A stretch of 34,680 bases of DNA from a virus, in IMG/VR virus record IMGVR_UViG_3300008954_000150, positions 1 through 34,680 of that record, one strand, 5' to 3'. Positions 1 through 34,680 of the stretch are shown in pieces. A program made the translations under genes and the position numbers. Every line of letters starts with the position of its first letter. The stretch's first letter is position 1. Below the pieces are notes generated by a model. The model worked only from the letters and a program-made list of their open reading frames with translations, was not told the DNA's origin and ran no database searches.

Positions 1-768
1 TCAGGATTAACTTTTGGTACGAATGGTTTTTATTTAGATTTTAAAGATAGTAGCAATTTAGGTAATGATGCAAATGGTGGAACAGATTTAACAGAAGTTA
101 ATCTAGCCGCAACAGATCAGACAACGGACACTCCCACGAACTCGTTTGCAACATTAAATCCTTTGGTTAATTTTAATAGTGGCGTTTTTTCAGAAGGTAA
201 TTGTGCAATAACCTATGGTGATGACACTATTTCAACTATTGGAGTTACAAAAGGTCGTTGGTATTGGGAAGCACAAAGAACTAACACTACAACGGAAGCA
301 CACTTTGGAATAGGTTTATCAAATGGTTTTTATTCAGCAACATCTATTGTATCAGATGGAGATAGACTTTATACAAGAAGTGGTGCAACATACTTTTCTG
401 CTGTATCAAATTTAAGTATTTTAACCTTTGGTAGCAATAATGGAACATCTGCTGCTGTGGCTAATGGTGATGTAATAGGTTTTTATTTAGATTTAGAAAG
501 TGCAACTAAAAATATTACAATTAAAAAAAATGATGGTGCTACACCGATAGTTGATGTTGATTTAACTTATTCTGGTGCAGAACCAATTTTTGCATTTTGT
601 AGAATGAACTCTGGTTGTGCATCAAGTTGGAATTTTGGCAATCCAGTAGCGGCTTTAACTTCTGCAAACAGTGATCCAAATGGATATGGTTCGTTTGAAT
701 TTTCCACAACATTAAGTGGTGTTGATTATTACGCATTATGTACTAAAAATTTAGCGGAGTTCGGATAA
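1..768 (+). CDS. SPRY-domain tail fibre/adhesin protein (5' truncated)
   Basis: The reading frame is open from base 1 to the stop at 766-768, so the 5' end lies outside the window; the TTG at 163 is only an internal codon. The visible 255 residues begin with a TFGTNGFYLDF / LGND / LAATDQ / SFATLNPL stretch that I associate with marine phage fibre proteins. This is followed by a SPRY-like beta-sandwich (KGRWYWEAQ, HFGIGL, IGFYLDL, AFCRMN, WNFGNP). SPRY domains bind protein or glycan ligands, so an exposed, receptor-facing role is likely. It sits just upstream of another fibre-like gene, and a nine-codon minicistron overlaps its stop codon. The domain call is by motif recognition only; the exact ligand is unknown. 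Confidence 0.75.
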   Translation, partial: SGLTFGTNGFYLDFKDSSNLGNDANGGTDLTEVNLAATDQTTDTPTNSFATLNPLVNFNSGVFSEGNCAITYGDDTISTIGVTKGRWYWEAQRTNTTTEAHFGIGLSNGFYSATSIVSDGDRLYTRSGATYFSAVSNLSILTFGSNNGTSAAVANGDVIGFYLDLESATKNITIKKNDGATPIVDVDLTYSGAEPIFAFCRMNSGCASSWNFGNPVAALTSANSDPNGYGSFEFSTTLSGVDYYALCTKNLAEFG

Positions 769-797
769 TGGCTTTTAACAAGTTAAAAGGAATATAA
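768..797 (+). CDS. Possible 9-aa coupling minicistron
   Basis: The stop codon of the SPRY gene overlaps an ATG (TAATG). The nine-codon frame MAFNKLKGI runs from it to a TAA three bases before the next gene's ATG at 800. Its codons contain the AAAGG that serves as ribosome binding site for that gene. It may only keep ribosomes moving between the two fibre genes rather than make a functional peptide. It could equally be a chance frame. Confidence 0.2.
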   Translation: MAFNKLKGI

Positions 798-799
798 AT

Positions 800-1918
800 A
801 TGGCTTATACAACAATAGACGATCCAGAAGCATATTTTCAAGTTAAGACTTATACAGGAAATGGAAGTGACGATCATGCAATAACTTTAGATGGCACAAC
901 TGATATGTCTCCTAATATGGTCTGGATTAAAGATCGTGAAAGAAGCGGTTATAACCATTGTCTTATAGATTCTGTAAGAGGTGTAACAAAAGTCATTAGA
1001 CCAAATTTAACTAATTCTGAAGCTACTATATCTGATGCTTTAAAAAGTTTTGATAGCGATGGATTTACTTTAGATGATGATGCTGGAAATGGAGAAATGA
1101 ATATAAATACTGAAACCTATGTAGCTTGGTGCTGGAAAGCTGGAACAGCCTTTTCAAATGATGCTAGTGCAACAAGTGTTGGAACTTTAGATAGTTCAGG
1201 TTCGTCTAGTCAAACATCAGGATTTAGCATTGTTTCATACACTTCAAATGGAAGTTCAAGTCAAAGTGTGGCTCATAATTTAGGTGCTGTTCCACACATG
1301 ATAATTTCAAAAAACAGAGATAGTAGTAGTGCTTCTTATAACTATTGGACAGTTTATCATCATAGCAACGCAACAGCTAACGATAAAAAACTTAAATTAA
1401 ATACTACTGATGCAGTTTCTACTACAAATGAATGGGGAGATACTGATCCAACATCAACAGTTTATTCACTTCATACTACTGGAGATGGAACGACAAATGT
1501 AAGTACAGATAAAATAATTTCTTATGTATTTACAGGCATACAAGGCTACAGCAAGTTTGGAAGTTTTGTAGCAAATAATCAATCTGGAACAAATGGAAGT
1601 TTTGTATATCTTGGTTTTAAAACCAGATTTTTTATGTGGAAAAATACTACAACAGGAAATGCAACTTTCGACCATTGGAATTTAATAGATACAAAAAGAC
1701 AAACATATAATGGTAATACAGCAGATGGTTATGTTCAAGCAGATTCATCTACTGCTGAAACAAGTTTTTCTGGTAATGGATTAACTGTTCTTTCTAATGG
1801 AGTTCAAATTAGTCAAGGTGGTAGGTATCATAGTAATACTGGAGATACTTATATCTACATGGCTTTCGCAGAAGCACCGCTAGTTAATTCTAATGGAATA
1901 CCTTGTAACGCTCGTTAG
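800..1918 (+). CDS. Phage fibre-like protein with two 'YTGNGS' repeats
   Basis: This 372-residue protein contains an N-terminal module (VKTYTGNGS, PNMVWIKDR, LIDSVRG, SFDSDGFTL, YVAWCWKAG, about residues 14-115). A second, diverged copy starts near residue 145 (IVSYTSNGSSSQ, PHMIISKNRD, WTVYHH) and ends with VYLGFKTRFFMWKN and the terminal YIYMAFAEAPL. This architecture (DUF7483-like, from memory) is common in marine phage adhesins. The protein is rich in Ser, Thr, Asn and Gly, has no membrane segment, and lies next to a SPRY fibre gene, so it probably sits on the tail tip or fibres. AAAGG lies about 10 bases before the ATG. Confidence 0.65.
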   Translation: MAYTTIDDPEAYFQVKTYTGNGSDDHAITLDGTTDMSPNMVWIKDRERSGYNHCLIDSVRGVTKVIRPNLTNSEATISDALKSFDSDGFTLDDDAGNGEMNINTETYVAWCWKAGTAFSNDASATSVGTLDSSGSSSQTSGFSIVSYTSNGSSSQSVAHNLGAVPHMIISKNRDSSSASYNYWTVYHHSNATANDKKLKLNTTDAVSTTNEWGDTDPTSTVYSLHTTGDGTTNVSTDKIISYVFTGIQGYSKFGSFVANNQSGTNGSFVYLGFKTRFFMWKNTTTGNATFDHWNLIDTKRQTYNGNTADGYVQADSSTAETSFSGNGLTVLSNGVQISQGGRYHSNTGDTYIYMAFAEAPLVNSNGIPCNAR

Positions 1919-1951
1919 GTTTATCTTCTTTTAAAATTTCGATATATAAAA

Positions 1952-2179
1952 ATGATGCAAATCGTTTTAATATTATATTTATGTTCATTTACTACTGGAG
2001 TTTGTTCTCCTCCATTTAAGTATGATCAAACATTTAATAATTATTATGATTGTTTAAATACTGGCTATATAGAATCATTAAAAAAATCCGAACAAATTGG
2101 AAAAGAAAAAGTTAATCAAGATGGAATCTATATTAGGTTTGCTTGTATTAAGGATACTAAAGTAAAAGTTGAAACTTAA
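1952..2179 (+). CDS. Small secreted cysteine-containing protein
   Basis: A 75-residue protein with a hydrophobic N-terminus (MMQIVLILYLCSFTTGVC), which looks like a signal peptide ending near residue 19. The mature part has two further cysteines (in YYDCLN and RFACIK) that could form a disulfide. Met-2 at 1955 is an equally good start, and no strong ribosome binding site is seen. It lies between the fibre genes and the phosphoesterase/lysozyme. Function unknown; a periplasmic or envelope-facing role is inferred from the signal peptide only. Confidence 0.5.
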   Translation: MMQIVLILYLCSFTTGVCSPPFKYDQTFNNYYDCLNTGYIESLKKSEQIGKEKVNQDGIYIRFACIKDTKVKVET

Positions 2180-2203
2180 TTAATATTTGTATAGAAGAAA
2201 ATT

Positions 2204-2968
2204 ATGAAAGTAACTAAAGTTTGTGTTATTGGCGATTTACACGATGCACCAGCAATTCCTAAAAAACGATTAAGATGGCTTGGTAAACATATTAAAAATA
2301 CTAAACCAGACCAAGTAGTTCAAATAGGAGATTTTTTAAGTTTAGATAGTTGTTGTTGGCATATTGATAACGCAACTATGCAAGCAAGAAAAAATAAAGG
2401 TACTTTTATAGATGATATTAATTCATTCGATACAGCTCTTGAAGAATTTAATAAAGGGCTTGGAAATTATAAAGTTAAAAAGCATGTAACATTAGGCAAC
2501 CACGAAAACAGACTTTGGAAATGGGAAGATAGAAACCCAGAATATTATAATATAGGTAAAAGAGAATTGTTTAGTACATTAAAGAAGTATGGTTGGACAG
2601 CGAGTGAATATGGGGAGTTCTATTTTATAGATGGTGTAGGGTTCACTCACGTACCTTTCAACGTTATGGGAAGGGAATTTGGTGGTGTTAGCGTTGAAAG
2701 AAATATCGGACAAAATAGTTTATTCGATGTAGTGTTCGGCCATACGCATAAATTTAATGATGTTAGATGTCCAAAAATTGGCAATTCAAATTATATTCGA
2801 GTAGTAAATGTAGGTTGTTCGTTACCTATGAATCATATTGAAAGCTATGCTAAATTATCAACTACTGGTTGGTTTTGGGGTGTGGTTGATATTTCTATTT
2901 ATAATAGTAAGATTCAGGAAGTTAGAACAACAACTATGGATACTCTTGAATTAACCTATGGGAGATAA
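2204..2968 (+). CDS. Calcineurin-like metallophosphoesterase
   Basis: 254 residues with the metal-binding blocks of the calcineurin-like phosphoesterase superfamily in order: IGDLHD (near residue 9), QIGDF (near 40), TLGNHE (near 97) and VVFGHTH (near 179), followed by a conserved VVNVGCSLP. These supply the Asp, His and Asn ligands of a two-metal centre that hydrolyses phosphomonoesters or diesters. Substrate cannot be told from sequence; nucleotide, DNA end and cyclic-nucleotide cleavage are all known in the superfamily. No signal peptide, so cytoplasmic. It sits four bases upstream of the lysozyme gene, so it is probably late-transcribed with the lysis genes. Confidence 0.85.
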   Translation: MKVTKVCVIGDLHDAPAIPKKRLRWLGKHIKNTKPDQVVQIGDFLSLDSCCWHIDNATMQARKNKGTFIDDINSFDTALEEFNKGLGNYKVKKHVTLGNHENRLWKWEDRNPEYYNIGKRELFSTLKKYGWTASEYGEFYFIDGVGFTHVPFNVMGREFGGVSVERNIGQNSLFDVVFGHTHKFNDVRCPKIGNSNYIRVVNVGCSLPMNHIESYAKLSTTGWFWGVVDISIYNSKIQEVRTTTMDTLELTYGR

Positions 2969-2971
2969 ATT

Positions 2972-3400
2972 ATGGAAGAAGTTAAACAACGAATTAAAAA
3001 ACATGAAGGGTTTAGGGATACTGTGTATTCCGATAGCTTGGGTTTCGCTACTATTGGTTATGGTCATTTGGTATTACCTACCGATAATTTTGTGGAAGGC
3101 GTTACTTATCCTAAAGAACAGCTTGAAGTTCTTTTTGATAAAGATTTTCAAATTGCTCTTACGTCTGCGAATGAGTTAGTAGATGGATTAGATATTAATC
3201 ATATTGCTAAAGGCGTAATTGTAGAAATGTGTTTTCAACTCGGTAAACCTAGAGTTATGAAATTTAAAAAGATGTGGGCGGCAATTAGAAATAATGATTT
3301 CGATGAAGCTGCAAATCAAATGATAGATTCAGCTTGGCATAAACAGACAACTAGCCGATGTGAAAGTTTAGCTGCAACTATGAGAGGGAGTAATAAGTAA
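2972..3400 (+). CDS. Endolysin, T4-type lysozyme (GH24)
   Basis: 142 residues, close to the usual size of phage muramidases. The T4 lysozyme triad is visible: Glu12 in KKHEGF, Asp21 in YSDSLG and Thr27 in ATIGYGH. It cleaves the glycan strands of peptidoglycan to release progeny. There is no signal peptide or signal anchor, so access to the cell wall should depend on a holin; the next gene is a plausible one. A GGAG motif in GGGAGATAAATT precedes the ATG, and the stop codon overlaps the next ATG (TAATG). Confidence 0.9.
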   Translation: MEEVKQRIKKHEGFRDTVYSDSLGFATIGYGHLVLPTDNFVEGVTYPKEQLEVLFDKDFQIALTSANELVDGLDINHIAKGVIVEMCFQLGKPRVMKFKKMWAAIRNNDFDEAANQMIDSAWHKQTTSRCESLAATMRGSNK

Positions 3401-3789
3401 TGTGGTTAAGTATTGCATCTAAATTAGTTCCTGGAATTATTAAGACAGGAATGTCTATTGCATCAAATAGAAGAAAAACAAAAGAATTTGAATCAGTAGC
3501 AGAATTAAAATTAGCTGAACGAATGGCTAATGGTGAAGTTGAATATAAAAAAGCTGTTATTGATTCACATAAAGGAGATTTAAAAGATGAATTTTGTCTT
3601 ATTCTTATTTCAATTCCTTTGCTATTATTAGCTTGGTCTGTGTTTAGTGATGACCCAGATATACAAGCAAAGATAGATATTTTTTTCGATAAGTTTTCAA
3701 ATTTACCAATGTTCTATCAAGCTCTTGTAGTTGGTGCATTTTCTACAATATTAGGTATCAAAGGCGTTTCTACTTTTAAAAAAAAATAA
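3400..3789 (+). CDS. Putative holin (3-TM holin-like)
   Basis: 129 residues. An N-terminal amphipathic or hydrophobic stretch (residues 2-21) is followed by a charged helix (25-62). A strong membrane segment FCLILISIPLLLLAWSVF (about 65-82) and a second one around 108-125 (LVVGAFSTILGIKGV) come after it, with a lysine-rich tail. The KDEF...IPLLLLAW and LPMFYQALVVG pattern resembles the holin family with three membrane segments associated with gene-transfer-agent-type release. Immediate adjacency to the lysozyme supports a holin role: pore formation in the inner membrane to release endolysin. It could instead be an unrelated membrane protein of the lysis cluster. Confidence 0.65.
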   Translation: MWLSIASKLVPGIIKTGMSIASNRRKTKEFESVAELKLAERMANGEVEYKKAVIDSHKGDLKDEFCLILISIPLLLLAWSVFSDDPDIQAKIDIFFDKFSNLPMFYQALVVGAFSTILGIKGVSTFKKK

Positions 3790-3807
3790 ACAAAGGTGAT
3801 TCTTCAA

Positions 3808-4056
3808 ATGGCTAGGTATGTAGCGAGTATCAAATCTCGAAGAAAATTGCGATGGGTCGGATTTAGTTTAGCTTTAATAAGTATTATTATTTTAACGAGC
3901 TTTAAACAATGGCAATCACTCGGTTGGGCTATATCTGTTGGTGGTTGTTCAATTTGGATATACGATGGATATTGTTCAAAACACTATGCTAGAATGCTAA
4001 TGGAATGTCTTTATTGGATATTTGGATTTTGGGGAGTTTTTAATTGGTTAAGCTAA
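3808..4056 (+). CDS. Small polytopic membrane protein
   Basis: 82 residues. I start it at the ATG at 3808, because AAAGGTG lies nine bases upstream; an in-frame GTG at 3796 would add four residues. A basic N-terminus (SRRKLRW) is followed by two hydrophobic segments (VGFSLALISIIILTSF, and WAISVGGCSIWIY) and a third near the C-terminus (CLYWIFGFWGVFNWL). Last gene of the lysis cluster; it could be an accessory holin, an antiholin or another envelope protein. No family recognised. Confidence 0.5.
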   Translation: MARYVASIKSRRKLRWVGFSLALISIIILTSFKQWQSLGWAISVGGCSIWIYDGYCSKHYARMLMECLYWIFGFWGVFNWLS

Positions 4057-4342
4057 AATCATTGTTTTTATGGTTATAGGAAGCCCATACAAGCCCACAG
4101 ACTGCGATTTAGACCTCGCTGCGATAGTTACCCTACCTCGTTTTTTCTATTAAAATAAAGATTTTCTAAAAATATAGTCAGATCCAGCATATATTCTCCT
4201 GAAAATACTTCAAAAAAGCTAGTAAAATCAACCCTTTTTAGCTTAAAAAAATACCTATTATTGTCTCTTTTTTGTTTCTATTTTAGGTAGAATAGCTTAT
4301 AAATTGCTTATGTTTAATAATAAAAATAACAAAGGAGAAAAC
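4057..4342 (+). promoter_or_regulatory. Non-coding region before the amidoligase operon
   Basis: About 286 bases without a supported gene. The first part (4081-4140) is clearly more GC-rich than the surroundings. It contains a near-tandem 10-mer (AAGCCCATAC then AAGCCCACAG, 4081-4100), CTGCGAT twice (4102-4108 and 4119-4125) and ACCTCG twice (4113-4118 and 4135-4140), then a T6 run at 4141. The second part is very AT-rich and carries the 16-mer AAAAAGCTAGTAAAAT (4213-4228) shared with the other large gap. A promoter for the downstream operon is expected here; TTGTCT (4261) and TAGAAT (4288) are present, but their 21-base spacing is too long for a normal sigma-70 promoter. Confidence 0.45.
4213..4228 (+). 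repeat. Copy 1 of shared non-coding 16-mer
   Basis: AAAAAGCTAGTAAAAT, identical to 13891-13906. It is followed by TAGCTTAAAA at 4239-4248, so the AAGCTA and TAGCTT ends could pair as a six-base stem. The same TAGCTTAAAA also follows copy 2 at a greater distance. Confidence 0.5.
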
Positions 4343-5389
4343 ATGAGTAACTTAAAAGATAGAACTTTCGGTGTTGAAATCGAATGTTTCTTAAATAGTG
4401 ACAAAGCAAGGTTCGTAAGAAATTTTATGAACCAAACTGAGAACGAAAGAAATGGCCAAACTATAAATTATAATCCAAATAGATATGGAACTTGGTCGAG
4501 AACAGCTTGGACTTTAGGATATGATTCTACATTGCATTCTAGTTCACATAATAACGCTGTTGAGTTAACATCAAATCCAATTAAATTTTCAGATTTAGGA
4601 AAAATTAAATCTGTAATTGATGAATTAAATACAGTTGGAGCTGGTGTAAATAAATCTTGTGGATTACATGTTCATATAGACGCTTCAGATTTAACTTTAA
4701 AAGAAGTAAAAAATGTTCTTATAAGTTATTTGATTTATGAAGAAGTAATTGCTTTCACTCAACCAGAATCAAGAAGATGGAGTTCTCGTTGGTGTAATTC
4801 TAATAGAGGAATTAATCCAAGAGAATTAGATTTAGCTTTTCAAACGGCAACTACAAATGATTTAATTAAAAAAATCAAAAAAGCAAAATCAATTAAAAAA
4901 CTTTATCAAGTATATTCTGGATATAACGAGAGATATGTAAAAGTTAATTTAAAAGGTTTAGTTGCTTATCACGATAGACATGCAAGACCTCAAGAAAAAA
5001 CTGGTACAATCGAATTTAGACAAGGTGCAGGAACTACTGATTGGGATAAAATTTCTAATTGGATTTCATTTTGTTATATGATTGTTGAAACAAGTAGATT
5101 TTGTAATAGCGGAAGATGTTCACAAATCTATTTACCTTTTGCTCGTAAGAAAAGAATGTTATTTGAAAACTTAAGATTTAGATTAATGAGAGCTTTTGCT
5201 TCAAAAGAAGAATATAATGCAAATTTTATTAATGGAGTTTATCAAAATACTAGAAAATTTTTAGTAAAAAGAATTACACATTTTACTAAAACTACTTCTA
5301 ATCAAAGTGAAAGAGATTTAATTAATAGAACGAACTTAATGCCACCTACTTCTGAATTAGTTAGAGAGGAGGATTTTGAAAATGTATAA
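4343..5389 (+). CDS. Amidoligase-family enzyme (Amidoligase_2, COOH-NH2 ligase)
   Basis: 348 residues from the ATG at 4343, chosen because AAAGGAG lies eight bases upstream; the upstream in-frame ATG at 4304 lacks this. Family blocks in order: TFGVEIECF (Glu12 and Glu14), GYDSTL with AVELTSNPI (Glu74), KSCGLHVHIDAS (His109 and His111) and GTIEFRQGAGTTDWDKISNW (Glu224, Arg226). These are typical of the glutamine-synthetase-fold amidoligases that use ATP to join a carboxylate to an amine, often on peptides or amino acids. The next gene, overlapping by eight bases, encodes a cyclotransferase-like protein, suggesting chemistry on a gamma-glutamyl-type or isopeptide bond. Substrate unknown. First gene of its operon. 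Confidence 0.8.
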   Translation: MSNLKDRTFGVEIECFLNSDKARFVRNFMNQTENERNGQTINYNPNRYGTWSRTAWTLGYDSTLHSSSHNNAVELTSNPIKFSDLGKIKSVIDELNTVGAGVNKSCGLHVHIDASDLTLKEVKNVLISYLIYEEVIAFTQPESRRWSSRWCNSNRGINPRELDLAFQTATTNDLIKKIKKAKSIKKLYQVYSGYNERYVKVNLKGLVAYHDRHARPQEKTGTIEFRQGAGTTDWDKISNWISFCYMIVETSRFCNSGRCSQIYLPFARKKRMLFENLRFRLMRAFASKEEYNANFINGVYQNTRKFLVKRITHFTKTTSNQSERDLINRTNLMPPTSELVREEDFENV

Positions 5390-6056
5390 TTGGAAAAGTT
5401 ATATATCTCGAGGACCTTCTTATAAAGATATTAAGAAAAAATATAAGAACCACCCACGATATTATTTTGCGTATGGTTCTAATCTTAATTTAAAACAAAT
5501 GGAAACTCGTTGTCCAACCGCTACATTGATTAGTGCAGCGGAATTAGAAGGTTTCAAGTTAGTTTTTCGTGGCGTTCTCGATATAGAACGTGCGAGATCT
5601 AACTCGAAAGTTGTTGGTGCAATCTTTAAAGTTAATTCATGGGATATTTATAAATTGGATTGTTATGAAGGTTATCCAACATTTTATAATAAAGAAACAA
5701 CTATAGCAAAAGTCGATAATCAAAATGTTAAGTTGTTTTATTATATTATGAATAATCAAGAAGATGTTAAGCCACCGAGTGAATTTTATTATTCATCTTG
5801 TGAACAAGGTTATAAAGATTGTGGTTTACCTATTCAACGATTGAAACAAGCGTTTTACAATTCAATTAATCGAAAAAATACCGATATAGTTGATTGTGGT
5901 GCGAAATGGGGAATTAATACTCGTAGTAAAGTAATTAATATTCCTAAAAATAACATAAGTTATAAATTTGACGATAATGATTATGATTTTAATCAAGAAA
6001 CATTATTTGACGATTTAAGACCTTATGGAAATAATAACATAAAAGGAGAAAAGTAA
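5382..6056 (+). CDS. Gamma-glutamylcyclotransferase-like (AIG2/GGCT fold) protein
   Basis: 224 residues from the ATG at 5382; AGGAGG at 5367-5372 fixes this start over the TTG at 5376. The GGCT nucleotide-like loop YFAYGSNLN (YGSN at residues 31-34) and the later DCYEGYPTFY block, whose Glu96 fits the catalytic acid position, place it in this family. Known members cyclise gamma-glutamyl groups to 5-oxoproline or cleave gamma-glutamylamines. The C-terminal 80 residues (after about residue 145) are hydrophilic and not obviously part of the fold. Translation is coupled to the amidoligase by overlap, so the two probably act on the same linkage, one making and one breaking it or processing the product. 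Confidence 0.8.
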   Translation: MYNWKSYISRGPSYKDIKKKYKNHPRYYFAYGSNLNLKQMETRCPTATLISAAELEGFKLVFRGVLDIERARSNSKVVGAIFKVNSWDIYKLDCYEGYPTFYNKETTIAKVDNQNVKLFYYIMNNQEDVKPPSEFYYSSCEQGYKDCGLPIQRLKQAFYNSINRKNTDIVDCGAKWGINTRSKVINIPKNNISYKFDDNDYDFNQETLFDDLRPYGNNNIKGEK

Positions 6057-6223
6057 TGAGTATAACTAAATATAATACAACTATTCAATTAAGTGTAGTT
6101 TGTAAAAATAAAGATGAAGAAATGGACCTTAAAAATCACGATACAGGACATAAAAAATTAACTGAATCACAAATAAATAATTTGATTGGTAGAATTTGTC
6201 TTGAATTAAATAAGGAGGAATAA
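6056..6223 (+). CDS. Small hypothetical protein (55 aa)
   Basis: Starts in a TAATG overlap with the cyclotransferase gene, preceded by AAAAGGAG. The 55 residues are hydrophilic, with a C-terminal helix (LTESQINNLIGRICLEL) and two cysteines. No family recognised. Its end carries AAGGAGGAATA, the ribosome binding site for the next gene, which starts inside its stop codon. Confidence 0.6.
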   Translation: MSITKYNTTIQLSVVCKNKDEEMDLKNHDTGHKKLTESQINNLIGRICLELNKEE

Positions 6224-6375
6224 TGAAACCATTAATATTAAAAAAAGAATGGGAAGTTAAACCGAGTATAACTAAAAGAATATTAAATGTTTTAGATTAT
6301 ATTATATTCGGTGGATTAATGTTTTTCGTGTTTTGTGGTGGTTTAAATTGGTTAATAGGATTAATCAATGGTTAA
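6223..6375 (+). CDS. Small single-pass membrane protein (50 aa)
   Basis: TAATG overlap with the previous gene and a strong AAGGAGG support translation. A 20-residue basic N-terminus precedes one hydrophobic segment (about residues 24-48: DYIIFGGLMFFVFCGGLNWLI). It could anchor a module protein at the inner membrane. Function unknown. Confidence 0.55.
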   Translation: MKPLILKKEWEVKPSITKRILNVLDYIIFGGLMFFVFCGGLNWLIGLING

Positions 6376-6796
6376 TAATAGAGAAAATAATAATCCATTC
6401 AAGTACCTTTTAGGAAAGTGGGTACAAGAACCGATTAATTTCTCTTTGGCTTTAGAGATTTTAGACCGATTATATTGGACTAGGTCTCCAAAACCGAACA
6501 TATTTCAAAAATCTGTAAAAGATTTAACAAAAGAAATTTTAAATAAAAATGACCAAGATTCATTATTAAAGATAAGAATTGAAATATATAAGTTAGAATC
6601 ATTAACTTATATTAAAAGACACATGATTAATGATAAAATGTATTTAGTATCATTAAATCAAAAAGGAATAGATTTTTTAAATTATCAAACATCAAGTATA
6701 GAAATGAAATTAGAATTAAAACAAGAATGGGGAGAATTTTACGTTAAAAATGAAATTGAAGTAAATACATTTATAGATAAGGATTTATTAAAATGA
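6368..6796 (+). CDS. Hypothetical protein, possibly winged-helix-like
   Basis: 142 residues starting inside the preceding membrane-protein gene (eight-base overlap). The region 50-105 (SVKDLTKEIL, LLKIRIEIYKLESLTYI, MYLVSLNQKGIDFL) reads as helix, helix, beta-wing and helix, as in winged-helix proteins. I cannot name a family, so that reading is inference. Its stop codon overlaps a further ATG (ATGA) of a short open frame. Confidence 0.5.
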   Translation: MVNNRENNNPFKYLLGKWVQEPINFSLALEILDRLYWTRSPKPNIFQKSVKDLTKEILNKNDQDSLLKIRIEIYKLESLTYIKRHMINDKMYLVSLNQKGIDFLNYQTSSIEMKLELKQEWGEFYVKNEIEVNTFIDKDLLK

Positions 6797-6936
6797 TAAT
6801 ATTACAGAATACTCGTAAGTATGCGTGTATCACTTCTTTAGAGCTGTTATTAAACTGTGGTGTCAGTGCCCACTCTAAAGATAGTGCTCCTTTAAGGCAC
6901 TGGCACCTAAATAATAGCAAAGGAGGAAAGCGATGA
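6793..6936 (+). CDS. Possible 47-aa peptide overlapping a structured element
   Basis: An ATGA overlap with the upstream gene starts a 47-codon frame (MIILQNTRKYACITS...NNSKGGKR) whose TGA overlaps the ATG of the lipoprotein gene, again as ATGA. No ribosome binding site is evident before it. Codon choice (CTG, GTC, GCC, CAC, AGC, CGT) differs from the AT-ending codons of neighbours, because the DNA is about 46% GC here. It is either a real tiny gene carrying a conserved RNA structure, or a chance frame across a non-coding RNA element. I cannot decide between them. Confidence 0.3.
   Translation: MIILQNTRKYACITSLELLLNCGVSAHSKDSAPLRHWHLNNSKGGKR
6835..6907 (+). ncRNA. Candidate structured RNA with H-type pseudoknot
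   Basis: Two interleaved complementary pairs are visible. TCTTTAGAG (6835-6843) pairs with CTCTAAAGA (6873-6881), nine Watson-Crick pairs. GGTGTCAGTGCC (6859-6870) pairs with GGCACTGGCACC (6896-6907), twelve pairs with one G-U. Their order (A, B, A', B') is that of an H-type pseudoknot. A competing hairpin, AGTG..CC (6883-6890) with GGCACT (6896-6901), could form instead. The element is GC-rich and ends 13 bases before the AGGAGG of the lipoprotein gene, so it could act as a leader or riboswitch-like control. I do not recognise a known class. Confidence 0.45.
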
Positions 6937-7175
6937 AAAAATTAATTAGTATATTAGCTTTTAGTTTTTTAGTTGGTTGTGCAGCGTATCAACCAATTCC
7001 AGATTTAAAAGCTAGTAAAAATGCTAATTCGTTCCAAGAAGATAGACAACATTGTAAAATGCTTATTAAAGAAGAATTTAATGCGTTTTATGCCGCTTGG
7101 TACGATAGAGAATTATTATCTCGATGTTTAAATGGTCGAGGTCATAATGTGTTGAACACTTATACAATAGAATAG
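6933..7175 (+). CDS. Small lipoprotein
   Basis: 80 residues. The start KKLISILAFSFLVGCAAYQ is a lipoprotein signal with lipobox LVGC (Cys16), predicting lipidation and anchoring to the inner or outer membrane. The mature part is hydrophilic, with two more cysteines (HCKML, SRCLN). AGGAGG lies eight bases before the ATG. It follows the candidate structured RNA and belongs to the amidoligase module; phage lipoproteins of this size are often involved in superinfection exclusion or act as spanins, but neither is shown here. Confidence 0.65.
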   Translation: MKKLISILAFSFLVGCAAYQPIPDLKASKNANSFQEDRQHCKMLIKEEFNAFYAAWYDRELLSRCLNGRGHNVLNTYTIE

Positions 7176-7183
7176 GAGGAAAG

Positions 7184-7522
7184 ATGATGTATAGTGCGAT
7201 TAAGTTAAATGTAAATGGAACACAAGAGATAATTGAACGTCCTAGAAATCCTAGTATTGACGATTATAGAACTTTATTAGGAAGTCAGGAAATAGATCAA
7301 TATCCTTGTATTTATAAACAACAAGAAAAAAGACTTGTAGCAAGTATTGGAGAAGATAAATCTCAAGTTATAAATGACCAAGCTACCGATTTATATAAAG
7401 CGTGGTTGACTGAGAAAAATAGCTCACCAATGCCATTTGCTGGTACTCTCTTTATAAGAGGAGATGCCATTTTAGTAATGCAAGTTGCAACTACTGGAGG
7501 ACCAAATGTTGAAAATAAATAA
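7184..7522 (+). CDS. DUF3846-like small protein
   Basis: 112 residues; AGGAGGAAAG directly precedes tandem ATGs (7184 and 7187). The layout (variable N-terminus, then NDQATDLYKAWL, then PMPFAGTLFIRGDAIL) resembles DUF3846-type phage proteins. It also resembles the protein at 9366-9716, which has NKRATKYWFQWL and NSAIFGN. The function of these families is not known to me. It begins the early/recombination block. Call made by pattern only. Confidence 0.45.
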   Translation: MMYSAIKLNVNGTQEIIERPRNPSIDDYRTLLGSQEIDQYPCIYKQQEKRLVASIGEDKSQVINDQATDLYKAWLTEKNSSPMPFAGTLFIRGDAILVMQVATTGGPNVENK

Positions 7523-7547
7523 AAACGAATCAACAATGGAGGAAAGA

Positions 7548-7994
7548 ATGTTTAATTCCGATATTGTTAATGGTTTAAAGGTAGCAAGACAACAACTTAA
7601 TGATTTACTTTCAAATAGTGAAGAAAAAGGTAAGTCGTGGGTTGATATTAAAGGGAAGCCATATTTAAAAGTGGCTACTCTTTTTAGAGTATTAAGAGAT
7701 AATTTTGCACATAGCTTGGTACTCAAAACAAAAGTAGTACATGATTGTGAACATCGAGTAGTAATCAATGCTTCTTTAACGAAATTAGATGGTGGGTTTT
7801 TAGCTTCAGGAATTGCTGAAAGATTTAAAGACCCTAAATCTAAAAATCCTCAACAATCTCGTGCGATTGAATGCTGTCAAACTGCAGCGTGGGGACGTGC
7901 AATAAAAAATCTATTTGCAGTTGGTTACGATATAGCAACCTCTGATGAAATAGATCAATCAATCACTAATAATATAGCGGAGGAAATAGTATGA
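7548..7994 (+). CDS. Putative single-strand annealing protein (ERF/Rad52-like)
   Basis: 148 residues from the ATG at 7548, selected by GGAGG five bases upstream; in-frame upstream codons would add up to 21 residues. The central GKPYLKVATLFRVLRDNF, the beta-rich middle and the late SRAIECCQTAAWGRAIKNLFAVGYDIATSDEI resemble phage annealing proteins. In those, a segment of the type 'AxTxGRAxxxxGxxxxxxDE' ends the core fold. It is followed at once by an SSB-like protein and, after two small genes, a RecB/Cas4-type nuclease, which is the standard recombination trio. Family assignment is inferred from pattern and context, not from a search. Confidence 0.5.
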   Translation: MFNSDIVNGLKVARQQLNDLLSNSEEKGKSWVDIKGKPYLKVATLFRVLRDNFAHSLVLKTKVVHDCEHRVVINASLTKLDGGFLASGIAERFKDPKSKNPQQSRAIECCQTAAWGRAIKNLFAVGYDIATSDEIDQSITNNIAEEIV

Positions 7995-8314
7995 GTGATG
8001 TAAAACCTAAACTTGATATAAAAGAAAAAGCTGTCAAGTATGGACCTAAAAAACCCAATAAATTTATTATGTGGGTTAATAGGTTCAAGAAAAGTCCAGA
8101 AGATACACAACCAAGTATTCAAGGATTCTACCAAGATAAAGATAGAAACTTATTTAAAGTTTCGATTTGGAAGAATACTTCTGATGATGGAAATGTGTAT
8201 TTTAATGGTAGTATGGAAGATTTAGGTGTTAAACAAAATGTATATGAAATGCCTAAACCACAACCTAAACCAGTTGAAAAAACTGAAACTTTAGATGATG
8301 ACATTCCTTATTAA
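7991..8314 (+). CDS. SSB-like single-stranded DNA-binding protein
   Basis: 107 residues, overlapping the annealing gene by four bases (ATGA). The N-terminal half is basic (KEKAVKYGPKKPNK). The core (IQGFYQDKDRNLFKVSIWKN..DGNVYFNGSMEDL) is beta-rich, as expected for a small OB fold. A proline/lysine linker then leads to the acidic tip TLDDDIPY, which mimics the DDDIPF tail by which bacterial SSB recruits partner proteins. It probably coats ssDNA during phage recombination or replication. It is shorter than classical SSB, so it may be a divergent family. Confidence 0.55.
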   Translation: MSDVKPKLDIKEKAVKYGPKKPNKFIMWVNRFKKSPEDTQPSIQGFYQDKDRNLFKVSIWKNTSDDGNVYFNGSMEDLGVKQNVYEMPKPQPKPVEKTETLDDDIPY

Positions 8315-8486
8315 ACTAAAGGATAAGATATTAGGCGAGGATAAAACTTCGCCTAATATTAATAATTTAAGTGGAGACGAATTAATAGATTATTGTTTAA
8401 AGAATGATTTAATAAAGGAGGAAACAAGCGATGGACTTACTGAAAAAGACCTTGAATCAATTCAAAAAAGAATTTGGAAAAAGTAA
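8295..8486 (+). CDS. Small hypothetical protein with internal hairpin
   Basis: 63 residues, starting within the end of the SSB-like gene (tandem ATGs at 8295 and 8298). The C-terminal half (LSGDELIDYCLKNDLI, LTEKDLESIQKRIWKK) is charged and helical, so coding is plausible. Its 5' third carries a 13-pair inverted repeat (8328-8359). It overlaps the next gene by 56 bases. No family recognised. Confidence 0.4.
   Translation: MMTFLIKLKDKILGEDKTSPNINNLSGDELIDYCLKNDLIKEETSDGLTEKDLESIQKRIWKK
8328..8359 (+). repeat. Inverted repeat inside a small gene
   Basis: ATATTAGGCGAGG (8328-8340), loop ATAAAA, and CTTCGCCTAATAT (8347-8359) form 13 pairs with one G-U. There is no T-run after it, so it is not a typical intrinsic terminator. 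Parts of it (TTAGGCGAGG and the following TAATATTAATAATT) recur at the terminator after the capsid gene. Confidence 0.6.
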
Positions 8487-8622
8487 AGTTAAAACAACAA
8501 CTGTTACTCTTTCTGAAATAAGCCAAGACCCAACAATGAGATTAGATGCTCGTTATTGGATTCAAAAACAACTACTAAAAAAGAGAGGAAAAAATGGAAG
8601 CATTAAAAAAGTGGAAGATTAA
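8431..8622 (+). CDS. Small basic hypothetical protein
   Basis: 63 residues preceded by AAGGAGG about 12 bases before the ATG. Lysine-rich, with a helical first third (LLKKTLNQFKKEF) and RLDARYWIQKQLLKK near the end. It overlaps both neighbours (56 and 29 bases). It sits between SSB-like and nuclease genes, so DNA binding is possible but not shown. Confidence 0.45.
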   Translation: MDLLKKTLNQFKKEFGKSKVKTTTVTLSEISQDPTMRLDARYWIQKQLLKKRGKNGSIKKVED

Positions 8623-9364
8623 TTATTTATCTCCTAGCAGTATCGCTACATTTATTGAAAATCCAGCGATGTATATAATGGAGAAAATTTTTAATTATAA
8701 ATTTAAAGGTAGTGCTGCAGCTTCAAGAGGAACCTTTATAGAGAGAGGTGTAAATCAAGTATTAAGTAGAGATGATATTGATGCTACTAAAGTATCTAAA
8801 GCAATAGTTCAGGATTTTATAAATGAATGTGAACAATATAAATATCCTAAAGAAGATATTGATAAAGAACTATTCTTTATTGAAAAAGCTATTCAGGTTT
8901 TACCATCTAAATTAAAACAGTTCGGTAAAGTAGTAGGTTATCAAAAAGAAGTTGGTTATGATTATAAGGGAGTTCAATTAAAAGGTTATACAGATTTTGA
9001 ATTTTCAAATAATGATAATTTATTATTTATTGATTTAAAAACTACTGGAAAACAACCTAAAGCTACTACTAGACATAAAATACAACAATATATTTATAGT
9101 AAAGCAACTAACGTAGAAAATAGATTATTCTATATTCAAGTTCTTAAAACTAAAGAACCAAGAATAGAAGAATATAAATTAACCGAAGAAGATGAAACAA
9201 TCATTCCTTTGTTAATTAATCAAGCTATAAATAATATCAATGTTCTTTGTAGTTTGGCTAACAATAAAGAAGATTGGAAAAGACTTGTTACTCCAAATCC
9301 TGATGATTGGAAATGGAATGACGAAGATAAACAAAAAGCTAGAAAGGAAATATGGGGTTATTAA
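8594..9364 (+). CDS. PD-(D/E)XK exonuclease, RecB/Cas4-like
   Basis: 256 residues. Motifs in order: INYLSPSSIATFIENPAMY (N-terminal, as in PDDEXK_1 proteins), ASRGTFIERGVN (the helix that usually carries a His or Glu, near residue 40), GYTDFEF (Asp near 133), LLFIDLKTTGK (D-x-K core, near 144-150) and HKIQQYIYSK (QxxxY signature). These define the RecB-type nuclease fold that degrades one DNA strand to expose ssDNA. I see no cysteine cluster, so no iron-sulfur centre. Paired with the annealing-like and SSB-like genes, it likely drives phage recombination. AAGAGAGGAAAAA precedes the ATG. Confidence 0.75.
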   Translation: MEALKKWKINYLSPSSIATFIENPAMYIMEKIFNYKFKGSAAASRGTFIERGVNQVLSRDDIDATKVSKAIVQDFINECEQYKYPKEDIDKELFFIEKAIQVLPSKLKQFGKVVGYQKEVGYDYKGVQLKGYTDFEFSNNDNLLFIDLKTTGKQPKATTRHKIQQYIYSKATNVENRLFYIQVLKTKEPRIEEYKLTEEDETIIPLLINQAINNINVLCSLANNKEDWKRLVTPNPDDWKWNDEDKQKARKEIWGY

Positions 9365-9365
9365 T

Positions 9366-9716
9366 ATGTTTAAATTAACTTTATTAAAAACTGACGATAC
9401 AATAGAGGAACATCATTTTAAACATGAACCAACTTTTCAAGATATGTATCCATTAATTAAATGTTCGTTAATCGAAATTAGTGGAGCGTATGATGAAAGT
9501 ATATCTAAAAATAGTTTTGATATATTTTTTAATGAAGAAGGTGGTCCATTATGTATTGGTTATTATGACGAAAAGGATAATCCGAATGGTGCTAAATTAA
9601 ATAAAAGAGCAACTAAATATTGGTTTCAATGGTTAAAAAAAGAAAATCGAGTTTGTTTACCTAATAGTGCAATATTTGGTAACTGTGCTTATTATCAAAA
9701 GGAGGAAAAATGTTAA
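9366..9716 (+). CDS. DUF3846-like protein, second copy
   Basis: 116 residues from the ATG at 9366, two bases after the nuclease stop; upstream in-frame codons lie inside the nuclease gene and read as its shadow. The C-terminal block NKRATKYWFQWLKKENRVCLPNSAIFGNCAYY matches the layout of the 7184 protein and of DUF3846-type proteins. Function unknown. It probably arose by duplication within the early region, though similarity is weak. Confidence 0.5.
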   Translation: MFKLTLLKTDDTIEEHHFKHEPTFQDMYPLIKCSLIEISGAYDESISKNSFDIFFNEEGGPLCIGYYDEKDNPNGAKLNKRATKYWFQWLKKENRVCLPNSAIFGNCAYYQKEEKC

Positions 9717-9997
9717 GTGCAACAGTTAAAAAACTTTGGCGTGGCTGCATAACTTTAAGAGAACAATGGGTTAATCATGGAATTGCTAATGGAGGATTAA
9801 TTGTAGAATTAAAAATAAAAGGCAAATCTAAAGGTAAAATGAGGATTCCTGTTTCATCTTTACAAAAGGCATTGCAATCATATTCTACAAAAGTTATATC
9901 TAAAATAGACGGCAAACCATATCATTTATACGATATTACTTGGTGTCCAATAGATGAAAGACAAACTGAATTATTTGGGAGCAGAAAAGATGGTTAA
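9710..9997 (+). CDS. Hypothetical protein (95 aa)
   Basis: AAAGGAGGAAAA precedes the ATG, a strong site. The 95 residues are basic and mostly beta-patterned (GLIVELKIKGKSKGKMRIPVSSL, HLYDITWCPIDERQTELF). No family recognised. Part of the early cluster, overlapping its upstream neighbour by seven bases. Confidence 0.5.
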   Translation: MLSATVKKLWRGCITLREQWVNHGIANGGLIVELKIKGKSKGKMRIPVSSLQKALQSYSTKVISKIDGKPYHLYDITWCPIDERQTELFGSRKDG

Positions 9998-10318
9998 TTG
10001 CTGGAAGTTAATAAAATATCGAATGAAATTAAATTATGGAGAGCTGTTATTAAAAGAGCTATCCTTGATTGTTGCGGTATTTTTGAAGATAGCAAATTTA
10101 ATAATCGCTTGGCTACTAGACATCGAATTATTTATGAAGCAGAAAGTTGGTTTAATCTTAAAGAGGATTTTCATCAAATTTGTGATTATGCCAATATTGA
10201 ACCTGATAATGTTGTTGAAATTAAAGAACGTGCTAAACAATATTTTACTAATTCTAAAGATGAAAGTTCAACTCTTTTATCGGCTTTATTGGACAGGTTA
10301 TTTACGAGGTATAAATAA
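9998..10318 (+). CDS. Phage early hypothetical protein (LWRAV family)
   Basis: 106 residues. The frame opens right after an in-frame stop, so the start must be the TTG at 9998 or a later codon. LWRAVIKRAILDCCG, HRIIYEAESWFN, DFHQICDYANIEPDNVVEI is a pattern I know from many phage early regions, where the protein is of unknown function. An overlapping frame (9954-10328) is leucine/isoleucine-rich and looks like its shadow. The 1-base overlap with the next ATG (TAATG) supports the end. Confidence 0.55.
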   Translation: MLEVNKISNEIKLWRAVIKRAILDCCGIFEDSKFNNRLATRHRIIYEAESWFNLKEDFHQICDYANIEPDNVVEIKERAKQYFTNSKDESSTLLSALLDRLFTRYK

Positions 10319-10542
10319 TGGCAGTTAATTCTCAAGGTAAAGTAATTAGAGTTAAAAATTTAGCTATGGTTTGTAGCAAATGTATTAAAGATAAAGATAA
10401 ATTATGGTGGTTTAATAGTGATACTAATAGTTTATGGGATAATGCTTTGTATTGTAAAGAATGCTATGGAACTATATTTAAAAAATTACCAGAAGAAGTT
10501 AAAAAGACTTTTGCTGGCTATAAAGAAAGGAAAGTAAAATGA
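10318..10542 (+). CDS. Small zinc-finger-type protein
   Basis: 74 residues with two CxxC pairs: CSKC (residues 19-22) and CKEC (46-49), spaced as in a single zinc ribbon, followed by a lysine-rich tail. Likely DNA- or protein-binding. It sits directly upstream of an XRE regulator in the early operon (four-base overlap), so a regulatory or replication-linked role is possible. No specific family recognised. Confidence 0.55.
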   Translation: MAVNSQGKVIRVKNLAMVCSKCIKDKDKLWWFNSDTNSLWDNALYCKECYGTIFKKLPEEVKKTFAGYKERKVK

Positions 10543-10832
10543 GTAAAAGAGGTAAAGCAAAAAGAGCAGATTATACTTTAGAAGAATTAAAGTATGTCAA
10601 ATTTATGGGTAAGAAATTAAAAAAAAGAAGAAATCAATTAGGACTTACTCAAACTAAAGTTGGAAAATTAATAAGAACAAGTTTTCAGCAAGTACAAAAG
10701 TATGAAACTGGTGTTAATGTTCCAAGCACTGTTAAAATAGAAAGATTAAGGCAAGCCCTTAATGTTCCAACAACTAAAGTTGGCTTTTTATTTAATAAAT
10801 TTAATAAAAGGGAAATAAAAGATGGGATTTAA
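10539..10832 (+). CDS. XRE-family helix-turn-helix regulator
   Basis: 97 residues. The segment 27-76 (KKLKKRRNQLGLTQTKVGKLI, FQQVQKYETGVNVPS, ERLRQALNV) is a canonical HTH_3 domain with the recognition helix around TSFQQVQKYE. It is flanked by basic ends and has no cleavage or dimerisation domain typical of CI-type repressors. It probably acts as a transcriptional regulator of phage genes. The target operators are not identifiable here; the repeats in the two large non-coding regions are candidates. Confidence 0.8.
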   Translation: MSKRGKAKRADYTLEELKYVKFMGKKLKKRRNQLGLTQTKVGKLIRTSFQQVQKYETGVNVPSTVKIERLRQALNVPTTKVGFLFNKFNKREIKDGI

Positions 10833-11070
10833 AATTATTAAACCATTTAAACATATTAAAACTTATAATCTTGAATTTACGATTGATGATGGATTTATGG
10901 AAGTTAATGGAATTAAATTTTCGCCTAAATTTGAACAAGAAATTGATGATTTAGCAAGATGTGATTTAATTCAAGACCTTATTCATCATTTAGAAAAAGA
11001 TAAAACGAGAAGTTTTAATAGATATTATAAAACAATTAAACCTAAAGATGACGATAAATCAAAAACGTAA
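10822..11070 (+). CDS. Hypothetical protein (82 aa)
   Basis: Starts inside the regulator gene (11-base overlap), after GGGAAATAAAAG. A beta-patterned N-terminus (TYNLEFTIDDGFMEVNGIKFS) and an acidic helix (EQEIDDLARCDLIQDLIHHLEKDK). No family recognised; overlap with both neighbours suggests coupled translation. Confidence 0.5.
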   Translation: MGFKIIKPFKHIKTYNLEFTIDDGFMEVNGIKFSPKFEQEIDDLARCDLIQDLIHHLEKDKTRSFNRYYKTIKPKDDDKSKT

Positions 11071-11401
11071 AGGTAATAGAGTAGAATATAAAATAGTAAA
11101 ACTATTTGAAAAAGAAGGTTATAGAGCTCGTAGGCAGCCGATGTCAGGAGCAATTATTGGATTGCCACATGATGTTGTTGTTAAAATTAAAGGTTTAGGA
11201 GAACTTAATATTGAAGTTAAAGCAAGAAAAGGTGGGACAGGATTTAAGACTATAAATAATTGGCTTGGTTCTGCTCACTTACTTGCTTTAGTCGAAGATT
11301 TTGAAGAACCGAAATTTGTTATGACTTGGACAACATTAAAGCGAATTTTAGAACCATATTTGGAGGATTCTGTTGATACAGCTAGCAATGTCAAGAGATA
11401 G
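11048..11401 (+). CDS. PD-(D/E)XK nuclease, Hjc/resolvase-like
   Basis: 117 residues. KRKGNRVEYKIVKLFEKEGY (Glu13), GLPHDVVVKI (Asp near residue 40) and ELNIEVKARKGG (E-x-K near 55-57) are the three active-site blocks of archaeal Hjc-type and related small PD-(D/E)XK nucleases. A basic patch (RARRQP) would bind DNA. A likely role is cutting branched DNA during phage recombination or before packaging. Its stop codon lies in the first stem of an intrinsic terminator, so it is the last gene of its transcription unit. Confidence 0.65.
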   Translation: MTINQKRKGNRVEYKIVKLFEKEGYRARRQPMSGAIIGLPHDVVVKIKGLGELNIEVKARKGGTGFKTINNWLGSAHLLALVEDFEEPKFVMTWTTLKRILEPYLEDSVDTASNVKR

Positions 11402-11434
11402 AGGTGGTAACCGAGAGGGACCACCTCGCTTTTT
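11401..11434 (+). terminator. Intrinsic terminator after the early operon
   Basis: GAGGTGGT (11401-11408) and ACCACCTC (11420-11427) form an eight-pair stem with an 11-base loop, followed by GCTTTTT. It ends the early/recombination unit. Confidence 0.8.
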
Positions 11435-11461
11435 AGAATAGTTCTAAATTAGGAGGAAAGT

Positions 11462-12247
11462 ATGAGTGGTTATATTAAGATTAATAGAAGTGTGTTTGCA
11501 CATAAGGTATTTAAGCAAGAACCTTATACTGAAACATTAGCTTGGATAGATTTAATTAGTAGAGCAAGTTATAAACCTGATACAATAAGGTTTAATCAAT
11601 ATACAAAACATGTTTCACGTGGAGAATTAGTAGTATCTCCAAAATATTTAGCTTTAAAGTGGAATTGGCATGTGTCAAAAGTAAGGCGATTTTTAAAGCG
11701 ACTAGCGTTTGCATCAATGATAGGCATAGTAACCGACGAGGGTATTACACGTATAAAAATCATAAATTACAACGAATATCAACACCCAGTGGCAAACTTA
11801 CAGGCAAACTCACAGGCGAACCTATATTCAAAAAGCGACCACATATTAAATAATAAAATAAATAATAAATATATATATACGCAATCCTTTAAAGATTTTT
11901 GGGATAATATTCCTAGCAAGATGCGTAAAGGTAAAGGAAAAGCGTTTAAATCCTTTAAAAACATTAAAACCGAGCTAAAAGTAAACGAATTAGTGCTGCG
12001 ATATACTAAACATCATGAGCTAAACAAAGAATATACTAAGCACCCATCAACTTGGTTAAACCAACAATGTTGGGAAGATGAAGAAGTTCAAAACTCATCT
12101 TCTGAACCAACACTTAAAGAACGAATGGAGAAAATCGGTTATAAACATAAAGGAAGTGAAGGTGATTATGAACAATTTGTTAAAGATAATAAAAATTATA
12201 AAATACATAAATTTAAAAAAGGTGCTTTAATAGAACTTGACGAATAA
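11462..12247 (+). CDS. Putative replication initiation protein (winged-helix)
   Basis: 261 residues, starting after AGGAGG at ideal spacing. The N-terminus (GYIKINRSVFAH, ETLAWIDLISRASY, VSRGELVVSPKYLALKWNWHVSKVRRFLKRL, GIVTDEGITRIKIINYNEYQ; residues 3-115) matches the winged-helix domain of phage replication proteins of the O/DnaD type. The middle is a variable linker. The C-terminal part (DFWDNIPSKMRKGKGKAFKSF, HPSTWLNQQCWED) matches the tail common in such proteins. It would bind the origin or recruit the host helicase. The gene stands alone between two terminators, so it probably has its own promoter in 11435-11450 or relies on readthrough. Confidence 0.6.
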   Translation: MSGYIKINRSVFAHKVFKQEPYTETLAWIDLISRASYKPDTIRFNQYTKHVSRGELVVSPKYLALKWNWHVSKVRRFLKRLAFASMIGIVTDEGITRIKIINYNEYQHPVANLQANSQANLYSKSDHILNNKINNKYIYTQSFKDFWDNIPSKMRKGKGKAFKSFKNIKTELKVNELVLRYTKHHELNKEYTKHPSTWLNQQCWEDEEVQNSSSEPTLKERMEKIGYKHKGSEGDYEQFVKDNKNYKIHKFKKGALIELDE

Positions 12248-12285
12248 ACCTTGATTCCTAAATAACAATCATATAGTTACTTAAA

Positions 12286-12318
12286 TAGAGCTATTGATGG
12301 CTCCCATCAAAAACTCTA
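12286..12318 (+). repeat. Imperfect long hairpin downstream of the initiator gene
   Basis: TAGAG (12286-12290) pairs with CTCTA (12314-12318), and TTGATGG (12294-12300) pairs with CCATCAA (12304-12310). The loop is CTC, and two mismatches lie between the stems. It sits 11 bases before the terminator stem and could stabilise the mRNA end or be part of a small RNA. Confidence 0.5.
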
Positions 12319-12328
12319 CTTTCCTCTT

Positions 12329-12358
12329 AGGGCCTATCTAAAAAATAGGCCCTTTTTA
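12329..12358 (+). terminator. Strong intrinsic terminator
   Basis: AGGGCCTAT (12329-12337), seven-base loop, ATAGGCCCT (12345-12353), then TTTT. A nine-pair GC-rich stem directly followed by Us. It ends the initiator transcript. Confidence 0.9.
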
Positions 12359-12362
12359 GACT

Positions 12363-12545
12363 ATGAATAAAAAAAATTATTATTTGCTTAAAATTTGGAG
12401 TAGGAAAGATGGAGATTTAGTTCAAGAAAAGGTAATATATATTTATGAAAAAAATATTCAATCTATTCGTATTGCTAAAGGTCATAGGGCTACTATTGAA
12501 GAAACACAAGAACCCAAAAAAGAACCTAGAGCAACCAAAAAATAA
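12363..12545 (+). CDS. Small hypothetical protein (60 aa)
   Basis: Begins five bases after the terminator. It reads YYLLKIWSRKDGDLVQEKVIYIYEKNIQSIRI then a hydrophilic, proline/lysine-rich tail. The beta-patterned first 50 residues look genuinely coding. No clear ribosome binding site is seen. It overlaps the next frame by 101 bases, and the A6 run at its stop could allow a shift into that frame (see findings). Confidence 0.5.
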   Translation: MNKKNYYLLKIWSRKDGDLVQEKVIYIYEKNIQSIRIAKGHRATIEETQEPKKEPRATKK

Positions 12546-12750
12546 TATAACTAAACCAATTAAAGTTGGTAGTTTTTCTGACGATATATTAACAGCTAAT
12601 GTATTGGTTAAAGATAGAAATGTTACTATTGATGTTAGTGGTTTTATGAATGAATTTGATGCTATGTTATGGGCTAGAATGCAAAGTGAATTATGGCTTA
12701 AAGAATTACAATTTAAAAAAGACTTAAATAGAAATACTACATTACATTAA
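12445..12750 (+). CDS. Hypothetical protein with uncertain start
   Basis: The last two-thirds (KPIKVGSFSDDILTANVLVKDRNVTIDVSGFMNEFDAMLWARMQSELWLKEL...) reads as a real protein. The first 32 residues, which overlap the upstream gene, look like its out-of-frame shadow. No ATG or GTG lies between 12445 and 12640 in this frame. The true start may therefore be a rare codon near 12540, or the part may be made by frameshift from the upstream gene. Family not recognised. Confidence 0.45.
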   Translation: MKKIFNLFVLLKVIGLLLKKHKNPKKNLEQPKNNITKPIKVGSFSDDILTANVLVKDRNVTIDVSGFMNEFDAMLWARMQSELWLKELQFKKDLNRNTTLH

Positions 12751-12914
12751 TGCCAAAAATAATATGTAAATCCTGTCATTGTGAATGTCATTGTAACGAT
12801 GAATTTCATACTCATCATTACGATAAAGACTTATGTACTTGTGATAAATGTAAGTGTAAAGAGCCAGAGGGATTAGTAATAGATGATACTAATGAATGTG
12901 AGATGTGTCAGTAA
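12750..12914 (+). CDS. Cysteine/histidine-rich small metal-binding protein
   Basis: 54 residues with 11 cysteines and five histidines. C6, C9, C11, C13 and C15 form one cluster (CKSCHCECHC), C29, C31, C34 and C36 a second (CTCDKCKC), with C50 and C53 near the end and FHTHHY between the clusters. It must bind metal, probably two or more zinc ions, in a metallothionein-like or treble-zinc-ribbon arrangement. The gene starts in a TAATG overlap. Possible roles are metal sequestration or protein binding; no family is recognised. Confidence 0.6.
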   Translation: MPKIICKSCHCECHCNDEFHTHHYDKDLCTCDKCKCKEPEGLVIDDTNECEMCQ

Positions 12915-12916
12915 AT

Positions 12917-13006
12917 ATGAGTTATTTAATTAGTATATTACTTGTAATGGGAATATTTAGTTTAATTGTAGGTATGTTATTAGTGTGGAATTTTTGGGAA
13001 ATATGA
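12917..13006 (+). CDS. 29-aa single-pass membrane peptide
   Basis: MSYLISILLVMGIFSLIVGMLLVWNFWEI is almost entirely one membrane helix, between a metal-binding peptide gene and a structural gene. Its stop codon overlaps the next start (ATGA). No clear ribosome binding site. Such micropeptides occur in phage; function unknown. Confidence 0.4.
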   Translation: MSYLISILLVMGIFSLIVGMLLVWNFWEI

Positions 13007-13653
13007 GTAAGTATTTAAGTATAAATGTTAAGAATAATATTAAAGAGTTTAGTAAAAAACTAAATGGCTTTCAAAAGAAACAAATACCATTTGTTGCAGC
13101 TACTACATTAACCGATGTAGCATTTCATGTAAGAAAAAATGCTATTGATAAATCATTTCCTCAGGCATTTAAGAATAGTACAGTAGCAAGTAGAATGGCT
13201 AAAGGAAGATTAAGAGTAATGAAAGCACAAAAGAGAGATTATAATATGGGTAGATTATCTTCAAAGGTATTAGATAAGTCTGCTAATCCTTTAGAATATT
13301 TAGTAACACATCAGATTGGTGGATTAAAGAGAGCAAAGAGTGGTAACTATATAGCAGTACCAAGTGAGAAGATTAAAAAGAAATTAGGTAATAGACGTAA
13401 CCCACAATGGAGACCAACAGCAGTTAGAGATATGAGTGGAGTAAGAACTGTTAAACGTGGTAAGTTTGTTAAAGGTAAAGCTGAACAAGCAATAGTTAAA
13501 GGTAAGGAATTATATTATTCATTAGTTAAAACAGTACCAATACCAAAGAGATTATTCTTTGAGGAAAATGCTGAAAAGACAGTTCAAAAAAAGATTCAAT
13601 ATATATGGAATGATAAGTTAAGCAGAGCATTATCGACTGCGAGATGGAAATAA
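13003..13653 (+). CDS. Putative minor tail/neck protein (gpZ/gp10-like)
   Basis: 216 residues from the ATG at 13003, in an ATGA overlap. KEFSKKLNGFQKKQIPFVAATTLTDVAFHVRKNAI near the start resembles the 'NRLQKRQIPFA...ALNxTA' opening of lambda Z-like and gp10-like tail-completion proteins. The rest is basic (SRMAKGRLRVMKAQKRD, YLVTHQIGGLKRAKSG, YIAVPSEKIKKKLGN). The location is unusual because it is 4 kb upstream of the terminase genes, far from the tail cluster. Followed by the largest non-coding region. Assigned by pattern only. Confidence 0.45.
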   Translation: MSKYLSINVKNNIKEFSKKLNGFQKKQIPFVAATTLTDVAFHVRKNAIDKSFPQAFKNSTVASRMAKGRLRVMKAQKRDYNMGRLSSKVLDKSANPLEYLVTHQIGGLKRAKSGNYIAVPSEKIKKKLGNRRNPQWRPTAVRDMSGVRTVKRGKFVKGKAEQAIVKGKELYYSLVKTVPIPKRLFFEENAEKTVQKKIQYIWNDKLSRALSTARWK

Positions 13654-13754
13654 ATATTATAAGATTTAACTATATAAATTTAATAAACTTAACCAATTAA
13701 TTTTAAAGTTAGTCGAGTTTATATATTGTTTTATAAAAGTAATTTTTTGTTGAT

Positions 13755-13783
13755 TTGTTTTACAATTATAAAACGATTTATAT
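13755..13783 (+). promoter_or_regulatory. Candidate sigma-70-like promoter
   Basis: TTGTTT, 17-base spacer, TTATAT in an AT-rich tract. The match is modest, and such pairs arise easily by chance at this base composition. It would transcribe toward the oxygenase gene, 300 bases downstream. Confidence 0.25.
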
Positions 13784-13890
13784 AGTAATAATAATTCAAT
13801 TCTTATCATCACTTATTTGAATATGTATAGTTATATGGATAAGTACATAAAAAAGCCGATAGATGGATTAATATCCTGTGAGCTTATTAT

Positions 13891-13906
13891 AAAAAGCTAG
13901 TAAAAT
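13891..13906 (+). repeat. Copy 2 of shared non-coding 16-mer
   Basis: AAAAAGCTAGTAAAAT, identical to 4213-4228. It is followed at 13955-13964 by TAGCTTAAAA, which also follows copy 1. A 14-base match also occurs by chance inside the lipoprotein gene (7007-7020), so low complexity contributes. Confidence 0.5.
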
Positions 13907-13924
13907 AAGGGTTTATTAATCAGG

Positions 13925-13955
13925 GACAGCTAATTCCAGACAGCTACGACAGCAT
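13925..13955 (+). repeat. Iteron-like direct repeats GACAGC
   Basis: GACAGCTA at 13925-13932 and 13939-13946, then GACAGCAT at 13948-13955, separated by 14 and 9 bases. They lie at the boundary between the AT-rich half and the GC-richer half of the non-coding region, an arrangement seen in origins with initiator-binding iterons and in operators. Confidence 0.5.
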
Positions 13956-14091
13956 AGCTTAAAAGTGTTGGTTTATAAGGCATTTTGGGTCCTTACAGGC
14001 CATTTAAACGTGGGTTTCGCTCGACGCCAGATTGTTCGTAGTTAGTCTAGTTTTATTTGCGTTTCGTTTCGTTTTATTATAGACACAAAAT

Positions 14092-14763
14092 ATGTCTGAA
14101 AAAGTTAAAATAGAATTATCAAGTCCATTTGGACCAACGATACTTAAAGCACAATTACCTGAAGAACTTATAAAAGATTTAAACCAAGATTGTGATGACA
14201 TTGTTGCTAAGAAAAAAGAACAAGTTGATTGGTCAGACCAGTTAGCTGGTAGAGTAAAAGAAGAATGGCATATTTCAAAAGACGCATCATCTAAATATTA
14301 TAGTTGGATAGGTGCAGTTACTTCTCGATATTTATTTCCTAATGATAAAATGTATGAGGAAAATAAAGATAAGTTAAAAGTTGGAATTGCAAGTGGTTGG
14401 TATATAAGACAGTTTTCAGGAGAGTTTAATCCATATCATTTTCATACTGGTTGCCAAGTATCATGTGTTGGTTATTTAAAACTTCCTGAAGATATAAATG
14501 AATATTGGAAAGAAGAAGATAAAGACCATAATCCATTTGGTGGATATTTAGATTTTAGATATGGAACTATTGGATTGAATTGTCCAAATAATATTAAAGT
14601 GAAACCTCAAGTTGGAGATTTTTATATGTTTCCAGCTTATTTAGATCATTGTGTTTATCCATTTAAAAGTAAATATATTAATTTTGAACCACAAGGAGAA
14701 AGGCGTTCATTTAGTTTAAACATAGTATTTAGCAATGTCGAAAAAGATAGAAATAAAAGTTAA
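14092..14763 (+). CDS. 2OG-Fe(II) oxygenase-like protein
   Basis: 223 residues. FNPYHFHTGCQVSCVGYLKLP (His116 and His118), GGYLDFRYG, VKPQVGDFYMFPAYLDHCVYPF (His186) and ERRSFSLNIVFS (Arg204/205) follow the pattern of PF13759-type 2-oxoglutarate and iron dependent oxygenases, with the HxH..H iron facial triad and an arginine for 2-oxoglutarate. These hydroxylate proteins, small molecules or bases. No good ribosome binding site precedes the ATG, so translation may be leaderless or use a weak site. It overlaps the ParB-like gene by 29 bases and lies in a cassette with a DNA methyltransferase. Substrate unknown. Confidence 0.65.
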   Translation: MSEKVKIELSSPFGPTILKAQLPEELIKDLNQDCDDIVAKKKEQVDWSDQLAGRVKEEWHISKDASSKYYSWIGAVTSRYLFPNDKMYEENKDKLKVGIASGWYIRQFSGEFNPYHFHTGCQVSCVGYLKLPEDINEYWKEEDKDHNPFGGYLDFRYGTIGLNCPNNIKVKPQVGDFYMFPAYLDHCVYPFKSKYINFEPQGERRSFSLNIVFSNVEKDRNKS

Positions 14764-15262
14764 TCCTAATTTAAAAACAATTAGGTTAGATAGTTTAGTT
14801 CCTTATTCTAAAAATCCTAGAAAGATTCAAAAGGGAGTTCCTTTAGTTAAAGAATCAATTAAAACTTTTGGATTTAATGTTCCTATTACTATTAATAATA
14901 TGCGAGATAGAGAAATTGTAAGTGGACATACAAGATACGCTGCAGCTAAAGAACTTGGAATGGATATGGTACCTTATATTGAATTAGACTATTTATCAGA
15001 TTTAGATATTAGAAAATTTAGAATAGCTGATAATAGAGTTACTCAAGATACAGAATGGGATAAGAATTTGTTGCGTAATGAATTAGCCGAATTAGAATTG
15101 AACAGTAAGTTAGATGCTGAATGGTGGAAAGCAACAGGATTCAATCAAGAGGAAATTGCTAAAATACTTGCTGGAACATTAACAGAACCTGATGATTTTA
15201 AAGAAGTAAGTTCTGAATTAGAAACAAAAAACAAATGTCCAAAATGCAAGTATGAATGGTAG
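14735..15262 (+). CDS. ParB-like nuclease/CTPase-fold protein with zinc knuckle
   Basis: 175 residues. A ParB/Srx-type domain (IRLDSLVPYSKNPRKI, VKESIKTFGFNVPITI, EIVSGHTRYAAAKELGM with GHTR at 64-67, KFRIADNRVTQDTEWD) occupies residues 15-125. The C-terminus ends in CPKCKYEW (Cys168, Cys171), which could contribute half of a zinc site. In many phages this domain is fused to a DNA methyltransferase; here it is a separate gene that overlaps the methyltransferase by 11 bases. It may guide or regulate methylation or act as a nuclease. Confidence 0.7.
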   Translation: MSKKIEIKVNPNLKTIRLDSLVPYSKNPRKIQKGVPLVKESIKTFGFNVPITINNMRDREIVSGHTRYAAAKELGMDMVPYIELDYLSDLDIRKFRIADNRVTQDTEWDKNLLRNELAELELNSKLDAEWWKATGFNQEEIAKILAGTLTEPDDFKEVSSELETKNKCPKCKYEW

Positions 15263-16328
15263 TACAAAAAAACCAAAATATAAAATTCCATCAATGGCAG
15301 AAATTAAAACCATTAAACCTAATGGTTATAAAGTTATTTCTACTTTTGCTGGTTGTGGAGGTTCATCACTTGGTTATAAGTTAGCTGGTTATAATATATT
15401 ATGGGCTAATGAATTTGTTAATCATGCAGTAGAAATATATAAAGCTAATCATAAAACAACTATTGTTGATAATACTGATGTTAGAAAAGTAAATGCTGAA
15501 GATATTTTAAAAACTTTAAATTTAAAAAAAGGAGAACTTGATTTATTTGATGGAAGCCCACCTTGTATGTCATTTTCTACTGCTGGTAAAAGAGAAAAGA
15601 ATTGGGGAAAAGAAAAAAAGTATTTCGACCATCATCAAGTAGCCGATGATTTATTTTTTGAATATATAAGATTAGTAAAAGGTTTAAAACCTAAAACTTT
15701 TGTTGCAGAAAATGTATCTGGTTTAATTAAAGGTGTAGCCAAAGGTTATTTTAAAATTTTTTTACAAGGAATGATTGATGCTGGTTATAAAGTAAAAGCA
15801 TATTTAGCAAATGGAAAATATTTAGGTGTTCCACAAGCAAGACAAAGAGTTTTTTATGTTGGTGTTAGAAATGATTTAAAATTAGAACCTGTTTTTCCTC
15901 AACCTCAACAATTTGTTTATACTTTAAAAGATGCAATATGGGATTTAAGAAATGAAACTAAAGAACCTGATGTTTGGCAAAATAAAAGACCTGATGGAAC
16001 TCCTTTTATGTATGCTTATGGAAAAGAATGGGAACAGTTAAGTCAAGGACAACAAAGTAATAAATATTTTAATGTTATTAGAGCTGCGTGGAATAAACCA
16101 TGTAATACTGTATTAGCTACCGCTGCTAGAGCTGCTTCTGTTTGTCACCCAACTGAAAATAGAAAATTTACGATTAAAGAATTAAAACGTATCTTTGGCT
16201 TTCCAGATGATTTTATTTTTTTTGGAAATTATAAAGAACAATGGGCTAGATTAGGTAATTGTGTTCCGCCACCAATGATTTATTTTATCTCGAAAAAGAT
16301 TCAACAAGATATTTTGGATAGATTATAA
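15252..16328 (+). CDS. DNA (cytosine-C5) methyltransferase
   Basis: 358 residues with the ordered C5-MTase motifs. Motif I is TFAGCGGSSLGYKLAGY (32-47), motif IV GSPPCMSFS with catalytic Cys105, and motif VI AENVSGL (Glu153). Motif VIII is QARQRVFYVG, and motif X RLGNCVPPPM near the C-terminus. It transfers a methyl from S-adenosylmethionine to C5 of cytosine. The target-recognition region (about residues 215-300) is not informative about the site. No restriction endonuclease gene is adjacent, so it is solitary and probably protects phage DNA or alters gene expression. Neighbour genes: ParB-like and 2OG oxygenase. Confidence 0.9.
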   Translation: MNGSTKKPKYKIPSMAEIKTIKPNGYKVISTFAGCGGSSLGYKLAGYNILWANEFVNHAVEIYKANHKTTIVDNTDVRKVNAEDILKTLNLKKGELDLFDGSPPCMSFSTAGKREKNWGKEKKYFDHHQVADDLFFEYIRLVKGLKPKTFVAENVSGLIKGVAKGYFKIFLQGMIDAGYKVKAYLANGKYLGVPQARQRVFYVGVRNDLKLEPVFPQPQQFVYTLKDAIWDLRNETKEPDVWQNKRPDGTPFMYAYGKEWEQLSQGQQSNKYFNVIRAAWNKPCNTVLATAARAASVCHPTENRKFTIKELKRIFGFPDDFIFFGNYKEQWARLGNCVPPPMIYFISKKIQQDILDRL

Positions 16329-16910
16329 ATGACAACTAAACCAAACGATAATCCACAATTTTATATATCTGCTCTTAAAAGAGATAATGCAGAATTAACT
16401 AAAATGAATCAGGAATTAATGAAAAAATATGCAGTTAAAACTTCTGACCCAGTAGTTAATGATGTTATTGATAGAATATTTATTAGACATCAACAAGGAA
16501 TGAAAAAGTTTGGAAGAACTATGTCTCAAAACTCAAAGACTATTCCTGAATGGATTGAAGAAGTTATTGAAGAACAAATAGATTCAATAAGTTATTTATC
16601 TACATTAAAAGATAGAGTAGTTGAACGAGAAGAAAAATTATTAAAAGAAATTGATATGCTTAAAGATGAATTAACTATTAATAGTTTACAAAGTGATAAG
16701 AAAGATGAACAAATAGATAAATTAAAATTAGAAAAAGTAAAAGCAGTAGAAGAAGCTAAAAAAGAAGCCGATAAATTAATGATTAATAAATGTACTAAAT
16801 ATGAAAATGAAATTAAAGAAGTAAAAGATGATAATAAAAAATTAGCAAAACAAATTGAGGATATGGAAAACAATTATATAAGAATAGATGGCAAAAAAGA
16901 AAAAAAATAA
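16329..16910 (+). CDS. MazG-like N-terminal domain plus coiled coil
   Basis: 193 residues. Residues 45-95 (DRIFIRHQQGMKKFGRTMSQNS, IPEWIEEVIEEQIDSISYLSTL) match the short phage proteins of MazG/dNTP-pyrophosphohydrolase-like type, whose EExxD and helix pattern (WxxxxxEExxDxxxY) would bind metal and nucleotide. From about residue 97 to the end it is a lysine/glutamate coiled coil that should oligomerise. Role: perhaps nucleotide housekeeping next to DNA modification, or a structural protein. The catalytic role is inferred. Confidence 0.5.
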   Translation: MTTKPNDNPQFYISALKRDNAELTKMNQELMKKYAVKTSDPVVNDVIDRIFIRHQQGMKKFGRTMSQNSKTIPEWIEEVIEEQIDSISYLSTLKDRVVEREEKLLKEIDMLKDELTINSLQSDKKDEQIDKLKLEKVKAVEEAKKEADKLMINKCTKYENEIKEVKDDNKKLAKQIEDMENNYIRIDGKKEKK

Positions 16911-17034
16911 TCTATATGCAAAGATAGAACATATTAGTAATGCAAAATTTAAAAAGACAACAATCGGTGGTAATCCTAAAAGATATAAAAAATCTACACT
17001 TAATAAACATAAACGCAGACAATTAGGTGTGTAG
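16888..17034 (+). CDS. Small highly basic protein (48 aa)
   Basis: Overlaps the end of the coiled-coil gene by 23 bases. MAKKKKNNLYAKIEH, then TTIGGNPKRYKKS and KHKRRQLG: over a third of the residues are Lys or Arg, predicting nucleic-acid binding. I recognise similar short 'AKIxxxxN...IGGNPKR...NKxKRR' proteins in marine phages, function unknown. The stop overlaps the GTG start of the next gene. Confidence 0.6.
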   Translation: MAKKKKNNLYAKIEHISNAKFKKTTIGGNPKRYKKSTLNKHKRRQLGV

Positions 17035-17315
17035 TGAAAGTCTTTTTTTTATATCTACTTATAGTAGTTAATGATGGAAATTATTATTGGGAAAAAATAC
17101 CATTTGGTTTTACTTTAAGACCGATAACTTGTGAAGATGCTTGGAATGAAACTGTTAAAATTTTACCTAATCTTAAATTTGAAGATGGTAATGGAGAGAA
17201 TTGGGTAGTGATTATGTATAAAGATAAATATGTTATGGGACATTATTGTAAAGATGAATTTGGTAACTATTGGAATGGTTATGAAGAACAATTAAATTAT
17301 GATTTAGGACATTAA
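17034..17315 (+). CDS. Small exported hypothetical protein
   Basis: 93 residues from the GTG at 17034, overlapping the preceding stop (TAGTG). A hydrophobic start (KVFFLYLLIVVN) may be a short signal or anchor. The rest has two cysteines (PITCEDAW, GHYCKDEFGNYW) and many aromatic residues. Similar proteins occur just before terminase genes in marine phages as I recall. Function unknown. Confidence 0.5.
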   Translation: MKVFFLYLLIVVNDGNYYWEKIPFGFTLRPITCEDAWNETVKILPNLKFEDGNGENWVVIMYKDKYVMGHYCKDEFGNYWNGYEEQLNYDLGH

Positions 17316-17836
17316 TGGCTACTTCATTTAATATAGTTGCGATTGCAAAACTTTTAAAACTGACTGAACGTAGAGTACAACAGTTGGCTAAAGATGGTAT
17401 TATACCTAAATCTGAAAGAGGTAAATATGATTTAGTTAGTAGTGTTCATGGTTACGTTGATTTTTTAAAAGCTAAAGCTGGTGGAGAATTTACTGCTGAA
17501 GAAGTAATTAAAAATAAAAATAAGTTAATTAAAGCAAAAGCAGAATTAGCAGAAATAGAAAAAATGAAGGCAACAAGCGAATTAATACCTCAAGAAGAAG
17601 TAAAACGCACTTGGTTAGAATTAATATACAAAATGAAACAAAAATTATTGTCAATACCAAATAAGGTTGCTCCTGTTGTTGTTACAGTTAAGAGTATAAA
17701 CGAAATTAAACTAATTTTACAAGAAAAAATATATGAGGCGTTATATGAAATCACAAGCGATGACAAAGGTGTTGGAAAAGACGATGAATCTAATAAAACC
17801 ACCGCCAAGTCTAACAATAAGTCAATGGGCAGATAG
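17315..17836 (+). CDS. terS: Terminase small subunit (Nu1-like)
   Basis: 173 residues. The N-terminus FNIVAIAKLLKLTERRVQQLAKDGIIPKSERGKYDLVSSVHGYVDFLK (5-52) is the winged-helix DNA-binding domain of lambda Nu1-type small terminases, with a later amphipathic helix for oligomerisation (KAELAEIEKMKATSELIPQEEVKRTWL). It recognises the packaging site and recruits TerL, which overlaps it by up to 92 bases. The packaging (cos/pac) site should lie near or upstream of this gene. Confidence 0.85.
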   Translation: MATSFNIVAIAKLLKLTERRVQQLAKDGIIPKSERGKYDLVSSVHGYVDFLKAKAGGEFTAEEVIKNKNKLIKAKAELAEIEKMKATSELIPQEEVKRTWLELIYKMKQKLLSIPNKVAPVVVTVKSINEIKLILQEKIYEALYEITSDDKGVGKDDESNKTTAKSNNKSMGR

Positions 17837-19559
17837 ATTTAGAGTATTATCTTCTGAAAGTAGTAGTGAAGCTGGTAAATTTGAAACTAGCAGAGCTATT
17901 TTTCAAAAAGAAATAATGGATAGTATTAATGACCCAGTGATTAATGAAGTTGTTGTTATGTCTTGTTCACAAGTAGGTAAAACTGAAATTTTATTAAATG
18001 CTATTGGTTATTATATAGCTTATGCACCAGCTCCAATATTAGTAGTGCAGCCAACTTTAGATATGGCTAGAGCTTGGTCGCAAGATAGATTAGCTCCAAT
18101 GATTAGAGATAGTAGTATTTTAAAAAATAGAGTTGCAGATGTAAAAAGTAAAGATTCAGGAAATACTGTATTACATAAAGTGTTCGATGGAGGTCATATA
18201 ACAGCTTGTGGTGCAAATAGTCCTGCGTCTTTAGCATCAAGACCAATCAAAATAGTATTATGTGATGAGATTGATAGATACCCACCAACAGCAGGAACCG
18301 AAGGAGACCCAGTTCTATTGGCTAAAAGAAGAAGTGCTACTTTTTGGGATAGTAAATTAGTATTAACTTCAACACCAACTGTAAAAGGTAATAGTCAAAT
18401 AGAAAATGCTTATGAAAATAGTGATAAAAGAAAATTTTATGTTCCATGTCATAAATGTAAAAAACAACAAATTTTAAAATGGTCGCAAGTTCAATGGACC
18501 AAAGATAAACCTGATACTGTTAAATATTTATGTGAAAATTGTAATACTAAATGGACTGATGTTCAAAGAATAACTAATATTAGTAAAGGCAAATGGAAAG
18601 CAACTGAAAAATTTAATGGTAGAGCTGGTTTTAGTTTAAATGGTCTTTATTCTGTATGGGTAACATTAGAAGAAGCTGTTAGAGAATTTTTAATGGCTAA
18701 AAAACAACCTGAAACATTAAGAGTATTTGTTAATACTTATTTAGGAGAGACGTGGGAAGATGAAGGTGAAAGAATAGATGATTTAGGTTTATTTGATAGA
18801 CGAGAAGATTATACAATACCAAATGAAGTTATTTTATTAACCGCAGGAATAGATATTCAAGATGATAGAATTGAATGTGAGATAGTAGGTTGGGGATTAA
18901 ACGAAGAAACATGGAGTATTGATTATCATGTTATTTATGGAGACCCATCAGCTCCTAATATTTGGCAAGAACTTGAATTAATACTTACAAAAACTTATGA
19001 AAAGCCAGATAAAACTAAACTTAAAATAGTTTCAACTTGTATAGATAGTGGACACCATACAAATATGGTTTATCAATTTTGTAAACCTAGATATGCTAGA
19101 CGAGTATTTGCAGTTAAAGGTATTGGTGGAGAAGGTAAGCCGATAGTTAGCAGACCCAATAGAAATAATATTGCAAAAGTAACTTTATTTCCTCTTGGCG
19201 TTGATACTGCTAAAGAATTAATATATTCAAGATTAAGAATAAAGGAATATGGTGCTGGATATTGTCATTTTCCTAAAAAGTACAATGAAGAATATTTTAG
19301 ACAATTAACAGCAGAAAAAATTGTAACAAAATATAGAAGGGGGTTTAAAAAACGAGAGTGGGTATTAATGCGACCAAGAAACGAAGCATTGGATTGCAGA
19401 GTTTATGCACTTTCAGCTTTTACATTATTAAATGCGGACTTAACTAGAATAGCTGAAAAACAAAAAAATCAGCAAGCAAATAATCCTCATAAAGTCAACC
19501 CAAATAGGTTGAAACATTATAAAAAGTCTAGTAATTTTGCAAAGTCGTGGAACAATTAA
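17745..19559 (+). CDS. terL: Terminase large subunit (lambda GpA-like)
   Basis: About 604 residues from the ATG at 17745 (GAGG six bases upstream); the ATG at 17784 is an alternative. TISQWADRFRVLS, Walker A VMSCSQVGKTE (around residue 73-81) and Walker B IVLCDEID (170-177) form the packaging ATPase. A zinc-binding CHKC...CENC pair lies mid-protein. The nuclease part shows LTAGIDIQDDRIE, STCIDSGHHT and NEALDCRVY. It cuts the concatemer and pumps DNA into the prohead. GpA-type terminases usually produce fixed cohesive ends, so this phage may use a cos mechanism; inference only. Confidence 0.9.
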   Translation: MKSQAMTKVLEKTMNLIKPPPSLTISQWADRFRVLSSESSSEAGKFETSRAIFQKEIMDSINDPVINEVVVMSCSQVGKTEILLNAIGYYIAYAPAPILVVQPTLDMARAWSQDRLAPMIRDSSILKNRVADVKSKDSGNTVLHKVFDGGHITACGANSPASLASRPIKIVLCDEIDRYPPTAGTEGDPVLLAKRRSATFWDSKLVLTSTPTVKGNSQIENAYENSDKRKFYVPCHKCKKQQILKWSQVQWTKDKPDTVKYLCENCNTKWTDVQRITNISKGKWKATEKFNGRAGFSLNGLYSVWVTLEEAVREFLMAKKQPETLRVFVNTYLGETWEDEGERIDDLGLFDRREDYTIPNEVILLTAGIDIQDDRIECEIVGWGLNEETWSIDYHVIYGDPSAPNIWQELELILTKTYEKPDKTKLKIVSTCIDSGHHTNMVYQFCKPRYARRVFAVKGIGGEGKPIVSRPNRNNIAKVTLFPLGVDTAKELIYSRLRIKEYGAGYCHFPKKYNEEYFRQLTAEKIVTKYRRGFKKREWVLMRPRNEALDCRVYALSAFTLLNADLTRIAEKQKNQQANNPHKVNPNRLKHYKKSSNFAKSWNN

Positions 19560-19565
19560 AATAAT

Positions 19566-20153
19566 ATGGCAAATTTATTTACAGATATACCAGAAAAAGA
19601 ACCAGTAAGTTTTTATAAAGGCGAAACTGTTGTATGGAAAAGAACAGATATAGGTGCTGACTATTCGCCATCAAGTCATTCTATGGTTTGGGAAGCATCA
19701 AGAGAAACAGATGGTTCAGTAAGATTTAGTGCAACAGTTACAGAATCAGGTACAGAATATACATTTACTTTAGATAATTCTGCTACATCTGGTTATACTG
19801 CTGGAGATTATTTTTGGGTTTTAAAAGTTATTCAAACAAGCGATAGTGAAACATTAGTTATAGATTCAGGTAAAATTACTGTTAAAGATAATTTTTTTGC
19901 AACTACTGGCGATACTAGAAGTCATGCAAAAATAATGCTTGATAAAATTGAAAGTTTAATAGAAGGTAGAGCTGATGCTGATGTTTCTAGTTATTCAATA
20001 CAAGGTAGGTCTTTAAGTAAACTCTCGGTTCAAGAATTAACAGAGTGGAGAAACTATTATAAAGCAGAATATCAAAAAGAAATTGCAGAATTTAGACGAG
20101 GTAATAATGAAGGAACAGGTAGAGTAGTAAAGGTACAATTTAATGACGCTTAA
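19566..20153 (+). CDS. gpW-like head-tail joining protein with N-terminal beta domain
   Basis: 195 residues. The last 80 (HAKIMLDKIESLIEGRADADVSSYSIQGRSLSKLSVQELTEWRNYYKAEY) resemble lambda gpW, and the gene lies between TerL and portal exactly as W does. An additional N-terminal beta-sandwich (residues 1-115, VVWKRTD, TEYTFTLDNSATSGYTAGDYFWVLKV) is not part of gpW; it may be an immunoglobulin-like decoration. It would plug the portal and allow tail attachment. Confidence 0.6.
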   Translation: MANLFTDIPEKEPVSFYKGETVVWKRTDIGADYSPSSHSMVWEASRETDGSVRFSATVTESGTEYTFTLDNSATSGYTAGDYFWVLKVIQTSDSETLVIDSGKITVKDNFFATTGDTRSHAKIMLDKIESLIEGRADADVSSYSIQGRSLSKLSVQELTEWRNYYKAEYQKEIAEFRRGNNEGTGRVVKVQFNDA

Positions 20154-21627
20154 AGAAAGATTTTTAAATTTATTTAGAAGTAGAAAAATAAAAAGAAGTT
20201 ATTTTTCAGGTGCAAGTCAAAATAGATTATTAAATAATTTTGTTTTATCTTCAAAGTCTGCTGATAGCGAAATTAGACCAAGTTTAAGAGTATTAAGAAA
20301 TAGGTCAAGAGATTTAGCAAGAAATAATGCGTATGCTAGAAGATATATCAATGTATATGTAGATAATATAGTTGGTGCAAAAGGAGTTCATTTACAAGTA
20401 AGAAGTAGAGACCCAAATGGAGCTCTTGATTCTTTTGCTAATAATTTAATTGAAAGACGTTGGAAAGAATGGGGATATAATTGTACTGCTGATGGAAAAT
20501 TAAGTTGGATTGATTGTCAAAGATTATTTGCAGAAACTTATGCTAGAGATGGAGAAGTTTTAATAAGATTAATTAAAAATTTTGATAATCCAAATAAATT
20601 TGCGATTGAATTTATTGAATCTGACTTTTTAGATCACGATTTAAACTTACAATTAACAAATGGTAATCAAGTTAGAATGGGAGTTGAGATTAATAAATTT
20701 GGTAAGCCAGTAAATTATCATTTATTAAAAGTACACCCTAACGATGATTTAGTAGTAAGTGATTATGTAGGTGCTAAATATAATATAGTTCCAGCAGACG
20801 AGATAATTCATTATTATCATCAAGAACGACCACATCAAACTCGTGGAATACCTCCTTTATCGGCATGTTTAAGAGATTTAAAAATGTTAGATGGTTATAT
20901 GGAAGCTGAACTTGTTGCAGCTAGAGTTGGTGCAAGTAAAATGGGATTTTTTAAATCAAACGATGGAGATGCTTATACTGGAGAGGATAAAATAGATACT
21001 AACAATCCAGTTATGTTTGCTGAAGCTGGTACATTTGAACAATTACCGACAGGAACAGAATTTCAATCATTTGACCCACAACACCCAACAACAGCATTTA
21101 AAGATTTTACAAAATCTATTATTCGTTCAATAGCAAGTAGTTTAAATGTTAGTTATTGTACGTTGGCAAACGATTTAGAAAGTGTAAATTATTCTAGTAT
21201 TAGACAAGGTGCATTAGAAGAAAGAAATTATTTTCAATGTGAACAATATAGAATGATTAGAAACTTCCACGATTTAGTTTATTCAAAATGGTTAGAAATG
21301 ACTTTATTAACAGACTTATTAGGAGGACTACCACCATCTAAATTACCTAAATTTAATAATCCTATTTGGAGAGCAAGAGGTTGGCAGTGGATTGACCCTA
21401 AAAAAGAAGTAGAAGCATTAAAAGTTGGTGTAGAAAATGGCTTTTTATCACATCAAGATGTTCAAGCTGGTTATGGTAGAGACGTTGAAGATGTATTTAG
21501 TCAAATACAATCTGATAAAGAGTTAGCTGAGAAGTTTGGAATACAATTAGCTTTTGAACCTTTTGGAACAAAACAAATACAACAAAATCAACCACAAGAG
21601 GTTGAAAAAAGTGAAGAAAATGAGTAA
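20143..21627 (+). CDS. Portal protein (lambda gpB family)
   Basis: 494 residues, overlapping its neighbour by 11 bases. LRVLRNRSRDLARNNAYARRYINVYVDNIVG, VLIRLIKN, FAIEFIESDFLDHD, IIHYYHQERPHQTRGIPPLSACLRDLKMLDGYMEAELVAARVGASKMGFF and SIRQGALEERNYFQ match lambda-type portals throughout. The dodecameric portal forms the DNA channel of the capsid and docks the terminase. AAAGG precedes the ATG. Confidence 0.9.
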   Translation: MTLKERFLNLFRSRKIKRSYFSGASQNRLLNNFVLSSKSADSEIRPSLRVLRNRSRDLARNNAYARRYINVYVDNIVGAKGVHLQVRSRDPNGALDSFANNLIERRWKEWGYNCTADGKLSWIDCQRLFAETYARDGEVLIRLIKNFDNPNKFAIEFIESDFLDHDLNLQLTNGNQVRMGVEINKFGKPVNYHLLKVHPNDDLVVSDYVGAKYNIVPADEIIHYYHQERPHQTRGIPPLSACLRDLKMLDGYMEAELVAARVGASKMGFFKSNDGDAYTGEDKIDTNNPVMFAEAGTFEQLPTGTEFQSFDPQHPTTAFKDFTKSIIRSIASSLNVSYCTLANDLESVNYSSIRQGALEERNYFQCEQYRMIRNFHDLVYSKWLEMTLLTDLLGGLPPSKLPKFNNPIWRARGWQWIDPKKEVEALKVGVENGFLSHQDVQAGYGRDVEDVFSQIQSDKELAEKFGIQLAFEPFGTKQIQQNQPQEVEKSEENE

Positions 21628-23662
21628 TAAAGAAACTATGGAAAAAAAAGATGACATTAACGAAAAAGGGAACGGGCAAGTATCTGATAGCAACGAAAAG
21701 AAAGTGGTATCAGAACCAAAAGAAAACCCAGAAGTTAGTGAAAAAGAAAAAGCAGAAGATTTAACATTTGAAAACAAATCAGATAAAATAGCAACTCAAG
21801 AATCAACTAAAGAAAAGCTATTTAGAATATTTGGTTTTAATAATAAAAAAGTTGATGAAGAAAAAAGAACTGTCGGTTTAGCGTTCTCGTCAGAAGAACC
21901 ATACGATAGAAGTTTTGGAACAGAAATATTAAGTCATAATCCTAGTGATATTGACTTTTCGTTTATTGCAAGTGGTAGAGCTCCATTATTACTCAACCAC
22001 GATTTTGAAAAGCAAATAGGTGTCATAGAGAGAGCTGAAATTAGCGAAGCAGACAAGGTAGGTCGTGCAGTCGTTAGATTTGGAAAATCAAAACTAGCTG
22101 ATGAGGTTTTTCATGATGTCATGGACGGCATTCGTAGTAATGTGAGTGTTGGCTATGAAATACTGAAGATGGATAAAGTAAAAGACGATGATGAGGATAA
22201 AGAAAAGCCAACTTATCGTGTGAACTGGAAACCATTGGAGGCGTCTATTGTTTCGGTGCCAGCAGACACAACTGTTGGGGTAGGTCGAAGCAAGGGGCAA
22301 ACATTAACCGACAACAATTCTTCTAAAGAAAGAATTGAAGTCATACAAAAGGTAAACACAATGGAAAAAGCAAACGAAACTCCAAAAGTTGAAGCACCTA
22401 AAGTTAATGTTGAAGAACAAATCGCTAAAGCGAGAAAAGACGAAACAGCTAGAATTAAAGAAATTACTGCATTAGGAGCAAAACATAATTGTTCTGATCT
22501 TGCAGGTAAAGCAGTTAATGATGGCGTTTCTCTTGCTCAATTTAGAGGAATTGTTTTAGACAAACTTGGCGATGCAAAACCTTTGGACAAAAAAGACAAC
22601 ATTGGACTTTCTAATAAAGAAGCAAGAGACTTTTCTATAGTTAAAGCTATTAAAGCAATGACTACTGGAAACTGGTCTGGTGCTGAACTTGAAAAAGAAG
22701 CGTCTGATGAAATCTCAAGAAGAACTGGTAAAGCTCCTAGAGGAATCTTTGTTCCATCTGATATTAGATGGGCGCAAAGAGATTTGATCTCTGGTGTTTC
22801 TGGTGATGGTGGTGCTTTAGTAGCAACTAATCTTTTAAGTGGTTCATTTATTGAAGCGTTAAGAGCAAAAATGGTTGTGAAACAAGCTGGCGCATTAGTG
22901 TTAAGTGGTTTAGTTGGCGATGTTGCAATACCAGCTCAAAATGCAGTTAATTCTGCATCATGGGTTGCGGAAAATGCAGCAGTAACAGAAGTTAATCCAA
23001 CTTACAGACAAGTTACAATGGCTCCAAAAACTCTTGGAACATTTACTGACATATCAAGACACTTAATGCACCAATCAACTCCAGCTATTGAAACTATTGT
23101 TAGAAATGACATAATTAGAACATTAGCTAACGAAGTTGATAAGCAAGCTATTCAAGGTACTGGAACTAGCAATAAACCAACTGGAATTTTAAATACTTCA
23201 GGAATTGGTTCTGTTGCTATGGGTACGAATGGTGATCAAGGAACTTGGGCTAAAGTTGTTGAAACTTGGAAAGAAGTTGCTACTGACAATGCAGATGTAG
23301 GCGCATTGGCATTCTTAACTTCTCCAACTCAAATTTCTCGTTTTATGTCTATAGCAAAAGTCAGTACATCTGATTCAGTTATGATTATGAACGATCAAAA
23401 TAATTTGATGGGATACAAAGTCTTTTCTACAACAAACTCTCCTGACAACCTAACTAAAGGTACAGCAAGTGGAACTTGTTCTGCTCTTACTTTTGGTAAT
23501 TTCAATGATTTAATAATCGGAGAATGGGGAAGTCTGGATATATCTGTTGACCCTTATACTAATGCTGCTAAAGGTGGTACTAGAATAATCGGTCTTTATG
23601 ATGTAGATGTTGCAGTTAGACACGCAGAAAGTTTTGCGGCAATTCAAGACTTAATTGCTTAA
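21620..23662 (+). CDS. Fused prohead protease-major capsid protein (HK97 fold)
   Basis: 680 residues from the ATG at 21620. Residues 1-65 are a charged tail. Residues 83-225 are an HK97-type prohead protease: GLAFSSEEPYDR, APLLLNHDFEKQIG (His127), IRSNVSVGYEI (Ser176), NWKPLEASIVSVPADTT. Residues 248-380 are a helical scaffold/delta region (EEQIAKARKDETARIKEI). The rest, from about 380, is the HK97 major capsid domain (GGALVATNLLSGSFIEALRAK ... GTSNKPTGIL ... VDPYTNAAKGGTRIIG). After self-cleavage the capsid domain forms the shell. An internal ATG at 22361, with AAAAGG upstream, could give free capsid protein. Sampled lines of this gene are 38-48% GC against 25% in the portal. Confidence 0.9.
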   Translation: MSNKETMEKKDDINEKGNGQVSDSNEKKVVSEPKENPEVSEKEKAEDLTFENKSDKIATQESTKEKLFRIFGFNNKKVDEEKRTVGLAFSSEEPYDRSFGTEILSHNPSDIDFSFIASGRAPLLLNHDFEKQIGVIERAEISEADKVGRAVVRFGKSKLADEVFHDVMDGIRSNVSVGYEILKMDKVKDDDEDKEKPTYRVNWKPLEASIVSVPADTTVGVGRSKGQTLTDNNSSKERIEVIQKVNTMEKANETPKVEAPKVNVEEQIAKARKDETARIKEITALGAKHNCSDLAGKAVNDGVSLAQFRGIVLDKLGDAKPLDKKDNIGLSNKEARDFSIVKAIKAMTTGNWSGAELEKEASDEISRRTGKAPRGIFVPSDIRWAQRDLISGVSGDGGALVATNLLSGSFIEALRAKMVVKQAGALVLSGLVGDVAIPAQNAVNSASWVAENAAVTEVNPTYRQVTMAPKTLGTFTDISRHLMHQSTPAIETIVRNDIIRTLANEVDKQAIQGTGTSNKPTGILNTSGIGSVAMGTNGDQGTWAKVVETWKEVATDNADVGALAFLTSPTQISRFMSIAKVSTSDSVMIMNDQNNLMGYKVFSTTNSPDNLTKGTASGTCSALTFGNFNDLIIGEWGSLDISVDPYTNAAKGGTRIIGLYDVDVAVRHAESFAAIQDLIA

Positions 23663-23690
23663 TATTAATAATTAGGCGATTTATAAGATT

Positions 23691-23720
23691 AGGCGAGGCA
23701 TTGACCTCGCCTTTTCTTTT
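23691..23720 (+). terminator. Intrinsic terminator after the capsid gene
   Basis: AGGCGAGG (23691-23698), loop CATTGA, CCTCGCCT (23705-23712), then TTTCTTTT. ATTAGGCGA occurs twice just before and in the stem (23671-23679 and 23688-23696). It probably sets capsid message apart from downstream tail genes. Confidence 0.9.
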
Positions 23721-23737
23721 ATATAAAAGGAATTATT

Positions 23738-23929
23738 ATGAAAATAAAAATAGTAAAACAAACATTTGTTAAAGGTCAATTAGCAGAAAAAGGCGATGTA
23801 ATAGACGCTAGTGAAAATGATGGAAATTTATTAATCGGTATGGGAAAAGCTATTGCTTCAGCAGAAGATGTTAAAAAACCAGAAAACAAAGCAGTTAAAA
23901 AAAAAAGCATTTTTTCTCGTAAAAAATAA
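23738..23929 (+). CDS. Small post-capsid protein (63 aa)
   Basis: AAAAGG precedes the ATG. The protein (IKIVKQTFVKGQLAEKGDVIDASENDGNLLIGMGKAIASAED, then a Lys-rich tail) resembles the short proteins with 'KGDVVDV..LIxxGKA' commonly encoded after HK97 capsids in marine phages. Possibly a head-associated or decoration protein, not proven. Confidence 0.55.
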   Translation: MKIKIVKQTFVKGQLAEKGDVIDASENDGNLLIGMGKAIASAEDVKKPENKAVKKKSIFSRKK

Positions 23930-23941
23930 TAAAGGAGTAAT

Positions 23942-24052
23942 ATGTTAATTTTTGGAAGAAAGCCAAAGCATTGGTTTGCTAGAGCTAAAGATTATAAATA
24001 TCATATTCTTGGTGCTATTGCAGTTCTAATTATCTTATCATCAATTTTTTAA
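23942..24052 (+). CDS. Small membrane protein (36 aa)
   Basis: AAAGGAG eight bases before the ATG supports translation. A basic first half (FGRKPKHWFARAKDYKY) precedes one membrane segment (HILGAIAVLIILSSIF). The stop abuts the next ATG. Function unknown. Confidence 0.5.
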   Translation: MLIFGRKPKHWFARAKDYKYHILGAIAVLIILSSIF

Positions 24053-24367
24053 ATGAAACTTGATTTTATCAAGTATGGAAACAGAAAGATAAAAGTTGAG
24101 TATGTATTTTTAGATAAGTTATATGGGGAATTTGACCCTAATAAACATACATTAAAAATAGATAAAAGAATTTCTGGAATGGTATTGTTCAATACCTTGA
24201 TACACGAGCTGTTTCATATTATAATATATTACGCTGGAATAAATGTAAATGAACGAGGCGAAGAACCTATTGCACAAGCAGTAGGAGATGGATATGAAAA
24301 AGTGTTTAGACAAAATAAAAAATTATGGGGACAATTAACTAGGTTATTATATGGCAGTAGAATCTGA
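24053..24367 (+). CDS. HExxH zinc metallopeptidase-like protein
   Basis: 104 residues with HELFH (His51, Glu52, His55) in NTLIHELFHIIIYYAG, the zinc-binding motif of gluzincin-type peptidases (SprT- or ImmA/IrrE-like), and a downstream Glu-rich segment (NERGEEPIAQAVGDGYEKV) that may give the third ligand. Phages often encode such a small protein between capsid and head-tail genes; its substrate is unknown. It might process a structural protein or only bind zinc. Confidence 0.65.
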   Translation: MKLDFIKYGNRKIKVEYVFLDKLYGEFDPNKHTLKIDKRISGMVLFNTLIHELFHIIIYYAGINVNERGEEPIAQAVGDGYEKVFRQNKKLWGQLTRLLYGSRI

Positions 24368-24659
24368 TACAGAAAGAGCAATATTTTTTGATAGTGATGA
24401 CTTTGCTAGTTCGGCAACTTTCACAGATGTTAGTGCTGGTACATCATCAACGATAAAAGGAATTTTTGACAAAGAATCAGTAGAACAAGCAGTAGGCGAA
24501 GCTGGTTTAATTGAAGAAGTTCCTATGTTTACTTGTAAGACTTCTGATGTAAGTGCTGCAACATTTAATGACACATTAGTTATTGATAGTGTTACTTATT
24601 ATATTAAAGAATTATTACCTGATGGAACAGGAGTAACTAGAATAACTTTATCAGGATAA
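24351..24659 (+). CDS. Head-tail joining protein (lambda FII-like)
   Basis: 102 residues overlapping the metallopeptidase gene by 17 bases. ERAIFFDSDDFASSATFTD, GIFDKESVEQAVGEAGLIEEVPMFTCKTSDV and DSVTYYIKELLPDGTGVTRITLS follow the pattern of phage head-tail joining proteins, which build the neck on the portal. Position after the capsid and before the tail terminator fits. Confidence 0.7.
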   Translation: MAVESDTERAIFFDSDDFASSATFTDVSAGTSSTIKGIFDKESVEQAVGEAGLIEEVPMFTCKTSDVSAATFNDTLVIDSVTYYIKELLPDGTGVTRITLSG

Positions 24660-24660
24660 T

Positions 24661-25104
24661 ATGGCTCATATTAGAAAAACAATTAGAGAACACGTTGTTA
24701 CAACAGTTACAAGTTTATCAACAACTGGTTCAAATGTTTATGAAACAAGATATTTTCCTTTACAGACTGGAAATCTTCCAGCTTTAATAGTTTATACTTT
24801 AGATGAAACGATTGAAGATTATACTTTAGGTAAAAATACAAGAACTCAACAAAGGTCATTAAATTTAATTATAGAAGCACATTGTAGAGGAACTGCCAAT
24901 ATAGATGATACACTTGATACTATTGCCGAAGAAGTAGAAGAAGCAATGGTTAGTGATGTTACTCGTGGAGGAAATGCTAAAGATACAAAATTAGTTTCTA
25001 CTGAAATTGAGTTCGATACAGCTAGTCAAAAAACAGGTTTGATGAGGTTGACCTATTTAATTAATTACAATACGATAGAAAACGCAGTACAAACAGGAGT
25101 ATAA
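24661..25104 (+). CDS. Tail terminator (lambda gpU-like)
   Basis: 147 residues. IREHVVTTVTSLSTTGSNVYETRYFPL, LPALIVYTLDETIEDYTLG, QRSLNLIIEAHCRG and DTIAEEVEEAM resemble the minor tail protein U, which caps the tail tube and fixes its length. Lies before the tail tube gene as expected. Confidence 0.65.
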   Translation: MAHIRKTIREHVVTTVTSLSTTGSNVYETRYFPLQTGNLPALIVYTLDETIEDYTLGKNTRTQQRSLNLIIEAHCRGTANIDDTLDTIAEEVEEAMVSDVTRGGNAKDTKLVSTEIEFDTASQKTGLMRLTYLINYNTIENAVQTGV

Positions 25105-25107
25105 TTT

Positions 25108-25278
25108 ATGGCAACAAATAGAATAAGTCTTAAAACACCAGACGGAAATAGTATTATTCAAACATCGAAAGATATGGAAGAATATTATTTAAAAATGGGG
25201 TACACAAAAGTTGGCAGTGCTGATAAAAAACCATCATTTAGCGATAAAGCTAAAATAAAAATAAATAAGGATAAATAA
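25108..25278 (+). CDS. Small hypothetical protein (56 aa)
   Basis: A 56-residue frame between the terminator and tail tube genes with CAGGAG before the ATG. It is polar with a basic C-terminus (FSDKAKIKINKDK). The similar position of small proteins in marine phages suggests a real gene. Function unknown. Confidence 0.5.
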   Translation: MATNRISLKTPDGNSIIQTSKDMEEYYLKMGYTKVGSADKKPSFSDKAKIKINKDK

Positions 25279-25280
25279 TA

Positions 25281-25670
25281 ATGGCAACACATACAGGCAG
25301 TTCAGGAATAGTTAAAGTTGGAACTAATACTGTTGCTGAAGTAAGAAGTTTTACTTTAGATACAACAGCAGAATTATTAGAAGATACTACATTAGCTGAT
25401 ACTGCAAAAACTTTCCAAGTTGGCAAAAAAGGTGCAACTGCATCTGTCGAGTGTTTCTGGGACGAAACAGACACTAATGGACAGATAGCAATAGCGGAAG
25501 GGCAACAAGTTACTATGACATTATACCCAGAAGGAGCAGATTCTTCTGATTATTATTATGGTGGTACTTGGATTATAACTGCTAATTCGGTTTCTATTCC
25601 AACAGATGGAATTATCGAAGCTACTTTTTCAGCTACTTTGACTGGTGCTTTAACTAGAGGAACAGTTTAA
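25281..25670 (+). CDS. Major tail tube protein (lambda V-like)
   Basis: 129 residues. ATHTGSSGIVKVGTNTVAEVRSFTLDTTAELLEDTTLADTAKTFQVGKKGATASVECFWD and a beta-rich remainder match the tail tube proteins of the Phage_tail_2 type, which stack into hexameric rings around the tape measure. The gene order (terminator, tube, chaperone, tape measure) agrees. Confidence 0.75.
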   Translation: MATHTGSSGIVKVGTNTVAEVRSFTLDTTAELLEDTTLADTAKTFQVGKKGATASVECFWDETDTNGQIAIAEGQQVTMTLYPEGADSSDYYYGGTWIITANSVSIPTDGIIEATFSATLTGALTRGTV

Positions 25671-25707
25671 TTTGACATTTGGCTTATAATTAAGTATTCA
25701 CTTATTA

Positions 25708-26043
25708 ATGAGTGATATTCTCGATAAAGCCAAAGAACATTTTAAATCTATTGACAGGAAAATTATTGAAGTTCCTGAATGGGATTTAACTGTCTATTCA
25801 AAACCATTAACATTAGCCGATAAAAGAAAACTTACTAGAACTACAAAACCTGATGATGTTACTTTATTTGCTGATGTACTTATTTTAAAAGCTGAAGATA
25901 AAGAGGGCAATAAACTTTATACTTTAGAAAACAAACATACCTTAATGCACTCGGTGGACCCAGAAATTGTCGCCAGAGTGGCACAACAAATATTGGAAGT
26001 AATCCCAGTTGAAGACTGGGAAAAAAAAAATCAGGACAGATAA
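25708..26043 (+). CDS. Tail assembly chaperone, short form (gpG-like)
   Basis: 111 residues. IEVPEWDLTVYSKPLTLADKRKLTRTT, LFADVLILKAEDKEGNKLYT and LMHSVDPEIVARVAQQIL resemble the first part of tail assembly chaperones that coat the tape measure. It ends with WEKKNQDR, read through a G3A10 tract (26018-26030). A different frame continues immediately after, suggesting a frameshift as in lambda G/GT. Confidence 0.7.
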   Translation: MSDILDKAKEHFKSIDRKIIEVPEWDLTVYSKPLTLADKRKLTRTTKPDDVTLFADVLILKAEDKEGNKLYTLENKHTLMHSVDPEIVARVAQQILEVIPVEDWEKKNQDR

Positions 26044-26182
26044 AGAATTAGTCAATATTTTACATCTAGCAAAAGACCTTAACTTGAAACTATCCGATAT
26101 AATGGATATGAGTGTAAATGAATTTAATTTATGGTGTGCATTTTACGATAAATTAAATAAAGACATAAAATTTAAAAGATAA
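26030..26182 (+). CDS. gpT-like extension reached by +1 or -2 frameshift
   Basis: In the +1 frame the codons from 26030 read IRTDKELVNILHLAKDLNLKL then SDIMDMSVNEFNLWCAFYDKLNK to the TAA at 26180-26182, whose last A begins the tape-measure ATG. The 'LSDIMDMSVNEFNLWCAFY' block has the pattern of the T part of GT chaperones. No ATG with ribosome binding site opens this frame, so it should be made as a fusion to the short form by slipping on the A10 run (26021-26030). The -1 frame stops at 26051, after only a few codons. Confidence 0.65.
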   Translation: MRTDKELVNILHLAKDLNLKLSDIMDMSVNEFNLWCAFYDKLNKDIKFKR

Positions 26183-27909
26183 TGGCAAGAAATAGATTAC
26201 AATTTGATATTAACGCAAAAGATAAAACTAAACGAGCATTTAGTTCATTAAAGCGTGGTTTAAAAGGAGTATCAAAAGCAGTCTTTAATATGAAAACTGG
26301 TTTAGCTGCAGTTGCAGGTGTTACTGGTTTAGGTTTATTAATTAGAAACTCATTACAATCAATAGACAAATTAGGAAAGTTATCAAGACAAGTATTTATA
26401 TCAACAGAACGATTAGGTGCATTTCGGCTATCAGCAGAATTAGGTGGAACATCTTTAGAAGCATTTGCTAAAGGTGTTAGAACAATGGCAGTTGGTATTA
26501 ACGATTGGCTTGTTAAAGGAACTGGTATTGCCCAAGACGCATTTAAACAATTAGGAATTACCCAAGAAGAATTAAGAGCAACGAATGGAGATTTGTTTGC
26601 TCAATTTGAAATAGTTGCTGATGCTTTAAGAAATATGAAAGATGGCACAGATAAAACTGCTGCAGCTTATAAATTATTTGGTGGAAGAAATATTGAACTA
26701 TTAACTGCTATTGAAAATGGCACAATGGGAATGGAAGAACAATTCAAGATGGCTAAAAGACTTGGACTTGTTATGTCTAAAGATGTTGTAGGTACAGTTG
26801 AACAAGCTAACGATTCAATGGCAATGTTAAAATTAGGTTTAGTTGGTTTAACTCAACAATTTTCTGCTGCACTTGCACCAGCTATTTTAAGAGTATCAGA
26901 TAATTTAAGAGAAAAGTTTTTACATTGGGTAGAAAAATCTCATGGAAGTATTACTGGTTTTGGAAATTATTTAGCAGACGAATTAGTTGAAAGTTTAGGT
27001 AAGTTTGCAGAAATAATGATTCATATAACTGAAGCAACAATTAATACAGCTATTGCTATGGGTAATTTAGGTGTTGCTGCAGCTAATGTTGTAGAGTTCT
27101 TTAAATGGAAACCTGAGTATCAAGAGTTTCACGATTTTGTAGATATAAGTGATGAAAAAATAAAAAAATTAAAAGAAACAATGTCATCATTAACTGGTTC
27201 TGGAGAAGAAGATACTATTGGAAAAATATTTAGTTCAAAAGAATTAGAAGATGCAAGAAAAAGAATTGAAGCAAGAGAAAAAGAAATAAGAGATAAAAAA
27301 CTTAAAGAAGAACAAGAGGCGATTAGAAAACATTTAGATATGGAAGCCGAAAAGTTTCATAAAAGACAACAAATGATTACAGAAAATAATAAAAAAGAAA
27401 GAGAAATAAGAGAACAAGCTAAAGCAGATATTAAAAGTAATATGGAGGGAACATTAACTATATTATCAGGACATAGTAAAAAAGCGTTTAATATGCTTAA
27501 AGCACATAAGATAGCTGAAGCAATAGTTAATACTTACTCGGCAGTTATGAAAGCATTTGCAACTGTTCCTTATCCATTAAATTATTTAGCTGCAGGTTCT
27601 GCTTTAGCTTTTGGTATGGCACAAGTTCAACAAATTAGAGCACAGAAATTTACACCAAGACGACAAGGTGGAATAGTATCAGAAAATAAACCTTACATGG
27701 TAGGAGAGGGAGGACCAGAAACTTTTATTCCTAATACTGCTGGTACAATAGTTCCATCTGGTAGTGGTGGACAAGCTGTAAATGTTAATTTTACTATTAA
27801 TGCAGTTGATACTGCTGGGTTCCAAGCGTTACTAGCTAATGAAAGAGGTATGATAGTTAGCATGATTAATAGTGCAGTTAATCAACAAGGAAAGAGTAAT
27901 TTAATTTAA
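26182..27909 (+). CDS. Tail tape measure protein
   Basis: 575 residues. N-terminal AFSSLKRGLKGVSKAVFNMKTGLAAVAG, hydrophobic LGLLIRNSL, SRQVFISTERLGAFRLSAELGGTSLEAFAKGVRTM, LRNMKDGTDKTAAAYKLFGGRNIELLTAIENG, a long alpha-helical charged segment (about 370-430) and the C-terminal SENKPYMVGEGGPETFIPN are typical. It spans the tail lumen and sets tail length; at the rule of about 1.5 angstrom per residue this gives roughly 85 nm. It is short for a siphovirus, so the tail should be short to moderate. Confidence 0.85.
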   Translation: MARNRLQFDINAKDKTKRAFSSLKRGLKGVSKAVFNMKTGLAAVAGVTGLGLLIRNSLQSIDKLGKLSRQVFISTERLGAFRLSAELGGTSLEAFAKGVRTMAVGINDWLVKGTGIAQDAFKQLGITQEELRATNGDLFAQFEIVADALRNMKDGTDKTAAAYKLFGGRNIELLTAIENGTMGMEEQFKMAKRLGLVMSKDVVGTVEQANDSMAMLKLGLVGLTQQFSAALAPAILRVSDNLREKFLHWVEKSHGSITGFGNYLADELVESLGKFAEIMIHITEATINTAIAMGNLGVAAANVVEFFKWKPEYQEFHDFVDISDEKIKKLKETMSSLTGSGEEDTIGKIFSSKELEDARKRIEAREKEIRDKKLKEEQEAIRKHLDMEAEKFHKRQQMITENNKKEREIREQAKADIKSNMEGTLTILSGHSKKAFNMLKAHKIAEAIVNTYSAVMKAFATVPYPLNYLAAGSALAFGMAQVQQIRAQKFTPRRQGGIVSENKPYMVGEGGPETFIPNTAGTIVPSGSGGQAVNVNFTINAVDTAGFQALLANERGMIVSMINSAVNQQGKSNLI

Positions 27910-28532
27910 TGAGTGGACAATTACCTACATCACCTGTTTTTAATGCTTTTAATTTTAAAGATGAAAGTAATACTTTAATTTCAATATCTGATAGTGGAAG
28001 AAGATTTGCTAGAAAAATTGATAATCAAAGATGGAAATTTACTTGTAGATATACATATTTAACTAGAGAAGAATTTGCACCTATACTTGCTTTTATAACT
28101 AAACAAAGAGGACAAAAAGAAACCTTTACTGTTATTCCTCCAAAAATAAAAGATGCACAAGGTTCTGAAACAACAACAATATCTGTTAATGGAGCTCATA
28201 CTGCTGGAGATACAACAATAGCAATAGATGGGTTTAATGCTGATTCGGCAGGTTCACTTAAAGCTGGAGATTTTATAAAATTTTCAGGACATACAAAAGT
28301 TTATATGGTGGTTTCTGATGTAACACCAAGTTCTAATGCGGCTACTGTAACTATTGAACCACCTATTATTGAAAATTTATCTAATGACGAAACTGTAACT
28401 TATGATGATGTTCCTTTTACAGTTTATTTAACAGGAAATGTTCAACAATATAGTTTAGGCATTTCTGCGTCTAACTTATCATCAACTAATGATTTATATA
28501 ATTATGAATTTGATGTTTGCGAGGCGTTCTAA
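27909..28532 (+). CDS. Distal tail/minor tail protein
   Basis: 207 residues. SISDSGRRFARKIDNQRWKFTCRYTYLTREEFAPILAFITKQRGQKETFTVIPP then an inserted beta domain (GAHTAGDTTIAIDGFNADSAGSLKAGDFIKFSGHTKVYMV) matches a widespread siphophage minor tail protein located just after the tape measure. It probably forms the ring below the tube. Exact lambda counterpart not certain. Confidence 0.65.
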   Translation: MSGQLPTSPVFNAFNFKDESNTLISISDSGRRFARKIDNQRWKFTCRYTYLTREEFAPILAFITKQRGQKETFTVIPPKIKDAQGSETTTISVNGAHTAGDTTIAIDGFNADSAGSLKAGDFIKFSGHTKVYMVVSDVTPSSNAATVTIEPPIIENLSNDETVTYDDVPFTVYLTGNVQQYSLGISASNLSSTNDLYNYEFDVCEAF

Positions 28533-28951
28533 TGAAAAAACCAGCAATTAATATTTCAGAAGAAGCATCGGTTCAAATGCCGATGAAAACAGTAGCTTCA
28601 TTGATTGCGATGGTTGCGATTGGAACTTGGGCTTATTTTGGTATTATTGAAACTCAAAATAAAATTTCAACAACATTGGAATTAATGGAAAAAGATTTAA
28701 CTGAAAATACAGAATTTAGAATTAAATGGCCTAGAGGACAGTTAGGTTCATTACCAGCAGATTCAGAACAATTTATGATGATTGAGGATTTATATAAGTC
28801 CACCGATAAGTTAAACAAACATATTGAATCAATGGCTTTGAATAAAGTTAATATAGAATTTTTAAGAAAACAAATGGATAAAGTTTTAGAAGATATAGAA
28901 AAACTAAAAGATCAAAATAGAGAAATACATTATAAAAATGGAGGTCATTAA
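28532..28951 (+). CDS. Membrane-anchored coiled-coil protein
   Basis: 139 residues from the ATG at 28532. A membrane helix (VASLIAMVAIGTWAYFGII, about 21-40) is followed by a coiled coil (IETQNKISTTLELMEKDL), a conserved RIKWPRGQLGSLPADSEQFMMIEDLYK block and a second coiled coil. I recognise very similar proteins from marine phages in the tail region, function unknown. One membrane pass suggests an envelope role rather than a virion tube part. Confidence 0.55.
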   Translation: MKKPAINISEEASVQMPMKTVASLIAMVAIGTWAYFGIIETQNKISTTLELMEKDLTENTEFRIKWPRGQLGSLPADSEQFMMIEDLYKSTDKLNKHIESMALNKVNIEFLRKQMDKVLEDIEKLKDQNREIHYKNGGH

Positions 28952-29163
28952 TGATTGAATCAGGAATAATAGCTTTGTTAATGTTTATAAATGGGGAGAT
29001 TAAAGAACATAGAATACAAGATTCGATGGCTCAATGTTTGCGTGGAAAAAGAGAAGCTGAAAGGACTTATAGTGAAACTGTGTCTTATAAATGTTGGAAA
29101 GGTAAAGCTGAAACAGAAATTTACATGGGAGAAAAATCAATAAAGAAAATAATATTAGAATGA
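28951..29163 (+). CDS. Small hypothetical protein (70 aa)
   Basis: Overlaps its neighbour in a TAATG and has GGAGG nearby. A hydrophobic N-terminus (IESGIIALLMFING) precedes a polar, cysteine-containing remainder (QCLRGKREAERTY, YKCWKGKAETEIYMG). It looks like a secreted or anchored small protein. No family recognised. Confidence 0.5.
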   Translation: MIESGIIALLMFINGEIKEHRIQDSMAQCLRGKREAERTYSETVSYKCWKGKAETEIYMGEKSIKKIILE

Positions 29164-29414
29164 TAGAAAAATTAATGACAATGTTGGTAGGAATTTTATT
29201 AGCGTTAGCTGGTTGGTCGCTTTCAAGAACTTTTGAACTTTCAACTATTCAAGCAGTACATGAAGATAAAGTACATAAACTTGAAAGACAAGTTATGAAA
29301 TTAGAAGATAAAATGGATAAGATGATGGATTCAGATGAAGAAATTATGGAACAGCATAAAAAATTATTTGATGCTTTAGATAATAATTCAACAACAGGAT
29401 ATAATTATAACTAA
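29160..29414 (+). CDS. TM plus coiled-coil protein, copy A
   Basis: 84 residues. Membrane segment LMTMLVGILLALAGWSLSRT (5-24), then a coiled coil (HEDKVHKLERQVMKLEDKMDKMMD). Overlaps both neighbours by 1-4 bases. It resembles the next protein (LLALAGWSLS versus LIALSGWSLS), so the pair is probably a tandem duplication. Similar small proteins occur beside phage lysis or tail genes; an XhlA-like or i-spanin-like role is possible but not shown. Confidence 0.5.
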   Translation: MIEKLMTMLVGILLALAGWSLSRTFELSTIQAVHEDKVHKLERQVMKLEDKMDKMMDSDEEIMEQHKKLFDALDNNSTTGYNYN

Positions 29415-29635
29415 TGAACGATAAAATTATTACTGTACTTTTGGCTATTTTAATTGCTCTTTCTGGTTGGTCATTATCTACTACTGTTGGGCTTAAATCA
29501 GATGTAGCTGTATTAAAAGAAAAGGTATCTAAAATGGAAAAAGATATTGAGGAAATAGGTTGGAATACTTTTGATAAAGATAAGAAAAAAAAGAAAAAGA
29601 AGAAGAAAAAGAAAAAGAAATTAAATGTTCAATGA
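29414..29635 (+). CDS. TM plus coiled-coil protein, copy B, with poly-Lys tail
   Basis: 73 residues. ITVLLAILIALSGWSLSTT then coiled coil SDVAVLKEKVSKMEKDIEEIG as in copy A, ending in a run of 13 consecutive lysines (29582-29620). The tail could bind phosphate groups of membrane lipid or nucleic acid, and the purine-rich DNA is prone to slippage. Overlaps the lipoprotein gene by 11 bases. Confidence 0.5.
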   Translation: MNDKIITVLLAILIALSGWSLSTTVGLKSDVAVLKEKVSKMEKDIEEIGWNTFDKDKKKKKKKKKKKKKLNVQ

Positions 29636-29831
29636 TAGATGGTTTATAGTATTATTATTTTTTGTATTATTAGTATTAGGATTAGCTGGTTGTAATACTA
29701 ATGTTTGTCCTGATAAAACAACAGTTGAAGTAGGGGTAACAGAAACAGATTCTAAAAACGATAAACTACAAGAAAAAAAATCTATAACTCAAACTTGGAA
29801 GTGGGGTAAAAAGAAATGTCAAGAGGGTTAA
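29625..29831 (+). CDS. Small lipoprotein, possible o-spanin-like
   Basis: 68 residues with a lipoprotein signal FIVLLFFVLLVLGLAGCNT (lipobox LAGC, Cys23). The mature 45 residues contain one more cysteine and end in KWGKKKCQEG. It directly follows two membrane-anchored coiled-coil genes, and a membrane coiled-coil protein overlapping a small lipoprotein gene is the layout of two-component spanins. The lysozyme lies far away, so this remains a guess. Confidence 0.5.
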   Translation: MFNDRWFIVLLFFVLLVLGLAGCNTNVCPDKTTVEVGVTETDSKNDKLQEKKSITQTWKWGKKKCQEG

Positions 29832-30376
29832 CAACAGCAGTTAAAAACGCACTAGCAGATACACCTACATTTTGTCATTTAGTATATTTAGGTTTTGCAA
29901 CACCTGTAAGAAAAACAGATAACTCTTTTGATATAGTAGATAATATTGAAGGTAGTTCTCAAACTTATAATGCTGATGGAACTTTAATGGGAGTTGGCAA
30001 TGTTCCTGAATCTAATACTCCAATTAAACATAGTTTAACTTTAACATTTTCAGGAGTTGACCAATCTTTAATTTCGACTTGTTTAAATAATGATGTACTA
30101 GGAACAGAAGTAAAAGTTTATCGAGGAGTAGTAAGTGGAACAACTTGTGTAGCTGACCCATTTTTAATATTTCATGGACATATAGCAACTTTTCAAGTTA
30201 ATGATGGTGGTTCAACTGCAGCTTTAGGAATAGTAGTTACAAGTCATTTTGGAAATTTTGAAAAAATAAATGGTAGAACTACTGCCGATAATTCTCAACA
30301 AAGACATTTTTCAAGCGATAAAGGTTTTGAGTTTTCAGCTTTAACAATTAGAGATATTAAATGGGGTAGAGCATAA
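29816..30376 (+). CDS. Phage tail protein, DUF2163-like
   Basis: 186 residues. SRGLTTAVKNALADTPTFCHLVYLGFATPVRKTDNSFDIVD, VPESNTPIKHSLTLTFSGVDQSLIS, LIFHGHIATFQVNDGG and GRTTADNSQQRHFSSDKGFEFS follow the pattern of tail assembly proteins encoded just before J-like tip proteins (DUF2163-type). Likely part of the tail hub. Overlaps its upstream neighbour by 16 bases. Confidence 0.6.
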   Translation: MSRGLTTAVKNALADTPTFCHLVYLGFATPVRKTDNSFDIVDNIEGSSQTYNADGTLMGVGNVPESNTPIKHSLTLTFSGVDQSLISTCLNNDVLGTEVKVYRGVVSGTTCVADPFLIFHGHIATFQVNDGGSTAALGIVVTSHFGNFEKINGRTTADNSQQRHFSSDKGFEFSALTIRDIKWGRA

Positions 30377-33300
30377 TGAATTGGTGGGCAAGATTAAAAA
30401 TTAAATGGGCAAAAAAAATATTAAATAAATACGCACCAAAAGGTGAGTTTATTGCTTATATTAATAAATTAGAAGAACACCAATTAAAAAAATCAGGTGG
30501 ATATGGAAAACCAATAAATCAAACAAGAATTAAATCTTTTTGGAATCCTATTTCTGCATTAATAGATTGGGCAACAGAAACAGTTGCAAGTGTTGCACCA
30601 GTATTATCTTGGTTTAAAAAATTTGCACCTTGGTTAAGTTATATCAATATAGGAATAATGGTTATTTCTTGGTTAAGAAAACCAGACCAACCAGATACTC
30701 CTAATATGGATAATATTGCAGAACAAAATGCAAAAGGTGTATTAGTAAATAAAACTTCTTCTAATTCTGCTTTACCTGTTATTTATGGACAAAGAAAAGT
30801 GGGTGGCGTTGGTGTTTTTATAGAAACATCAGGAACCGATAACGAATTTCTTTATATGATTTTTGCTTTATGTGAGGGTGGAGTTGAATCTTGCGAACAA
30901 ATTTATATAGATGATAAATTAGTTACTTGGTCTGGAGCATTAACACATGGAACTGAAAGAACAGTAGGAAGTGGAGATTCAAATTTTTATCAAGATAGTG
31001 ATTCTAAAATATCAGTAACTTGGTATGATGGTAGAGATGACCAAACTTATAATACAACAGTTGGTGCATTATCATCTTGGACTTCAAATCATAGATTGCG
31101 TGGCGTTAGTTATTTAGCTTTTAAATTTAAGTGGAATGAAAATTGTTTTATGGGCATACCAGATATTAAAGCAGTTATAAAAGGTAGAAAAGTTTATGAC
31201 CCAAATTTAGATGGAACAAAAACTGGTGGTTCTGGTTCACATAGAGAAGATACAACTTCAACTTGGGCTTGGTCTAATAATCCTGTTCTTTGTACTTTAG
31301 ACTATATGAGAAATACAAGATTTGGATTAGGAATTGCTAATAGTTTTTTTGATGGAGATTATGCAGATTGGCAAACTGCTGCCGATGTTTGCGATACAGA
31401 TGTTACTCCTTATGGTTCTGCAAGTGCTATAGATTTACTAGATATGAATTATGTTTTAGATACTAAAAAAAAATGTATTGATAATTTAAAAGAAATGGTT
31501 TCAGGATTTAGAGGTTATCTTAATTATGCAAATGGAGAATATAAAGTTATATCGGAATCAACTGGAAGTGCTTCAATAAGTTTAACAGAAGATAATATTA
31601 TTGGTGGTATTCAAGTATCAAGTTTAGATAGAAATTCTCGTTATAACAGAGTTATAATTACTTTTGTTAATCCAGATAAAAATTATCAATCAGATGAAAT
31701 ACAATGGCCACCAATAGATGATTCAGGTTTAACAAGTGCAGATCAACACGCAACAATGAAAACTGCTGACGGTGGATTTTTACAAGAGGGCAGATTTGAT
31801 TATCCTAGTATTACTAATATTTATCAGGCAGAAGAATTAGCAGAGGTAATATGTAGAAGAAGCCGAAATAATATGAATGTTGCTTTAAGATGTGATGCAA
31901 CAGGATTAGATTTAATGATAGGTGATTTAGTAAATGTAACCCATGCAACACCAGCTTTTTCTGCAAAAACATTTAGAGTACAAGGTATGCAAGTGAATTC
32001 TGATTTAACCACAGAATTACAACTTACTGAATACCAATCGGCTTTTTACACTTGGGCAACAAAGACACAAGCGGCAACAATACCAGATACTACTTTACCT
32101 AATCCTTTTTCTGTTACTGCACCAGCAAGTGTAACATTAACAGATGAATTAATTGAATATTCAGATGGAGTTGTTTTAACAAGATTAAATATATTAGTTG
32201 GTGCTAGTACCGATAAGTTTGTTCAATACTATCAAATTGAAACTAAAAAAACTTCTGAAAGCGATTATAAAGTTATTGCTAAAGGATTGGCTTCAGTTTT
32301 AAATTATCATCAATTAAATGTAGTTGATGGGATAGAATATTCAGTAAGAGTAAAGGCAATTAACTCTATGGGAGTATCTTCTGGTTATACAACAGCTACA
32401 AGAACAATAGTAGGTGCAACTGATACACCAGCAGATGTAAATGAATTTTCTGTTTCAATGATTGGTTCAAATCAAATGCAATTATCTTGGGAACCAGTTG
32501 CAGACCTTGATGTATCTTATTATTCAATTCGGTATCAAGATGTTACAAGTAATGCTAGTTGGGCGGCTTCAACAAATTTAACGCAAGTGGTAAGAAGAAA
32601 ATCTAATAATGTAACAATAAATTCACGCCAAGGGGCTTTTCTAGTTAAAGCGGTCGATAAATTAGGAAACGAATCAGATAATGAAAAAATTGTTTATTCT
32701 AATATTTCAGGATTAGAACATTTTAAAACAGTAGCAACTTACAATGAAGAAAGTGCTAGTGCAGTAACAGGGCAAAGATGGAATGGAACTTTTGATGGAG
32801 ATTGTGTTAAAGCTATGGATTCATCAGATGTTAAAATAGCAACTTTAGATACTATAACTTTATTTGATTCAACTGTTGGAAATTTTGATTCGCCAAGTGG
32901 TTTATTTGATTTAGGTGGAACTGACGCAACTTCTAATCCTACTTATTATAATAAAAATATAGAATCATCAGGATTTTATATTGGCTCAACTGAAATAAGT
33001 TTAGACGCAGTTTATGATGCAACTTTTCAAGCAACTATTGATATGATTGCAAATGACTTATATGATTTATTTGATAGTGGTAGAGGTGCTTCAGTTTTTG
33101 ACGATGCTCCAGGTCCTTTTGATGGAAACTCTGGAACAAAATGTAATGCTTTTTTACAAGTTGGTTCTAGTGAAAGTTCTTTAGGTGCAATTTCTACTTA
33201 CCAAAATATATCTCAACAATCTTCAATTAAAGGAAGATATTTTAAATTTAGATTAAAATTAACAAGTGATGATAATAAAGCACGACCTGAAGTATCTAAA

Positions 33301-33567
33301 ATGCAAATGATATTAGCTTTAGAGAAAAGATTAGAAAGTGAAGAAGATGTTGCTAGTGGTGCTGGAGCAAAAGCGATTACTTATGACAATGCTTTTTATG
33401 CAAGTCCAGCGATTGGTATTGCTGCACAGAATATGGCTACTGGAGATTATTATGCAATCACTAGTAAAACAAAAACAGGATTTACTATTACATTTTATAA
33501 TAGTTCGGCTGCAGCTCAAAATAGGACATTTGATTATGTAGCTAAAGGGTATGGTTTAAAGAGTTAA
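30376..33567 (+). CDS. Tail tip/host specificity protein (lambda J-like)
   Basis: 1063 residues, starting in a TAATG overlap. A hydrophobic N-terminal segment (about residues 80-98) precedes the hub core (NSALPVIYGQRKVGGVGVFIETSG, NEFLYMIFALCEGGVESCEQIYIDD, LDYMRNTRFGLGI, YRVNIT-type barrel). Fibronectin-like domains follow around 570-780 (VNEFSVSMIGSNQMQLSWEPVADLDVSYYSIRYQD), and a long beta-rich C-terminus continues (VKIATLDTITLFD...). This matches the J-type central tip that contacts the receptor. The C-terminal half is the probable host-range determinant. Confidence 0.8.
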   Translation: MNWWARLKIKWAKKILNKYAPKGEFIAYINKLEEHQLKKSGGYGKPINQTRIKSFWNPISALIDWATETVASVAPVLSWFKKFAPWLSYINIGIMVISWLRKPDQPDTPNMDNIAEQNAKGVLVNKTSSNSALPVIYGQRKVGGVGVFIETSGTDNEFLYMIFALCEGGVESCEQIYIDDKLVTWSGALTHGTERTVGSGDSNFYQDSDSKISVTWYDGRDDQTYNTTVGALSSWTSNHRLRGVSYLAFKFKWNENCFMGIPDIKAVIKGRKVYDPNLDGTKTGGSGSHREDTTSTWAWSNNPVLCTLDYMRNTRFGLGIANSFFDGDYADWQTAADVCDTDVTPYGSASAIDLLDMNYVLDTKKKCIDNLKEMVSGFRGYLNYANGEYKVISESTGSASISLTEDNIIGGIQVSSLDRNSRYNRVIITFVNPDKNYQSDEIQWPPIDDSGLTSADQHATMKTADGGFLQEGRFDYPSITNIYQAEELAEVICRRSRNNMNVALRCDATGLDLMIGDLVNVTHATPAFSAKTFRVQGMQVNSDLTTELQLTEYQSAFYTWATKTQAATIPDTTLPNPFSVTAPASVTLTDELIEYSDGVVLTRLNILVGASTDKFVQYYQIETKKTSESDYKVIAKGLASVLNYHQLNVVDGIEYSVRVKAINSMGVSSGYTTATRTIVGATDTPADVNEFSVSMIGSNQMQLSWEPVADLDVSYYSIRYQDVTSNASWAASTNLTQVVRRKSNNVTINSRQGAFLVKAVDKLGNESDNEKIVYSNISGLEHFKTVATYNEESASAVTGQRWNGTFDGDCVKAMDSSDVKIATLDTITLFDSTVGNFDSPSGLFDLGGTDATSNPTYYNKNIESSGFYIGSTEISLDAVYDATFQATIDMIANDLYDLFDSGRGASVFDDAPGPFDGNSGTKCNAFLQVGSSESSLGAISTYQNISQQSSIKGRYFKFRLKLTSDDNKARPEVSKMQMILALEKRLESEEDVASGAGAKAITYDNAFYASPAIGIAAQNMATGDYYAITSKTKTGFTITFYNSSAAAQNRTFDYVAKGYGLKS

Positions 33568-33629
33568 TGTTAAACTTGAAAGACATAGGTAAATATTGTA
33601 AAGATTTAACAAATAGGAAAAATTTATGA
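33567..33629 (+). CDS. Possible 20-aa peptide between tip and fibre genes
   Basis: MLNLKDIGKYCKDLTNRKNL starts in a TAATG overlap with the J-like gene and ends in an ATGA overlap with the fibre gene. ATAGGAAAAATTT inside it serves as the next ribosome binding site. Both junctions and the lack of other starts favour a coupling minicistron, but it may be a real peptide. Confidence 0.35.
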   Translation: MLNLKDIGKYCKDLTNRKNL

Positions 33630-34660
33630 GTCAAGTTTCAGATGTATCATTAGCCAATATCGGATTTAGTGCGTTTCGTAGCGAACTAAACGATATTCTT
33701 GGAGCTTTAAACACATCACATTTAGGAACATCTGCTCCAGGCAGTATTGCACAAGGAACTATTTGGATTGATACTTCTGCTGGTGCTACAGGTTGGGTTT
33801 TAAAATTATATGATGGTGCTGGACATATATCTTTAGGAACAATTAATTCAACAGCTAACACAGTTGATTGGACAGATAGTTCGGTTACATTCGATATTGT
33901 TAATGATACCTCTCCTCAATTAGGCGGACAGTTAGATGTAAATGGTCAAGCATTAGGCGATGGAACTTTAGAACTTTTAAAATTTTCAGAAACAGGAAGT
34001 GCTGTTAATGAATTTACGATTGCAAATGCAGCAGCTGGTAATGGTCCAACACTTTCATCTTCTGGTACTGAAACAAATGTTGATATTAATATAACTCCTA
34101 AAGGAACAGGTGATGTTGTTCTTGCTGGAGATACTGTAAAAGTTGGAGATAGTGGAGCGGCGGCAACTTTAACTTCTAATGGTGCTGGAACTTTAACTGT
34201 AACTACAGGCGGAACAGAAAATTTAGTTTTAAATACAAATGGCGGAACTAACTCTGGAAATATTACAATAACTGATGGAGCAAATGGCGATATAGATATT
34301 ACAACAAATGGAACAGGAGCAATTAAATTTAATGATTTAGCTTATATTCCACAACAAGCAATTACTTCAACTTCAAATGCTGTTGCTTGGGATGCACAAG
34401 CTAAACCAAACGCATATCATATAACAACTGAAAATACGACTTTATCTGCACCAAGTAATGCAGTAGAGGGTGCTTTTATCTGTATTGAAATAAACTTCAA
34501 TGGGTCACATACATTTTCATGGAACGCAGTATTTAATTTTGCCGCTGATACTGCTCCTACGACAACAGACACAGATGCAAAAACTGATATTTTTGTATTT
34601 AGATACAATGGGTCAATTTGGCAAGAAGTAGGTAGAACTTTAAATATACCAGAGAGTTAA
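33626..34660 (+). CDS. Tail fibre-like protein
   Basis: 344 residues. The N-terminus (VSDVSLANIGFSAFRSELNDILGALNTSHLGTSAPGSIAQGTIWIDTS) is a typical attachment region, followed by Gly/Thr/Asn-rich beta-helix-like repeats (GNITITDGANGDIDITTNGTG, NITPKGTGDVVLAG) and a conserved C-terminal FNGSHTFSWNAVFNF / FVFRYNGSIWQEVG that resembles other marine phage fibres. It is likely a receptor-binding or decorating fibre downstream of the tip protein. Confidence 0.65.
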   Translation: MSQVSDVSLANIGFSAFRSELNDILGALNTSHLGTSAPGSIAQGTIWIDTSAGATGWVLKLYDGAGHISLGTINSTANTVDWTDSSVTFDIVNDTSPQLGGQLDVNGQALGDGTLELLKFSETGSAVNEFTIANAAAGNGPTLSSSGTETNVDINITPKGTGDVVLAGDTVKVGDSGAAATLTSNGAGTLTVTTGGTENLVLNTNGGTNSGNITITDGANGDIDITTNGTGAIKFNDLAYIPQQAITSTSNAVAWDAQAKPNAYHITTENTTLSAPSNAVEGAFICIEINFNGSHTFSWNAVFNFAADTAPTTTDTDAKTDIFVFRYNGSIWQEVGRTLNIPES

Positions 34661-34671
34661 TAGGAGATAAT

Positions 34672-34680
34672 ATGTGGGCA
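34672..34680 (+). CDS. Start of the next gene (3' truncated)
   Basis: TAGGAGATAAT precedes an ATG at 34672, and only Met-Trp-Ala is visible before the window ends. Fibre-related proteins starting MWA are common after such genes, but nothing more can be said. Confidence 0.5.

Follow-up and report, generated by a model that had tools for sequence, protein, structure and literature searches.

The window, which is the whole 34,680-nucleotide stretch of viral DNA that was analysed, carries an amidoligase gene and a gamma-glutamyl cyclotransferase (GGCT) gene, followed by small ORFs and a lipoprotein gene with a structured leader (Table 1). The ORFs, protein families, gene overlap and gene order described in an earlier note on this DNA stand, including the succession of 55-aa ORF, hydrophobic peptide, 142-aa ORF, structured stretch and lipoprotein, while its winged-helix assignment and the grouping of seven items into a single module do not. 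The source phage of the enzyme pair is probably of marine origin. A DNA-level search with the record gave a sole match (2%), to the lysozyme of Pelagibacter phage HTVC111P, for which no amidoligase is annotated, and a search of the record found no tyrosine integrase.

Table 1. Features of the amidoligase–GGCT and lipoprotein region (positions in the window)
Feature	Position	Strand	Remarks
Amidoligase, COOH-NH2 ligase of glutamine-synthetase fold (predicted), 348 aa	4343..5389	+	ATG 4343, stop 5389; PF12224, phrog_2443
Amidoligase/GGCT overlap, 8 bases	5382..5389	+	sequence
Gamma-glutamyl cyclotransferase (GGCT/AIG2 fold), 224 aa, family-specific C-terminal tail	5382..6056	+	ATG 5382, stop 6056; PF06094, phrog_2520
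55-aa ORF	6056..6223	+	not conserved with the pair
50-aa single-pass membrane peptide	6223..6375	+	max KD19 2.09
142-aa ORF	6368..6796	+	homologue in L002
Leader ORF, 47 aa, through the structured element; stop overlaps lipoprotein start (ATGA)	6793..6936	+	open frame in 7/7 leaders
Pseudoknot 5' strand TCTTTAGAG	6835..6843	+	pairs with 6873-6881
Stem-loop P2, GGTGTCAGTGCC / GGCACTGGCACC; loop holds pseudoknot 3' strand	6859..6907	+	stem, covariation
Lipoprotein Shine-Dalgarno AAAGGAGG	6919..6926	+	complementary to P2 loop (CTCCTTT)
Lipoprotein, 80 aa, lipobox LVGC, motif C..GRGHNVLN	6933..7175	+	alignments A3, A6; core gene of phage family

The identity of the amidoligase is borne out by a Pfam profile match far above the cut-off (PF12224, Amidoligase_2; E = 1.9e-28, 100.4 bits, cut-off 22), by phrog_2443 (E = 2.7e-32) and by its predicted structure. 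Its AF2 model, of modest confidence (pLDDT 65), has E. coli YbdK (1r8g) as best Foldseek match (probability 1.00, E = 6.4e-5) with glutamine synthetases next, and aligns over 175–185 residues with such folds (VIA Z about 10); by this model the enzyme is of a glutamine-synthetase-like fold. The PDB sequence search detected no similarity to YbdK and matched no other solved structure, NCBIfam gave no match for either enzyme, and a single PADLOC match of the amidoligase was weak and unconvincing and was rejected. Across ten amidoligases 22 columns are invariant, among them the acidic ExE (E12, E14), HxH (H109, H111) and ExR (E224, R226) motifs as well as D61, E74, C106 and R144. The catalytic residues are thus kept on alignment, and the enzyme looks catalytically intact.

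For the GGCT, the fold assignment holds as well, with PF06094 far above the Pfam cut-off (E = 7.7e-11, 43 bits, cut-off 22.8), phrog_2520 at E = 1.5e-32, and human GGCT as the best solved match of the AF2 model (modest confidence, pLDDT 65; probability 1.00, E = 3.5e-10), its subfamily ranking above GGACT and ChaC. Human GGCT is also found by sequence (E = 2e-9), where phage E96 aligns with the catalytic E98, and the YGSN loop (Y31-G-S-N34) and E96 are invariant in the close GGCT set. Fold, YGSN loop and catalytic Glu are common to the human (2i5t, 3cry) and phage proteins, while the phage family adds a conserved, apparently disordered C-terminal tail (VDCGAKWGINTR). With its catalytic Glu kept, the GGCT also looks catalytically intact.

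Translational coupling of the two genes, proposed earlier, is supported by the exact 8-base overlap, by an AGGAGG ahead of the GGCT start and by conservation of the overlap, which measures 8 bases in L001 and L002, 20 in L003, 23 in L004 and 14 in L023. Comparison with an 81%-identical relative shows purifying selection on the two genes (dN/dS 0.14/0.52 and 0.13/0.48). The amidoligase–GGCT linkage cited in the earlier note agrees with the literature and with pairing across many phages: of 43 phage records in which a similar GGCT occurs, at least 40 contain an amidoligase too, and among 15 amidoligase records that were searched over their full length 11 have a GGACT domain, a twelfth (L004) stopping inside the GGCT gene. 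Since amidoligases without GGCT exist in Porphyromonas phage W05 and in G004 and G006 (which have a GATase instead), the pair is not obligatory. A class-II GATase adjoins the amidoligase, or is fused to the GGCT, in other records, which supports a single peptide/amide pathway. The earlier note had named genes found apart and among unrelated neighbours as evidence against its reading; we find the enzymes mostly together, with neighbours that are indeed unrelated from phage to phage.

Phage amidoligase–GGCT pairing is reported to have been read earlier as host cell-wall or peptide modification (Iyer 2009; phiEco32/RIO-1 literature). In the phiEco32/RIO-1/LUZ24-type cassette, a glutamine-synthetase-fold amidoligase and a GGCT reportedly share one early-gene cluster (Iyer 2009; Hardies 2013; PMC5498523, PMC11945000), as they do here with overlapping genes, but a class-II glutamine amidotransferase, an ATP-grasp enzyme and a further COOH-NH2 ligase belong to those cassettes as well. 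In our record, which is possibly incomplete, searches gave no match to class-II GATase (GATase_4 and GATase_6; PF13522 and PF13230) or to the one ATP-grasp family sought, the D-Ala-ligase type (PF07478, Dala_Dala_lig_C). In Firmicutes gut phages ('Ca. Heliusvirales') and in Clostridium and Terrisporobacter prophages the amidoligase is likewise directly followed by the GGCT (PMC11318856, PMC11253131). However, those genes lie ∼50 bases apart and do not overlap, their neighbours are terminase and methyltransferase genes with no lipoprotein, and identity to our pair is ∼25% (ligase) and 38–41% (GGCT). The OM43 phages are marine, as ours probably is, and are alike in having PF12224 and, in many of their genomes, a calcineurin-like phosphoesterase, whereas a GATase is named in place of the GGCT (PMC10580990). 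The pair described here is a further example of an already predicted phage cassette type, in a stripped two-gene form.

The pair occupies a variable slot, bounded by the lysozyme region on one side and by the lipoprotein gene on the other. In the relatives L017, L018/19 and L020 both enzymes are missing and unrelated genes occupy it, while the lipoprotein is kept (79–82% identical, same surroundings) and holds the same position together with its leader and the downstream recombination genes. The enzyme pair is a swappable cassette and the lipoprotein a fixed gene of the phage family. Because flanks and lipoprotein persist without the pair, the lipoprotein is not the enzymes' partner, and since the pair is swappable its neighbours are uninformative on its target. 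The earlier note took the adjoining membrane and lipoprotein genes to suggest an envelope target; such a target may still apply, on the older general prediction and not on these neighbours. A single distant relative of the lipoprotein, in Paramagnetospirillum, was found in the genome collection, and in the phage collection no isolate with it was found.

Among the pair-carrying relatives (L002, L003, L023), the small ORFs that separate the enzymes from the lipoprotein also vary. The 142-aa ORF, formerly termed winged-helix-like, has no convincing family in Pfam, PHROG, NCBIfam or PADLOC and its sole homologue in L002 (55% identical), whereas the 55-aa ORF has no family above the Pfam cut-off and a homologue in none of the three. 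The first residues of the 50-aa peptide (PLILKKEWEV) reappear in a 31-aa ORF of L023. The seven genes do not all travel together, as the 55-aa and 142-aa genes are absent beside the pair in L003 and L023.

What the enzymes do, including the substrates and the direction of the reactions, we infer. We are about half convinced that they form a two-gene metabolic cargo cassette of a ligase and a trimming GGCT, set beside a core lipoprotein with its own pseudoknotted leader. The ligase would activate a carboxylate with ATP as acyl phosphate and join it to an amine, most likely yielding a gamma-glutamyl-type (isopeptide) amide on a small amine or peptide of the host. The GGCT would open gamma-glutamyl amides with a free alpha-amine, releasing 5-oxoproline, and might thus trim or recycle the ligase product or a host gamma-glutamyl peptide; its target could also be a host metabolite separate from the ligase product. 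The gene overlap may help to hold both enzymes at a fixed ratio. DNA hypermodification was considered and rejected as unsupported by the neighbouring genes.

A more tentative proposal is envelope modification for superinfection exclusion, in which the ligase would add an unusual peptide link to peptidoglycan stem peptides and the GGCT would edit gamma-linked glutamate. Gamma-linked glutamate occurs in these stem peptides, and the enzyme families are identical to those of the phiEco32/RIO-1 cassette, yet the pair is unlinked to the lipoprotein and membrane genes beside it and neither enzyme has a membrane segment. Phage receptors or lysis might then be altered, by analogy with predictions for phiEco32 (Iyer 2009) and RIO-1-like phages (PMC5498523), although the papers considered here report no experimental test of this, and no biochemical test of the 2009 prediction of Iyer et al. 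on amidoligase–GGCT sets. We regard as unlikely a redox or gamma-glutamyl-metabolite control, with a YbdK-like ligase making gamma-glutamyl amino acids or amines and the GGCT degrading host gamma-glutamyl compounds (e.g. gamma-Glu-Cys), so that glutamate equivalents are freed during infection. In its favour, YbdK is the solved structure closest in fold to the ligase and the human GGCT subfamily ranks first for the cyclotransferase, but fold neighbours do not fix substrates and, to our knowledge, the physiological substrate of YbdK is itself unsettled.

The structured element ahead of the lipoprotein gene is real (z −3.5) and proved to be the 5' leader of that gene; each of the seven leaders found contains it. 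The set is small, with seven loci from one phage family, and no other complete leader came out of scans with the lipoprotein and the phosphoesterase. The P2 stem has 11–14 bp, is rebuilt from differing sequences across leaders and was unmatched by 100 shuffles in each of the seven loci. Over six loci 66/66 cells are paired, with double-sided (compensatory) changes in 9 of 11 pairs. The covariation score is 0.65, versus 0.19 in shuffles. The loop-to-upstream pseudoknot is supported in six loci and not significant in L023 (p = 0.25). An equivalent of the leader ORF, which the earlier note had left out, is open in 7/7 leaders, a comparable frame occurring in 2–10% of shuffles. An Rfam 15 search of the window and six loci returned no match at the gathering score, the best sub-threshold matches being chance-like. 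A covariance model built on four of the leaders and run with filters off located the held-out L017 exactly (17.1 bits); the same model recovered L023 weakly and did not find L003, and with default filters all three were missed. Two further candidates were rejected: UUUAAAC, which precedes the stem in L017, L018 and L020 and was considered as a −1 frameshift signal, is absent in L002 and L003 and, as worked through in L018, lies there in the wrong frame, and evidence that the P2 loop acts as an anti-Shine-Dalgarno is clear in the window alone (p = 0.017) and weak or not significant in the other loci.

The leader probably controls translation of the lipoprotein, a regulatory role that we infer. 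The chances seem to us evenly balanced that it is an undescribed RNA regulator, in which a pseudoknotted stem, compensatorily rebuilt over nearly its full length, is crossed in all relatives by a sequence-variable leader ORF and couples lipoprotein translation to upstream ribosome traffic. Ribosomes reading the leader ORF would probably melt the knot beside the lipoprotein start site, and lipoprotein translation would thereby be tied to translation upstream. That the stem-loop is instead a DNA element, such as a replication origin or a recombination or packaging site, appears improbable: each genome has one copy of it, close to early or replication genes, but P2 ends 16–25 nt ahead of a start codon with Shine-Dalgarno in 7/7 loci, a reading frame crosses the element in all loci, and coding-strand G–T pairs (5/66 P2 cells) fit RNA and not a DNA cruciform.

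A single seven-gene envelope module that includes lipoprotein and membrane peptide is very hard to maintain, since the gene order in the window, kept partly in L002, is opposed by lipoprotein and flanks without enzymes in L017, L018/19 and L020 and by L003 and L023, where the pair occurs but the 55-aa and the 142-aa gene do not. Our explanation, to which we give as a whole an even chance, is that the enzyme pair and the lipoprotein with its leader are two unrelated things joined in the earlier note, whose enzyme identities, catalytic residues, coupling and linkage stand, while its step from the neighbours to an envelope target is unsupported. Unlinking the lipoprotein from the enzymes takes away a misleading clue on their target, and the overlapping two-gene form is a good minimal unit for learning what phage amidoligase–GGCT sets do. 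If borne out, the leader would provide a new and compact example of RNA-based control in phages.

The 34,680-base sequence is an entire IMG/VR virus record carrying genes for a GpA-type terminase, a lambda-type portal and an HK97-type capsid. Its amidoligase and gamma-glutamyl cyclotransferase (GGCT) genes overlap by 8 bases, with an AGGAGG 5' of the GGCT start, and the two genes also overlap in other records compared with it (8 bases in L001 and in the close relative L002, 20 in L003, 23 in L004 and 14 in L023). Both are under purifying selection, as judged against L002, which is 81% identical (amidoligase: dN 0.136, dS 0.519; GGCT: dN 0.127, dS 0.475).

In an alignment of ten amidoligases with identities down to 27-29%, 22 columns are invariant, among them E12 and E14 (GxExE), D61, E74, C106-G-x-H109-x-H111, R144 and E224-x-R226. 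The predicted amidoligase model (pLDDT 65, pTM 0.64) matched E. coli YbdK best (prob 1.00, E 6e-5), followed by glutamine synthetases, with which VIA-align gave a Z of about 10 over 175-185 residues. GGCT is similar in sequence to human GGCT (E 2e-9), with E96 aligned to the catalytic E98, a position occupied by Q in one aligned GGCT entry, 3cry; its model (pLDDT 65) also ranked human GGCT first, ahead of GGACT and ChaC. In this phage family GGCT carries an extra, nearly invariant C-terminal tail with the conserved motif NTDxVDCGAKWGINxR, which is predicted to be disordered and had no match in the phage collection.

A similar GGCT was present in 43 phage records, at least 40 of which also encode an amidoligase; the exceptions are two Bacillus phage G records and one 4.4-kb fragment. 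Conversely, 11 of 15 amidoligase-bearing records searched whole contain a GGACT domain, while L004 ends inside the GGCT gene; one of the remaining three is a Porphyromonas phage, and in the other two the next gene is a class-II glutamine amidotransferase. Amidoligase, GGCT and amidotransferase occur together in the record L012. The cassette of RIO-1 comprises GGCT, amidotransferase, two ligases and ATP-grasp, whereas our record, a stripped two-gene form, gave no match to GATase_6, GATase_4 or Dala_Dala_lig_C. The peptidoglycan-modification reading of such sets is said to stem from Iyer 2009. Amidoligase/GGCT-type sets have been interpreted as modifying peptidoglycan and thereby blocking superinfection (PMC5498523, PMC11945000, PMC11318856, PMC11253131, PMC10580990). 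Due to this published reading and the recurrence in phages, the association is already known, and the enzymes described here add to that kind.

Features discussed, with positions in the window or in the record named
Feature	Record	Position	Details
Amidoligase, 348 aa	window	4343-5389	PF12224 Amidoligase_2, E 1.9e-28; phrog_2443, E 2.7e-32
GGCT, 224 aa	window	5382-6056	PF06094, E 7.7e-11; phrog_2520, E 1.5e-32
GGCT C-terminal tail	window	5880-6056	NTDIVDCGAKWGINTR...
Lipoprotein, 80 aa	window	6933-7175	
2OG-Fe(II) oxygenase, ParB-like protein, C5-cytosine methyltransferase	window	14092-16328	consecutive genes
73-aa ORF	window	29414-29635	hydrophobic N-terminus; long lysine-codon run at end, A-rich and perhaps a tract of assembly or slippage
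Second, weak Amidoligase_2-like protein	L007 (Heliusvirales phage)	4200-4964	E 0.006; immediately 5' of amidoligase
Class-II glutamine amidotransferase-GGCT fusion	L016	2334-3191	near amidoligase; a natural link between both activities
Conserved protein of about 370 aa, CGICNQ(H/Y)W motif	L017	4099-5220	fills the slot of the pair
Same protein	L018	5727-6821	fills the slot
Same protein	L020	6092-7219	fills the slot
Second long stem-loop, GTACTCGTACTTA/TAAGTACGAGTAC	L020	5837-5890	lies in the slot, 5' of an ORF start; possible loop-upstream pairing

Glutamine-synthetase-like ligases form amides via an acyl phosphate, and GGCT-type enzymes convert a gamma-glutamyl amide with a free alpha-amine to 5-oxoproline and the free amine. 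Since both enzyme types are encoded as a tight gene pair, the simplest meaning is that the pair would add a gamma-glutamyl or isopeptide link and afterwards trim or recycle it. Neither protein contains a hydrophobic segment of membrane length, so that the work is probably cytoplasmic, and the target would be a metabolite, a protein or a not yet exported precursor of the cell wall.

The earlier note had placed the pair in a membrane/lipoprotein module and proposed checking in other phages if its seven genes stay together. While its observation largely stood, the module reading did not, since the relatives L017, L018/L019 and L020 share the flanks and the lipoprotein and neither enzyme was found in them. 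Phosphoesterase (81-87%) and lipoprotein (79-82% identical to the window) are retained, as are the recombination genes as far as the contigs reach, and unrelated genes occupy the slot. Small ORFs vary even where the pair is present: L002 has a membrane peptide and a homologue of the 142-aa protein (55% identical), L003 two other small ORFs and L023 one. We therefore regard the pair as a cassette and the lipoprotein as a core gene. An envelope target can consequently no longer be deduced from the adjoining lipoprotein, which occurs also where the pair is absent. The lipoprotein has two invariant Cys besides the lipobox Cys and a distant relative in Paramagnetospirillum; the phage collection gave no match to it.

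The stretch 5' of the lipoprotein gene folds more stably than its shuffles (z -3.5). All seven leaders found contain an 11-14 bp stem at the same place, 16-25 nt 5' of the start codon; in L023 a 31-aa ORF comes after the stem, and the lipoprotein follows this ORF directly. Stem sequences differ by locus (GGTGTCAGTGCC/GGCACTGGCACC in the window, GGTGGGATTGA/TCAATCCCACC in L002, GGACACGAGGG/CCCTCGTGTTC in L003, yet others in L017, L018, L020 and L023), and in none of the seven was the observed stem matched by any of 100 shuffles. Across six loci 66 of 66 stem cells are paired, with changes on both sides in 9 of 11 pairs; G-T occurs in five cells, read on the coding strand, in keeping with RNA. 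The covariation score was 0.65 compared to 0.19 in shuffles (MAFFT alignment, four leaders), and every slid register collapsed. Pairing is seen between the loop and a segment that lies 12-18 nt 5' of the stem (36 of 36 cells in six loci, 6 of 6 pairs compensatory); with stems fixed, the combined p over seven loci was about 1e-6, L023 alone not being significant. As the helices were selected for pairing, these cell and pair counts lean towards structure. Free of this bias are the shuffles, a swapped-upstream control and the recovery of the held-out L017 leader by a covariance model, which missed L003. No Rfam family matched the leader.

In all seven loci an open frame from near the preceding stop crosses the structured element and reaches, or nearly reaches, the next start, as in only 2-10% of shuffles. 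Since neither its amino acids nor its frame are conserved, this leader ORF looks to be maintained for the act of translation rather than for its product. Most economically, ribosomes on the leader ORF would open the knot beside the lipoprotein start site, giving the leader a putative regulatory role. This leader RNA is the part of the finding that a specialist might not expect.
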